Source of the DNA: Pseudonocardiaceae bacterium
Lineage (GTDB): Bacteria; Actinomycetota; Actinomycetes; Mycobacteriales; Pseudonocardiaceae
Reading direction: 5' to 3'
DNA: 64,000 nt
Assembly (NCBI GenBank): GCA_009379815.1
Contig: WHSY01000016.1
Location: 1 to 64,000 of the forward strand
How positions within the stretch are numbered: position 1 is the stretch's first letter; each line of letters opens with the position of its first letter. The position numbers and the translations under genes are program-made. The notes beneath the pieces are model-generated. The model had not been told where the DNA came from. It ran no database searches and saw only the letters and a program-made list of their open reading frames with translations. Positions 1 through 64,000 of this stretch are shown piece after piece.

Positions 1-426
1 GAGATCCAGGCAGCGCAGCAGCGCACCGGCGACGCCGGGGCCACCTTTCGTTCCGCCCTCGCCTGTGCCCGCGAGCACGCGGATCACCATGCAGCGGCCC
101 ATGCGCACCGTGCGACCGGTGAGCTGCGCCTCGCCGAGCGGGAGCCCTCCGAGGCGGTGGCTCCACTGTGCTGCGCCCTGGCGCTGTTCAGTGAGCTGGA
201 TCTACCGCGATGGCGGAGGCGGACGCTGCAAGCCCTCGACCACGCATGGACCGGAGCGTTCGACCATCCCGCATGGGAGGAGGCGCTGTCGCTCGCGGAG
301 CAGCTCGACGAGGTCGAAGCGCGCCGCCTCGCCCGCCGGATCGCGGGCCCCGGGTCAGGACGTGGTGAGGACCACCGGGCCGTCGGGGGTGATGGCGACG
401 GTGTGCTCCCAGTGCACGGCACGTGA
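1..426 (+). CDS. C-terminal part of a TPR-like helical protein (5' end outside window)
   Basis: The frame is open from the first base of the window and ends at TGA 424-426, giving about 141 residues of a protein whose start lies upstream. The visible part is Ala/Leu/Glu-rich and reads as paired amphipathic helices, as in the TPR tails of SARP, LuxR or AfsR-type regulators; this assignment is by general pattern only. Other parts of the same stretch are open in other frames, but this frame has the helical, actinobacterial amino-acid composition. Its last 72 bases overlap the 3' end of map on the opposite strand, and its final 25 residues (Gly/Asp-rich) look unconserved, so the stop may have been extended. 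Function not determined. Confidence 0.5.
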
Positions 427-1170
427 GCGGTCGAGCGTCACGACCGTCCAGCCGTCGTCGAGCTCCTCGGTGAGGTGGCTGCCTGCGGTCAGCATCGGTT
501 CGATCGCCAGCGCCATGCCCGCGACGAGCCTGGGTCCGCGACCGGGCTTGCCGATGTTGGGCAGGAACGGGTCCATATGCATCGCGGTGCCGATACCGTG
601 ACCGCCGTAGTCGGCGACGATGCCGTACTCCACGCCGTCCACGGCCGCAGCGGCGAGGACCGCGCTCTCCACCGTGTGCGAGATGTCGGTGAGCCGGCCA
701 CCGGGCTGTGCGGCCTCGATCCCCGCATGCAGTGCCGACCGGCACGCCGCCGACAGCTTGCGGTCGGTCTCGCCCACCGCACCAACCTCGATCGTGACGG
801 CCGCGTCACCGTGCCAGCCGTCGAGGATCGCGCCGCAGTCGATCGAGAGCAGGTCGCCGTCGGCGAGCACCTGCTCGGGGTCGGGGATGCCATGCACGAT
901 CTGATGGTTGACCGAGGTGCAGATCGACCCGGGGAAGCCGTGGTAGCCGAGGAACGACGGGACGGCACCGGCGTCACGGATCGACTGCTCGGCCGATTCG
1001 TCGAGCTCGGCGGTGCTCACGCCCGGTCGCGCGGCGCCCTCGAGCAGCGTCAGCGTCGAAGCGACGACCGCGCCGGCGGCCCGCATCGCGTCGAGCTCGC
1101 CGTTCGACTTGATCTCGATGGTCTTGCCCCGCAGCTTGCGCACCACGGCGCGGACCCCGCCGCCGGTCAC
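355..1170 (-). CDS. map: Methionine aminopeptidase type I
   Basis: Cytosolic metalloprotease that removes the initiator methionine from nascent proteins. The 271-residue product has the pita-bread fold ligand set of the family: Asp111 (SIDCG), Asp122 (HGDAA), His191 (GGHGIG), Glu224 (AIEPM) and Glu255 (HWEHT), plus the substrate-contacting His93 (IVHG). It is the last gene of secY-adk-map: its ATG at 1170 overlaps the adk TGA in an ATGA, arguing for translational coupling. About 20 residues precede the conserved core, so a slightly later GTG start (VVRKLRG) is also possible. Confidence 0.95.
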
Positions 1171-1718
1171 GCCCTGGTTCGCAGCGCGTCCAGCGCCCGC
1201 GCCGTGACGTCGCCGACGGATCCGACGGCGGGAACTGTCACCAGCCGGTCCGAGTAGTACTCGAGCAGGGGTGACGTCTCATCGCGGTAGACCTGCTGAC
1301 GGTCCCGGATCACCTCGGCCGTGTCGTCGTTGCGGCCCCGGGCGAGCAACCGCGCGACGAGCTCGCCCTCGGGCACGTCGAGCTCCAGCACGGCATCGAT
1401 CTCGCAATCGCGCTCGCGCAACATCGCGGTGAGCTTGTCCGCCTGGGCCACGTTCCGCGGGAACCCGTCGAGCAGGAATCCCGCGGCACAGTCGTCCTCG
1501 GCCAATCGTTCGTACACCATCTCGTTGGTGATCTCGTCGGGCACCAGCTTGCCGGCGTCGAGGTAGCGCTTCACCTCGAGCCCGAGCGACGTCTCCTGCC
1601 CGACGTGGGACCGGAAGAGATCACCGGTAGAGATGTGCGGCACGCCGAGGCTCTCGCTCAGCACGGCGGCCTGGGTGCCCTTGCCCGCCCCCGGCGGGCC
1701 CATCATCAGGAGTCGCAC
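1167..1718 (-). CDS. adk: Adenylate kinase
   Basis: Catalyses ATP + AMP to 2 ADP. The P-loop GPPGAGKGT lies at residues 7-15, the AMP-binding motif DGFPRN is around residue 80, and the product is 183 residues, the short-lid actinobacterial length. I place the start at GTG 1718 because its G is shared with the TAG of secY and the resulting N-terminus ([10 protein letters not shown]) fits the family; a longer upstream frame is only the shadow of secY. It sits between secY and map as in most Gram-positive genomes. Confidence 0.95.
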
Positions 1719-3049
1719 TAGCGGAGGAACCCTTCGTAGTTGCGCTGCGTGAGCTGAGCCTCGATCTGCTGGACGGTGTTCAGACCGACACCCACGAGGA
1801 TCAGCACGGCGGTGCCCCCGAACGGGAAGTTCTGGGCCGCACCTCCACCACCACCACCGGTGAGGTCGAGGAACAGGTTGGGCAACACCGCGATCGTGGC
1901 CAGGTAGAGCGAGCCGGGCAGCGTGATCCGGCTGAGCACGAAGCTGAGGTACTCCGACGTCGGGCGGCCGGGCCGGATGCCCGGGATGAACCCGCCGAAC
2001 TTCTTCATCTCCTCGGCGCGATCCTCCGGGTTGAAGGTGATCGACACGTAGAAGTACGTGAAGAAGACGATCAGCAGGAAGTACAGCATGATGTGCACGA
2101 CGCTGGACGGGTCGACGAGGTAGTTGTTGATGAACCGCTGCCACCAGCTCGGGTCGGGATCGCTGCTCGCGCCGGTCAGCTGCGATAGCAGCTGCGGCAG
2201 GTACAGCAGCGACGAACCGAAGATGACCGGGATGACGCCGGCCTGGTTGACCTTCAGCGGCAGGTAGGTCGACGTCCCGCCGTACATCCGGCGGCCGACC
2301 ATGCGCTTGGCGTACTGCACGGGGATCCGGCGCTGACCCAGCTCGACGAACACCACACTGGCCACGATCGCCAGGCCGAACACGCACACCACCGCGAACA
2401 CCAGCGGCCCACTCTGGTCCAGGATGTTCTTGCCCTCGGCCGGGATCCTGGCCGCGATCGAGGTGAAGATCAGCAGCGACATGCCGTTGCCGATCCCGCG
2501 CTCGGTGATCAGCTCACCCAGCCACATGATGACCGCGGTGCCCGCCGTCATCGTGACGACGATGACGACCAGGTTGAACACCGAGCCGTCGGGGATCGGC
2601 GGGATCTGGCACTCAGGGAAGAGCTGGCCGCGGACGGCCAGCGCCACGATCCCGGTCGCCTGGAGTACCGCCAGCGCGATCGTCAGGTAGCGGGTGTACT
2701 GGGTCAGCGTGGCCTGGCCGGACTGGCCTTCCTTCTTGAGCTGCTCGAAGCGCGGGATGACCACGGTGAGCAGCTGGGTGATGATGCTCGCCGTGATGTA
2801 GGGCATGATCCCCAGCGCGAACACCGCGATCTGCAGCAGCGCACCCCCGCTGAACAGGTTGATCAGCGAGTAGATGTTCTGGTTGTCGCCGCCCTGGGCC
2901 TGCTCCAGGCACTGCTGGATGTTCTTGTAGGAGACCCCCGGCGCGGGAGTGTTGGCACCCAGCCGGTAGACCGCCAGGACCCCGAGCGTGAACAGGATCT
3001 TGCGGCGCAGGTCCGGCGTGGCCAGAGCCGAGCGGAAGGCGCCGAGCAC
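1718..3049 (-). CDS. secY: Protein translocase channel subunit SecY
   Basis: Central pore of the Sec translocon in the cytoplasmic membrane. The 443 residues contain about ten hydrophobic segments, starting with TLGVLAVYRLG near residue 20, and include the conserved GIGNG loop (ITERGIGNGMSLLIF) and the cytoplasmic GIRPG segment (FIPGIRPGRPT) that contacts SecA or the ribosome. An Asn/Gly-rich stretch (GGGGGGAAQ) lies near the C-terminus. It starts a secY-adk-map unit separated from rplO by 242 bases that hold a possible promoter. Confidence 0.97.
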   Translation of the reverse strand: MLGAFRSALATPDLRRKILFTLGVLAVYRLGANTPAPGVSYKNIQQCLEQAQGGDNQNIYSLINLFSGGALLQIAVFALGIMPYITASIITQLLTVVIPRFEQLKKEGQSGQATLTQYTRYLTIALAVLQATGIVALAVRGQLFPECQIPPIPDGSVFNLVVIVVTMTAGTAVIMWLGELITERGIGNGMSLLIFTSIAARIPAEGKNILDQSGPLVFAVVCVFGLAIVASVVFVELGQRRIPVQYAKRMVGRRMYGGTSTYLPLKVNQAGVIPVIFGSSLLYLPQLLSQLTGASSDPDPSWWQRFINNYLVDPSSVVHIMLYFLLIVFFTYFYVSITFNPEDRAEEMKKFGGFIPGIRPGRPTSEYLSFVLSRITLPGSLYLATIAVLPNLFLDLTGGGGGGAAQNFPFGGTAVLILVGVGLNTVQQIEAQLTQRNYEGFLR

Positions 3050-3164
3050 TCAAGACCTCCTGGCGTGGCCGGCGGATCGGCCGCCGACAGGTTGGTGACG
3101 GGCAGTGCCTTGGGCACATCGGCGTTGCGCACACCGGCGTTCGACACACCGCGCTGCGCGGCTG

Positions 3165-3170
3165 ACTCTA
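3165..3170 (-). promoter_or_regulatory. Possible extended -10 promoter for secY-adk-map
   Basis: Read on the minus strand, TGTTAGAGT contains TAGAGT preceded by TGN. No good -35 is visible. Transcription would start near 3158, about 110 bases upstream of the secY ATG. It lies in the only sizeable gap between rplO and secY (3050-3291), which otherwise holds no gene that I can see. Confidence 0.35.
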
Positions 3171-3291
3171 ACAGCCGCCCTGCGGCGCACCTGGTGGTGC
3201 GTCGTCCTGCGGCCTTCCCCGGCGACGACCTCGACGGTGCGGTCCGGTCCAGCCGGCACGCACCGTCGAGATCGTCGCATCGGGTGGTAGC

Positions 3292-3735
3292 TCAGACCGG
3301 CGTGACGCTTCCGCCGGCGCCGGTGATCTTCTCGCGGGCCGAGCCGGAGAACGCCTGCGCCGAGACCTGCAGGCCGATCCCGTCCAGGTCGCCGTCGCCG
3401 AGCACCTTGACCGGAGCGCCCTTGCGCACCGCCCCTGCCGCGACCAGCTCCGCCGGACCGACGGTGCCGCCCCCGGGGAACAGCCGGGCCAGGTCGCCGA
3501 CGTTGACCACCTGGTACTCGGTGCGGAAGCGGTTGCGGAACCCCTTGAGCTTGGGCACCCGCATGTGTAGCGGCATCTGACCGCCCTCGAACGTGGCGGG
3601 CACGTTCTTGCGGGCGTTGGTGCCCTTGGTACCCCGACCCGCCGTCTTACCCTTCGAGCCCTCGCCGCGACCCACCCGTTGCTTGGCGGTCTTGGCGCCC
3701 GGCGCCGGGCGAAGGTGGTGAACCTTGATCGTCAT
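3292..3735 (-). CDS. rplO: Ribosomal protein L15 (uL15)
   Basis: Large-subunit protein bound to 23S rRNA. The 147-residue product starts [15 protein letters not shown] and carries the basic, glycine-rich N-terminal arm ([19 protein letters not shown]) followed by the [16 protein letters not shown] segment that defines the family. Its ATG at 3735 overlaps the TGA of rpmD, continuing the spc-type gene order, and it is the last ribosomal gene before secY. Confidence 0.96.
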
Positions 3736-3941
3736 CGAGCAGTCACCTCATCAGAGACCTTCTCGACCGCCACGAGGTGCCGCACCGTGGCGATCATCCC
3801 GCGGAGCTGCGGGTCGTCCTCACGCACCACCGACTGGCGGATCCGCCGGAGTCCGAGGGTGCGCAACGTCTCACGCTGGTTGCGCTTCCTGCCGATGGCA
3901 CTGCGCACCTGTGTCACCTTGAGCTGGCCCATCACGCTCAC
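3732..3941 (-). CDS. rpmD: Ribosomal protein L30 (uL30)
   Basis: Small 69-residue large-subunit protein. [14 protein letters not shown] and the [10 protein letters not shown] segment are characteristic. The C-terminus ([12 protein letters not shown]) is a few residues longer than in E. coli, as is usual in actinobacteria. The start overlaps the end of rpsE (3938) by four bases; initiation at the second methionine of MSVMGQ is possible. Confidence 0.93.
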
Positions 3942-4552
3942 GCCCCCTGCCCGGCGCGCGCCCGGAGCATCCCGGCCGGAGCGACGTCCTCGATCGGCAG
4001 CCCCCGCCGGGCGGCAACCTCCTCGGGCCGCTGGAGCCCCCGGAGTGCCGCCACCGTGGCATGCACGACATTGATCGCGTTGTCACTGCCCAACGACTTG
4101 GACAGCACGTCGTGCACGCCGGCGCACTCGAGCACCGCCCGCACCGGGCCGCCCGCGATGACCCCGGTACCGGGGCTGGCGGGCCGGAGCAGGACGACAC
4201 CGGCGGCGGCCTCACCCGTGATCGGGTGCGGGATCGTGCCGGCGATCCGGGGGACACGGAAGAAGTTCTTCTTGCCCTCCTCCACGCCCTTCTGGATCGC
4301 TGCCGGCACCTCCTTGGCTTTGCCGTAACCGACGCCGACCATGCCGTCGGCGTCGCCTACCACGACCAGCGCCGTGAAGCTGAAGCGACGACCGCCCTTG
4401 ACGACCTTGGCCACCCGGTTGATCGCGACCACGCGCTCCAGATGCGGGCTCTTCTCCTGCTGGACCGCCGCGCCGCGGCCGCCGTCGCGACGGTCGCGAC
4501 GGTCGCTGCGCTCGCCACTGGTGCCGCCCTCACGCCGTGTGCGTCCAGGCAT
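3938..4552 (-). CDS. rpsE: Ribosomal protein S5 (uS5)
   Basis: Small-subunit protein involved in decoding accuracy. The 204-residue product has an Arg/Gly/Asp-rich unconserved N-terminal arm of about 30 residues, then the double-stranded-RNA-binding-like domain ([19 protein letters not shown]) and the C-terminal domain with [15 protein letters not shown] and [11 protein letters not shown]. The long charged arm is usual for actinobacterial S5. It overlaps rpmD by ATGA; 46 bases separate it from rplR. Confidence 0.95.
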
Positions 4553-4598
4553 CAGGCGTCCCTTCCGTTACTCGCGTACTGCTGCTGTCCGTTGCTCA

Positions 4599-5009
4599 TC
4601 AGAACTCCAAGCCTGCCTCGCGGGCCGCGTCGGCAAGCGCCGCGATCCGCCCATGGTAGGCGTGGCCGCCGCGGTCGAAGACCACTGTGGTCACCCCGAC
4701 ATCCCGGGCACGTGCCGCCACCAGCTGGCCGACCCTGGTGGCCTTCGCCTTCTTGTCCCCATCCATCGACCGGAGGTCCGCCTCCAGCGTCGACGCCGCG
4801 GCCAGGGTGTGGCCCGCCAGGTCGTCGACGAGCTGCACCCCGATGTGCCGGGACGAGCGGTTGACCACCAGGCGCGGGCGCGCCGGGGTTCCGCTGATCC
4901 TCTTGCGGAGCCGGAAGTGCCGCCGGGAGCGGGACAGCCGCCGACGGGTCGAGGCGTCCTTACCCATGCGGGCGCGCTTCGCCGTCACAGTCGCTTCAGC
5001 CATGATCAT
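4599..5009 (-). CDS. rplR: Ribosomal protein L18 (uL18)
   Basis: 5S rRNA-binding protein of the central protuberance. The 136 residues include [20 protein letters not shown] and the C-terminal [28 protein letters not shown] pattern (shown here in full only as a landmark in parts: [19 protein letters not shown]). The start overlaps the rplF stop in an ATGA at 5006-5009; an alternative ATG two codons later gives MAEATV. Confidence 0.94.
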
Positions 5010-5545
5010 TTACCTGTCTTCCCGACCTTGCGGCGGACCCGCTCACCGGCGTACCGCACGCCCTTGCCCTTGTAGGGGTCGGGCCGGCGCAGCTTGCGGA
5101 TGTTGGCGGCGACCTCGCCCACCTGCTCCTTGTCGATACCCGCGACGGAGAACCGGGTCGGGCTCTCCACCGCGAAGGTGATGCCTTCCGGTGCCGGTAC
5201 CGGCACCGGGTGGCTGTAGCCGAGCGCGAACTCCAGGTCCGAGCCCTTCAGCAGGACGCGGTAGCCCACGCCATGGATCTCGAGCCGCTTCTCGTACCCC
5301 TGGGTCACACCCACGACCATGTTGTTGACCAGGGTGCGGGACAGCCCGTGCATCGACCTGCTGTACCGCTCGTCGTCGGGGCGCTTCACCAGCAGGGCAC
5401 CGTCGTCATCCCGCTCGACGGTGATCGGCTCGTCGACGGTGTGCCAGAGGGTGCCCTTCGGGCCCGTCACGGTCACGGTGCGCCCGTCGATGGTCACCTC
5501 GACGCCGGCAGGAATGGTGATCGGCTGCTTTCCGATGCGCGACAT
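5006..5545 (-). CDS. rplF: Ribosomal protein L6 (uL6)
   Basis: Large-subunit protein near the factor-binding site. The 179-residue product begins [17 protein letters not shown] and has the two repeated alpha/beta domains of the family; the C-terminal signature [16 protein letters not shown] is complete. It lies 16 bases downstream of rpsH and overlaps rplR. Confidence 0.96.
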
Positions 5546-5561
5546 GTCGTCTCCTCCCCTC

Positions 5562-5960
5562 TCACCAGACGTAGGCGAGGACTTCCCCGCCTACCCGCTG
5601 CTTGGCGGCCTGCCGGTCGGTCAGCAACCCGGTGGAGGTCGAGATGATCGCGACGCCCAGGCCGCCGAGCACCTTGGGCAGCGACGTGGACTTCGCGTAC
5701 ACCCGCAGGCCGGGCTTGGAGACCCGCCGCAGGCCGGCGATGCTGCGCTCCCGGTTCGGGCCGTACTTCAGCTCGACCACCAGCGAGCTGCCCACCGTGG
5801 CGGCCTCGGTGCGGAAGCCGGTGATGTAGCCCTCCCGCTGCAGGATCTCCGCGATGTGCGTCTTCAGCTTGGAATGCGGCATCACGACCTGGTCGTGGTA
5901 GGCCGAGTTCGCGTTGCGCAGACGGGTCAGCATGTCTGCGATCGGGTCGGTCATCGTCAT
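5562..5960 (-). CDS. rpsH: Ribosomal protein S8 (uS8)
   Basis: 16S rRNA-binding primary assembly protein, in other bacteria the translational repressor of the spc operon. I chose ATG 5960 ([18 protein letters not shown]), which gives the standard 132 residues and is preceded by GAGGTCACC; the frame remains open further upstream to 6143 but that extension is Arg/Ser-rich and matches no S8. The C-terminus (GGEVLAYVW) carries the usual ending. The 209 bases between it and rpsN are filled with inverted repeats. Confidence 0.95.
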
Positions 5961-6029
5961 GGTGACCTCATGGGTCCTCTCCCGCCGTGGTCCCCGTCCC
6001 CGGGCCTGCGGCGAAGTTCTTGCCTTCGG

Positions 6030-6150
6030 CCTGTGAGTGGCGACACGACCTACGCTTCGCGCCGCGGAGCGGTGGCTCGTCTCCTCACTCACAGAAGATC
6101 TTTTGTGGTGAGTGAGGAGACGAGCCATAGGTCGTCTCGCCACTCACAGG
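6030..6150. repeat. Nested inverted repeat between rpsN and rpsH
   Basis: Two inverted repeats are nested. The outer arms, 6030-6052 and 6128-6150, match at 22 of 23 positions. The inner arms, 6074-6092 and 6108-6126, match over 19 of 19, with loop 6093-6107. The whole could fold as one long hairpin or cruciform, either in DNA or in the rpsN-rpsH transcript. It looks like a short palindromic repeat element rather than a simple terminator, since rpsH continues the same operon. Confidence 0.75.
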
Positions 6151-6180
6151 CAGCTGGTAGGCGGCTTTCCTACCAGCTGC
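6150..6180 (-). terminator. Hairpin overlapping the rpsN stop codon
   Basis: Perfect 12-base arms 6150-6161 and 6169-6180 enclose a 7-base loop. The arm 6169-6180 contains the last codons and stop of rpsN. There is no U-run after it, so it may be a processing site or partial terminator rather than a true end of transcription. Confidence 0.55.
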
Positions 6181-6355
6181 TCTTATGAACGCCTGGCAGC
6201 TCGCCGCGGTGGGCCATACCCCGCAGGCATACGCGACACAGCCCGAACTTGCGGTACACCGCGCGTGGCCGCCCGCACCGCTGGCAGCGGGTGTAGGCGC
6301 GCACGGCGAACTTCGGCTTGCGCGCCGCCCTGATCACCTGCGACTTCTTCGCCAT
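6170..6355 (-). CDS. rpsZ: Ribosomal protein S14 type Z (uS14, zinc form)
   Basis: Small-subunit head protein, 61 residues starting [20 protein letters not shown]. Four cysteines in two CxxC pairs (TRCQRCG and GLCRVCL) form the zinc ribbon, so this is the zinc-dependent (C+) form; a zinc-free rpsN paralogue may exist elsewhere. The ATG at 6355 shares its A with the TGA of rplE (TGATG); an in-frame TTG one codon upstream is less likely. The gene is often named rpsN as well. Confidence 0.95.
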
Positions 6356-6927
6356 CAACTCTCCTTGAAGGGGAAGCCCAGGCGCCGCAGCAGCGCCCGA
6401 CCCTCCTCGTCGGTGGTCGCCGACGTCACGACCGTGATGTCCATGCCCCGTGCCCGGTCGATCGAGTCGGGATTGATCTCGTGGAACATCGACTGCTCAT
6501 TGAGGCCGAACGTGTAGTTGCCGTGACCGTCGAACTGCGTCGGCGACAGGCCCCGGAAGTCGCGGATCCGCGGCAGCGCGATCGTGAGCAGCCGGTCGAG
6601 GAACTCCCACATCCTGGCGCCGCGCAACGTCGCGCGGGCGCCGATGGCCATCCCCTCGCGCAGCTTGAACTGCGCGACGGACTTGCGGGCACGCCGCACC
6701 TCGGGACGCTGACCCGTGATCGAGGAGAGGTCGCGCACGGCGCCCTCCATCAGCTTGGCGTCCCGGGCGGCATCGCCGACACCCATGTTCACCACGACCT
6801 TCACCATGCGGGGGACCCGCATGGCGTTGTCGTAGCCGAACTGCTCCCACAGCGCAGCGGCGATCTCGTCGCGGTACCGGGCCTTGAGCCTCGGGACCTG
6901 CACTGCATCCTGCGTAGCGGTCGTCAT
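6355..6927 (-). CDS. rplE: Ribosomal protein L5 (uL5)
   Basis: 5S rRNA-binding protein. The 190-residue product contains [30 protein letters not shown] and [14 protein letters not shown], all typical of L5. The N-terminal ten residues ([10 protein letters not shown]) are unconserved. It is one base away from the stop of rplX and overlaps rpsZ. Confidence 0.96.
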
Positions 6928-6928
6928 C

Positions 6929-7243
6929 TCAGATGTCCTTGCCGTTGCGCCGCGAGATACGGACGCGCCTACCGTCGTCGTCGGTGCGGGTGCCCACCCG
7001 GGTGGGTTTGCCGTCTGAGTTGGTGACCATCACGTTCGAGACGTGCACCGAGGCCTCCTGGGTCACGATCCCGCCGGACTGGGCGCCGCGCTGGTTGCGG
7101 GAGATCCTGGTGTGCTTCTTGATCCGGTTCACACCCTCGACCAGCACCCGGCCACTGTCCGGGTATGCCTGGATGACACGGCCCTTGGCGCCCTTGTCCT
7201 TGCCCGCGATGACCACGACCGTGTCGCCCTTGCGTACTCTCAT
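6929..7243 (-). CDS. rplX: Ribosomal protein L24 (uL24)
   Basis: Assembly-initiating large-subunit protein. 104 residues; the KOW motif is seen in [20 protein letters not shown], followed by [14 protein letters not shown]. It follows rplN after an 82-base gap that contains an imperfect inverted repeat and an open frame [10 protein letters not shown], a sequence common between actinobacterial genes and not taken as a gene. Confidence 0.95.
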
Positions 7244-7325
7244 GCCCCCGACTCCCTTCGGTCGTCGGACGCATGAGGCACGAGCTCGCTGCGTCCGATG
7301 ATTCGCTCGCTACGCTCGCTCATCG

Positions 7326-7694
7326 TCACAGCACCTCCGGGGCCAGCGAGATGATCCTCATGAACCGCTTGTCCCGCAGCTCCCGGCCGACCGGCCCGAA
7401 GATGCGGGTGCCACGCGGCTCGCGATCCGGGCGGATCAGCACCGCCGCGTTCTCGTCGAACCGGATGTAGGAGCCGTCCGGGCGGCGCTTCTCCTTGGCG
7501 GTGCGCACGATGACCGCCTTCACCACATCGCCGCGCTTGATCGTCGAACCGGGGATGGCGTCCTTGACGGTGGCCACGATGATGTCCCCGATGCTCGCGT
7601 ACCGGCGCGACGAGCCGCCGAGAACGCGGATGCACAGGATCTCCTTGGCACCCGTGTTGTCGGCGACGCGCAGTCGCGACTCTTGCTGAATCAC
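7326..7694 (-). CDS. rplN: Ribosomal protein L14 (uL14)
   Basis: Large-subunit interface protein. The product is exactly 122 residues and begins [19 protein letters not shown], with the conserved [11 protein letters not shown] and [10 protein letters not shown] ending. The 112 bases upstream separate it from rpsQ and hold short repeats. Confidence 0.97.
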
Positions 7695-7704
7695 TGCTCT
7701 CTCC

Positions 7705-7801
7705 TCCCGAGGGCGGAGCCCGAGGGTGGTCTTGTCCCGAGGGCGGAGCCCGAGGGAAGTTCTTGCTCTTGAGTTGGGGTTCCCGGGGGGCGAAGCCCCG
7801 G
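7705..7801. repeat. Direct repeat and hairpins between rpsQ and rplN
   Basis: A 22-base sequence is present twice, at 7705-7726 and 7735-7756, each copy containing the small palindrome GGGCGGAGCCC. A third palindrome, GGGGCGAAGCCCC, follows at about 7787-7799. These lie inside an operon, so they are more likely RNA processing or repeat structures than terminators. Confidence 0.7.
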
Positions 7802-7806
7802 AGGGA

Positions 7807-8127
7807 CTACTTGGCCTTCTCGAGCACCTCGACGATCCGCCAGCGCTTGGTCGCTGCCAGCGGCCGGGTCTCCATCAGTTGCACGAGGTCACCGACACCC
7901 GCGGTGTTGGCCTCGTCGTGCGCCTTCACCCTCGTCGTGGAGCGCATGATCTTCCCGTAGAGCGGGTGCTTCTTGCGGTCCTCCAGCGCCACCACGACCG
8001 TCTTGTCCATCTTGTCGGACACCACATAGCCCTGTCGGACCTTGCGGGGGTTGCGGGTGCGCTCGTTGGCCTTACTGGGACCGGGCCCGGTCTTCCCGCT
8101 CGTGCCTGCCGTGTTCGTCGTACTCAT
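7807..8127 (-). CDS. rpsQ: Ribosomal protein S17 (uS17)
   Basis: 16S rRNA-binding protein with an OB fold. The core starts at [22 protein letters not shown] and continues through [14 protein letters not shown]; a Ser/Thr/Gly-rich arm of about 25 residues precedes it, giving 106 residues against about 84 in E. coli. The start overlaps rpmC by four bases. Confidence 0.94.
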
Positions 8128-8384
8128 GCCGCACCCTCACTCTGCGTCGACTCGGCGGCGTCCGGCGACACCGACAACCCCAGCTCCCGCTCCCGCATGA
8201 CCGTGTAGATCCGGGCGATGCCGTGCCGCACGGTGCGGAGCCTGCGGTTGTTGTCCATCTGCCCGGTGGCCATCTGGAAGCGCAGGTTGAACAGCTCCTC
8301 CTTGGCCTCGCGCAGCCGCATCACCAGCTCCTCGTCGGTGAGCTCACGGAGCTCGGCCGCCGCTGTGGTGGTGGTCGTCGCCAT
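8124..8384 (-). CDS. rpmC: Ribosomal protein L29 (uL29)
   Basis: Protein at the peptide exit tunnel, where SRP and trigger factor dock. The helical core [20 protein letters not shown] and [12 protein letters not shown] is clear; the 86 residues include an acidic Ser/Glu-rich C-terminal tail. The ATG shares a base with the stop of rplP. Confidence 0.93.
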
Positions 8385-8803
8385 CAGAAGTCACCACCTT
8401 CACGGGTCACGATGCGACACTTCATCGGCAGCTTGTGGATCGCGCGGCGCAGCGCCTCGAAGGCCACCGGCTGATTCGGGTAGCTCATCTCGAACATCAC
8501 CCGGCCCGGCTTGACGTTGGCGATCCAGTGCTCGGGCGAGCCCTTGCCGGATCCCATCCGGGTCTCCGCCGGCTTCTTCGTCAGCGGCCGGTCGGGGAAG
8601 ATGTTGATCCAGACCTTCGCGCCACGACGGACGTGCCGGTTGATCGCGATACGGGCGGACTCGATCTGCCGGTTGGTCACGTACGCCGGCTCGAGGGCCT
8701 GGATCCCGTAGTCACCGAAGGTGACGTGGGTACCGCCCTTCGACGCGCCGGCTCGCTTCGGCGCGTGCTGCTTGCGGTGCTTGACCTTGCGTGGGACGAG
8801 CAC
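8384..8803 (-). CDS. rplP: Ribosomal protein L16 (uL16)
   Basis: Protein near the A-site finger and tRNA elbow. 139 residues beginning [17 protein letters not shown], with [19 protein letters not shown] and [15 protein letters not shown], which are diagnostic. It follows rpsC after three bases. Confidence 0.97.
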
Positions 8804-8806
8804 GTC

Positions 8807-10236
<1,430 letters not shown>

Positions 10237-10299
10237 GCGCTAGCTACCTCTTCGTCTCTGATGGCTGTGTTCTCGCCGATCGGACCGTGCTCGGCCGCG

Positions 10300-10581
10300 T
10301 CAGCGGCGGCGCGACCGCCGGTCGTCCTTGACATGGCCCTTGAACGTGCGGGTCGGGGCGAACTCGCCCAGCTTGTGTCCGACCATGGCCTCGCTCACGA
10401 AAACCGGCACGTGCTTGCGGCCGTCGTGCACCGCGACGGTGTGCCCGATCATGTCCGGGATGATCGTGGAACGGCGCGACCAGGTCCTGATGACCTGCTT
10501 GCTGCCCTTGTCGTTCTGGTCGTCCACCTTCTTGAGCAGGTGGTCGTCGATGAACGGGCCCTTCTTCAGGCTGCGCGGCAT
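10300..10581 (-). CDS. rpsS: Ribosomal protein S19 (uS19)
   Basis: Small-subunit head protein. 93 residues starting [19 protein letters not shown] and including [19 protein letters not shown] and [14 protein letters not shown], all standard. It follows rplB after 19 bases. Confidence 0.97.
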
Positions 10582-10600
10582 CGCTGTCTCTCCTCGGCCC

Positions 10601-11437
10601 TCAACGCTTCTTCTTGCCGGTACGTCGGCGACGGACGATCATGCGGTCGCTCGACTTGTGCCGCCGGGTCCGGCCCTCCGGCGTGCCGGCGGGGTTGACC
10701 GGGTGGCGACCACCGGAGGACTTGCCCTCACCACCGCCGTGCGGGTGGTCGACCGGGTTCATCACGACACCGCGCACGGTCGGACGCTTGCCCTTCCAGC
10801 GCATCCGGCCCGCCTTGCCCCAACTGATGTTGGACTGCTCGGCGTTGCCGACCTCGCCGACCGTGGCCCGGCAGCGCACGTCGACGTTGCGGATCTCGCC
10901 CGAGGGCATCCGCAGCTGCCCGTGCGGGCCGTCCTTGGCCACCAGCTGGACCCGCGCACCGGCGGAACGGGCGATCTTCGCGCCACCACCCGGCCGCAGC
11001 TCGATGGCGTGCACGACGGTGCCCACCGGGATGTTGCGCAGCGCGAGGTTGTTGCCCGGCTTGATGTCGGATCCGGCGCCGCTCTCCACGCCGTCGCCCT
11101 GCCGCAGCCGCTCCGGCGCGAGGATGTAGCGCTTCTCGCCGTCGGCGTAGTGCAGCAGCGCGATGCGCGCGGTGCGGTTGGGGTCGTATTCGATGTGCGC
11201 GACCTTGGCCGGGACCCCGTCCTTGTCGGCCCGCCGGAAGTCGATGACCCGGTAGGCGCGCTTGTGGCCGCCGCCCTGGTGCCGTGTGGTGATCTTGCCG
11301 TGACCGTTGCGGCCGCCCTTGTTGTGCAACGGACGGACGAGCGACTTCTCCGGCTCGGTTCGGGTGAGCTCGGCGAAGTCGGCGCCGCTGGAGCCGCGGC
11401 GGCCCGAGGTCGTCGGCTTGTGCTTACGGATGCCCAT
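10601..11437 (-). CDS. rplB: Ribosomal protein L2 (uL2)
   Basis: Primary 23S rRNA-binding protein required for subunit joining and peptidyl transfer. 278 residues; starts [15 protein letters not shown] and has the catalytically important C-terminal region [15 protein letters not shown] with the conserved histidine. Basic C-terminus [10 protein letters not shown]. Confidence 0.97.
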
Positions 11438-11453
11438 GTCTGTTCGTCCTCGC

Positions 11454-11753
11454 TCAGGCGGCCGGTCCGCCGAAGATCTCGATCGGCTTGCTCTCGGCGG
11501 ACAGCGTCACGATCGCGCGCCGGGTGTCGTTGCGCTTGCCGTACCCGAACCGGGTGCGCTTGCGCTTGCCCTGCCGGTTGATGGTGTTCACGCTCACGAC
11601 GTTCACGCCGAAGATCTTCTCGACCGCGATCTTGATCTCGGTCTTGTTCGCGCGTGGCGCGACGATGAAGGTGTACTTGTTCTCCTCGAGCAGCCCGTAG
11701 GTCTTCTCGGAGATGACGGGCTTGAGGATCACGTCCCGCGGGTCGGGGATCAC
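11454..11753 (-). CDS. rplW: Ribosomal protein L23 (uL23)
   Basis: Exit-tunnel docking site for trigger factor and SRP. 99 residues: [20 protein letters not shown], then the RNA-binding loop and [23 protein letters not shown] 11753 overlaps the rplD stop by four bases. Confidence 0.96.
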
Positions 11754-12481
11754 CGCGTCTCCTCGATCACTGGGGCCTCCTCGATCACTGCGCCTCCTCG
11801 ATCACTGGGGCCTGACTCCTTCCCGCCGCGCCCCCGCACCGGGCCGGACAGGAACGTCTGCAGCGCGTCGGTGGTGAAGACCAACTGATCACTGACCAGC
11901 ACGTCGTAGGTGTTGAGTTGGTCCGGTGTCAGCACGTGCACCGACGGCAGGTTGCGCACGCTCTTGCGGGCGACGTCGTCGGAGCGCCCGACCACGACGA
12001 GCAGGCGGCCCTCGGTGGCGATCCCGGCGAGCACCCGGCGCGCCGTCCTGGTCGACGGCACATCGGCGTCGACAAGCCCCGAGACCACGTGTACCCGGCC
12101 ATCACGAGCCCGGTCGGAGAGGGCACCGCGCAGCGCGGCCACCTTCATCTTCTTCGGCGTCCGTTGGCTGTAGTCCCGCGGTGCGGGGCCGTGCACCGTC
12201 CCGCCGCCGGTGAACTGCGGCGCGCGGATCGAGCCCTGCCGGGCCCGTCCGGTGCCCTTCTGGCGGTAGGGCTTGCTGCCACCGCCCGAGACCTCGCCGC
12301 GGGTCCTGGTGTCGTGCGTGCCGGCCCTGGCGGCAGCCAGCTGGGCCACCACGACCTGGTGCATCAGGGGGATGTTCGCCGCGACGTCGAACACGTCGGC
12401 GGGAAGCTCGACCGTGCCGTCGACGCCGCCGCTCGGGGTGCGGATATCGAGCGTGGTGGCGCGGACCGTGGACTGCGTCAT
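11750..12481 (-). CDS. rplD: Ribosomal protein L4 (uL4)
   Basis: Exit-tunnel protein; in enterobacteria also the S10-operon repressor. The tunnel loop is recognisable in [20 protein letters not shown], followed by [12 protein letters not shown]. The last 20 residues contain an imperfect repeat, [11 protein letters not shown], encoded by repeated GATCACTGGGGCCTCCTC-type sequence near 11766-11812, an unconserved tail that looks like a recent tandem expansion. Confidence 0.95.
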
Positions 12482-13173
12482 GACCTCACACCGCCCTTCG
12501 CGGCCGTCTTGACCAGCACCAGTCCGCCCTTGGGGCCGGGCAGCGCGCCCTTGATCAGCAGCAGACCGGACTCCGGGTCGACTCGGTGCACGGTCAGGTT
12601 CTGGGTAGTGATGCGCACGTTGCCGAGCCTGCCGGGCATCCGCGTGCCCTTGAACACCCGGCTCGGGGTGGCGCAGCCACCGATGGCGCCGGGTGTGCGA
12701 TGTACCCGCTGGACGCCGTGGCTGGCGCCCTGGCCACGGAAGCCGTGCCGCTTCATCACACCCGAGGTGCCCTTGCCCTTGCTGGTACCGACGATGTCGA
12801 CGAGGGCTCCCGTCTCGAACACCTCGGCCCGCAGCTCCTGGCCGACCTCGTACTCACCGGCATCGGCGGTGCGCAGCTCGACGAGGTGTCGCCGCGGCGT
12901 CACGCCGGCCTTGGCGTAGTGGCCCGACACCGGCTTGGTCGCCTTGCGCGGGTCGATGGCGCCGTAGGCCAGCTGCACCGCGTGGTAGCCGTCGCGCTCC
13001 TGGGTGCGGATCTGCGTGACGACGCACGGGCCCGCCTGCACGACGGTCACCGGGACGATCCGGTTGTTCTCGTCGAACACCTGGGTCATCCCCAGCTTGG
13101 TGCCCAGGATGCCGGTTACCTGCTTGTCCGAGCCAGGCCGTGCACTATCAGACCGTGCGCTCTCAGTAGCCAT
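12478..13173 (-). CDS. rplC: Ribosomal protein L3 (uL3)
   Basis: Assembly-initiating large-subunit protein near the peptidyl transferase centre. I chose ATG 13173 ([14 protein letters not shown]), giving 231 residues with the core from [17 protein letters not shown] through [20 protein letters not shown]. The frame is open further up to 13533, but that part is rpsJ in another frame. The gap to rpsJ is 11 bases. Confidence 0.95.
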
Positions 13174-13184
13174 CTCGGAGACCC

Positions 13185-13490
13185 TCACTGGATGTTGACG
13201 TCGACGCTGGCCGGCAGGTCGATACGCATCAGCGCATCGACCGTCTTCGGCGTCGGGTCGAGGATGTCGATCAGCCGCTTGTGCGTGCGCATCTCGAAGT
13301 GCTCCCGCGAGTCCTTGTACTTGTGCGGCGAGCGGATGACGCAGTACACGTTCTTCTCGGTCGGCAGCGGCACCGGGCCGACAACCCGGGCGCCGGTACG
13401 CGTCACGGTTTCGACGATCTTCCGTGCCGACGAGTCGATCGCCTCGTGGTCGTAGGCCTTGAGCCGGATGCGGATCTTCTGTCCCGCCAT
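13185..13490 (-). CDS. rpsJ: Ribosomal protein S10 (uS10, NusE)
   Basis: Small-subunit protein that also acts as NusE in antitermination. 101 residues: [39 protein letters not shown] and [14 protein letters not shown] are diagnostic. It is the first gene of the S10 operon, with a leader of roughly 300 bases after the promoter at 13805-13834. Confidence 0.97.
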
Positions 13491-13804
13491 GGTGGTTGGG
13501 CGTTCCTATCAGTCTCGTGCCGCTGCTACTCATGTCCCCGCGTGGAGCCGGTCATCGTGCTCCGGTCCACGAGGTCGGGTGTGTCGCCACGGCGCGCACG
13601 CCGAGTCCCCGCTGCCATCAGCTCAGGGCTCTGGTGCCCGGTGGACGTTCACCCCGGCCGGCTTGGGCCGGGGGCCACACCCCGGCCCGCCGGCTCCGGG
13701 GAACCGACCACTCCAGGGTGGGACTCGATCGGGGCTGCCCGTGGCGGCCCGACCGGCTCCAGCCTCGCGGCTGCCAGCCAGTCGATCCGTCGACCAGCCC
13801 ATGC

Positions 13805-13834
13805 AGGATAGCGAGTCCCCCGGTGCTCGACCAA
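13805..13834 (-). promoter_or_regulatory. Promoter of the S10 operon
   Basis: On the minus strand, -35 TTGGTC (13829-13834) and -10 TATCCT (13805-13810) are separated by 18 bases. Transcription would start near 13798, downstream of the tuf hairpin, and read into rpsJ. Confidence 0.6.
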
Positions 13835-13938
13835 ATCGGGCCCCGGTCGGATCGGAGGACCCTCCCGGCTCGCCCTCGAGGGATCGCGCAAACCGTTGCC
13901 CATCGTGGCACCGACACCCCTGGCAAGGGCCCCGGCTC

Positions 13939-13969
13939 CCGGGAGACGGGCGCGGGTCCCGCCTCCCGG
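13939..13969 (-). terminator. Hairpin terminator after tuf
   Basis: Arms 13939-13950 and 13958-13969 pair over 12 positions with one G-U, loop 13951-13957. It begins 8 bases after the tuf stop codon. No U-tract follows, as is common in actinobacteria. Confidence 0.6.
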
Positions 13970-13976
13970 CCCTAGC

Positions 13977-15170
<1,194 letters not shown>

Positions 15171-15308
15171 TTGTCTCGTCCTCCTGGACTTGTCGCTGCA
15201 CCGCCGGACCGGACCGGTCCTTGTCGTGGCGGCATGCTGTCAGGGTCTTGTGGTGCGGACGCTGACGGGTGCAACCCGGTGCCCGCTGCCGCGATCGCGG
15301 CGTGAGGA

Positions 15309-15408
15309 GCTCACTCGCCCGTCGCCTTCGCGATACTCACGTCTCGGCTCCGGGCTCGCTCCGCTCCTCGCTGCGCTGCGATGCTCACTCGCCCGTCGCC
15401 TTCGCGAT
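15309..15408. repeat. 26-bp direct repeat duplicating the fusA 3' end
   Basis: The sequence at 15383-15408, which includes the last codons and stop of fusA, recurs exactly at 15309-15334 in the fusA-tuf gap. The two copies are 48 bases apart. The rest of the 15171-15384 gap holds no recognisable gene. Confidence 0.8.
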
Positions 15409-17484
15409 GATCTCCTTCGACACGTTGGCCGGAACCTCGCCGTAAGAGTCGAACTGCATCGTGTACTGCGCACGTCCCTGTGTCCTGGATCGCAGGTCAC
15501 CGACGTACCCGAACATCTCCGACAACGGGACCAGTGCCTTGATGACGCGGGAGCCGCTGCGCTCCTCCATTGCCTGGATGTGACCACGGCGGGCGTTGAG
15601 GTCACCCATGACGTCGCCCATGTAGTCCTCGGGCGTGGTGACCTCCACGGCCATCAACGGTTCCAGGAGTACCGGGCCGGCCTTGCGGGCGGCCTCCTTG
15701 AGCGCCACCGAGCCGGCGATCTTGAAGGCCATCTCGGAGGAGTCGACCTCGTGGTAGGCCCCGTCCAGCAGGGTCATCTTCATCCCGACCAGCGGGTAAC
15801 CGGCCAGCACGCCGTACTGCATGGCGTCCTGCGCGCCGGCGTCGACCGAGGGAATGTACTCCCGGGGGATGCGACCACCGGTGACCTTGTTGTCGAACTC
15901 GTAGAGTGCGCCGTCGCCCGTCGTCAGCGGCTCCAGTTTGATGATCACGCGGGCGAACTGGCCCGAGCCACCGGTCTGCTTCTTGTGGGTGTACTCGTGA
16001 CGCTCCACGACCTTGCGGATGGTCTCGCGGTAGGCGACCTGCGGCTTGCCGATGTTGGCCTCGACCCTGAAGTCGCTCTTCATCCGGTTGACCAGCACAT
16101 CGAGGTGCAGCTCACCCATCCCCGAGACGATCGTCTGACCGGTCTCGTCATCCAACTTGACCTGGAAGGTCGGGTCCTCCTCGGCCAGCTTCTGGATGGC
16201 CGTGGACAGCTTCTCCTGGTCGCTTCGGGTCTTGGGCTCGATGGCGACCTGGATGACCGGCTCGGGGAAGCTCATCGCCTCGAGCACGATCGGCGACTGC
16301 GACTCGCACAGGGTGTCGCCCGTACTCGTCTCCTTGAGCCCGATCATGGCGTAGATGTGCCCGGCACGGGCATCCTCGACCGGGTTCTCCTTGTTGGAGT
16401 GCATCTGGAACAGCTTGCCGATGCGCTCCTTACGGTCCTTGGTGGAGTTGAGCACCTGCGATCCCGCTGCGACCCGGCCGGAGTAGACCCGTACATAGGT
16501 CAGCTTCCCGAAGAACGGGTGCGCGGCGATCTTGAAGGCGAGCGCGGCGAACGGCTCCTCGGTCGACGGCTTGCGCTGGGCCGGGGTTTCGCCGTCGAGC
16601 AGGAAGCCCTCCACCGGCGGGACCTCCATCGGCGAGGGCAGGTAGTCGATCACCGCGTCCAGCATCGGCTGCACGCCCTTGTTCTTGAACGACGAACCGC
16701 AGATCACCGGGTAGGCCTCACCGTTCACGGTGATCGAACGGATGCCGCGCTTGATCTGCTCGACGGTCAGCTCCTCGCCGCCGAGGTAGGCCTCCATGAG
16801 CTCCTCGTCGGTCTCGGCGACCGCCTCGAGCAGCTGCTCCCGATACCTGCCTGCGGTCTCGAGAAGGTCCGCCGGGATCTCCTCGACCGCGTAGTCCTCG
16901 CCCTTGCGAACCTCGCCGCGCCAGGTCAGCGCCCGCATCCGGACCAGGTCGACGACACCCTCGAAGCCGGACTCGAAGCCGATCGGCAGCTGCAGCACCA
17001 GGGGCTTGGCATTGAGCCGCTCGGAGATCGTGCCGACGGTGTAGTAGAAGTCCGCGCCGAGCTTGTCCATCTTGTTGACGAAGCAGATGCGCGGGACGCC
17101 GTACTTGTCGGCCTGCCGCCACACGGTCTCGGACTGCGGCTCGACGCCTTCCTTGCCGTCGAAGACCGCGACCGCGCCGTCGAGCACGCGCAGCGACCGC
17201 TCCACCTCGACGGTGAAGTCGACGTGGCCGGGGGTGTCGATGATGTTGATCTGGTGGTCGTTCCAGAACGTGGTGGTCGCAGCCGAGGTGATGGTGATCC
17301 CCCGCCGCTGCTCCTCTTCCATCCAGTCCATCGTCGCGGCGCCGTCGTGCACCTCACCGATCTTGTAGTTGATCCCGGTGTAGTACAGGACCCGCTCGGT
17401 CGTGGTGGTCTTACCCGCGTCGATGTGGGCCATGATCCCGATGTTGCGGACCTTGCCCAGGTCGGTCAGCACGTCACGTGCCAC
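15385..17484 (-). CDS. fusA: Translation elongation factor G
   Basis: Ribosomal translocase GTPase, 699 residues. G1 [15 protein letters not shown] is near residue 19, [15 protein letters not shown] near 85, and [10 protein letters not shown] near 138. Domains II-V follow, including the domain IV stretch [14 protein letters not shown]. The C-terminus [20 protein letters not shown] is canonical. It lies 70 bases after rpsG. Confidence 0.98.
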
Positions 17485-17554
17485 GAGAGTTCATCCCTAG
17501 CTGTCTCGGCTTCCAGCGGTCGGCTGGACGGGTGGTTGGGCACGCCGCCGGCGG

Positions 17555-18025
17555 TCACCAGCGGTAGTGCGCGAATGCCTTGTTCGACTCGGCCATCTTG
17601 TGGGTGTCCTCGCGGCGCTTGACGCTGGCCCCGAGGCCGTTGCTCGCGTCGAGCAACTCGTTCATGAGGCGCTCGATCATCGTCTTCTCGCGGCGCCGCC
17701 CGCTGAACGTGACCAGCCAGCGCAGCGCCAGCGTCGTGGAGCGCACCGAACGCACCTCGACCGGCACCTGGTAGGTGGCGCCGCCGACGCGACGACTGCG
17801 CACCTCAAGGGCAGGCTTGACGTTGTCCAGCGCGCGCTTGAGCGTCACGACCGGGTCGGTACCGGTCTTGTCCCGGCAGCCTTCCAGCGCCTGGTAGACG
17901 ATCCGCTCGGCGACCGAGCGCTTGCCCTCACCGAGAACCTTGTTCACCAGCTGGGTCACCAGGGGCGACCCGTAGACCGGATCGGAGTGCAGCGGGCGCT
18001 TGGGGGCCGGTCCCTTGCGGGGCAT
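17555..18025 (-). CDS. rpsG: Ribosomal protein S7 (uS7)
   Basis: Organiser of the small-subunit head. 156 residues starting [20 protein letters not shown], with [20 protein letters not shown] and ending [13 protein letters not shown]. Its ATG shares the last base of the rpsL stop. Confidence 0.97.
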
Positions 18026-18399
18026 CAGCTCTTCTCCTTCTTCGCGCCGTAGCGGCTGCGCGCCTGCTTGCGGTTCTTCACGCCCTGGGTGTCCAGTGAA
18101 CCCCGGATGATCTTGTAACGGACGCCGGGGAGGTCCTTCACCCGGCCACCCCGGACGAGAACGATCGAGTGCTCCTGCAGGTTGTGGCCCTCACCGGGGA
18201 TGTAGGCCGTGACCTCCATCTGGCTGGTGAGCTTGACGCGCGCGACCTTGCGCAGCGCGGAGTTCGGCTTCTTCGGAGTGGTGGTGTAAACCCGGGTGCA
18301 CACGCCGCGGCGCTGCGGGCTTCCCTTGAGCGCCGCCGTCTTGGTCTTGGCGACCTTGTGCTCGCGGCCCTTGCGGACCAGCTGCTGGATGGTAGGCAT
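18025..18399 (-). CDS. rpsL: Ribosomal protein S12 (uS12)
   Basis: Decoding-centre protein. 124 residues: [34 protein letters not shown] and the [10 protein letters not shown] segment. The lysines whose mutation gives streptomycin resistance elsewhere are present (TPKKPNS and VKDLPGV), so the protein looks wild-type for streptomycin. First gene of the str operon. Confidence 0.97.
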
Positions 18400-18693
18400 G
18401 GACCAGCTTTCTCGCGTTCCCTCGTGGTGCTCTGGCTCTGAGTTCGTTCGTCGGCTGTTACGTCGTTCCTCGGGTCGAGCTGGCTCGTCCGTGGGTCGGC
18501 CTGGCTCTCCCGTATCCCGAGGTCGGGCGTGTCGGCCCAGTCAGGACCGGTCTGGCCACGACGGTCCCGCCGGGACTCCTCGGGAGAACCCCGCTGGCCC
18601 CGGAGGACCGCCCGGTGCGGCCTCGCGCCGGCGAAGGCGCTGCACCGCTCGCAGGCACGCGGAGCGGCCCGACGCACGTCGGGCACGGCTATG

Positions 18694-18723
18694 ACGATAC
18701 CCGCCCCGCTCATGGCCGGTCAA
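18694..18723 (-). promoter_or_regulatory. Promoter of the str operon (rpsL-rpsG-fusA)
   Basis: Minus-strand -35 TTGACC (18718-18723) and -10 TATCGT (18694-18699) with an 18-base spacer. Start would be near 18687. Confidence 0.6.
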
Positions 18724-18758
18724 AACGGCCCCTCGACCCCGGGTTCGGCCTGCCCAGC

Positions 18759-18774
18759 AAGAGTATCTACTCTT
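18759..18774. promoter_or_regulatory. Palindrome upstream of the SDR gene (operator candidate)
   Basis: AAGAGTATCTACTCTT: 7-base arms around TC. It is A/T-rich in a very GC-rich region and ends 8 bases before the SDR start codon, which would place it over a core promoter if the transcript is nearly leaderless. A TetR-like repressor site is one reading; no regulator gene is adjacent. Confidence 0.4.
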
Positions 18775-18782
18775 CGGTAACT

Positions 18783-19664
18783 ATGGACCTCTCGAGCAAG
18801 AAGGTGCTCGTCACCGGCGCCGCCCGCGGTATCGGTGCCACCGTCGCCCGCGATCTCGCAGCCCGCGGCGCACGGCTGGCACTGGTCGGGCTCGAGCCCG
18901 ACGGGCTGGCGGCGCTGGCTCGCGAACTCGGGCCGGGGCACACCTGGGCGGAGGCCGACGTCACCGACGGGGCGGCGCTCGAGGCCGCGGTGGCCTCGTC
19001 GGACAGGGCGCTCGGCGGGCTCGACGTCGTGGTCGCCAACGCCGGCATCGCGAGCTTCGGCACCGTGCGCACCATCGACCCCGACGCGTTCGCCAGGACC
19101 GTCGACGTCAATCTCACCGGCGTGTTCCGGACGGTGCGGGCCACGCTGCCGCACCTGATCGAGTCGCGCGGCTACGTGCTGATCGTCAGCTCGTTGGCGG
19201 CGCTGGTGCCCACCATGGGCTTCTCGGCCTACGGGTCGAGCAAGGCCGGGGCCGAGGCCTTCGCCGACGCGCTGCGCATCGAGGTCGCCCGTCACGGTGT
19301 GTCGGTCGGCTGCGCGCACATGAGCTGGATCGACACCGACATGGTCCGCGACGCCGAACGCGAGCTGTCGGCGTTCCGGACGATGCGGGAGCGGCTGCCG
19401 TGGCCGTTGAACTCGACGACGTCGGTCGCGGCGTGCTCGGCCGCCTTCGTGCGTGCGATCGAACGCCGCAGCCGCAGGGTCAACGTGCCGCGGGCCATCG
19501 GCCTCAACCACTGGATCCGGCCGGTCGTGCACTCCCGGCTGGTCGACACGGTCATGGCCCGTGACGCCGGCAACGTGCTGCCCCGGCTGGAGGCGGAGAT
19601 CACCGCGCTGGGCCGGTCAGTCAGCGAGAAGGTCGCCGCGCTGCGGCCGGGGCGCGGGGGCTGA
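18783..19664 (+). CDS. Short-chain dehydrogenase/reductase
   Basis: NAD(P)-dependent oxidoreductase of the classical SDR family, 293 residues from ATG 18783 (an open upstream extension in the same frame is the str leader). Cofactor motif TGAARGIG at residues 11-18, NAG at 86-88, Ser137 and the catalytic YxxxK as Tyr150/Lys154. The C-terminal 80 residues are longer than in small SDRs and resemble SDRs found beside monooxygenases in mycobacteria. Three bases separate it from the esterase-monooxygenase gene, so they form an operon, perhaps handling a cyclic or steroid-like alcohol/ketone; substrate unknown. Confidence 0.88.
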   Translation: MDLSSKKVLVTGAARGIGATVARDLAARGARLALVGLEPDGLAALARELGPGHTWAEADVTDGAALEAAVASSDRALGGLDVVVANAGIASFGTVRTIDPDAFARTVDVNLTGVFRTVRATLPHLIESRGYVLIVSSLAALVPTMGFSAYGSSKAGAEAFADALRIEVARHGVSVGCAHMSWIDTDMVRDAERELSAFRTMRERLPWPLNSTTSVAACSAAFVRAIERRSRRVNVPRAIGLNHWIRPVVHSRLVDTVMARDAGNVLPRLEAEITALGRSVSEKVAALRPGRGG

Positions 19665-19667
19665 CCC

Positions 19668-21877
19668 GTGACCGTCCGGATACCCCGCCGCGCCGTCCGC
19701 GGCATCGTCGCGGCCGCGCTACGCCCGATCCTGTCGCCGCGCGTGCCGATCCGGATGCAGCGGCGCATGCTCGATCTCAACCGCCACACGCTGCCGCTGC
19801 CCCCAGGTACCCGACGTCACCGGACAACGCTGGGCGGCGTGCCCACCGAGCGGGTCGGACCCCCCGGCGCCGCCGCGGGCCGCACGGTGCTGTACCTGCA
19901 CGGCGGCGGCTACATCGTCGGGTCGACCGACTCGCACCGCGGCATCGCGGCGCAGCTGTCGCGCAGCGCGCGGGCACCAGTCCACGTGCTGGACTACCGG
20001 CTCGCGCCGCAACACCCCTATCCGGCCGCCGTCGACGACACCGTCGCGGCATACCGGGCGCTGCTCGACGCCGGTCACCGCCCCGCGCGCATCGCGATCG
20101 CCGGTGACTCCGCCGGCGCCGGGCTGGCGCTGGCCGCGACCCTGCGGCTGCGCGAGGCCGGTGACCCGCTGCCCGCCGGGCTGGCGCTGATCTCGCCGTG
20201 GACCGACCTCACGCTGTCGGGCGTGTCGGTCACAGCCAATGCGGGCCGCGACGCGCTGCTGCAGGCCGGCTGGTTACGGCTGGCCGCGGCGAGCTACCGG
20301 GGCGACGCGGACGCGGCGGCGCCCGAGCTGTCCCCACTGCATGCCGACCTCACCGGGCTGCCGCCGATGCACGCCGTCGCCGGCGCGGACGAGCTGCTGG
20401 TCAGCGACGCCGACCGGCTCGCCGAGCGCGCCCGCGGCGCGGGCGTCGAGTACAGCTACCGGCGGGCCGAGCGGATGTGGCACGACTACCCGCTGCTGGC
20501 CGGCCTGCTGGCCGAAGCCGACGACGCCGTCGACGAGCTCGGCGGGGCATTGCGGCGGTGGTGGGGCGACACGCGGCCGTCGGTCGCGATCATCGGTGCC
20601 GGCTTCGGTGGGATCGGCATGGGCATGTCGCTGGCCCGCGCGGGCATCCGCGAGTTCACGATCTTCGACAAGGCCGACGGCATCGGCGGGGTGTGGCGGG
20701 ACAACACCTACCCGGGCGCGGCCTGCGACGTGCCCTCACACCTGTACTCCTACTCCTTCGCGCCGCGCGACGACTGGCCCAAACGGTTCGCCGAGCAGCC
20801 CGACATCCTGGACTATCTGCAGCGCTGCAGCCGCGACTACGACCTGGGTGACCACCTGCGGCTCGGCACCGAGATCACCCTCGCGCAGTTCGACGAGACC
20901 GCTGGCCGGTGGCGGCTGGTGCTCGACAGCGGCGAGATCACCGAGGCCGACGTGCTGGTGCCCGCCTGTGGCCAGCTGTCGGTTCCGTCGGATGCGGCCC
21001 TTCCCGGCCTGGACTCCTTCCGGGGCACGGCCTTCCACTCCGCCCGCTGGGACCACGGCCACGACCTGTCCGGCAGGCGCGTCGGGGTGATCGGCACCGG
21101 AGCCAGCGCGATCCAGTTCGTGCCGGCCGTCGCACCGCAGGTGCGCGAGATGACGATCTTCCAGCGGTCGGCTCCCTACGTCATCCCCAAGGTGGATCGC
21201 CGTTACCGGCGCTGGCACCACTGGATGTTCCGCCGGCTCCCGGTCTCCCGGCACGTGGCACGACTCGGGTTCTGGGGGTTCTTCGAGATGGGAGCACTGG
21301 GCCTGACCTCCTTCCGGCCGGCACGGCTGCCGTTCGAGCTGGCCTACCGCGCGCTGCGACGGCTGCAGGTCCGCGACCCGGCGTTGCGCGAGGCCCTGAC
21401 CCCGGGCTACGAGATCGGCTGCAAGCGCATCCTGATCTCCAGCGACTTCTACCCGGCGCTGCAGCGCGACAACGTCTCGGTCGTCACCGAGCCGGTCTCC
21501 GAGATCGATCCCGACGGAGTCCGCACCGCCGACGGCGCCGAGCACCCCTGCGACACGATCATCCTCGGCACCGGCTTCTCCTCGCAGGACTTCCTGGCCC
21601 CGATGCAGGTTCTCGGCGCGGGCGACCGCGACCTCAACGAGGCCTGGCGCGACGGAGCCCGTGCGTATCTGGGGAGAGCGGCTACGACAGCGAGATGCAG
21701 CAGCGGCTCGACGGCAGCGTGTGGGCCACCTGCGCGAGCTGGTACCGCACCGAGTCCGGCCGGATCACCAACAACTGGCCGGGCCGCATGCTCGAGTACC
21801 GTCATCGGACCCGGCAGCTCGACGTGACCGACTACCGGATCGCTGCAGCGGGGGGCCGGGAGGCACGGGCGCGGTGA
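19668..21877 (+). pseudogene. Esterase-Baeyer-Villiger monooxygenase fusion, disrupted near its 3' end
   Basis: GTG start three bases after the SDR stop. Residues 1-300 are a hormone-sensitive-lipase-type alpha/beta hydrolase: HGGG at 79-81 region, GDSAG with Ser148, Asp241 and His272. Residues from about 303 are a flavin monooxygenase: GAGFGG FAD motif at 310-315, the Baeyer-Villiger fingerprint FRGTAFHSARW and a second GTGAS nucleotide motif. At about 21670, after RDGARAYLG, the frame runs into unrelated sequence and stops at 21827. The true C-terminus (EMQQRLDGSVW...CASWYRTESGR) continues in another frame to TGA 21877. Roughly 40-50 conserved residues normally lying between these two pieces are missing, so an internal deletion shifted the frame. 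The hydrolase part could still be made. Confidence 0.8.
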
Positions 21878-21935
21878 GCTGCGCCCTCGAGCGGCGCGCA
21901 TGGTACCGCTTGAGCGTGCGGACGGCAACCGCCGG

Positions 21936-21962
21936 TTGACCTCACGATGCCTCGTGTAACAT
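21936..21962 (+). promoter_or_regulatory. Promoter of the superoxide dismutase gene
   Basis: -35 TTGACC (21936-21941) and -10 TAACAT (21957-21962), spacer 15. The ATG at 21970 lies 7 bases after the -10, so the mRNA would be leaderless or nearly so. Confidence 0.5.
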
Positions 21963-21969
21963 AGCGCAC

Positions 21970-22596
21970 ATGAGCGCTTACAGCCTTCCTGACCTGCCGT
22001 ACAGGTACGACGCGCTCGAGCCGCACATCGATGCCCAGACCATGGAGATCCACCACACGCAGCATCACCGCGGGTACGTCGATCAGCTGAATACGACGCT
22101 GGACACCACCGACGAGCTACGCGCCGCCGGTGACCAGCCGGTCGAGGATCTGCTGTGGAACCTCGGAAAGATCCCGGAGGAGTCCCGCAACGCGGTGCGC
22201 AACTTCGGCGGTGGGCACGCCAACCACAGCCTCTTCTGGACGGTCCTGAGTGGCGACGGGGGCGGCGAGCCCACCGGTCCGATCGCTCGGGTCCTCGAGG
22301 AGGAGTTCGGCTCGTTCGAGGCGTTCAAGGCGCGGTTCACGACCGTGGCGACCGGTCACTTCGGCAGCGGCTGGGCGTGGCTGGTGAAGGCACGCAACCG
22401 TCTCGTCGCCTACAGCCTGCCCAACCAGGACTCGCCGCTGGCCGCCGAAGAGGTCCCGATCCTCGGGCTCGATCTGTGGGAGCACGCCTACTACCTGCGC
22501 TACCAGGCTCGCCGTCGCGACTACGTCGACGCTTTCTGGAACATCGTGAGCTGGGACGAAGTCAACCGTCGGTGGGAAGCGGCGGAGCAGCTGTAA
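21970..22596 (+). CDS. sodA: Fe/Mn superoxide dismutase
   Basis: Converts superoxide to oxygen and peroxide in the cytosol. 208 residues; the metal ligands are His28, His86 (GGHANHSLFW), Asp168 and His172 (LDLWEHAYYL). The sequence GHFGSGWAWLV is typical. Mn versus Fe cannot be settled by eye. It is a single-gene unit with its own promoter and a hairpin terminator just after the stop. Confidence 0.95.
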   Translation: MSAYSLPDLPYRYDALEPHIDAQTMEIHHTQHHRGYVDQLNTTLDTTDELRAAGDQPVEDLLWNLGKIPEESRNAVRNFGGGHANHSLFWTVLSGDGGGEPTGPIARVLEEEFGSFEAFKARFTTVATGHFGSGWAWLVKARNRLVAYSLPNQDSPLAAEEVPILGLDLWEHAYYLRYQARRRDYVDAFWNIVSWDEVNRRWEAAEQL

Positions 22597-22601
22597 CGCA
22601 A

Positions 22602-22635
22602 ATGCATCGCCACCCATGCCTCGGGGGCGATGCAT
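22602..22635 (+). terminator. Hairpin terminator after sodA
   Basis: Perfect 10-base arms ATGCATCGCC (22602-22611) and GGCGATGCAT (22626-22635), 14-base loop, beginning 6 bases after the stop. No U-tract. Confidence 0.6.
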
Positions 22636-22698
22636 GAGTGGTCAGGGTATGGGGTACCCCGTTTTCCTGACGAGATTTGTTGTGAGAGGTGCTTGGAG

Positions 22699-23040
22699 AT
22701 GAGTCAAGAGCACGAGAACGCACGTCCGACCGACGGCCTGCCCGACGAGGGCCAGCAGGCGCTCTCGGCGCTGCGCGGCGTCTGGAGTGCGCAGCACCAG
22801 ACCAGTGCGGACATCGAGGAATCCTGCGGCAACACCAAGTCCTGCAAGGGCATGTCGGAGGTCGGTTTCCAGGGGATGGTCAACGGTGTCGAGGGGCCGC
22901 GTGACGGAGAGCAGGACCAATCCGTCAACGGCGACCTGCGTTCGGCGTGGAAGACGCAGCTCGAGCGCGAGGGCAAGCTGGACACCGGGACCAAGACCGT
23001 CCGGGATCTCGTCCTCGGGTCGTCGAAGCCGAAGCAGTAG
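22699..23040 (+). CDS. Hypothetical protein preceding coxD
   Basis: I place the start at ATG 22699 (MSQEHENARPTDG) after GGTGCTTGGAG, giving 113 residues; the open frame further upstream runs through the sodA terminator. The product is hydrophilic and contains CGNTKSC in the middle and a charged C-terminal helix (DLRSAWKTQLEREG). I do not recognise the family. It lies directly upstream of coxD-coxE on the same strand, so a role with the CO dehydrogenase locus is possible by position only. Confidence 0.65.
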   Translation: MSQEHENARPTDGLPDEGQQALSALRGVWSAQHQTSADIEESCGNTKSCKGMSEVGFQGMVNGVEGPRDGEQDQSVNGDLRSAWKTQLEREGKLDTGTKTVRDLVLGSSKPKQ

Positions 23041-23065
23041 GTGGACCGGCGCGCGCCCAGGGCGT

Positions 23066-23113
23066 CGGTCGGAGCACAGTCGGTCGGAGCACAGTCGGTC
23101 GGTCGGAGCACAC
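23066..23113 (+). repeat. 15-bp tandem repeat upstream of coxD
   Basis: CGGTCGGAGCACAGT is present at 23066-23080 and 23081-23095, and a third copy follows at 23096-23113 with a 4-base insertion (an extra GGTC). It lies in the 186-base gap before coxD. Confidence 0.8.
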
Positions 23114-23226
23114 GGGAGGACCCGAGCAATGTTCGAACGCGCTATCACGGGGGGTGGGATGGCCGCCCTCCCGGCCGGTGCGCCGTCGCGGTTCCACGGT
23201 CGCCTGCTGACCGGGGGGATCACCAC

Positions 23227-24102
23227 GTGAACTATCCGGACTCCGTCGATGACCTGATCGCGACGTTGCGGCGTGGCGACTACCTGGCAGACCGTGGACT
23301 GGCGACTGCTGTATTCGTGGCGATGTCCTTGCAGCGGCCCCTCCTGCTGGAGGGCGAGGTCGGCGTCGGCAAGACCGAGATCGCCAAGGTGCTGGCCTCG
23401 GTTTTCGACCGCGAGCTGATCCGGTTGCAGTGCTACGAGGGCATCGACACGAACCAGGCCCTCTACGAGTGGGACTACGCCCGCCAGCTGTTGCACATCC
23501 GGGCGTTGTCCGAGCATGACGTCAGCGACGAGGGGACCGTCGACAAGCTGTTCGGTCCGAAGTTCCTGCTGGAGCGTCCGCTGCTGCAGGCCGTCCGGGC
23601 GGGTGACCAGGCCATCCTGCTGATCGACGAGGTCGACCGCTCCGACGACGAGTTCGAGGCGTTCCTGCTCGAGGTGCTGTCCGACTTCCAAATCAGCATC
23701 CCCGAGGTGGGGACGGTCCAGGCGGAACGGCCACCACTGGTGATACTGACCTCCAACCGCACCCGAGAGCTGCATGACGCGCTGAAGCGGCGCTGCATGT
23801 ACCACTGGATCGGCTATCCCCCGCCCGACCGTGAGGTCGAGATCGTGACCGTCCGGGCACCCGGGGTGTCCGAGGCGCTCGCCCGCAAGGTGGTCGCAGC
23901 GGTCACCCGGCTCCGCGAGATGGATCTCGAGAAGCCGCCCGGTGTCGCGGAGACGCTGGACTGGGCCCGCACGCTGGAGTTCCTCGGTGAGGACGGCCTG
24001 GACGCCGACGTCGCCGAGACGACCCTCGGCTCGGTCGTGAAGGAACGCGACGACCTGGACATGGTGCGGGACAACCTCAAGGAGATCACGTCCCATGCCT
24101 GA
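23227..24102 (+). CDS. coxD: MoxR-family AAA+ ATPase, CoxD
   Basis: In CO-oxidising bacteria CoxD is a chaperone-like ATPase needed to build the Mo-S-Cu centre of CO dehydrogenase (family knowledge). The 291-residue product, from GTG 23227 (NYPDSVDDL), has Walker A EGEVGVGKT at 42-50, Walker B AILLIDEVDR around 130-140, sensor-1 LVILTSNRTRELHDAL and the MoxR-type KRRCMYHWIGYPPPDRE segment. The longer upstream frame is non-conserved repeat sequence. coxE starts 27 bases after its stop. Confidence 0.9.
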   Translation: MNYPDSVDDLIATLRRGDYLADRGLATAVFVAMSLQRPLLLEGEVGVGKTEIAKVLASVFDRELIRLQCYEGIDTNQALYEWDYARQLLHIRALSEHDVSDEGTVDKLFGPKFLLERPLLQAVRAGDQAILLIDEVDRSDDEFEAFLLEVLSDFQISIPEVGTVQAERPPLVILTSNRTRELHDALKRRCMYHWIGYPPPDREVEIVTVRAPGVSEALARKVVAAVTRLREMDLEKPPGVAETLDWARTLEFLGEDGLDADVAETTLGSVVKERDDLDMVRDNLKEITSHA

Positions 24103-24129
24103 AGCGACTCGTGAACCCGTCTAGCACCG

Positions 24130-25275
24130 ATGTCGAGCGGTAACAGTGCGTTCGTATCGGTGCTGGCCAACTTCGGCCGCGCGCTTCGTGCGGAAGGACT
24201 CACGGTCGGCTCCGGCGACATCCTGACGTACTGCGAGGCGATGACCCCGCTGGATCCGACAGACCTCGTCGACCTGTACTGGGCCGGGCGGACCTGCCTC
24301 ATCTCCCGCCGTGACGACATCCGCGCCTACGACAAGGTGTTTCGGGAGTTCTTTCTGGCGGCGGACAGTCCCGTCAACGATATGCTGCAGTTCAAGGCGC
24401 AGGCCGGTGCTGAAGCTGAGGCGGCCTTCGAGATCCCCGCTACCGAGCCCTCCGATGAGGAGCGTGAGGAGGAGGAGGCCCAGCTAGGGCTGATGGCCTC
24501 GGGCGTCGAGAGCCTCAAGCACAAGTCGTTCGCCGGCATCACCGCCGAGGAGGCCGAGGCGCTGCGGCGGATCATGAAACGGATCCGGCTGGACCCTCCC
24601 AAACGCCGCACGCGTCGCACGAAGACGGCGGGCAAGGGGCGCAAGCCCGACCTTCGCCGGACGATCCGCGAGTCACTGCGCACGCACGGCGAGATGATCG
24701 ACCTGTACTGGCGACAGCGCCGGGTCAAGGTGCGTCCGCTGATCCTCATCCTCGACATCTCGGGGTCGATGGCCGACTACTCCCGAGCCCTGCTGCAGTT
24801 CGCGTACTCGGCCAAGCGCGCGTCCCAGCCGGCCTCCCAGAAGGTCGAGGTCTTCTGCTTCGGCACCCGCCTCACCCACATCACCAAGCCGCTGCAGACG
24901 CGAAGCCCGGACGCCGCCCTGGACCAGGCCGCAAAGCTCGTGGTCGACTGGGAGGGGGGAACCCGCATCGGCGACTCGCTCGACGCGTTCGTGCACAACT
25001 GGGGGCGCAGGGGGATGTGCCGGGGCGGCGTCGTCGTGATCTGCTCCGACGGCCTCGACCGGGGTGACCCCGCCGTCCTCGCCTCGGCGATGGACCGACT
25101 CTCACGCCTGTGTTTCCGCATCGTGTGGATGAACCCCCACAAGGGCAACAACCCTGACTACCAGCCCCAGTCGCTGGGCATGATGGTGGCCTCCCCCCAC
25201 GTCGACGTGCTGCTGTCCGGCCACGACCTGAAGAGCTTGGAAGAGCTCGCCGAGCTGCTGCCCAAACTCGACTGA
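24130..25275 (+). CDS. coxE: VWA-domain protein, CoxE
   Basis: Partner of the CoxD ATPase in maturation of CO dehydrogenase. The 381-residue product has an N-terminal helical region of about 190 residues, a basic linker (PKRRTRRTKTAGKGRK), and a von Willebrand A domain from about residue 200. Its MIDAS motif is DISGSMADYS; the later CSDGLDRGDP provides the other metal side. Such CoxE-like VWA proteins usually pair with a MoxR ATPase, as here. Confidence 0.9.
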   Translation: MSSGNSAFVSVLANFGRALRAEGLTVGSGDILTYCEAMTPLDPTDLVDLYWAGRTCLISRRDDIRAYDKVFREFFLAADSPVNDMLQFKAQAGAEAEAAFEIPATEPSDEEREEEEAQLGLMASGVESLKHKSFAGITAEEAEALRRIMKRIRLDPPKRRTRRTKTAGKGRKPDLRRTIRESLRTHGEMIDLYWRQRRVKVRPLILILDISGSMADYSRALLQFAYSAKRASQPASQKVEVFCFGTRLTHITKPLQTRSPDAALDQAAKLVVDWEGGTRIGDSLDAFVHNWGRRGMCRGGVVVICSDGLDRGDPAVLASAMDRLSRLCFRIVWMNPHKGNNPDYQPQSLGMMVASPHVDVLLSGHDLKSLEELAELLPKLD

Positions 25276-25321
25276 GCTGGAAGACCTACCGAGCTGGAAG
25301 ACCTACCGAGCTGGAAGACCT
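25274..25321 (+). repeat. 17-bp tandem repeat after coxE
   Basis: GAGCTGGAAGACCTACC at 25274-25290 and 25291-25307, plus a partial third copy at 25308-25321. The first copy touches the coxE stop codon; the last precedes the ribosome site of the next gene. Confidence 0.85.
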
Positions 25322-25339
25322 GAGGAGGCAGGGCGGACC

Positions 25340-25624
25340 ATGACCATGATCAGGTGGAGCGTCGGCATCGAGACGGCCGGGGACCGCACGATGGAACTCG
25401 AGGAAGTCGTCGAGCTGGCCGACGCTGTCGCCCCCAGCGGAGGGATCGCGAGCGGCATCGGTACGAACCGCTACGGGGCGAAGGTCGTCGTCTTCGCCGA
25501 CAACCGCGACCAGGCCATCGAGAAGGGCAAGAAGGAGTTCGCCGACGCCGTCGAGAAGGCCGGCCTCCCGGTGTTCCCGATCGTCCGGGTCGAGGCCGTC
25601 AGCGAGGACGAGGACGACGAGTGA
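25340..25624 (+). CDS. Small hypothetical protein downstream of coxE
   Basis: 94 residues, alpha/beta in look: a strand MIRWSVGIET, a helix ELEEVVELADAV, a Gly-rich turn (GGIASGIGTNRYG), a strand KVVVFAD, a helix with alternating charges (QAIEKGKKEFADAVEKAG) and a strand FPIVRVEAV, then an acidic tail. This is compatible with a small ferredoxin-like fold, but no family is recognised. Preceded by GAGGAGG. Likely co-transcribed with coxDE. Confidence 0.75.
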   Translation: MTMIRWSVGIETAGDRTMELEEVVELADAVAPSGGIASGIGTNRYGAKVVVFADNRDQAIEKGKKEFADAVEKAGLPVFPIVRVEAVSEDEDDE

Positions 25625-25631
25625 GCACGCC

Positions 25632-25937
25632 CTAGCTCGACTCGCCGTCCGTGCGGTCGAGCTCCGCGGCGGCCGAGTCCGCCTCCCGCTGCGCCTCCCG
25701 GGCGCGACCGAGCAGGGACTGATACCTCTCGTCGGCGGACAGCCTCGCGCTCACCTTGAGGTCGAACACCTCGGGGGTGCGCCACATCGATGCCCACCGA
25801 CTATCCACATCGGCGGCGATCTCCTCCTTGATCGTCTCCATCTGCGCCTGCAATTCCTGCAGCTCGTGTCGGGCAGCGTCGAGCCGGTGCTCGAGCTCCG
25901 CCCGCGTCGGCGCACTATCCGGGCTTTCTTGGCTCAC
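25632..25937 (-). CDS. Small coiled-coil hypothetical protein
   Basis: 101 residues, highly charged. Residues 14-45 form a heptad-like coiled coil (LEHRLDAARHELQELQAQ), the centre has SRWASMWRTPEVFDLKVS, and the C-terminal half is a second amphipathic helix (LGRAREAQREADSAA). No signal peptide or membrane segment. Convergent with the coxE-side gene and 7 bases from it. Family unknown. Confidence 0.65.
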   Translation of the reverse strand: MSQESPDSAPTRAELEHRLDAARHELQELQAQMETIKEEIAADVDSRWASMWRTPEVFDLKVSARLSADERYQSLLGRAREAQREADSAAAELDRTDGESS

Positions 25938-26056
25938 CTTCAGCTCCCGTTACTTCCTCCGGTCGAACCGGCACGAGGCGCCGTGCGCCGCTTCCGGCGG
26001 TCTCCTACACTGAAATTCATGGACCCACCGGGATCGCGCGAAGATCGGGTTGCAAC

Positions 26057-26497
26057 ATGATCCGGCTCGGGACGCTGGCAGGATACTCGTTCGAGGGCCC
26101 TCGGGTCCTCGCCGGCTGGACTCCGCCGGAAACAGCCGGCGTCTACGCTATCCTCTACAAACCGGATCCCGATACCAAGCCCGACAAGTATGCGGTGATC
26201 TACGTCGGCCACTCCGACAACCTCGCCGAGGAAGGATTCCCTTTCAAGCACCCGCGCGCGGCCTGCTGGACCAAGCGCGCCGGCTCGCGGTGGAAGGTCC
26301 ACATCTGCACCTACGACGTCGGCGTCGGGGCCCGAGGTCACCGAGAGATGATCGCGCAGGAACTCACCGCCATCTACGATCCACACTGCAACGTCCAGAA
26401 GTACGACAAGGCATGGAAGGACGAGTGGATCGGCGAGTACACGGCCGAGACGACCGGTCCGCTCGCCCCACGCGGCCCAGACGAGCTACCGCGGTAG
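26057..26497 (+). CDS. GIY-YIG-like domain protein
   Basis: 146 residues. The pattern AGVYAILY followed about 20 residues later by AVIYVGHSDNL matches the two strands that name the GIY-YIG fold; further on come an Arg-containing helix region, and GHREMIAQELTAIYDPHCN, which resembles the helix with the catalytic Glu and the closing (L/I)..Y.P..N motif. This makes a small stand-alone nuclease or a catalytically altered relative plausible. It lies alone between coiled-coil and membrane-protein genes; its stop falls within a palindrome shared with the convergent operon end. Confidence 0.7.
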   Translation: MIRLGTLAGYSFEGPRVLAGWTPPETAGVYAILYKPDPDTKPDKYAVIYVGHSDNLAEEGFPFKHPRAACWTKRAGSRWKVHICTYDVGVGARGHREMIAQELTAIYDPHCNVQKYDKAWKDEWIGEYTAETTGPLAPRGPDELPR

Positions 26498-26515
26498 CTC
26501 GCGCTACCGCGGTAG
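26483..26515. repeat. Two adjacent palindromes at the end of the GIY-YIG gene
   Basis: An 18-base perfect palindrome, GAGCTACCGCGGTAGCTC (26483-26500), is followed at 26504-26515 by CTACCGCGGTAG, the same core. It contains the stop codon of the upstream gene and sits between convergent genes, so it could be a bidirectional end signal or a protein-binding site. Confidence 0.75.
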
Positions 26516-26551
26516 ACGACCTGGACCCCGAGCCGGTGAGCCGCCACCCCG

Positions 26552-26923
26552 CTACTGAGATGGGGGATGGTACCCCACTGATTCGCCGATCCGCGAACGC
26601 CGACGTCCCGAGGCAGGGGCCGTCTTATGGCCGTTGGCCGGCGGGGCGACCGGTGGCGCACTCTTGGCGATGATGCGCTCAGCGTGTCCGTACAGCAGCG
26701 GCAGCGCCCCGGCCACGCTTCCACCGGTGTTGTTGATGTGCTCGAGTCCGGGAATGATCGCCTCGCCGTGCCCCCTGATCGTCCGCACGCTCTCGGCGCA
26801 GTCATCGAGATTGTCGGCGATGCGTTTCAGCTGCATCCCGACCACGAACAGGTAGATTGCGAGCACCGCGATCAGGAACACGATCACGACAACCGACAGG
26901 AATATGAGCAGGCCCACCATCAC
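26552..26923 (-). CDS. One-helix membrane protein of the cox locus (last gene)
   Basis: 123 residues. Residues 3-30 are a strongly hydrophobic segment (LLIFLSVVVIVFLIAVLAIY), followed by a charged cytoplasmic part with a helix (QLKRIADNLDDCAESVRTIRG) and a Pro/Ala/Arg-rich tail. No enzyme motif. The start overlaps the preceding gene (26920) by four bases. It resembles the other small membrane proteins of this block in layout: an N-terminal helix then a 40-60-residue amphipathic part. Confidence 0.75.
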   Translation of the reverse strand: MMVGLLIFLSVVVIVFLIAVLAIYLFVVGMQLKRIADNLDDCAESVRTIRGHGEAIIPGLEHINNTGGSVAGALPLLYGHAERIIAKSAPPVAPPANGHKTAPASGRRRSRIGESVGYHPPSQ

Positions 26924-27234
26924 TGTTCCTTTCCGATCGGGGTCCCGGCGCCCGTCAACGCCCGACCCAGGAACAGGTGATGCTGCAGGCCTTCGGCCAA
27001 CACGGCATCGACCCGATCTCCTGTCTGGGTGATGAGCGTGGTATTTGCGGTGTTCCCGGTGATCGCACGCAGGGTATTACGGACGTCGACGACGCCGCGG
27101 TCGATGACCTTGACGAGCGACACGAGCATACTGAGTAGCAGGATCACCACGAGTACGACGACCGTGCCGACACCGATCGCGACCCACCAGTAGACGATCT
27201 CCTCCGGCGCGTATCCAGAATTCGGCATCGTCAA
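26920..27234 (-). CDS. One-helix membrane protein of the cox locus
   Basis: 104 residues. After a short polar N-terminus (MTMPNSGYAPEEIVYWW) comes a membrane helix at about 18-42 (VGTVVVLVVILLLSMLVSLV), then IDRGVVDVRNTLRAITGNTAN and a helical C-terminus. ATGA overlaps on both sides link it tightly to its neighbours. Function unknown. Confidence 0.75.
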   Translation of the reverse strand: MTMPNSGYAPEEIVYWWVAIGVGTVVVLVVILLLSMLVSLVKVIDRGVVDVRNTLRAITGNTANTTLITQTGDRVDAVLAEGLQHHLFLGRALTGAGTPIGKEQ

Positions 27235-27509
27235 CCCCCTAGTCTCGTGCGGCCACGCTCCAGCCCGGCGACGATGACCTCGGCGTGGTCCATGGTCTGC
27301 CGCAGGTCTGCCAACGGCAACGTGTCGTGGTACGCGCGCTGCAGGGCTTCATTGATCATCGGTGCTTGCCGGCCGATCCGGCCTGCCAGCACCAGGATCG
27401 GCGCAACCAGCGCCACAACGGCCCCGATGACCACGATCGCGATCACGAAGCCCAGGTTCCAGCCGAACAGGTCGGCCTCGGGCGGCGCCTGCGCCGCGAG
27501 GAGCATCAT
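27231..27509 (-). CDS. One-helix membrane protein of the cox locus
   Basis: 92 residues. The membrane segment is about 19-42 (FVIAIVVIGAVVALVAPILV), followed by an amphipathic helix region (INEALQRAYHDTLPLADLRQ) ending in RGRTRLGG. Starts with MM; either methionine may be used. Overlaps the next gene by ATGA. Confidence 0.75.
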   Translation of the reverse strand: MMLLAAQAPPEADLFGWNLGFVIAIVVIGAVVALVAPILVLAGRIGRQAPMINEALQRAYHDTLPLADLRQTMDHAEVIVAGLERGRTRLGG

Positions 27510-27548
27510 CCTGCAGCCTCCTTGTCGGTATGTTGCATTGCCTCGGCG

Positions 27549-27734
27549 TTACCGGGCCGAGAAGCCGGCCTCGTCGCGCACCGTCGACGCGAGGTAGCTC
27601 AGGATCGTCTGGGTCGGATTATCGACGTTGTGCACGTCCTTGACGTGCTGTTCCACCTGACGCATCAACTCGTCCTTCGTGGACGCCGTCAGGTGCGACG
27701 CGCACGCGGGGCTGTCGCAATGGAACTCCTGCAT
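27549..27734 (-). CDS. DUF1059-type small protein (cysteine form)
   Basis: 61 residues from ATG 27734 (MQEFHCDSPACASHLTAS). The M-x-x-F-x-C start, a second Cys shortly after, and the helix DELMRQVEQHVKDVH are the DUF1059 pattern (from memory). The family has no assigned function to my knowledge. The paired cysteines could bind a metal. A longer frame reaching upstream of the ATG is not conserved. It is paralogous to the gene at 27878-28075. Confidence 0.8.
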   Translation of the reverse strand: MQEFHCDSPACASHLTASTKDELMRQVEQHVKDVHNVDNPTQTILSYLASTVRDEAGFSAR

Positions 27735-27877
27735 CTCCCTGCTCCTCCTGTCCGGCAACCGGGGTCTCCCGTTGTCACCGCCCTGACACCGAACCCGACC
27801 CCGCGACCCACCGGGGCAGGTTCGCGATCACCGGCGCAAGGACTCTCGGGCTTTCGCCAACTTCGTGCTGTCTCGGC

Positions 27878-28075
27878 TCACCGAGCCGACGAACCGGATG
27901 CGTCGTCAGCCACCGCGCTGTCCGCGATGTAGGCCAGGACGGTCTGGGAGGGGTTTGCCACTCCGTGCACCTCGATCACGTGTTGCCTGATCTGGCGCAT
28001 CAGATCATCCCTGCTGGAGGCCGTGAACTCAGCGTCGCACTCGGCTCCTGCGTCTCGTCAATAGAACTGTTGCAT
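27878..28075 (-). CDS. DUF1059-type small protein with in-frame TGA at the conserved Cys (selenocysteine candidate or pseudogene)
   Basis: ATG 28075 reads M-Q-Q-F-Y, then TGA (28058-28060), then RDAGAECDAEFTASSRDD and 42 further residues to TGA 27878-27880. Apart from codon 6 the frame is intact. It aligns without gaps in its second half with the paralogue at 27549-27734 (LMRQ-QHV--VH-V-NP-QT-L-Y), and the TGA falls exactly at that paralogue's Cys6, which is also the first conserved Cys of the family. Downstream, GCAGGAGCC can pair with GGCCTCCAGC, closing on GTG...CAC about 20 bases after the TGA with a loop beginning CG; this meets the loose bacterial SECIS form but is hand-drawn. A nonsense mutation TGC or TGT to TGA remains possible. 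Confidence 0.6.
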
Positions 28076-28129
28076 CTGAATGCTCCTCGGCGTTCGAACC
28101 CGGCTCCCGGGTTCGCGACAGTCGCTGTC

Positions 28130-28357
28130 CTACACCCCTTCGGCCATGGTCCTGACCGGTTTGAGGTTGGCGTTGACAGAGGAGACGGCCGGAGGGACCG
28201 CCTTCGTCTGGAACGCGATCGACCGCACACCCACGACGACCGTGCCGAGGGTAAAGTTGACGTGCCTGAGGTGCAGGATCACCCGCAGCAGCGCCACCGC
28301 TGTGACCCCTACGATCAGTGCGGTGGCCAGTAGCGTGACCCACCCGGCCAGCGGCAT
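28130..28357 (-). CDS. One-helix membrane protein of the cox locus
   Basis: 75 residues. A membrane segment at about 5-27 (GWVTLLATALIVGVTAVALL) is followed by RVILHLRHVNFTLGTVVVGV, then a polar helix ending KPVRTMAEGV. No enzymatic motif. Same strand as coxG and its neighbours. Confidence 0.7.
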   Translation of the reverse strand: MPLAGWVTLLATALIVGVTAVALLRVILHLRHVNFTLGTVVVGVRSIAFQTKAVPPAVSSVNANLKPVRTMAEGV

Positions 28358-28399
28358 GGCTACTCCTTCCGTCGCTCGTTGCTCAGATCTGCCGGCACG

Positions 28400-28657
28400 C
28401 TATGCGCCCAGTATTTTTGCGACGCCCTTCACGTAACGGGTCGCGCCGACCGACACCTCTTCCACGGTGTTGTCGGTCGTGGCCAGCAACTCATGCAGGT
28501 TGTCGAGATGCCCGGTCAGGGCTGCACCGTTGGCCAGAATGTCGTCCACGCTCTTACGGATCCGCTCCACCGGGGCCAGGATCCGGTTCAACAACACGAG
28601 CACGATCGGGAACACCACGAAGAGCAAGATGATGTTGCCGATCCACCACAGGAACAT
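28400..28657 (-). CDS. One-helix membrane protein next to coxG
   Basis: 85 residues. Membrane segment at 3-25 (LWWIGNIILLFVVFPIVLVL), then an amphipathic helical stretch (ERIRKSVDDILANGAALTGH, LHELLATTDNTVEEV) reminiscent of methyl-accepting or DUF948-like helices. It follows coxG by 44 bases and is preceded by GAGGAGG. Confidence 0.75.
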   Translation of the reverse strand: MFLWWIGNIILLFVVFPIVLVLLNRILAPVERIRKSVDDILANGAALTGHLDNLHELLATTDNTVEEVSVGATRYVKGVAKILGA

Positions 28658-28701
28658 GTGCGGTCCCTCCTCTCGATGTCAGCCTCGCTGAACGTTCGTC
28701 G

Positions 28702-29268
28702 TCACGCAGAGCCCTTGCCGAAGATCCTGCCGAAGAACCGCTTGAGAGCCGTCACCATCGCCTGCATCCCGATGCTGAAGCCGCTCGCCGGCTTGGTCGC
28801 CGCGGGTGCCTCCCCCCTGCCGGCCTTGCCGATGTTGTCCTGGAGGCACTTGGCGAAGTCCCGCATGAGCACGTTCGTCACGTCCTGGATCATGCCTCGA
28901 CCGTACTGAGCGGCCGCCCCGGAGAGCTGGAGATCCTGGGAGACCTTGAGGCGCGTCCCATTGCCTGACGACGCCAGCGTCGACGTCATCTTCATGTTGG
29001 CCTGGCCCTTGCCCTTCTCCTCGGACCCACTCGCGTCCATCACGATCCGCTTGCCGGCCTGGTCCTGCTCCACGATCTCCGCCGTCCCGGCGAACTTCAT
29101 GGTGACCGGTCCCATCTTCGTGGTCACCCGGCCCTTGTACGTGCCGCCACCGGAGTCCTCGGTGATCTCGGCGCCCGGAATGCAGGGCGCCATGCGGGGG
29201 ACGTCGAGCATGTAGTTCCATACCTGCTCGACCGGCGCTGCGACGTCGATCTCATTCTCGATCAGCAT
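28702..29268 (-). CDS. coxG: CoxG, membrane-recruitment SRPBCC protein
   Basis: Member of the CoxG/SRPBCC family, which attaches CO dehydrogenase to the membrane (family knowledge; proposed link to the quinone pool). 188 residues: N-terminal MLIENEIDVAAPVEQVWNYM and MAPCIPGAEI are characteristic, the SRPBCC barrel spans about 1-145, and the end (GMQAMVTALKRFFGRIFGKG) is an amphipathic, basic-hydrophobic helix suited to membrane contact. It lies between the XdhC-YHS gene and the small membrane proteins. Confidence 0.9.
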   Translation of the reverse strand: MLIENEIDVAAPVEQVWNYMLDVPRMAPCIPGAEITEDSGGGTYKGRVTTKMGPVTMKFAGTAEIVEQDQAGKRIVMDASGSEEKGKGQANMKMTSTLASSGNGTRLKVSQDLQLSGAAAQYGRGMIQDVTNVLMRDFAKCLQDNIGKAGRGEAPAATKPASGFSIGMQAMVTALKRFFGRIFGKGSA

Positions 29269-29302
29269 CTACTGCCTCTCCTGTTCACACGACCGGTCCG
29301 CT

Positions 29303-30301
29303 TCATGTCACGACCTCGCTTGCGGAATCCACGAACGCGGCTGCATCCTTCTCGAACGCCGTGCGACACCCTGGACAGCAGAAGAAATAGGTAGTGCCGT
29401 CGTACTCGGCCTTGTGCCGCGCGGACCTCACCTCCACCGCCATGCCGCAGACGGGATCCACGGCCTCCTCGACGTCCGGGACCTCCGTGGCCACCCCGGC
29501 GGTCAATTTCCTTTCGGCGCCCAGCTTCACCAGTTCCGCCAGGATCGCAACAGCTATCTCGCGGTGCGAGGTCTTCCCGAGGTCCAGACCGGCCGGTACC
29601 GTCACGCGCTCCAGCGTTTCCTCCGGAAGACCTCGATCCCTCAGGTATCCCAGCACCGAGGCGCCTCGCTGGCGAGAACCCACCAGCCCGATGTAGGCGG
29701 GTCCGACACCCAATGCCCGCTCGACCGCGTCCTCGTCGTGGTGACCCTGCGTCGCCACCACGACGATCGAGCGCTCATTCACGCCGGCCGCCTCGAAATC
29801 GAGCTCGCTGACGACCCGGTCGGCATGCGGGTGGTCTTCGGACGAGCCCCCGTCGGGATCCAGGAGCACGGTGTGCCACCCGATCGCCGTCGCCATCTGA
29901 GTGAGCGCCTCGGTCATCGGCGACCGCCCCACGATCGCGACGTGAGGCCTGGGTTCGACGGGTTCGATGTAGACCTCCAGTGCTCCCTCACTCTGGCACG
30001 CGATCGGTACGGAGGTCACACCGTCGCGCGATGCCGCATCGAGTTCATCGGGTGGCCCGAGGAACATCAGGCGCGGCACACCCTCAGCGAGGGCGTGCCG
30101 CGCCTCGCGGACCACCACCGGCTCCGCGCAGGCCCCGCCGATCCAGCCCTGCACCTGCCCCGAGGCGGTGACGACCGCACGGTTGCCCTGCTTGCCCGAG
30201 GACGGGCCGCGCCGCCACACGACGGTCGCCAGCGCGAACACCTCGCCCCGCTGCGACAGCTCGCGGGCACGCTCGAGAACGTCCCACCCGTCCATGACCA
30301 T
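29303..30301 (-). CDS. XdhC/CoxI-family maturation factor fused to a C-terminal YHS domain
   Basis: 332 residues from ATG 30301 (MVMDGWDVLERARE), four bases after coxL. The N-terminal domain has WRRGPSSGKQGNRAVV and WIGGACAEPVVV, the XdhC start; a Rossmann-like C-terminal XdhC domain follows (HVAIVGRSPM, YIGLVGSRQRGASVL, LDLGKTSHREIAVAILAELV). XdhC proteins sulfurate the molybdenum cofactor. The last 50 residues are a YHS-type metal-binding domain: DPVCGMAVEV and TTYFFCCPGCRTAFEKD. YHS domains occur in copper and heavy-metal transporters, so copper handling for the Mo-Cu site is an attractive inference. coxF or coxI in other species corresponds. Confidence 0.88.
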   Translation of the reverse strand: MVMDGWDVLERARELSQRGEVFALATVVWRRGPSSGKQGNRAVVTASGQVQGWIGGACAEPVVVREARHALAEGVPRLMFLGPPDELDAASRDGVTSVPIACQSEGALEVYIEPVEPRPHVAIVGRSPMTEALTQMATAIGWHTVLLDPDGGSSEDHPHADRVVSELDFEAAGVNERSIVVVATQGHHDEDAVERALGVGPAYIGLVGSRQRGASVLGYLRDRGLPEETLERVTVPAGLDLGKTSHREIAVAILAELVKLGAERKLTAGVATEVPDVEEAVDPVCGMAVEVRSARHKAEYDGTTYFFCCPGCRTAFEKDAAAFVDSASEVVT

Positions 30302-30305
30302 CGGC

Positions 30306-32690
30306 TCAGTCGGTCTTGACCGGGGGCGCACCGGATACGTCGCGCTTGTACGTGATGGCCTCCCACACGCGGTCCGGTAGCAGGGGCATGTCGATGTTGC
30401 GGACACCGGTGTCGTCGATCGCATCCATCACCGCGTTGACGAACGCGGCAGGGCCGCCCACGGCCGCGCACTCCCCGACGCCCTTGGCGCCGATCGGATG
30501 GTGCGGCGACGCGGTCGTGACCTCGTGGAGCTCGAAGCCCGGAGTCTCCCACGCCGTCGGCAGCAGGTAGTCCATGTAGTTCGACCCGACGCAGTTGCCG
30601 TCGGCATCGAACGTGATGAACTGCATGTTCGCCATCGCGTAAGCCTCGGTCATACCGCCCATGATCTGACCCTCGACGATCATGGGATTGATGCGGACCC
30701 CGCAGTCATCGACGGCGACCATGCGCAACACGTCCCAGACGCCGGTCTCCGGATCGACCTCGACCGTCACGATGTACGCGGCGAACGGCCACGTCAGGTT
30801 GGGCGGGTCGTAGTAGGCGTTGTTCTCGAGACCCGGTTCGAGGCCGTCGGGCATGTTGGAGTAGGCGGCCATCGCGCAGTCCTGGATGGTCACACCCCGG
30901 TCGTGAGCGCCTCGGACGTAGAACCGACCCAGCTCCCACTCGACGTCCTCCTCGGAGACCTCCAGGAGATGGGCGGCCAGCTTCCTCGCCTTGGCGCGGA
31001 TCTTGCGGGACACCATGGCCGTCGCGGCCCCCGCCGTCGGTGTGCTGCGGGAGGCGTAGGTCCCCATGCCGTACGGCGTGTTGTCGGTGTCGCCGTGCTC
31101 GACGACGATGTCGGGGGCGGGGATGCCGAGCTCGTGGGTCACGATCTGAGCGAACGTCGTCTCGTGTCCCTGCCCCTGGGTCTTCGCCCCGATCTTCAGG
31201 ATCGCCTTGCCGCTGGGATGCACCCGCAGCTCCGCGGCGTCGAACATCTTGATCCCGATGATGTCGTACTCGCGGCTGTTGCCCGCCCCGAGCGGCTCGC
31301 TCATCGTCGAGATACCGATCCCGAGCCGCCGGCCCCGGGAACGGGCCTCCTCCTTCTCGCGCAAGAAGTCCTGGTAGCCGATGGCGTCCAGCGCCACGTC
31401 CAGGCACTTCTCGTACTGCCCCGAGTCGAGCAGGAACCCGAACGGCGTGCGGTGCGGAAAGTCATCGTCCTTGACGAGGTTCATCCGCCGGAACTCGGCC
31501 TGATCCATCCCCAGGTCGAAGGCAGCCGCCCGGATCATGCGTTCCTGGAAGAACATGGCTTCGGTGATCCGGAACGAACATCGGTACGCCACCCCTCCCG
31601 GCGCCTTGTTGGTATACGTCCCCTGGGCGGTCTGATAGCCGTACGGGATGTCGTAACAACCGAACGCCGAGTGGAACAACCCGATCTTGAACTTGCTGGG
31701 CTGCGCGTCGGAGAAGAACGCGCCGTTGTCGGTGTCCGCATGGAACCGGGTGGCGAGGATCTTGCCATCGTTGCGCAGCGCGAGCTGACCCTCGATGTAC
31801 ATGTCGCGCGCGAACCCGGTGGAGGTGAGGTTGCCGGTCTTGTCCTCGATCCACTTGACCGGACGCCCGAGCAGGATGGAGCACAGGATCGACGCCACAT
31901 ATCCCGGATAGACGGGGACCTTGTTGCCGAACCCGCCACCGATGTCCGGCGAGATGATCCGGATCATGTGCTCGGGCAGTTCTGCCACGAGCGCCACCGC
32001 GGACCGGATGATGTGCGGCGCCTGGGTGGTCATGTAGACCGTGAGCTTGGTGGTTGCGGGGTTGTAGTCCGCGATCGATCCGCAGCACTCGATGGGCGAC
32101 GGATGCGACCTCGGGTAGTGCAGCCGAAGCGTCGAGATCTTGTCCGCCTGGGCGAAGGCGCGCTCGGTTCCTTCGCGGTCGCCGACCTCCCAGCGGTAGC
32201 AGACGTTGTCGTTCTGGCCCACCTTGTCGTCGCGGATCAACGGGGCGTCGGATGCCAGCGCCTGCTCGGGGTTGACGATCGCGGGCAGCGGCTCGTACTC
32301 GACCTCGATCGCCTCACACCCGTCCTTGGCGATGTAGGGGTCGTCGGCGACCACGCATGCGATCTCCTGGCCCTGGAAGCGCACCTTGTCGGTGGCCAGC
32401 ACCGCCTGCGTGTCGTACGACAGTGTCGGCATCCACGCGAGGTTGTGCTGGGCAGCCATCTCGCCGGTGAGCACCATGTGCACACCGGGGATCTGCCAGG
32501 CCTTGGTCGTGTCGACCGACTTGATCCGCGCATGCGCCACCGGGCTGCGGAGGATCTCCATGTGCAGCATGCCGGTCAGCTTGAAGTCGTCGGTGTAGTT
32601 GCCCTTGCCGCGCAGGAAGCGGTCGTCCTCGACCCGCTTGCGACTCGAGCCCAACCCACCGATCTTGATTTCGTCTAGCGCTTGCGCCAT
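30306..32690 (-). CDS. coxL: Aerobic carbon monoxide dehydrogenase large subunit, form I
   Basis: Catalytic Mo-Cu subunit that oxidises CO to CO2, feeding electrons to CoxS and CoxM. 794 residues. The motif AYRCSFR (Cys371 is the copper-bound cysteine) is the form I signature, in contrast to AYRGAGR of form II. The molybdopterin motifs GGGFGNKVPVYPG and GQGHETTFAQI and the catalytic glutamate GVGECAAVGG (Glu740) are present. So this enzyme should be a true CO dehydrogenase. coxS lies 30 bases upstream, and the XdhC-YHS gene 4 bases downstream. Confidence 0.96.
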   Translation of the reverse strand: MAQALDEIKIGGLGSSRKRVEDDRFLRGKGNYTDDFKLTGMLHMEILRSPVAHARIKSVDTTKAWQIPGVHMVLTGEMAAQHNLAWMPTLSYDTQAVLATDKVRFQGQEIACVVADDPYIAKDGCEAIEVEYEPLPAIVNPEQALASDAPLIRDDKVGQNDNVCYRWEVGDREGTERAFAQADKISTLRLHYPRSHPSPIECCGSIADYNPATTKLTVYMTTQAPHIIRSAVALVAELPEHMIRIISPDIGGGFGNKVPVYPGYVASILCSILLGRPVKWIEDKTGNLTSTGFARDMYIEGQLALRNDGKILATRFHADTDNGAFFSDAQPSKFKIGLFHSAFGCYDIPYGYQTAQGTYTNKAPGGVAYRCSFRITEAMFFQERMIRAAAFDLGMDQAEFRRMNLVKDDDFPHRTPFGFLLDSGQYEKCLDVALDAIGYQDFLREKEEARSRGRRLGIGISTMSEPLGAGNSREYDIIGIKMFDAAELRVHPSGKAILKIGAKTQGQGHETTFAQIVTHELGIPAPDIVVEHGDTDNTPYGMGTYASRSTPTAGAATAMVSRKIRAKARKLAAHLLEVSEEDVEWELGRFYVRGAHDRGVTIQDCAMAAYSNMPDGLEPGLENNAYYDPPNLTWPFAAYIVTVEVDPETGVWDVLRMVAVDDCGVRINPMIVEGQIMGGMTEAYAMANMQFITFDADGNCVGSNYMDYLLPTAWETPGFELHEVTTASPHHPIGAKGVGECAAVGGPAAFVNAVMDAIDDTGVRNIDMPLLPDRVWEAITYKRDVSGAPPVKTD

Positions 32691-32720
32691 GTCGTCCCTC
32701 CTTGTCGCCAGCTCGCGCCG

Positions 32721-33212
32721 TCAGCGCCTGACAGCGGCTTCCGACCGCATCTTCTCTGCGGCCCACAGCACCGACTTCACGATGTTCTGGTAGCCGGTGC
32801 AGCGACAGAGGTTGCCGGACAGCGCCCAACGCACGTCCTCCTCCGTCGGGTTGGGGTTCTCTTCGAGGAGCGCCTTCGCGGTCATCATCATGCCGGAGGT
32901 GCAGAAGCCGCATTGCAGCCCGTGCTCCTCCTTGAAGCCTTCCTGTACGGCGTGCAGCTCGCTCGCCCTGGATATGCCCTCGACGGTTTCGACCTCGTGC
33001 CCGTCGGCCTGCACGGCGAACATCGTGCACGACTTGATGGGCTTGCCATCGAAGTTCACGGTGCACGCACCGCAGTTCGTCGTGTCGCAGCCGATATGCG
33101 TACCGGTCAGCCCCAGCACCTCGCGGAGGAAATGGGCCAGCAGCATGCGAGGCTCGACGTCGGCGACTTTGGGTTCACCGTTGACCGTGACGTTTACCCG
33201 CCGCTCTTCCAT
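32721..33212 (-). CDS. coxS: Carbon monoxide dehydrogenase small subunit (2 x [2Fe-2S])
   Basis: Electron-transfer subunit. I start at ATG 33212 ([14 protein letters not shown]) after GAGGAGG; 163 residues. The plant-type cluster is bound by [13 protein letters not shown] and a later KSCTMF Cys, the second cluster by QCGFCTSG and LCRCTGY. The frame extends upstream to 33353 but this is the coxM end. A 61-base gap separates it from coxM. Confidence 0.95.
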
Positions 33213-33273
33213 CGCGTCCTCCTCGGCGTCGTCGTTACTGTGAACAACCGATACCCTCTTTATCTCAGTCGAT

Positions 33274-34143
33274 TCAGGCCGCTCGGGCAGGTTGCCGGTT
33301 CGCCAAGGCGCGGCTGACGAATGTCTGCACGACGTGGCGCTTGTATTCGGCACTGCCGCGATGGTCGGTCTTGGGCTGCGCCGCCTCGGCGGCCAGCCGC
33401 GCCGCCTGATCGATCGTCCCGGAGTTCAGCGAATTCCCCACCAGGGCTTGCTCGGCAGCCGTGGCCTTGATGTTCTGCGGGCCGACCCCGGTCAATGCGA
33501 TGCCTGCCCGGCTCACCGTCGAGCCGGACGACTCGAGCGCCACGGCAACCCCGACGGTGGCGAAGTCCCCCACCCGCCGCTCGAGCTTGAGGTAGTCCCC
33601 CGACACGGTCCCCTTCGGCGCCGGGACCCTGGCTTCGACCGCAATCTCGCCCTGCCGCAGCGCGTTCTGGAAGGGCCCGACGACGAGCTCTGAGACGGGG
33701 ATGACGCGCTCACCCTCTGCGCTGGCGGCGATGATCTCCCCGTTCAGCGCCAGCATCACCGACGCCCAGTCGCCCTGCGGGTCCGCGTGACACAACGAGC
33801 CGACCAGGGTTCCGCGATTGCGCACGATCGGGTCGGCGATGAGCGGCGCCGCAGCCGCCATGGTCGGCTGCTGACGATGCAGCAGCTCGGAATGCTCCAG
33901 GTCGCTATGACGGCACAGCGCACCGAAGTGAAGCGTGCCGTCCGAATCCGCCCGGTGGTAGTCGAGCCCGGGGATATTGTTGATGTCGATGAGCACCTCG
34001 AACGAGGTGAAGCGCAATTTGATCATCGGGGTGAGGCTCTGGCCGCCTGCGAGTATCTTCGCATCCTCACCGTAGAGCTTCAGTAGATCGAGCGCTTCTG
34101 AGAGCGAACGCGGGGCCTCGTAGCGGAAACGAGACGGATACAT
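33274..34143 (-). CDS. coxM: Carbon monoxide dehydrogenase medium subunit (FAD)
   Basis: Flavoprotein subunit that passes electrons from the iron-sulfur clusters to the respiratory chain. 289 residues: [18 protein letters not shown], the FAD motifs [15 protein letters not shown] near 35 and [13 protein letters not shown] near 115, and the C-terminal domain ([10 protein letters not shown]). First catalytic gene of the coxMSL order. Upstream lie two 10-base TAGTCTTGGC repeats at about 34155-34174. Confidence 0.95.
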
Positions 34144-34252
34144 CCAACGCTCCTAGTCTTGGCTAGTCTTGGCCGACCCAGTGAAAGGGCTGCTACACGC
34201 CGGCAAGGCTGACAACTCGCCGGCGCACCCGTAGCGCATCCGTTTCAGGCTC

Positions 34253-34279
34253 CGCGAAGAAGGATTCAGCTCCTTCGCG
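34253..34279 (-). terminator. Hairpin between the leading unknown gene and coxM
   Basis: Arms CGCGAAG (34253-34259) and CTTCGCG (34273-34279). It follows the stop of the minus-strand gene at 34284. A second inverted repeat, CGCCGGC/GCCGGCG, lies near 34198-34224. These may attenuate transcription into coxM or end the small gene's transcript. Confidence 0.4.
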
Positions 34280-34283
34280 ACAC

Positions 34284-34595
34284 CTAGTCGTCGATGATTC
34301 CCCTGCCGTGGCGGGGCTGATTCGTCTGGCGAGGCTGCGACGTCCCGGATGATGGGCGCTCGGACTCTCGCTCAGGCTCGGCGACGGCCACCGGGGTGGA
34401 CTCCGCCTCCGGATCCGGCCTCGCCTCCTGGTGTGGTGGCCACGGGCCCGGCACCGGCTGGCCGGCGACCCTGAACCAGTCGATCAGCTCGGGCCAGGCC
34501 CAGATGGTGGGGCTCGGCCCGGTCTTGGGCGCGTGCTCGACGAGCTCGTACAGGCGGGGATTGCCTTGACTGTGTCCGGTGGACTCGATCGCCAT
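34284..34595 (-). CDS. Hypothetical protein upstream of coxM
   Basis: 103 residues. The first 55 have a structured look (LYELVEHAPKTGPSPTIWAW, LIDWFRVAGQPVPGP) with several tryptophans; the remainder is a disordered Pro/Glu/Ser/Arg tail. Family not recognised. It follows a good promoter (34679-34707) and precedes coxM on the same strand, so it is probably the first gene of the cox transcript. Confidence 0.6.
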   Translation of the reverse strand: MAIESTGHSQGNPRLYELVEHAPKTGPSPTIWAWPELIDWFRVAGQPVPGPWPPHQEARPDPEAESTPVAVAEPERESERPSSGTSQPRQTNQPRHGRGIIDD

Positions 34596-35089
34596 CGTCC
34601 GTTCCTCCCGCGTTTGGACCGCGCCTCGGTTACCCGCCTCATGCTGGTACGCGCTGTGGCGGGGCTCACGTCACTACTAGTCCACATGGAGGTGCGGAGC
34701 GTGTCAAGGGGCGGTAAGTGACCCGAACGTGGCGACGCTCTTCCGAAGCGTGACGAGGGGGCGGAGGTCCTCACCCCTCATCTCACCCCTTTTGGGGAGT
34801 AGCCCACAGGGCACAGGGGAGTGGCCCGAAGTTCGCATTTCCACCCATCGGGGTGTCATGGTCTCGTCGCGTCGGGACCGTGCTCAGCCGGCACACCAGG
34901 TCGACGGTGGCGAGGACCGCGACGCCCTCGACGAGCACGGGCCCACACCGCGGTCGAACAGGTACGGCACCTTCCCGGGCCGTAGGCGGCTCCACCCAGC
35001 GGGTGGACGTGCCCCGCCGTGAAGCACACCCTCGGCGGGGGAGCCCCTCGGGGGGACGCGCAGCTCCACACCGTGGCCGTTCGTGCCGC
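34596..35089. other. Intergenic region upstream of the cox unit, possible decayed coding sequence
   Basis: The left part holds the cox-side promoter and CCCCTTTTGGGG at 34786-34797. From about 34830 to 35089 the minus strand shows coding-like pieces in two frames (VPYLFDRGVGP then VLVEGVAVLATVDLV) without a complete gene, suggesting a frameshifted remnant. No function assigned. Confidence 0.4.
34679..34707 (-). promoter_or_regulatory. Promoter candidate for the minus-strand cox unit
   Basis: -35 TTGACA (34702-34707) is perfect; 17 bases later TGGACT (34679-34684) serves as a -10. Start would be near 34672, about 77 bases before the first ATG. Confidence 0.5.
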
Positions 35090-35785
35090 TCAGGCTGTCC
35101 CGTCGTGGAACAGATCCGCCTCGCGCGCTTCGTCGGCAATGAAGCTGTCGGCGTAGTGCTCCCGGAACGCGCGCATGATCTCGCCGAACGGCAGATCGGC
35201 ATACCAACCGCGATCGTGCACGTACTCCATGTGCCGCGCACCGTCGGCGCCGTACTGATGCAGCAGTGCATCGTGCACGCCGTCGAAGGCCATCGCGGAC
35301 ACGCCGAAGCGGTCGCACAGCTCAGCGTTGAACGCCGGGGTCGCCTTCACCCACCGGCCGCGCAGCCACATCTCAGCGTAGCCGTGGAAGACGAACAGCT
35401 CCGAGCCGTTCATCCGTTCCCGGAGGGCCGGCGTCTGCAGGTGGTTGCGCACGTCGGCGAAGCCGAGCCTGGCGGGGATGCCGGCCGCCCTCGCGGCGGC
35501 GGCGAGCAGCACCGCCTTCGGGATGCAGTAGGTCCGATCGGCCGTGGCGACGGTGCTCGCGCGGTGGTGGCCGGGATCGGCCGAGACCGAGTACGGGTCG
35601 TACCAGATGTCGTCGCGGACTGCCTCGAAGAGCCGCACCGCCGAGGTCACCGGATCGACGGCCCGGCCGTCAACAGTCGGGCCGTCGACACCGCCGAGCA
35701 CCCGGCGGGTGAAGCGGGCGACCGCGGGGGTCGACGAGTCGACGAACTCACCCGGCGCGATGAAGTCCTGCGGGGCGGGTGTCAT
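35090..35785 (-). CDS. Transglutaminase-like cysteine peptidase family protein
   Basis: 231 residues from ATG 35785 (MTPAPQDFIAPGEFVDS). The transglutaminase-core nucleophile is in TYCIPKAVLLAAAARAAGIPARLG and the histidine in VFHGYAEMWLRGRWVKATPAFN. The position where an Asp usually completes the triad reads KATPAFN, as far as I can align, so the third residue is uncertain. No signal peptide. It is divergent from the synthetase remnant at 35898. Substrate unknown. Confidence 0.8.
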   Translation of the reverse strand: MTPAPQDFIAPGEFVDSSTPAVARFTRRVLGGVDGPTVDGRAVDPVTSAVRLFEAVRDDIWYDPYSVSADPGHHRASTVATADRTYCIPKAVLLAAAARAAGIPARLGFADVRNHLQTPALRERMNGSELFVFHGYAEMWLRGRWVKATPAFNAELCDRFGVSAMAFDGVHDALLHQYGADGARHMEYVHDRGWYADLPFGEIMRAFREHYADSFIADEAREADLFHDGTA

Positions 35786-35897
35786 GCCACCTCCCTGAAT
35801 CCCTGGCTTCGTTGACACGGTACTGGGCGGCTCGACAGGATCGATACCGAGCGAGCCGATCAGCGCGGGGCGCCTTTCGAGGGCAGGAACGGGCACA

Positions 35898-36287
35898 ATG
35901 GGCATCTATGACGAGCGTCCCTGGTTGGCGCGGTTCGACTCGGGTCAGCCTGTGGATATCGAGGTGGCGTACGGCAGTGCGTTGGAGATGTGCGCCGCGT
36001 CGGTAGCGCGGGCTCCGGACGCGCCGGCCATCCGGTATTTCGATGGTGTGATCACGCTGCGTGAGCTGGATGGGTTGTCGGATGCGTTCGCGTGCGGGCT
36101 GCTCGACTCCGGGATCACCCGGGGTGATCGGGTGGCGCGAGCTCATCGACTTCTGCACACCGGCATGGCCGCCTACAAATACCCCCGCCACGTCGAACTC
36201 CTCGACGAACTACCCACAACCGTCACCGGCAAACTCCTCCGCCGCGAGCTGCGCGCCCGCGACCAGGCAGCGGCGGACGGCGGTTGA
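35898..36287 (+). pseudogene. Remnant of an AMP-binding acyl-CoA synthetase
   Basis: The 129-codon frame joins the first ~75 residues of an AMP-forming ligase (MGIYDERPWLARFD, APAIRYFDGVITLREL, GITRGDRVA) directly to its last ~45 (MAAYKYPRHVELLDELPTTV, GKLLRRELR). The whole ATP-binding and catalytic centre of some 350-400 residues is missing. Just before the junctional MAAYKYP, the other frame reads RELIDFC, the normal continuation of this family, so a small frameshift accompanies the deletion. Not functional as a ligase. Confidence 0.8.
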
Positions 36288-36351
36288 CCTACCGCACGGC
36301 CGCCCCCTTGGCAGGGACGGCGCCCATCGACTCGCATCGGGAGGAACTCGG

Positions 36352-36663
36352 ATGTATCGGCTCACTGTGCTCTACGGCCACCCGGACGACCCGGCCCACT
36401 TCGACGAGCACTACCGCTCGGTACACGCCCCGCTGGCCGGCAAGGTGGGCGGGCTGACCGGCTACACCTGGGGCAAGTGCGAGACCGCGGACGGTAGCAA
36501 GCCGCCGTACTACCTGGTTGCCGAGCTGCGGGCGGAGTCCAAGCAGGCCCTGCAGGGGGCGCTGGAGACGCCGGAGGGCCAGGCCGCGGTGGCCGACCTG
36601 CCCAACTTCGCCACCGGCGGCACCACCATGGTCTGGGATGAGGTGCAGGTCGAGGTCGGCTGA
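36352..36663 (+). CDS. EthD-family dimeric alpha/beta-barrel protein
   Basis: 103 residues from ATG 36352 after GAGGAACTCGG. MYRLTVLYGHPDDPAHFDEH and YRSVHAPLAGKVGGLTGYTW show the EthD pattern (strand, then D..F..HY...H.PL). EthD-like proteins assist oxidative degradation of ethers and related compounds; the role here is unknown. The stop overlaps the next gene in TGATG, so it is coupled with the FAD oxidase. Confidence 0.85.
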   Translation: MYRLTVLYGHPDDPAHFDEHYRSVHAPLAGKVGGLTGYTWGKCETADGSKPPYYLVAELRAESKQALQGALETPEGQAAVADLPNFATGGTTMVWDEVQVEVG

Positions 36664-38045
36664 TGGCCGACCTGGCCGACGAGCTGCGCCGGGTGCTCCC
36701 GGCGCAGCTCGTGGCGTCCGATCCGGACGTGGTGGCGGGGTATCGGCACGACGAGGCACCGTGGTGCCCTTCGGAGCCTCCCGCGGTGGTGGTCCGCCCC
36801 GAGTGCACCGAGCACGTAGCCGAGACATTGCGGACGGCATCGGCACTCGGTGTCCCGGTGGTGGCGCAGGGGGCGCGGACGGGCCTGTCCGGCGCGGCCA
36901 ATGGCATCGCGGGATGTGTGGTGCTGTCGTGCGAGCGGATGAACCGGATCGTCGAGATCAACCCGGCCGACCGCACCGCGATGGTCGAGCCCGGCGTGAC
37001 GAATGCCGCGCTCTCCCGGGCCGCCGCCGAGCAGGGTCTGTTCTACCCGCCCGACCCGTCGAGTTGGGAGACGTCGTCGATCGGCGGCAACATCAGCACC
37101 AATGCCGGCGGGTTGTGCTGCGTGAAGTACGGCGTGACCAGCGAGTACGTCCTCGGGCTCGAAGCGGTACTGGCCACCGGCGAGGTGCTGCACACCGGGC
37201 GGCGCACCGCCAAGGGGGTGGCCGGGTACGACCTGACCCGGCTGCTCGTCGGTTCCGAGGGCACCCTGGCCGTCGTCACGCGCGCCACGCTGGCCTTGCG
37301 GCCCGCGCCGCCGCCCGCGCTGACCGTCGTCGGTGGCTTCGGCAGCACGGCGGCCGCCGGCGCGGCGGTGGCGGAACTGACCTCCGGAGGGCATACTCCC
37401 TCGCTGCTCGAGGTGATGGACGCGCCGTGCATCCGGGCCGTCAACGCCTACCGCGACATGGGGTTACCGACCGACTCCGCGGCGCTACTGCTCGCCCAGT
37501 CCGAAGGTGACGCCACCACCGACGCCGCGGCGGCGGTCGCCGCGATCGGCAAGGTATTCCGGTCCTGCGGCGCCACCGATGTCGTCGAGGCCGATACCGA
37601 GGCGGAGTCGGAACTGCTGCTCGCGGCGCGCCGGCTGGTCGGCCCGGCGGTGTTCGCACTGGGAGCGGGGCTGGTCGAGGACGTCTGCGTGCCCCGCTCC
37701 CGGCTCGTCGCGCTGCTCGACGGGGTGGCCGCCATCGCCGCCCGCCACGACGTCGCACTGTTCGTCACCGGCCACGCCGGCGACGGCAACATGCACCCGG
37801 TGATCACCTTCGACGAGTCGGACGAGAACGAAGTGGCACGCGCGCACCTCGCCTTCGACGAGATCATGCGGCTGGCGCTGGACCTGGGCGGGACCATCAC
37901 GGGTGAGCACGGCGTCGGGATCCTCAAGAAGGGGTGGCTCGCGAGCGAGCTCGGGCCGGTCTCGATGCGGCTGCACGAAGCCATCAAGAAGGTCTTCGAC
38001 CCCGACGGCATCCTCAACCCCGGCAAGCTCTTCCAGCCGCCGTAG
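36663..38045 (+). CDS. FAD-linked oxidase, glycolate/D-lactate dehydrogenase (GlcD) type
   Basis: 460 residues. FAD-binding PCMH domain with VVAQGARTGLSGAANG near 80 and DPSSWETSSIGGNISTNAGG near 130; C-terminal oxidase domain with TGHAGDGNMHPVI and GTITGEHGVGILKKGWL, where the conserved His and Glu bind the 2-hydroxyacid. Oxidises glycolate, D-lactate or D-2-hydroxyglutarate-like acids with transfer to the respiratory chain; the exact acid is not evident. Follows the EthD gene with a one-base overlap. Confidence 0.9.
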   Translation: MADLADELRRVLPAQLVASDPDVVAGYRHDEAPWCPSEPPAVVVRPECTEHVAETLRTASALGVPVVAQGARTGLSGAANGIAGCVVLSCERMNRIVEINPADRTAMVEPGVTNAALSRAAAEQGLFYPPDPSSWETSSIGGNISTNAGGLCCVKYGVTSEYVLGLEAVLATGEVLHTGRRTAKGVAGYDLTRLLVGSEGTLAVVTRATLALRPAPPPALTVVGGFGSTAAAGAAVAELTSGGHTPSLLEVMDAPCIRAVNAYRDMGLPTDSAALLLAQSEGDATTDAAAAVAAIGKVFRSCGATDVVEADTEAESELLLAARRLVGPAVFALGAGLVEDVCVPRSRLVALLDGVAAIAARHDVALFVTGHAGDGNMHPVITFDESDENEVARAHLAFDEIMRLALDLGGTITGEHGVGILKKGWLASELGPVSMRLHEAIKKVFDPDGILNPGKLFQPP

Positions 38046-38150
38046 GCCAGCCGCCGGCTGATCGCACGGCGTCGGTGCGACGCAGTAGCGTGAGTTCGCA
38101 GAGCACGGTGACCGGAATCAACGCCGGCCGGAACCAGGAGACGGAGGTCG

Positions 38151-39302
38151 ATGATGCGGCGGCGGTTGTATCAAGCCGAGCACGAGGCATTCCGGGACTC
38201 GGTGCGCAAGTTCCTGGCCAAAGAGGTCGTCCCGCACCAGCAGCGCTGGGACACCGCCGGGCTCGTGCCCCGGGAGCTGTTCACCACCGCCGGCATTGCC
38301 GGCTTTCTCGGTATGGCGATCCCCGAGGAGTACGGCGGCGGTGGAGTCGACGACTTCCGATTCAACGCCGTGCTCGGCGAGGAGGTGCAGCGCAGCGGTG
38401 CCGCCGCCGCCGGGCTCGGCTTGACCCTGCATAACGACATCTGCCTGCCCTACTTCCTCGATCTGGCCACCGAGGAGCAGCGGTCCCGCTGGATGCCCGG
38501 CATCGCCTCCGGGAAGCTGATCACCGCCATCGCGATGACCGAGCCGGGGATCGGCTCGGACCTGGCGTCGATGACGACCACCGCGATCCGTGATGGCGAC
38601 TCCTACGTCGTCAACGGGTCGAAGACGTTCATCACCAACGGCATCAACGCCGACCTCGTGGTCACCGCCGTCAAGACCGATCCGTCGCAGCGCCACGAGG
38701 GCATGAGCCTGGTCGTGCTCGAACGCGGTATGGCCGGGTTCGAGCGTGGCCGCAATCTCGACAAGCTGGGCCAGCACGCCCAGGACACCGCCGAGCTCTT
38801 CTTCCGCGACGTCCGAGTGCCTGTGACCAACCTGCTCGGGGAGGAGGGCAAGGGCTTCGGCCACCTCGTCGACCGGCTGCCCCAGGAACGGCTGTCGATC
38901 GCCCTCGCCGGCGTCGCGGCGGCCGCCGCCGCACTCGACTGGACCCTGGGCTACGTCACCGACCGCAAGGCCTTCGGCAAGCCGATCGGGTCCTTCCAGA
39001 ACAGCCGCTTCCGGCTCGCCGAGATCGCAACCGAGATCGACATCGCCCAGGCCTACGTCGACCGCTGCGTCGAGGCGCTGGGCGACGGCGAGCTGACGGT
39101 CGCGGACGCGGCCAAGGCCAAGTGGTGGTGCACCGAGCTGCAGGGCCGGACGCTCGACACCTGCCTACAGCTGCACGGCGGCTACGGCTACATGACCGAG
39201 TACCCCATCGCCCGCGCCTACGCCGACGCCCGCATCACACGCATCTACGGCGGCACCACCGAGATCATGAAGGAGGTCATCGGCCGCTCGCTCGGGCTCT
39301 GA
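38151..39302 (+). CDS. Acyl-CoA dehydrogenase
   Basis: FAD enzyme of beta-oxidation or branched-chain catabolism. 383 residues (start at either of two adjacent ATGs). The family motifs are AIAMTEPGIGSDLASM near 125, YVVNGSKTFITNG near 145, the substrate region RKAFGKPIGSFQNSRF near 275 and QLHGGYGYMTEYPIARAYAD near 340, followed by RITRIYGGTTEIMKE. The usual catalytic Glu in YGGTTEI-type context is present. It lies 105 bases after the FAD oxidase. Confidence 0.93.
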   Translation: MMRRRLYQAEHEAFRDSVRKFLAKEVVPHQQRWDTAGLVPRELFTTAGIAGFLGMAIPEEYGGGGVDDFRFNAVLGEEVQRSGAAAAGLGLTLHNDICLPYFLDLATEEQRSRWMPGIASGKLITAIAMTEPGIGSDLASMTTTAIRDGDSYVVNGSKTFITNGINADLVVTAVKTDPSQRHEGMSLVVLERGMAGFERGRNLDKLGQHAQDTAELFFRDVRVPVTNLLGEEGKGFGHLVDRLPQERLSIALAGVAAAAAALDWTLGYVTDRKAFGKPIGSFQNSRFRLAEIATEIDIAQAYVDRCVEALGDGELTVADAAKAKWWCTELQGRTLDTCLQLHGGYGYMTEYPIARAYADARITRIYGGTTEIMKEVIGRSLGL

Positions 39303-39340
39303 GGGCTCACCGGTCCGGGGCTCACCGGTCCGGGGCTCAC
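39303..39340. repeat. 15-bp tandem repeat between acyl-CoA dehydrogenase and nitroreductase
   Basis: GGGCTCACCGGTCCG at 39303-39317 and 39318-39332, then a partial copy to 39340. It starts at the acyl-CoA dehydrogenase stop and reaches the convergent nitroreductase stop. Confidence 0.85.
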
Positions 39341-39987
39341 CAGCCGTCGATGTGCAACACACCGTCCAGCGGTTGGCGCGCAGCGCGCCCGAAGCCCTCG
39401 CCCGTGTAGTAGGCGGTGGGTATCAGCGCTCCCTGCCGCACGTCACCGGGGATGTCGAGTAGCGAGGCGACTTCCGACTCGTAGCGCAGGTGCAGCGTGG
39501 TCCACGCGGTACCCAGCCCGCGGCTGCGCGCCGCGAGCATGTAGCTCCAGGCGGCGGGCAGCAGCGAGCCCCACAGGCCGGCCTGGCTGCCGGCCGGCAG
39601 GTCGCCACCTTCGACCGTGATGCACGGGATCACCAACACCGGCGCCTCACCCATGTGCTCGCCCAGGTAGGCAGCGCTGTCACCCACGCGCCGCTGCACG
39701 GCGGCGCGGTCCGGATCGTCGGCGTAGAGGTCAGCGGCCGAGGAACCGGACCCGAGGTAGCGCCTCGTCGCGTCCCGGTAGTACTCCCCGATCGTGGCTC
39801 TGGCACCGGGATCGGTCACCACCACCCAATGCCACCCCTGGCGGTTGGAACCGCTCGGCGCCTGCAGTGCGATGTCGAGGCATTCGCGGACCACCTCGAT
39901 CGGTACGGGGCGGGTGAGATCGAGCCGTTTGCGCACCGAGCGGGTCGTGGTGAGCAATTCGTCGGGTGTGAGCTCGGGTGGTGTCAT
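39337..39987 (-). CDS. Nitroreductase family protein
   Basis: FMN-dependent NAD(P)H oxidoreductase. 216 residues from ATG 39987 (MTPPELTPDELLTT); upstream codons in frame are unconserved. The FMN-phosphate motif TTRSVRKRLDLTRP, the QAPSGSNRQGWHWVVV strand and the C-terminal AARSRGLGTAWTTLHL and PTAYYTGEGFGRAARQPL match the mycobacterial nitroreductase group. Substrate unknown. Confidence 0.88.
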   Translation of the reverse strand: MTPPELTPDELLTTTRSVRKRLDLTRPVPIEVVRECLDIALQAPSGSNRQGWHWVVVTDPGARATIGEYYRDATRRYLGSGSSAADLYADDPDRAAVQRRVGDSAAYLGEHMGEAPVLVIPCITVEGGDLPAGSQAGLWGSLLPAAWSYMLAARSRGLGTAWTTLHLRYESEVASLLDIPGDVRQGALIPTAYYTGEGFGRAARQPLDGVLHIDGW

Positions 39988-40101
39988 CGCGCCATGCTGG
40001 CATGCGACGCACGCCACCGGACCGCTCGGCGCTCGCACCATTGACAGCCGATCTCGCCTGCACATACCGTCACGGTTGTCGATTCAAGTGGAGTGAAGGG
40101 T

Positions 40102-40130
40102 GGTGTCCGTGAAGATCATCGACGGACACC
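40102..40130. promoter_or_regulatory. Inverted repeat, operator candidate
   Basis: Perfect 9-base arms GGTGTCCGT and ACGGACACC with an 11-base spacer, positioned between two divergently transcribed genes. It could bind a dimeric regulator or be a hairpin of the leader transcript. Confidence 0.4.
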
Positions 40131-40258
40131 GTGCGTGGCTCTACTGGGTACGGATCTACTCGCTGTGGGCCCGACAACGATGACAAGCCCCCGGCTCGGG
40201 CACCAGGCCCGGTAACAGCCGGCTGCGGCCCCGCGACATCTCCGTGTGAACAACCAGG

Positions 40259-40280
40259 CGCCCCGTCGGGGCGTCTTCTT
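40259..40280 (+). terminator. Terminator-like hairpin in the dehydrogenase leader
   Basis: CGCCCC and GGGGCG pair around GTC (40259-40273), followed by TCTTCTT. It ends 36 bases before the ATG at 40316, so it would act as an attenuator. Confidence 0.45.
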
Positions 40281-40315
40281 CGTGCGCAATATGCAAGTGG
40301 GAGGAGGTTCGGCTG

Positions 40316-41509
40316 ATGGCACTCGTCGACTGCGAGCCGTTGCTGCGGGTGACTTGGACAGACCCGGTGACGGGCAAGCACGGATATCTGGTCGTGCACA
40401 GCCTCGTCGCAGGACTCGCGACCGGGGGCACCCGGATGCGCGCGGGCTGCACGCTGTCCGAAGTCGAAGACCTCGCCCGCGGGATGGCCTTCAAGACGGC
40501 CGTCTTCGACCTCCCCGTCGGTGGCGCGAAGGGCGGCATCGACTGCGACCCGAAGGATCCGCAGGCGCGTGACGTGCTGCGCCGCTTCGTGGCTGCGATG
40601 CGGCCCTGGATCGATGGCCACTGGGTCACCGCCGAGGACCTCGGGGTTCCGCAGCACCTGATCGACGACGTCTTCGCCGACCTCGGCCTCGACCAGTCCT
40701 ACCACGCCGCGATCCGCCGGGCGGCCGACCCACAGACCACGCTGAGCAGAGTCAACGCCGGTCTGCACTCTCCCGTGCCCGGCGGCTACCAGCTCGGCGA
40801 CGTCGTCGGCGGCTACGGCGTCGCGCAGAGCTGCCTCGGCGTGATGCACGCCCGCGACTGGACGCCGGGCGAGACCACCGTGGCGATTCAGGGTGTCGGC
40901 ACCATGGGCGGCGGTGCCGCGTGGTACCTGCACGAGGCGGGCCTCAAGGTCGTCACCGTCGCCGACGCCGCCGGTGCGCTCCACCACCCGGACGGCTTGG
41001 ACGTGCCCGCGCTGCTCGACGCGCGGGACACCTTCGGTGAGATCGACCGTTCCCGGGTGCCCACCGACGTGGCGCGACTGCCCCGCCAGGCGGTGCTGTC
41101 GGCCGACGTGGACGTGCTCATCCCCGCCGCGATCTCCTACGCCATCACGCCGACCAACGCCGCCGACGTGGCGGCACGGTTCGTCATCGAGGCCGCGAAC
41201 GCCTCCACCACCCCGGAGGCCGAAGCTATTCTGGCCGCCCGGGGTATCCCGGTTGTCCCGGACTTCGTGGCGAACGCCGGCGCCGCCGCCTGGGCGTGGT
41301 GGCTGCTGCTCGGACGGATCGACGCCGACCCGGTGCTGTCGTTCTCGGTGCTCCGTCAGGAGATGATGTCGAAGATCCCGCCGCTGATCGAGGCGTGGGA
41401 CACCGACGGCGTCCCGCCGCGGGCCACGGCGCTACGGCTGGCCGACTGGCAGACCGAACAGCACCGCGCCGCCGAGGCCGACGGCCACCTGCTGGTCACC
41501 ATCCCCTGA
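40316..41509 (+). CDS. Glu/Leu/Phe/Val-type amino-acid dehydrogenase
   Basis: NAD(P)-dependent oxidative deamination of an amino acid. 397 residues. The catalytic lysine is in LPVGGAKGGIDCDPKD near 75, the second conserved segment WVTAEDLGVPQ near 105, and the nucleotide site VAIQGVGTMGGGAAWYL near 200. The start follows GGGAGGAGG. Length lies between leucine dehydrogenases and glutamate dehydrogenases; the substrate cannot be chosen by eye. Confidence 0.88.
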   Translation: MALVDCEPLLRVTWTDPVTGKHGYLVVHSLVAGLATGGTRMRAGCTLSEVEDLARGMAFKTAVFDLPVGGAKGGIDCDPKDPQARDVLRRFVAAMRPWIDGHWVTAEDLGVPQHLIDDVFADLGLDQSYHAAIRRAADPQTTLSRVNAGLHSPVPGGYQLGDVVGGYGVAQSCLGVMHARDWTPGETTVAIQGVGTMGGGAAWYLHEAGLKVVTVADAAGALHHPDGLDVPALLDARDTFGEIDRSRVPTDVARLPRQAVLSADVDVLIPAAISYAITPTNAADVAARFVIEAANASTTPEAEAILAARGIPVVPDFVANAGAAAWAWWLLLGRIDADPVLSFSVLRQEMMSKIPPLIEAWDTDGVPPRATALRLADWQTEQHRAAEADGHLLVTIP

Positions 41510-41535
41510 CCCGGGGTCCCCGGCGCTGCCTGCCG

Positions 41536-41580
41536 CGAAGGGCACCATCACTGCGTCCGTCGCAGTGATGGTGCCCTTCG
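41536..41580. terminator. Bidirectional hairpin terminator
   Basis: Perfect 20-base arms 41536-41555 and 41561-41580 around a 5-base loop. It stands between the convergent amino-acid dehydrogenase and adenylate cyclase genes. Confidence 0.85.
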
Positions 41581-41609
41581 CCGCTACGGACCCCGGGTGG
41601 CGTTCGTCG

Positions 41610-42788
41610 CTACCTGATGCCGGCGTCCCCGTCACCCGCGCGACGGACGCGGTAGATCCGCTGGTTGCCCCGCACGCCCTTGAACCGCCGGACGCCGACA
41701 GCGCGCCAGCGCAGGTCATCGGCCTCCGCCGCGCGCCGCACCGGATCGGTCGCCAGCACCGTTGCGGGCCGGGCGCTGGCCGTGACGCGGCTGGCCAGGT
41801 TGACCGGTGGGCCGTACCAGTCCCCGCCGTGCGGCACCGCGACCCCGGCGGCGATACCGACCCGCAACGGAGGCAGCTCCCCGTGCGCGGCGTCGACGAC
41901 GTCGAGCACGGTCCGCACCATCGGCAGCGCCTGCGGGGCAACCAGCATTACGGCGTCGCCGATCGTCTTGACCAGCCGGACCGGAGGCTCGACCACATCC
42001 GTGACGATCGCCGCGAGATGCTCCGCGATGAGACCGAGCTCGTCGGCGGGAATCTCCTCACCCAGACGCGTGAAGCCCACGAGGTCGGCGAAGCAGACGA
42101 TCGCCTCCTGGGCGCCCTGGATCCGTCCACCGGTCCGATCGGCGACACCGACCGCGTGCGAACGGATCCGCTCCGCCAGGTTGAGCGCGAGGATGTGGGT
42201 CAACAGCGGCGCGTCGGTCTCGACGAGCAGCCGTGACTGCGCGGCGTACTGCAACGCCAGCTCCGGATCCGGATCGCCGGCCTGCAGCAGTGCCTCGCCC
42301 AGGAGCGATCCCGCGGCGTCGGCCATGCTCGCCATCCCCCGCCCGATCGCCCGGGCGACGGTGAGCATGCCGTCCTCCGGCAGCCCGAGCTCGAGGTACT
42401 CCCGGACCCGCCGGGCGAGCTCGACGTCGGTGTCGTCGTAAGCCGGCTCCGACCCGTCGACCGAAGGACGTCCCAGGGCGCGAAACCAGCGACGCAGCAA
42501 CCCCGGGTCGACACCGGCGAGTTCGGCGACCTCGGACTCGGAGTGAGTCCCCTGCGGAGCGAGAGTGCGTTCCAGTAGCAACATCCCCAGCCGGTCCTCA
42601 CCGATGGCCTCGTTCATCTCCGCCAGCGACACGCCCGCGCGGGCGAGCTCGCCGAGCAACGCGAGCCGGATACGACGTTGCACCCGGTCGAGACCGTCGA
42701 GCAGCCCGGCCCGCTCGAAGTCGACCTCCTCCGCCACCGCCCGCAACATCCCGGGCAGCGGCAGAAAACGGGCGACAGGATCCGTCAT
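41610..42788 (-). CDS. Class III adenylate cyclase
   Basis: Makes cyclic AMP. 392 residues. An N-terminal helical regulatory region with a MerR-like helix-turn-helix look (EVAELAGVDPGLLRRWFRAL) is followed by a cyclase homology domain from about 225: the metal Asp in VCFADLVGFTRLGEE, second metal Asp and substrate Lys in RLVKTIGDAVML, and transition-state Asn/Arg in YGPPVNLASRVTA. No membrane segment. The Lys favours ATP over GTP. Convergent with the amino-acid dehydrogenase. Confidence 0.9.
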   Translation of the reverse strand: MTDPVARFLPLPGMLRAVAEEVDFERAGLLDGLDRVQRRIRLALLGELARAGVSLAEMNEAIGEDRLGMLLLERTLAPQGTHSESEVAELAGVDPGLLRRWFRALGRPSVDGSEPAYDDTDVELARRVREYLELGLPEDGMLTVARAIGRGMASMADAAGSLLGEALLQAGDPDPELALQYAAQSRLLVETDAPLLTHILALNLAERIRSHAVGVADRTGGRIQGAQEAIVCFADLVGFTRLGEEIPADELGLIAEHLAAIVTDVVEPPVRLVKTIGDAVMLVAPQALPMVRTVLDVVDAAHGELPPLRVGIAAGVAVPHGGDWYGPPVNLASRVTASARPATVLATDPVRRAAEADDLRWRAVGVRRFKGVRGNQRIYRVRRAGDGDAGIR

Positions 42789-42876
42789 CGCCCACCATCA
42801 TCCCTACCCGGTCCCCGGTGCTGCTCATCGGTCAGCTCGCCGAACCCGCTCGCGGGTGCTCGGCGAGGTCCGGATA

Positions 42877-42919
42877 CGGGCAGGGCCCGCCGTGCGGTGT
42901 GCACGGCGGGCCCTGCCCG
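42877..42919 (-). terminator. Terminator of the rpoB-rpoC operon
   Basis: Perfect 19-base arms 42877-42895 and 42901-42919 with a 5-base loop (GGTGT), 15 bases after the rpoC stop. Confidence 0.85.
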
Positions 42920-42933
42920 GTGGTTGCGCGTCG

Positions 42934-46845
<3,912 letters not shown>

Positions 46846-46933
46846 GTCTCGTTCCTTCTCCCCTTGTTTGCGGGTGGATGTCGTTCGAGGCCGTTTCGAG
46901 GGGCGGCCCCCCGGGTGTCGGTTTTCCGGGGGG

Positions 46934-46960
46934 CACCCGGGGGGCGAAGCCCCCCGGGTG
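46934..46960 (-). repeat. GC-rich hairpin in the rpoB-rpoC spacer
   Basis: Perfect 11-base arms CACCCGGGGGG (46934-46944) and CCCCCCGGGTG (46950-46960) around CGAAG. It starts 5 bases after the rpoB stop. A related CCCCCCGGGTGTCGG stretch at 46907-46921 offers an alternative partner. As rpoC is downstream, it is more likely a processing or attenuation structure. Confidence 0.7.
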
Positions 46961-46965
46961 TCGGG

Positions 46966-50505
<3,540 letters not shown>

Positions 50506-50678
50506 GATGCGTCCTTCCGAACACTAGTGCTGCCGAGCGTCGAGGGCTGTCGTCGAGGGCCGTCATAGCCGCTACGGTTGAGCTCATCGCCACCTGACGC
50601 TGCCGATGCTGTTGTCTGTGCGCAGCCTGGCAGACCCCTGACCTGGGGGCATGCGAGGTGAGGGCAGCGCAAACAGCC

Positions 50679-50707
50679 AGTCTAGCCGGGAACACGGCGA
50701 CTGTCCA
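50679..50707 (-). promoter_or_regulatory. Promoter of rpoB-rpoC
   Basis: Minus-strand -35 TGGACA (50702-50707) and -10 TAGACT (50679-50684), spacer 17. Transcription would start near 50672. Confidence 0.65.
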
Positions 50708-50816
50708 CCGCCGGGCAATACACCCGGTGGGAGCGCGTCCCTAGCGTGGCCCGCGGCCAGCTTCACGTCAAGAGGGCAAGCTCGATCAGTGGCGCGTTGA
50801 ACGCGACCAACGGCGC

Positions 50817-50847
50817 GCATGGCGATCGGCCGGACCGATCGCCATGC
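50817..50847 (-). terminator. Terminator of the mce operon
   Basis: Perfect 13-base arms 50817-50829 and 50835-50847 around CCGGA, about 65 bases after the last mce-locus stop codon. Confidence 0.75.
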
Positions 50848-50912
50848 GTCCGCCATGCTTCACGACCGGCGCTGCCCCCCACACGCTCCGCTTCGGCGAT
50901 GCGGCGGCCGAC

Positions 50913-51764
50913 TCACTTGCTCTGCACGTCTGCGATCTTCCACCGGCCGTCCACCCGCTCGGCGGTGACGGTCAACCGACCGGCCGCGACCATTCGCTCG
51001 TCGCTCCCGCCTCTCGTGACCTGCTGGTCGAGGAAGGCGAAGACGATCGCGCGGTCGCCATCGAGGATCTTGACCGCCGAGCGGGAGACGGTGGCGGCGA
51101 CCACGGCCTGCTGCTGGGGGGCGAGTTCCCGGACCGCAGCGAACTGCTGACCGAAGCCCGCGGCGAACCGGCCCGTGATGACCTGCCGGGCAGCCTCCTC
51201 GTTCTCGGCGAGCCGCTGGTAGTCGTAGGAGAAGACCGTCTCGAGAGCATCACTGATCTGGCTGTTGACCTGCGCCGTGGTACCCGCATCCACCAGCGCT
51301 TCGTTCGCCGCGGCGGCCGAGCCGGTCAGCTGGGTCACCTCCCCGCGGAACCACACCGCCAGACCCGCGGCGATCACCAGGACGGCGACCAGCGCCACCA
51401 GGGTGGCGACGAGCGGACGGCGACCCGAGCCGGTGTCCGCGGGGTCCTGCTCCCGTTCCGAGGGCGCGGCCGCGCCATGGGTGCCCGCGACGACAGACAC
51501 CTCCTCATGGTGGGTGTCCTCGACGTCGGCGGTGTCCTCGACGTCGGCGGTGTCGTCGGGCTCGTGCGCATCGTCGTCGCGATCCGTGTTGCTCCCGTTG
51601 TCGCCGTGCGGCGTCACCTGCTCCGGTTCGGAGTCGTCCGCGCCCAGCGCGACGTGACCGGTGCCCGGGTCGTCCTCGGGATGCTGCTGGTCCTGCTCGG
51701 CGGGGCGGCCGCGGCCGGCGACCCGGGGACGCCGACCGGCCGGGGTGCGACGTTGTGGTGGCAC
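50913..51764 (-). CDS. Mce-associated membrane protein (Mas)
   Basis: 283 residues. A long acidic, disordered N-terminal half contains the repeat DTADVEDTADVEDT; one membrane helix lies at about 118-138 (LVATLVALVAVLVIAAGLAV); the periplasmic domain follows (VNSQISDALETVFSYDYQRL, FAFLDQQVTRGG, VDGRWKIADVQ), which is the Mce-associated/NTF2-like pattern. Mas proteins stabilise Mce lipid transporters. Start uncertain because the N-terminus is unconserved. Confidence 0.8.
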   Translation of the reverse strand: MPPQRRTPAGRRPRVAGRGRPAEQDQQHPEDDPGTGHVALGADDSEPEQVTPHGDNGSNTDRDDDAHEPDDTADVEDTADVEDTHHEEVSVVAGTHGAAAPSEREQDPADTGSGRRPLVATLVALVAVLVIAAGLAVWFRGEVTQLTGSAAAANEALVDAGTTAQVNSQISDALETVFSYDYQRLAENEEAARQVITGRFAAGFGQQFAAVRELAPQQQAVVAATVSRSAVKILDGDRAIVFAFLDQQVTRGGSDERMVAAGRLTVTAERVDGRWKIADVQSK

Positions 51765-51814
51765 AGGCGGGTGTCCTCGCTACTCGACTCGGCTGGACGG
51801 GTCCGGTTACGGAT

Positions 51815-52447
51815 CTAGTTCGGAGGCGCTGTCGCACCCTCCGAAGGCGGAGGTGACGGTGACGCGCCGTCCGGAGGCGGTGATCCCGCTGCGGGTGCGC
51901 CAGAGGCAGGACCGACCGGAGCGACGGCGCTGACCTTCCAGCCGTCCCCGGTCCGCTGCATCACCATCTCCAGCCGCTGCCGACTCACGGTCGGGTCCCC
52001 TTCGGCCGGGGTGACGGTGACGTCGATACCCATCAGGACCCGCGCGGTCCCGGCGCGGGTATCCAGCTCCGCCACCGCGCCGTCGACCACCTCGGACTCG
52101 GTCTTGACCTTGCCCTGCTGGATCGTCTTGACGTAGTTGCCGCGATTCGTGCGGAACTCCTCGAGCAGCGGCCCGGTGGACACCTGCTCCCAGGAGTCGA
52201 GCCCCGCCTGAACATTTCGGTGGTCGAGCGTGGTGAGGTTGATCGCGGCCTGCCGCGCCTGCCGGAGCACGGTATCGCGGGTCATCGCCAGCTCGAGCGA
52301 CTCGTCGTGTGCCGCGCGATACCACGACACGCCGTACCACCCGGCGGCGCCGCTGGCGAGCACGGCCAGCACGGCGACCACCACAACGGCGATCCCCAGC
52401 GGTCCGTTGCCGGCCACACCCGCGATTCTCGCGGCGAGCTTCTTCAT
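51815..52447 (-). CDS. Mce-associated membrane protein (Mas)
   Basis: 210 residues from ATG 52447 (MKKLAARIAGVAG). One membrane helix at about 18-40 (IAVVVVAVLAVLASGAAGWY), then the Mas-type domain with NLTTLDHRNVQAGLDSWEQV, TGPLLEEFRTNR and RTGDGWKVSAVAPV, and a Pro/Ser-rich disordered tail. Second of the two Mas genes ending the mce operon. Confidence 0.82.
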   Translation of the reverse strand: MKKLAARIAGVAGNGPLGIAVVVVAVLAVLASGAAGWYGVSWYRAAHDESLELAMTRDTVLRQARQAAINLTTLDHRNVQAGLDSWEQVSTGPLLEEFRTNRGNYVKTIQQGKVKTESEVVDGAVAELDTRAGTARVLMGIDVTVTPAEGDPTVSRQRLEMVMQRTGDGWKVSAVAPVGPASGAPAAGSPPPDGASPSPPPSEGATAPPN

Positions 52448-52505
52448 GGTGCTCCAGGCTATCCGGTGCGGTCCGGGCGAAGGTCGCAGCCTCCACCGCC
52501 CGCCC

Positions 52506-53735
52506 TCATCGGCGCAACACCCCGGCGAGCCCGTCCACGCCCGCTACGACCGGCGGTGCCTGCGGGGCAGGCGCCGAGGACCCCTCCCCGGAGGTGACGG
52601 CCGGCGGCTGGGGCACACCCGCCCGCGGGACGTTGTGCGAGCCGCGGACGTTCGGTGCGGCCGGGGTCGGGATGCAGTGTGCGTCCTCGTTCAGCGCAGG
52701 CGCGGGCGGCGACAGCGACGACGTCGCGTTGCCCGAACGTTTCTCCGGGGGGTTGTAGCCCCGGGTGCAGGCGAACGGGTCGAAGTTGTTGATGACCAAG
52801 CCGAGGTGGGCGGTGCCGTCGCCCGGGACGGTCGTGTACCCAGCGGCCGTCACCGCCGGGTAGGTCACCAGGAGCTGCCGCAGACCGTCCTGACGCGGCT
52901 CGGCGATCCGGGAGACGGTGAGCAGGTCGGCGACCAGCGCGCTGATCTGGCTGCCGCTCTCGGCGAGCAACTTGCTGAGCTGGACCGAGAACCGCGGGGC
53001 GGTGTCGATCAGCCGCCGGAGGTCCGGGTCGGAGCGCTCGAACTGCTCGGCAAGCAGCCGGAGATCCTGGCTGAACGACGTGATCGCGCTAGCCTGATCG
53101 TTCTGCGTCTCCAGTACGGTGCGCCCGTCGTCGATCAGTGCCCGGATCTCGGGCAACGCTTCCACCGCGTCGCGGGTGAACGCGTCGCTGGTGTCGAGCA
53201 GCGTCTGCAATTCGGGACCGGTACCGCGGAACGCCGTGCCCAGCTCCTCGACGACGGTGGCCAGCGAGTCCAGCGGCACCGAGCGGGCGAACCGGTCGAG
53301 GTTGCGGACCAGGTCCTCGGTGTCGACCGGAGTGGTCGCCCGCGACGCGGGGATGACGGAGCCGCCCTCGAGGAACGGTCCACCGTTGCGCTGCGGTTGC
53401 AGGTCCACGTACTGCTCGCCGATCGCGGAGAGGTTGTGCACCTCAGCCCGCACATCGGCCGGGATCGGCGGCGCACCGTCGTTGATGTCGAGCTGCACCG
53501 CCACACCCTGCTCGGTCAGCGACAGCGGGCCGACCCGACCCACGCTGACGCCGCGGTATGTGACGTCGGCCCCGGTGAAGATCCCACCCGAGTCCGTCAG
53601 CCGCAGCTGCACCGGGTAGGTGGCCCCGCCGAGGAATCGCTCGAAGCCTGCGTAGGTGAATCCGGTGTAGCCGACCGCGACGACCGTGATGATCGCCAGT
53701 GCGATCAGCTGGACCCTGGCCACCCTGCTGATCAC
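52506..53735 (-). CDS. mceF: Mce family protein, sixth subunit (MceF)
   Basis: Subunit of a periplasm-spanning Mce lipid-import complex. 409 residues: N-terminal membrane anchor (VQLIALAIITVVAVGYTGF), MCE domain (RLTDSGGIFTGADVTYRGVSVGRVG), a long helical region that forms the needle, and a Pro-rich end with Cys residues (DPFACTRGY, DAHCIPTP). ATGA overlap with the gene upstream. Confidence 0.9.
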   Translation of the reverse strand: MISRVARVQLIALAIITVVAVGYTGFTYAGFERFLGGATYPVQLRLTDSGGIFTGADVTYRGVSVGRVGPLSLTEQGVAVQLDINDGAPPIPADVRAEVHNLSAIGEQYVDLQPQRNGGPFLEGGSVIPASRATTPVDTEDLVRNLDRFARSVPLDSLATVVEELGTAFRGTGPELQTLLDTSDAFTRDAVEALPEIRALIDDGRTVLETQNDQASAITSFSQDLRLLAEQFERSDPDLRRLIDTAPRFSVQLSKLLAESGSQISALVADLLTVSRIAEPRQDGLRQLLVTYPAVTAAGYTTVPGDGTAHLGLVINNFDPFACTRGYNPPEKRSGNATSSLSPPAPALNEDAHCIPTPAAPNVRGSHNVPRAGVPQPPAVTSGEGSSAPAPQAPPVVAGVDGLAGVLRR

Positions 53736-54973
53736 GGTCCACCTCCGAGCAGCGGCCCGAGCGGCCCGAGCAGGCCGCCGTCCGGTCGCGGCGACGGCGG
53801 CGGCGACGACGGCAGGGGCAGCGGGATCTCCTCGGGCGGCGAGCTGTTGTCCGGTGCCGGCAGGGCCTCGCCCAGCGGATCGAGGAGGGGGCCGAGCAGC
53901 GGGCCGCCCGGGGCCAGCGGCCTGCCCACTTCCCCGGGCACACCCTGCAGCGGCTGCCCGGAGTTGGACAGGTTGGTGAAAGCGGTCCCGAGGTTGAGGT
54001 CGAGCCGGACGAAGAGGTTGGCGTAGTCGCCCTTGAGGCCCTGCAGCGCACCGTCGTCGGTGAATGGGAAGGTGGCGAGCAGTTCCAGCGACTTCGGCAG
54101 GTTCTCGCCCGCAGCGGCCAGCTCGGTCAGGATCGGTTGCAGCAACCGCAGGTCGGCCAGCGTGTCCTCCCGGCTGCGGTTGATCGTGTCGACGCCGACC
54201 GCGGAGAGCCGGTCGAGTGCCTGCAGCATCGTGACGAGCTGGGTGCGCTGGTCAGCCAGCACCTCCAGGCCGGGCCCGAGGTTCTCGAGCGCGGTGGCGA
54301 TCTGGTCACGCTGGCCGGCCAGCTTTCCGGACAGCCGGTTGAGCGAGTCCAGCGCGCGGGTGATCTCGCCGCGGCTGTCGTCGAGCGCGGACACCAGCCG
54401 GTCGAGGTCGCCCAGCAGCGCCCGGATCTGCGGCTCGTTGCCCTCCAGAGCGTTGTTCAGCTCGGCCGCGATCGTGCGGATCTGCGCGACACCGCCGCCG
54501 TTGAGCAGCATCGACAGGGCACCGAGGACCTCCTCGACCTCGGTGGCACGGCTGGTGCTGGCCAGCGGGATGCGGTCGCCACCGGAGAGCTGCCCACGCG
54601 GGGCTTGGCCCTCGGGCACGGCCAGTTCGACGAACTTCTCCCCGAGCAGGCTGGTACTGCGCACCCTCGCCTGCGCGTTGGCGGGCAGCTCGACGTTGTC
54701 GTTGAGCGTGACGGTGACCAGTGCGTTCCAGCTGCCCGGATCGAGCCGGATCTCGGTGACCGACCCGACGTCGACGCCGTTGACCTTGACCAGGGACTGC
54801 TCGACGAGCTCCAGCACGTCGTCGAACACGACGGTGACCTGGTAGGGGTTGTCGCCCACGTCGGCGCCGCCGGGCAGCGGAACCTCCTGTAGCCCCCCGG
54901 TGAACACCGCGCACCCCGAGGTGAGCGCGACCGTGAGGGCCGCGGTCGCGGCGCGGACGGCCAGCCGGCGCAT
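53732..54973 (-). CDS. mceE: Mce family lipoprotein, fifth subunit (MceE)
   Basis: 413 residues from ATG 54973, which shares a base with the TGA of the gene before it. The N-terminus is a lipoprotein signal peptide with lipobox TSGC (MRRLAVRAATAALTVALTSG), fitting MceE/LprK. MCE domain at about 38-120 (YQVTVVFDDVLELVEQSLVK, NGVDVGSVTEIRLD) and helical remainder (AQIRTIAAELNNALEGNE); the tail is Pro/Gly-rich. Confidence 0.9.
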   Translation of the reverse strand: MRRLAVRAATAALTVALTSGCAVFTGGLQEVPLPGGADVGDNPYQVTVVFDDVLELVEQSLVKVNGVDVGSVTEIRLDPGSWNALVTVTLNDNVELPANAQARVRSTSLLGEKFVELAVPEGQAPRGQLSGGDRIPLASTSRATEVEEVLGALSMLLNGGGVAQIRTIAAELNNALEGNEPQIRALLGDLDRLVSALDDSRGEITRALDSLNRLSGKLAGQRDQIATALENLGPGLEVLADQRTQLVTMLQALDRLSAVGVDTINRSREDTLADLRLLQPILTELAAAGENLPKSLELLATFPFTDDGALQGLKGDYANLFVRLDLNLGTAFTNLSNSGQPLQGVPGEVGRPLAPGGPLLGPLLDPLGEALPAPDNSSPPEEIPLPLPSSPPPSPRPDGGLLGPLGPLLGGGP

Positions 54974-56157
54974 CAGCGCTGCCCCCGTGGAACCGTCGGC
55001 ACCGCGAGCATCGGCACCGGAGGGGGCTGCCCCTGCTCGAGCGCGTGGATCACCTCGGCCGGGCGCGGCAACGGCACATCGTCGCCGACCGCGCGTTGGA
55101 GCCCGACGCACAGCTGCGGCAGCGTGTCGGGCAGCTCCTCCGGGTTGCCCCGCGCAGCGACCTCGCACAGTAGCGCCAGCGGCTTCATCGTCAGCTCGTT
55201 GATGTTCGACCGGGTGTCGAGCGTGCCCGCGGATCCGTTGTAGGTGTTGGACAGGTTGCCGATCGCGGTGGGCGCGATGTCGGCGATCTCGGCGAGCGCG
55301 TCGCGCTGGTCGACCAGCACCTGGCTGACCTCGGTCAGTCGGTCCACATTGGACTTCAGGATGGATCGGTTGTCCTCGACGAAGGCGCTGACCTCGCCGA
55401 GCGCGATCGACAGCTCCCGCAGCGACGCGCCGAGGTCGTCACGTTCCCCGGCGAGGAACCCGGACACGTCGGCGAGCCGGGTGTTGAGCTCGCGGACCTG
55501 AGCGTCGTTGGCCGCGATCGTGGACACGAAGGACTGCAGCTCGCGAACGGTCCCGAACAGCTCCTCGCGCGAGCCCTCCAGCGTTGTCGACAGCTGCCCC
55601 AGGTCGGAGACCGTGTCGTTGATCGCCTGCCCGTTGCCGTCGAGGTTGGCCGCCCCGACGTCGAGCGCCCGCGACAGTGCGCCTTGCGCGTTCGCACCGT
55701 CGGGCCCGAGCTTGGTCACCAGGTCGTTGGTGACCCGGGTGACGGCGTCGAAACCGAGCGGCACCGCGGTGCGGTCCAGCGGGATGACCGCACCGTCGGG
55801 CATGGTCGGGCCACCGCTGTAGGCAGGGGTGAGCTGGACGTGCCGTCCGGTCACCAAGCTGGGTGAGATCACCGCCGCCCGGGCGCCTGCGGGGATCTGC
55901 ACCGAATCGTCCACGGCCATCTCGATCTTCACCGTGGTGCCCTGCGGCGTCACGGAGGTGATCGAGCCGACCTGCACGCCGAGCACCTTGACGGGGTTGT
56001 CCTCGTAGACCGCCACCGCCGAGCTGAAGTAGCCGGTGATGGTGCGTTCGTCGGACCGCAGCACCCACCACAGCCCGGCTGCCACGACCAGCACCAGCAC
56101 GGACCCGACCGCAGCGACCCGGGAGAACCGGTCGAAGAACCCGCGCAGGCCGCTCAT
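54973..56157 (-). CDS. mceD: Mce family protein, fourth subunit (MceD)
   Basis: 394 residues from ATG 56157 (MSGLRGFFDRFSRVAAVG), overlapping the previous stop in ATGA. Membrane anchor at about 15-35 (VGSVLVLVVAAGLWWVL), MCE domain (GYFSSAVAVYEDNPVKVLG and VQVGSITSVTPQG), helical needle part, and C-terminal TMKPLALLCEVAARG with a conserved Cys. Confidence 0.9.
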   Translation of the reverse strand: MSGLRGFFDRFSRVAAVGSVLVLVVAAGLWWVLRSDERTITGYFSSAVAVYEDNPVKVLGVQVGSITSVTPQGTTVKIEMAVDDSVQIPAGARAAVISPSLVTGRHVQLTPAYSGGPTMPDGAVIPLDRTAVPLGFDAVTRVTNDLVTKLGPDGANAQGALSRALDVGAANLDGNGQAINDTVSDLGQLSTTLEGSREELFGTVRELQSFVSTIAANDAQVRELNTRLADVSGFLAGERDDLGASLRELSIALGEVSAFVEDNRSILKSNVDRLTEVSQVLVDQRDALAEIADIAPTAIGNLSNTYNGSAGTLDTRSNINELTMKPLALLCEVAARGNPEELPDTLPQLCVGLQRAVGDDVPLPRPAEVIHALEQGQPPPVPMLAVPTVPRGQR

Positions 56158-57152
56158 GACCCGAAGCACCCCCCGGAGTTGATGGACAGCGGACCCGCCG
56201 CGGTGGGGGGCGGGAACAACCCGCAGACGAAGTTGTCGAACCACCGGCCGGTGCCGATCGAGTTGTTGAACAGCCGCACGAACACCGCTTCGAGCTCCAG
56301 CGCCCGGTCGAGGTTGTCCTGGTTGCGCTGCAGCACCGCCGCGACGCGGTCGAGCTGCTCCAGCGCGGGACGCAGCTGCTCGCGGTTGTCGGCCACCAGC
56401 CCGCGCAGCTGCGCCGACAACGCCTGGGTCGAATCCAGCAGCGCGGCGATGGCGTCGCGGCGGCGCTGGATCTCCTGGAGCAACAGGTTGCCGTCGGCCA
56501 GCAGCTTCTCGAACTCCGCGTTGCGGCTGGCCAGCACGCTCGAGACGTTCTCGGTGTTCGCGAGCAGCTTCTCGAGCTCCTCGTCGCGCTTCGCGATCGT
56601 GCGCGACAGCCGCGACAGACCGTCCAGCGCCCCGTCAACCTCATCGGGGGTGCCCCGGAACGTCTCGGCGAGGGTCTGCAGACTCTTCTCGAGCGCTGCG
56701 GTGTCGATCTGGTCGACCGTGCCGGTCAGCCCTTCGAACGCCTCGACGACGTCGTAGGGCGCCTCGGTGCGCTGCATCGGGATCGGGGTCTGGGGATCGA
56801 GCGGCCGGTCACCCTGCGGGACCAGCCCGAGGTACTTGGCGCCGAGCAGACTCCTGATCTCGATGGACGCCGTGCTCGCGTCGCCCACCCACGCGTCGCT
56901 GATCCGGAACGACACGCGCACGCGGTCCCCCGCGAGCTCGACGGACTGCACCCGGCCGGCCTCGACCCCCGCGATGTAGACCGGGTCACCCGCCATCATG
57001 CCGGCGGACTCGCTGAAGAAGGCCTCGTAGGTGGTGCCGCCACCGATGATCGGCAGATCGTCGACGTTGTAGGCGGCCACCGACAGCAGCACCAGCACGA
57101 CCAGGCCGACGATCCCGATCGGAATCGGGTTGCGCTGCTGGAAGGGGGTCAC
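56154..57152 (-). CDS. mceC: Mce family protein, third subunit (MceC)
   Basis: 332 residues from GTG 57152, which overlaps the mceB stop as GTGA; a GTG three codons earlier is the alternative. MTPFQQRNPIPIGIVGLVVL is the usual MceC/D-type anchor. MCE domain includes YEAFFSESAGMMAGDPVYIA and GVEAGRVQSVEL; needle helices follow (ALEKSLQTLAETFRGTPDEV). C-terminus with NFVCGLFPPP and GGCFGS. Confidence 0.9.
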   Translation of the reverse strand: MTPFQQRNPIPIGIVGLVVLVLLSVAAYNVDDLPIIGGGTTYEAFFSESAGMMAGDPVYIAGVEAGRVQSVELAGDRVRVSFRISDAWVGDASTASIEIRSLLGAKYLGLVPQGDRPLDPQTPIPMQRTEAPYDVVEAFEGLTGTVDQIDTAALEKSLQTLAETFRGTPDEVDGALDGLSRLSRTIAKRDEELEKLLANTENVSSVLASRNAEFEKLLADGNLLLQEIQRRRDAIAALLDSTQALSAQLRGLVADNREQLRPALEQLDRVAAVLQRNQDNLDRALELEAVFVRLFNNSIGTGRWFDNFVCGLFPPPTAAGPLSINSGGCFGS

Positions 57153-58180
57153 TGCGAGCACCTCGGGTTCGGGTTGCGGTACGGGGTGACCTCGGAGCCC
57201 TGCTCGGGGGTGACACCGGGCAGTACGAACGTGCCGCTGACCTCGCAGAGGTAGAAGTTGAAGAACGAGCCGTAGCTGGCCGTGCGGTTGATGGTCTCGA
57301 GCTTCTCCGGCATCAGCCGCAACGTCCTGTCGATGACCTCCTCGCTGTCGGCCAGGTTGGACGACAGCGCGCCCAGCGCGGCGATGTCCTCCCGAAGCGC
57401 CGGTCGCGCGTCTCCGACCAGGCCTGCCGTGCTCTCGGCGAGGCTGTTGAGCGACTCGATCGCGTCGCCGATCGGCTCGCGATCGGCGGCGAGCCCGGAT
57501 ACCAGCCGCTGCAGCGCCACGATGAGGTCCGAGAGCCGCTCGTCGCGGGCGTTGACCGTGTCGAGCACGGCGTTGAGGTTGCCGATCACCTCGCCGATCA
57601 CCTGGTCCCGGTTGGCGATCTCCGAGGTCAACGAGGCGGTGCTGGCCAGCAGGCTCTCGACGGTGCTGCCCTGCCCCTGCAACACCTGCACGATCTCGAA
57701 GGACAGCTTGTTGATCTCCTCCGGGTCCAGGCCGCGCAGCAGTGGCTTGAAACCGTTGAACAGCACCGTGAGGTTCAGCGGCGGGTTGGTGCGCTCGAGC
57801 GGGATCGCCCCGCCGGGTTCGAGCACCCCGGTGGCGCCCGCACCCTGCTCCAGCGCGAGGTAGCGCTGGCCGATCAGGTTCTTGTAGAGCACGGACGCCG
57901 TGGTCGATGCGGGCAGTTGCCGGCTCTGGCCGAGGGTGAACTCCACCTCGGCCAGCCGCCGGTCGACGATCTCGATCGACTGAACCGTGCCCACCACGAC
58001 GCCGGAGATGCGCACGTCGTCGCCCTCGAGCAGGCCGGTGACGTCGGTGAACCGCGCCGTGTACGTCTCCTTCGGCCCGAAGCTGACGTTCGCGATGGTG
58101 AAGCCCAGGATCGCCGTGGCCAGCGCGGTGATCAGCGTGAAGGCCACGATCTTGGTCAGTGGGGCGAGCACACCCCTCAT
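57149..58180 (-). CDS. mceB: Mce family protein, second subunit (MceB)
   Basis: 343 residues. Membrane anchor at about 9-28 (IVAFTLITALATAILGFTIA), MCE domain (YTARFTDVTGLLEGDDVRIS and GVVVGTVQSIEIV), helical part (QVLQGQGSTVESLLASTASL) and a Cys-containing end (FNFYLCEVSGTF). Starts at ATG overlapping the mceA stop. Confidence 0.9.
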   Translation of the reverse strand: MRGVLAPLTKIVAFTLITALATAILGFTIANVSFGPKETYTARFTDVTGLLEGDDVRISGVVVGTVQSIEIVDRRLAEVEFTLGQSRQLPASTTASVLYKNLIGQRYLALEQGAGATGVLEPGGAIPLERTNPPLNLTVLFNGFKPLLRGLDPEEINKLSFEIVQVLQGQGSTVESLLASTASLTSEIANRDQVIGEVIGNLNAVLDTVNARDERLSDLIVALQRLVSGLAADREPIGDAIESLNSLAESTAGLVGDARPALREDIAALGALSSNLADSEEVIDRTLRLMPEKLETINRTASYGSFFNFYLCEVSGTFVLPGVTPEQGSEVTPYRNPNPRCSQ

Positions 58181-59511
58181 TGCAACGTCACCTCCGCTCC
58201 GCGCAGCAACGGGCCGACCAGCACGGTGCTCCAGCCCGGGACCTGGGACGGCTCACGACCGCTCGAGACCGCCAGCAACTCGGCGACGAACCGCTGCTCG
58301 GCCGGCGAGTTCGGCAGCCCCATCGCCGTGCCCGCGCCCTGCGGCCCGGTCGGCGGGGCCTGCTCGACGGTGGCCTCCCGCGAGCTGTTGCCCACCGGCG
58401 GGTCCGCCGCGCCGTCCTCGAACCCCCCGCTCGGCGGGTACTGCGGGGCGTTCACCCCCGGCGGGGGGATCGGGTAACAGCGGGGACCGCGGTCGTCGTC
58501 GTAGCGCGGCTCGTCCTGGCCCGGCACATACTTGCCGCGGTGGTTGACCACCTCGAGCGTGATGTGCACGCCGGGCTCGTCGGTCCCCGCGCCGAGCGCC
58601 TCGTCGATGCGCGGCACCAGTCCCGCCAGCTGGTCGAAGAAACACGGGAACTCCGGCGAGTACCGGGCCAGCGACTCCAGTGTGGGCCGGCTCGAGTCGG
58701 CGAGCGAGATGAGATTCTCCTGGTTGGCCGCGAGGAACGCCGTCGTGTCGTCGGATGCCTGTGTCAGCGTGGTGAACAGGGTCGCCAGGTCGTCTCGCTG
58801 CGCCACGACCGTGCGGCTGGTCGTCGAGAGGCTCTCCAGCGCCTCGACCAGGTCGGGGGCAGCCTCCGAGTAGGTGTCGGCGAAGTCGGCGAGGCCGCTG
58901 ATGTCGGCCTGCAGGTCGGGGATCTCGGTGTTGAAGTCGCGGAGGAAGCGCTGGAGCAGCACCAGGTTCTCGCCGAGCTGGTCGCCGCGGCCCTCCAGGG
59001 TCTGCGACATCACGGACAGCGTCGTGGCGAGGTCCTGCGGCTCGACGGCCTGCAGCAGCGGCAGCAGGCCGTCGAGCGCGCTCTCGAGCTCCCGTGCGGT
59101 GGAGCTGCGGTCCTGCGGGATGACCGCTCCCGCCGCGATGTGCTGCTGCGAGGGGTTCTCCGGGATGACCAGTTCCACGTACTTCTCCCCGAACAACGTC
59201 TTGGGCAGCAGCCGGGCGCTGACGTCCGCCGGGATCTCGTCGATCATCGCCGGGTCGAGCTCCAACCGCACGGTGGCGACATCACCGGAGGAGCCGATCC
59301 CGCTGACCTCCCCCACGATCAACCCGCGGACCTTGACGTCGGAGCGCTCCTGCAGCTGAGTGCCGGTGCGGTCCACCCGGACGCTGACCGGCACCACATC
59401 CTCGAAGGCACCGTTGTATTTCGCGATGGACAGCCCGATCAGCGAGCAGACCACGACGACGAACCCGACGCCCTGCAGCCGGCGCCGGAAGGTGGCGATG
59501 CCCGGCCTCAT
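58177..59511 (-). CDS. mceA: Mce family protein, first subunit (MceA)
   Basis: 444 residues from ATG 59511 (MRPGIATFRRRLQGVG), which overlaps the stop of the second permease gene. Anchor (GFVVVVCSLIGLSIAKY), MCE domain (VSVRVDRTGTQLQERSDVKV and RGLIVGEVSGIGSSG), needle helices, and a long C-terminal domain with PEFPCFFDQLAGLVPRID, typical of MceA. The upstream open frame is the permease in another frame. Confidence 0.9.
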   Translation of the reverse strand: MRPGIATFRRRLQGVGFVVVVCSLIGLSIAKYNGAFEDVVPVSVRVDRTGTQLQERSDVKVRGLIVGEVSGIGSSGDVATVRLELDPAMIDEIPADVSARLLPKTLFGEKYVELVIPENPSQQHIAAGAVIPQDRSSTARELESALDGLLPLLQAVEPQDLATTLSVMSQTLEGRGDQLGENLVLLQRFLRDFNTEIPDLQADISGLADFADTYSEAAPDLVEALESLSTTSRTVVAQRDDLATLFTTLTQASDDTTAFLAANQENLISLADSSRPTLESLARYSPEFPCFFDQLAGLVPRIDEALGAGTDEPGVHITLEVVNHRGKYVPGQDEPRYDDDRGPRCYPIPPPGVNAPQYPPSGGFEDGAADPPVGNSSREATVEQAPPTGPQGAGTAMGLPNSPAEQRFVAELLAVSSGREPSQVPGWSTVLVGPLLRGAEVTLQ

Positions 59512-60368
59512 CCCGCCACCCGTACCGATGTCGCGGTGCCGAAGATGGCCAGGGTCAAGAAGAAGTCCGTGACCGCCACGGTGACGAGGCAGGCGCGCAC
59601 GGCCCGCCCGACCGCGATGCCCACCCCGGCAGGGCCACCCTTGGCCCGGTAGCCGTAGTGGCAGCAGATCAGGACGATCACGAAGGCGAAGATGAGCACT
59701 TTGACGTAGGAGTACAGCACGTCGCTGGCCGGCAGGAACAGGTCGAAGTAGTGGTCGTAGGTGCCGCCGGGTAGCCCGTTGATCAACGTGACGTTGAGCC
59801 GGGACGAGACGTAGGAGGCGAGCAGGCCGATGGTGTACATCGGGATGATCGCGATAAAGCCGGCGATCACCCGGGTGCTGATGAGGAATGGCACGCTGGG
59901 CACCGCCATCACCTCGAGCGCGTCGATCTCCTCGGAGATGCGCATCGCACCGAGCTGGGCGGTGAAGCCCGCTCCCACGGTCGCCGTCAACGCGGCGGCG
60001 GCGACCAGTGGCGCGATGTCGCGGGTGTTGAAGTAGGCGGTGATGAACCCGGTCAGCGCCTCGGTGCCGAGGCTGTCCAGCGCGCGGAAACCTTGCAACC
60101 CGACCAGGCTGCCCACGAACAGGTTCAGCGCAGCCATCACACCTGCGGTGCCGAGGATGACGATCAGCGCGCCGGAACCGAAGCTGACCTCCGCCAGCAG
60201 CCGGGCGACCTCCTTCTTGTAACGTCGTGCGGTACGGGGGATCCATCCGATCGCCCGGCCGTAGAGCGAGAGCTGCTCGCCGAAGTCGTCCAGCGACTCC
60301 AGCGGCGCCCGCACGGCGTTGCGCGCGCGTCGGCCCATCCGGCTCGGTCCACGGGTGGGCGCAGCCAT
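59508..60368 (-). CDS. yrbEB: Mce-system permease YrbEB
   Basis: MlaE-type permease of the Mce transporter in the inner membrane. 286 residues with about five to six hydrophobic segments; conserved EEIDALEVMAVPSVPFLIST lies between them, the coupling stretch to the ATPase. A basic N-terminus of about 30 residues precedes it. Four bases separate it from yrbEA. Confidence 0.92.
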   Translation of the reverse strand: MAAPTRGPSRMGRRARNAVRAPLESLDDFGEQLSLYGRAIGWIPRTARRYKKEVARLLAEVSFGSGALIVILGTAGVMAALNLFVGSLVGLQGFRALDSLGTEALTGFITAYFNTRDIAPLVAAAALTATVGAGFTAQLGAMRISEEIDALEVMAVPSVPFLISTRVIAGFIAIIPMYTIGLLASYVSSRLNVTLINGLPGGTYDHYFDLFLPASDVLYSYVKVLIFAFVIVLICCHYGYRAKGGPAGVGIAVGRAVRACLVTVAVTDFFLTLAIFGTATSVRVAG

Positions 60369-60372
60369 CCCG

Positions 60373-61161
60373 TCACCCTCCCTTCGGCGGGATGATCTGC
60401 AGGTAGATCACCGTGATGACGAGGTTGATCAGGTACACCAGGATGAAGGAGATCACCACGGTCTGGTTGACGGCGTCACCGACACCCTTCGGCCCTGGCG
60501 GGGGATTGAGTCCGCGGTAGGCCGCCACGACGCCGACGGCGAGACCGAACAGCGCCGCCTTGAGCTCGCTGACGTAGATGTCGGAGACCTGGGCGATCGT
60601 GTTGAAGCTGGCGATGTAGGCACCCGGCGTGCCGTCCTGCACGACGACGTTGAAGTAGTAGCCGCCCGCCACGCCGACAACGGTGGCCAGACCGTTGAGC
60701 ACGATCGCGACGACCATCATGGCCAGCACCCGGGGCACGACGAGCCGCTGGATCGGCGAGATGCCGAGCACCTCCATCGCCGCGATCTCCTCGCGGATGG
60801 TGCGGGCACCCAGGTCGGCGCAGACCGCCGCTCCTCCGGCCCCGGCGATGAGCAGCGCGGTGACGATGGGGGCCGCCTGCTGCACGATGGCGAGCACGCT
60901 GCCGGCCCCGGTCTGGGACTGTGCCCCGAACTGGCGGGTCAGCTCGGCCAGCAGCAGTGCGATGGTCGCGCCGAACGGGATGGTGAACAGCGCGGTGGGC
61001 AGCGCGGAGACCTTGGTGACGAACCAGGTCTGCTCGATGAACTCGCGCCACTGGAACGGGCGCTGGAATACCCCCCTGCCGACGTCGAGCCCGAGCGCGA
61101 ACAGCCGCCCGGTCTGGACCAGCGCGCCGTAGCCCGGGGCCTTGCCCGGCGGCGCACTCAC
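60373..61161 (-). CDS. yrbEA: Mce-system permease YrbEA
   Basis: Partner permease. 262 residues from GTG 61161, which overlaps the mkl stop as GTGA; an ATG ten codons upstream is possible. Contains [20 protein letters not shown], the conserved MlaE loop, and hydrophobic helices ([40 protein letters not shown]). Confidence 0.92.
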
Positions 61162-62291
61162 CGGCCCTCCCTGCTCGAGGGTGGCTGCCACCGCGACCGG
61201 GCGACGTCGGCCACGTCGCCGTCGGCCAGCGCGTGGCCGGCCTGCCGGCGGGCACCAGGACCGGGCATCGCGATGTTCGCGCCGGCCACGACCCGCTGCC
61301 CGGCACCGTCCTCGGTGCCGTAGCGCGCTCGTTGTTCCTCGGACATGCTGCTGACGATCGCGAGCTGGGCGCGTTCGGGCAGGGTGGGCAGCATGCCCAC
61401 CACCCGCTCCATCCGACGGTCGGCAGCCTTGCGCGCCATGCCGTTGAGCGGCTCGATCTGGGGCTTGAGCTCGGGCAACTCGACCTGCGTGTCGTCGGTG
61501 CCCTCGGCGGCCTGCTCGTCGGCGTCCTTCTCCTCCGACATGCCGATCGGGCCACGGCGCCGCCCGTTGAGGAACTGCGAGACCACCGGATCCTGCGACG
61601 TCAGCAACTGCTCGCGCGGGCCGAACATCGCCAGATGCCGGTGATACATGATCCCCATGTTGTCCGGCAGCGTCTGCGCGGTGTTGATGTCGTGGGTGAC
61701 GATCAGAAACGTCGAGTCCGTCGCCGCGTTGAGATCGACGATCAACTGGTTGAGATACGCGGTGCGCACCGGGTCCAGCCCCGAGTCCGGCTCGTCGAAG
61801 AGCACGATCTCCGGATCCAGCACCAGCGCGCGAGCCAGCCCGGCCCGCTTGCGCATCCCGCCCGAGATCTCCCCGGGCAGCTTGGTCTCGTCCCCGGCCA
61901 ACCCCACCATGTCGATCTTCTCGGCGACGATGTCACGGATCTGCGCCTCGGACTTACGGGTGTGCTCACGCAGCGGGAACGCGATGTTGTCGTACAGGTT
62001 CATCGACCCGAACAGCGCCCCGTCCTGGAACAACACCCCGAAAAGCTTGCGCAGCTCATACAGCTTGCTCTCGCCGGTCCGGACCAGGTCGGTGTCGTGG
62101 ATGACGATGCTGCCGCGCTCGGGCTTGAGCAGCCCGATCAGACACTTCAAGAACACCGACTTGCCCGTCCCCGACGGCCCCAGCAACACGCTGATCTCCC
62201 CCGGCGGCAACGTCAACGTCACATCCGACCAGATGTTGGCCTGCCCGAACGACTTGGACAGGTCCTTGACCACGACCTCGACGCCGCTCAC
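61158..62291 (-). CDS. mkl: Mce-system ABC ATPase MceG (Mkl)
   Basis: ATPase energising Mce import, in mycobacteria shared by several mce loci. 377 residues: Walker A GPSGTGKS near 38-45, Q-loop [20 protein letters not shown] signature [17 protein letters not shown], Walker [14 protein letters not shown] and the H-loop [10 protein letters not shown]. After residue 250 a mycobacterial Mkl-like C-terminal extension of about 125 residues with [18 protein letters not shown]. First gene of the mce operon. Confidence 0.93.
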
Positions 62292-62471
62292 GGGACCTCC
62301 TCCGTTCCGGCGGGGGCGCTTCCACCGGGCTGCCGTTCACCCGTCCGAGAAAGCCGTACCGGCACCGCTCCGAGTGCGGTCACCGGAAGTAACGAGCATC
62401 ACGGGTTTGAGGTTACTGGTCAGTACGTTAGCGGTTGTACCGGCGGGCCGACCACCAGGGTGCCTACACAG

Positions 62472-62501
62472 CGGGACGGGACCCTACTGGGTCCCGTCCC
62501 G
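62472..62501 (-). terminator. Terminator after rplL
   Basis: Perfect 13-base arms 62472-62484 and 62489-62501 around TACT, 22 bases after the rplL stop. It separates rplJ-rplL from the mce operon, whose promoter should lie in 62292-62470, though I see no strong -10/-35 pair. Confidence 0.8.
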
Positions 62502-62523
62502 GTGTCGGGCTGAAGCGGCGCGG

Positions 62524-62916
62524 TCAGGTGAGGCTGATCGACGCCCCGGCCTCCTCGAGCTTCGCCTTGGCGGCATCGGCCTGATCCTTGTCCACCGCCT
62601 CCAGGATCGGCTTCGGGGCGCCCTCGACCAGATCCTTGGCCTCCTTGAGCCCGAGGCCGGTGACGAGTTCGCGGACCACCTTGATGACCTGGATCTTCTT
62701 GTCCCCGGCCGCGTCGAGGACGACGTTGAACTCGTCCTTCTCCTCCTCGGGGGCCGGAGCGGCAGCGTCGCCCCCGGCGGCCGGGGCTGCGGCGGCGACC
62801 GGGGCGGCCGCGGTGACGTCGAAGGTCTCTTCGAACTGCTTCACGAACTCCGACAGCTCGAGCAGCGTCATCTCCTTGAACACGTCGAGCAGCTCGTCGG
62901 TCGACATCTTCGCCAT
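62524..62916 (-). CDS. rplL: Ribosomal protein L7/L12 (bL12)
   Basis: Stalk protein that recruits translation factors. 130 residues: N-terminal dimerisation helices ([20 protein letters not shown]), an Ala-rich hinge ([16 protein letters not shown]) and the C-terminal factor-binding domain ([20 protein letters not shown] and [12 protein letters not shown]). Normal length. Follows rplJ by 87 bases. Confidence 0.97.
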
Positions 62917-63003
62917 GGTGGCGTTCTCCTTACTCCTGCGTGGTCAGCTCTGCGCCGGCCCGTGACCGGCATGGGTCGTCGTGGTGCTCGATCTACGGTG
63001 GGG

Positions 63004-63537
63004 TCAGTCGGAGCCCGGTTCCTCGCCGGCCCTCTTGTCCTGCAGCGCAGCAGCCATCCGGGCGACCTGCGAGGCGGGCGCGGCGAACAGGCCTGCGGCC
63101 TTGGACAGGTTGCCCTTCATCGCCCCCGCGAGCCTGCCGAGCAGCACCTCCCGGGACTCGAGATCGGCGAGCTGATTGACCTCGAAGACCGACAGCGGGC
63201 GGCCGTCCATGTAGCCGCCCTTGATGACCAGCGCGCGATGGTCCCTGCCGAAGTTGCGCAGCGTCTTCGCCGCGTCCACCGGCTCGCCTTCCACGAAGGC
63301 GATTGCGGTGGGGCCGACGAACAGCTCCTGCAGGCCGTCGACGCCTGCGTCCCGCGCGGCACGGGAGACCAGGGTGTTCTTCGCGATTCGGTAGGTGACA
63401 TTCTCGCCGAGCGCGCGACGCAGCGCGACGAGCTGGATCATCGACAGCCCGCGGTACTCGGTCACCACCGCGGCCGAGGCGGACCGGAACCGTCCCGCAA
63501 TCTCGGCGACGGCGTCGACCTTGTCCTGCTTGGCCAA
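63004..63537 (-). CDS. rplJ: Ribosomal protein L10 (uL10)
   Basis: Stalk base protein that anchors L7/L12. I start at TTG 63537 ([17 protein letters not shown]), 177 residues, because GAGGAGG precedes it and the L10 family begins there; no ATG fits. Conserved: [36 protein letters not shown] and [13 protein letters not shown]. The C-terminal helix that binds L12 is in the last 30 residues. Confidence 0.95.
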
Positions 63538-63599
63538 GGGTCGCCTCCTCTCTGCTGAATAGCTCGACCGTGCGTGCAGGTCTCGCCTGACGGGCTCTG

Positions 63600-63800
63600 T
63601 GCTGGTCGATCTCGGTGTCCCTGAGATCTCGGTACCCCTGAGACGACGAAACGCCCCGGCGCGGCAGGCACGGGGCGGCGCGACCGGCGGCGCGCGGCGC
63701 CTGCCGGAAAGTACCTCGTCCTCCTGCGCGGGCCGCCCGCAGTGGCGGGGCCTTCGATCCGTGCACTCGGCACGGACGACCAGCGGTCTTCGGTGAATCG
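63600..63800 (-). promoter_or_regulatory. Candidate L10 leader of rplJ-rplL
   Basis: The mRNA leader of about 260 bases contains, near its 5' end on the minus strand, ACCGAAGACCGCTGG and GTGCACGGATCGAAGG, which resemble by memory the kink-turn L10 leader through which L10(L12)4 represses its own translation. A following GGCAGGC...GCCTGCC pair (about 63660-63701) can form a strong hairpin. Not folded computationally. Confidence 0.5.
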
Positions 63801-63806
63801 CGGCTG

Positions 63807-63836
63807 AGCGTACTCGACCCGTGCGCGGGACTCCAA
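63807..63836 (-). promoter_or_regulatory. Promoter of rplJ-rplL
   Basis: Minus-strand -35 TTGGAG (63831-63836) and -10 TACGCT (63807-63812), spacer 18. The start near 63800 coincides with the beginning of the candidate L10 leader. Confidence 0.55.
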
Positions 63837-63927
63837 CTCGGCCCCCGCGATATTGCGCGGCACGAGCCATGCCGCGAAGGTCGCTCGCGATCACGTGCGA
63901 CCCGGCGGGCCCGTGCAGCAACCGCAT

Positions 63928-64000
63928 GCCGTGAAGGGCACCTACGCGGCATCCGACGCCACCTCGAACGCCGTGAAGGGCACCTACGCGGCATCCGACG
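63928..64000. repeat. 31-bp direct repeat at the window edge
   Basis: A 31-base sequence starting GCCGTGAAGGGCACC occurs at 63928-63958 and again at 63970-64000, 11 bases apart; more copies or an inverted partner may lie beyond the window. The GAAGGGCACC core also begins the arm of the terminator at 41536. No gene seen in 63841-64000. Confidence 0.8.

Follow-up and report, generated by a model that had tools for sequence, protein, structure and literature searches.

Selenoproteins typically show an exchange of selenocysteine (Sec) and Cys at a conserved Cys position. An inventory of prokaryotic selenoproteins of May 2026 comprises 119 families and subfamilies, and DUF1059 (PF06348) is absent from its table (PMC13188914). 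Cluster descriptions from a second study place a DUF1059 gene in the gene clusters of group 1m [NiFe]-hydrogenases, and HylTM1-5 in those of group 1l (PMC9561532). Here we describe a DUF1059 gene in a carbon monoxide dehydrogenase (cox) gene cluster of an actinobacterium. The gene has an in-frame UGA as its sixth codon and very likely encodes a selenoprotein, the Sec form of DUF1059, with Sec presumed to be inserted at that codon. The window, that is, the whole stretch of 64,000 nucleotides that was analysed, contains the gene and its immediate features as follows.

27878..28075, minus strand: proposed Sec-DUF1059 gene, 65 aa, MQQFY-U-RDAGAECDAEFTASSRDDLMRQIRQHVIEVHGVANPSQTVLAYIADSAVADDASGSSAR (sequence, Pfam match, dN/dS after the UGA)
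28058..28060, minus strand: in-frame UGA, proposed selenocysteine codon, position 6 (same column in 32/32 UGA homologues)
28083..28088, minus strand: ribosome-binding site GAGGAG, upstream of the ATG (read from the sequence)
28037..28039, minus strand: Cys13 codon, second member of the U6/C13/H32/H37 motif (motif count)
27965..27982, minus strand: His32 to His37 codons, H-x4-H (motif count)
27549..27734, minus strand: Cys-DUF1059 paralogue, MQEFHC... (Pfam match)

Read on the minus strand, the window gene runs from an ATG (28075-28073) through MQQFY to a TGA (28060-28058), and then through 59 sense codons to its stop, also a TGA (27880-27878). An earlier note on this DNA had claimed that an otherwise intact DUF1059 frame is interrupted by this codon alone, and that the codon aligns with the conserved Cys6 of the adjoining paralogue (27549-27734). 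Both claims are borne out: the TGA is the sole defect of the 65-codon frame, and its column, that of the family's first conserved Cys, is Cys6 in the paralogue and in Pfam DUF1059 as well. With the TGA read as Cys, the product scores 50.3 bits on PF06348, where the cut-off is 21.1. The gene is hidden from standard annotation, in which it reads as a 5-codon stub. At the other end of the gene, a conserved inverted repeat (CTCGGCTCGGTGAGCCGAG in homologues) overlaps or follows the ends of Sec genes (27868-27890 in the window, with equivalents at loci L044 and L013) and may be a terminator or a processing site. A second Sec codon was considered for the copies at G000:C588 and G001:C72, which end in UGA, and was rejected: the window gene does not conserve this terminal UGA, and an inverted repeat comes after it.

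The genome that contains the window (5.4 Mb in 733 contigs, 97% complete) carries selB, selA, formate dehydrogenase subunits, a tRNA-Sec with anticodon UCA, and selD on contig C21. SelA (409 bits), selB (287 bits) and selD (366 bits) all score above the curated NCBIfam cut-offs, and the tRNA-Sec(UCA) scores 76.7 bits. Two of the encoded proteins, selD and the formate dehydrogenase alpha subunit, have an in-frame UGA at the known Sec position, the latter in the context ...NQARI-UGA-HSSTV. The search for these four components of the Sec machinery that had been proposed as a check thus found every one of them, and the organism is therefore able to decode UGA as Sec. In the mechanism that we propose, codon 6 of the window gene would be decoded by the genome's own SelA, SelB, SelD and tRNA-Sec(UCA).

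Recurrence of the codon was examined in about 940 actinobacterial genomes, surveyed in six frames by Pfam-based and profile-based searches of 150, 395 and 396 genomes. A contig scan with a single protein found one relative only, and the whole-genome profile search was needed for the rest. After extraction, the survey comprised 108 distinct DUF1059-type hits, with 4203 codons up to the last His. UGA-containing members number 32 distinct genes, the window gene included, in 18 genomes of eight families, two of them in the order of the window's organism and six outside its class; some lineages have several per genome, such as three in G686 and four in G647. All in-gene stops among the 108 hits are TGA at the Cys6 column (32/32), 7-8 codons before the next Cys, and TAA or TAG occurs in none. 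Two further stops in the search output are located outside the genes, and the TAG/TAA hits that it flagged proved to be normal ends or to precede the start. The window's genome contains two UGA copies. Moreover, a same-genus relative that was assembled independently (contig WHTH01000015.1, labelled Pseudonocardiaceae) shares both this UGA and the gene order around it, and its whole cox block is syntenic.

These data bear directly on whether the UGA is simply a nonsense mutation, the mark of a pseudogene or a sequencing error. One codon alone differs from the Cys form, as such a lesion would have it, and the earlier note had held that a nonsense mutation explains the TGA equally well. A nonsense model, however, predicts stops scattered over about 40 codons and among three stop codons, where one codon in one column is observed. 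Sequencing error is excluded because the UGA recurs in 18 genomes, and the two copies in the window's genome, together with the one in the sister species' syntenic cox block, also speak against a chance lesion. In addition, the 48 codons that follow the UGA have a dN/dS of 0.09-0.39 in the tested pairs, and of 0.11-0.15 for the window gene against its homologues; the frame downstream of the UGA is under purifying selection. The claim of equal merit is refuted by this selection and by the TGA-only, single-column recurrence, and mutation or error at codon 6 is extremely improbable.

Other copies differ in setting and sequence. The second UGA-DUF1059 copy of the window's genome (L044, G000:C588, about 6739-6909, minus strand) has a non-cox context. 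Its dS to the cox-locus copy of the sister species is 0.35, and that of the window gene to either is 1.0-1.7; the closeness of L044 to the sister copy may reflect paralogy, gene conversion, transfer or a misbinned contig. The sister species also has a UGA-DUF1059 of another subtype, MAYRFVUEDAGALSCG (L047, G001:C2, about 24.2-24.4 kb), which adjoins a GlmU-like hexapeptide/nucleotidyltransferase gene. At L121 (G706:C271) and L130 (G617:C42), Cys directly precedes the proposed Sec (SICU and SLCU), a vicinal pair absent from the other members. A plasmid search gave no match.

Translation could also restart internally after the UGA, yielding a truncated DUF1059 and a short leader, and an in-frame ATG is indeed present at residue 26 of the window gene. 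Conservation, however, begins right after the UGA (DAGAxC) and includes Cys13, upstream of that ATG; the upstream Met and Phe4 are conserved as well, and it is the first ATG that has a ribosome-binding site. Restart is accordingly a most improbable account of the gene.

The selenoprotein reading is further supported by the exchange of TGA and Cys among relatives, which the earlier note had suggested examining: it occurs exactly at the Cys6 column, with intact downstream frames, including that of the syntenic cox block. In a DUF1059 tree, built on 61 columns and with many forks open, Sec and Cys forms are intermingled, such that at least three Sec/Cys changes are forced by well-supported branches and eight occur on the best tree. 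The Sec forms all belong to one subclade (DAGA/DVGA type, support 98/97), apart from the classical MKxFxCGDVVPGC type. SelA is above the cut-off in 16 of the 18 UGA genomes, and in 14 of the 14 that are at least 90% complete; of the two exceptions, G764 (81% complete) has only a fragment at a contig end, and in G888 (78% complete) none was found. The background in the phylum sample is 226/396. A search for tRNA-Sec with stricter filters succeeded in 13 of these 18 genomes and found none in the other five. Because Sec use is common in the phylum, the association of selA with UGA-DUF1059 is supportive rather than decisive.

The same results help to decide whether the UGA might instead be read through or reassigned as Cys or Trp, or act as a regulatory stop only. 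That folding energy does not demonstrate a SECIS element leaves room for such readings. They are opposed by the presence of selA in all UGA genomes of at least 90% completeness, by the use of UGA as a normal stop elsewhere, for instance at the very end of the window gene and of several relatives, and by the Sec/Cys exchange at a conserved Cys that typifies selenoproteins. We consider them very unlikely. With the Sec machinery, the TGA/Cys exchange, the selection and the 18-genome recurrence in its support, the selenoprotein first suggested as a candidate is the reading that we retain.

A bacterial SECIS element must lie in the following region of the window.

28011..28057, minus strand: obligatory location of a bacterial SECIS (synonymous conservation raised among Sec genes; fold energy not significant)

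A stem-loop drawn by hand in the earlier note is not supported. The minimum-energy fold does form a hairpin whose loop lies about 22 nt past the UGA, but this hairpin is no better than shuffled sequence (z -0.45), and the two closest Sec homologues do not share it. In a set of 30 Sec genes, neither the minimum free energies after the UGA nor a scan for bSECIS-like hairpins gave any excess over synonymous shuffles or Cys homologues. The formate dehydrogenase gene, a known Sec gene of the same genome, has a hairpin z of 0.11, and fold energy is therefore a poor test for SECIS here. Synonymous conservation shortly after the UGA, however, goes beyond what the amino acids call for, as a SECIS would demand. 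Its excess at codons 6-8 after the UGA is 0.75 in Sec groups vs 0.25 in Cys groups, and when codons 1-8 are set against codons 12-45 the difference is greater for Sec than for Cys groups (Mann-Whitney p=0.002, 8 Sec vs 10 Cys groups). Furthermore, the pair of genes from G111 and G122 has a covarying 7-bp hairpin, in which bases have changed yet still pair (z -2.0 and -3.4). Its loop, AGUUG, lies 21 nt past the UGA and has G at the second position. The L047 hairpin is canonical-looking, with a loop CGUGU 19 nt after the UGA. We take the conservation and covariation as evidence for an RNA signal just after the UGA in Sec genes, with no more than a tentative structure in the case of the window gene.

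The surroundings of the gene suggest what the protein may serve. The following genes flank it in the window.

23041..24102, plus strand: MoxR-type AAA ATPase (CoxD-like)
24130..25275, plus strand: CoxE-like VWA protein
26552..26923, minus strand: small membrane protein TM123 (no Pfam family)
26920..27234, minus strand: small membrane protein TM104 (no Pfam family)
27231..27509, minus strand: small membrane protein TM92 (no Pfam family)
28130..28357, minus strand: small membrane protein TM75, co-conserved with DUF1059 (no Pfam family)
28400..28657, minus strand: small membrane protein TM85, co-conserved with DUF1059 (no Pfam family)
28702..29268, minus strand: CoxG (PF06240)
29303..30424, minus strand: XdhC/CoxI fused to a C-terminal YHS domain, start codon uncertain
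30306..32690, minus strand: CoxL with active-site loop AYRCSFR
32721..33353, minus strand: CoxS, start codon uncertain
33274..34143, minus strand: CoxM

The AYRCSFR loop is that of form I CoxL. The Sec gene has a cox context in G000 and G001, which are syntenic, and partly in G647, and the cox locus of G200 contains a Cys-form DUF1059; the position of DUF1059 inside cox gene clusters is conserved. Homologues of TM85 and TM75 adjoin DUF1059 genes in many distant Actinobacteria, and G627 and G647 both show the order TM85-TM75-DUF1059(U)-DUF1059(C) again, in G647 beside MoxR and CoxE. Conservation of the five small membrane proteins (26552-28657) alongside DUF1059 extends across Actinobacteria, next to cox as well as [NiFe]-hydrogenase genes, and they look like one shared module. 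Genes of [NiFe]-hydrogenase subunits are among the neighbours of the Sec gene in G661, G748, G796 and G634. G735 has TPR, NifU-like and biotin-ligase-like genes, and G637 a biotin/lipoate-ligase-like gene, in which they resemble the group 1m hydrogenase clusters of PMC9561532.

From this conserved company, we suggest that Sec-DUF1059 and the block of small membrane proteins would form an accessory factor of aerobic trace-gas oxidases, the oxidase served being the Mo-Cu CO dehydrogenase here and [NiFe]-hydrogenases in relatives. Such a role is somewhat favoured by the evidence. The protein could instead be a selenoprotein that has nothing to do with trace-gas oxidation and acts, for instance, as a general metal-binding regulator: several Sec paralogues adjoin unrelated genes such as those for RtcB, a FeoB-like protein or a hexapeptide transferase, with no small-membrane block detected there. 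Indeed, no small-membrane-protein neighbour was detected for some 20 Sec genes out of 32, most of which are extra paralogues, and the trace-gas role may therefore not hold for all. Against an unrelated function stand the four-gene synteny between the window's genus and a distant family, and the hydrogenase or cox genes beside the Sec gene in several families; we regard it as a serious possibility, if the less expected one.

Conserved residues indicate how an accessory factor of this kind might act. The motif [C/U]-x4-7-C-x18-H-x2-4-H is present in 100 of the 108 hits; among the eight off-pattern, the more remote ones mostly retain a closely spaced Cys pair and H-x4-H. At L140, Cys replaces the first His. 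An AlphaFold model (pLDDT 66) predicts a beta-beta-alpha-alpha arrangement (E2-5 E16-19 H22-37), in which the hairpin bears the Cys/Sec pair and the two His lie where the first helix ends. A fold search with this weak model found no significant structural relative, and a search of solved structures found no relative. Sec would thus replace the first residue of a conserved set, U6, C13, H32 and H37, that resembles a C2H2-type metal site on a beta-beta-alpha core; a metal site is the obvious interpretation, at about even odds. Action would proceed via a metal held by U/C/H/H or, as the alternative, via a selenol/thiol redox switch formed by U6 and C13. A more specific proposal is speculative and rather unlikely: Sec would be one of the metal ligands in a site like that of C2H2 zinc fingers, and the family would form a membrane-associated module common to the Mo-Cu CO dehydrogenases and the [NiFe]-hydrogenases by which CO and H2 are scavenged from the atmosphere. 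If it is true, selenium supply would bear on aerobic trace-gas oxidation.

DUF1059 is very probably a selenoprotein family missing from the current inventory. NCBIfam has no DUF1059 model, and a literature search for DUF1059 and selenoprotein together found no paper; supplementary tables and subscription journals were outside its scope, and an earlier mention there is possible. The prokaryotic selenoproteome would thereby gain a family with several paralogues per genome in some lineages, and Sec would appear in an unusual setting, a Cys/Cys/His/His site and not a thioredoxin-type motif, within a domain of unknown function. The family would also tie selenium to CO and H2 oxidation loci in aerobic Actinobacteria, and it offers a testable approach both to DUF1059 and to the small membrane proteins, as yet without names, that these clusters encode.

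Compared with known systems, the family is familiar in some respects and distinct in others. Like the inventoried selenoproteins (PMC13188914), it has an in-frame UGA at a conserved Cys, Cys homologues and Sec machinery in the genome; unlike them, it is without a UxxC/CxxU motif, the partner Cys of the Sec forms being 6-7 residues distant, and has two conserved His. Pfam DUF1059 (PF06348) is described only with Cys at position 6, and the UGA members form part of a subclade apart from the classical type, whereas the match above cut-off, the equal length and the Cys/Cys/His/His pattern are shared. C2H2 zinc fingers differ in having a spacer of about 12 residues in place of 18, in the ligand at the first position, here Sec, and in the lack of a significant fold match, but they too have two Cys(Sec) in a (here predicted) beta hairpin and two His at a helix end. 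Finally, the descriptions of the group 1m and 1l clusters considered here from PMC9561532 contain no mention of an in-frame UGA, and the hydrogenases of our loci are identified at the level of [NiFe]; in both, however, DUF1059 and small membrane proteins stand beside trace-gas oxidases, and TPR, NifU-like and biotin-ligase-like genes accompany them in some of the loci described here.
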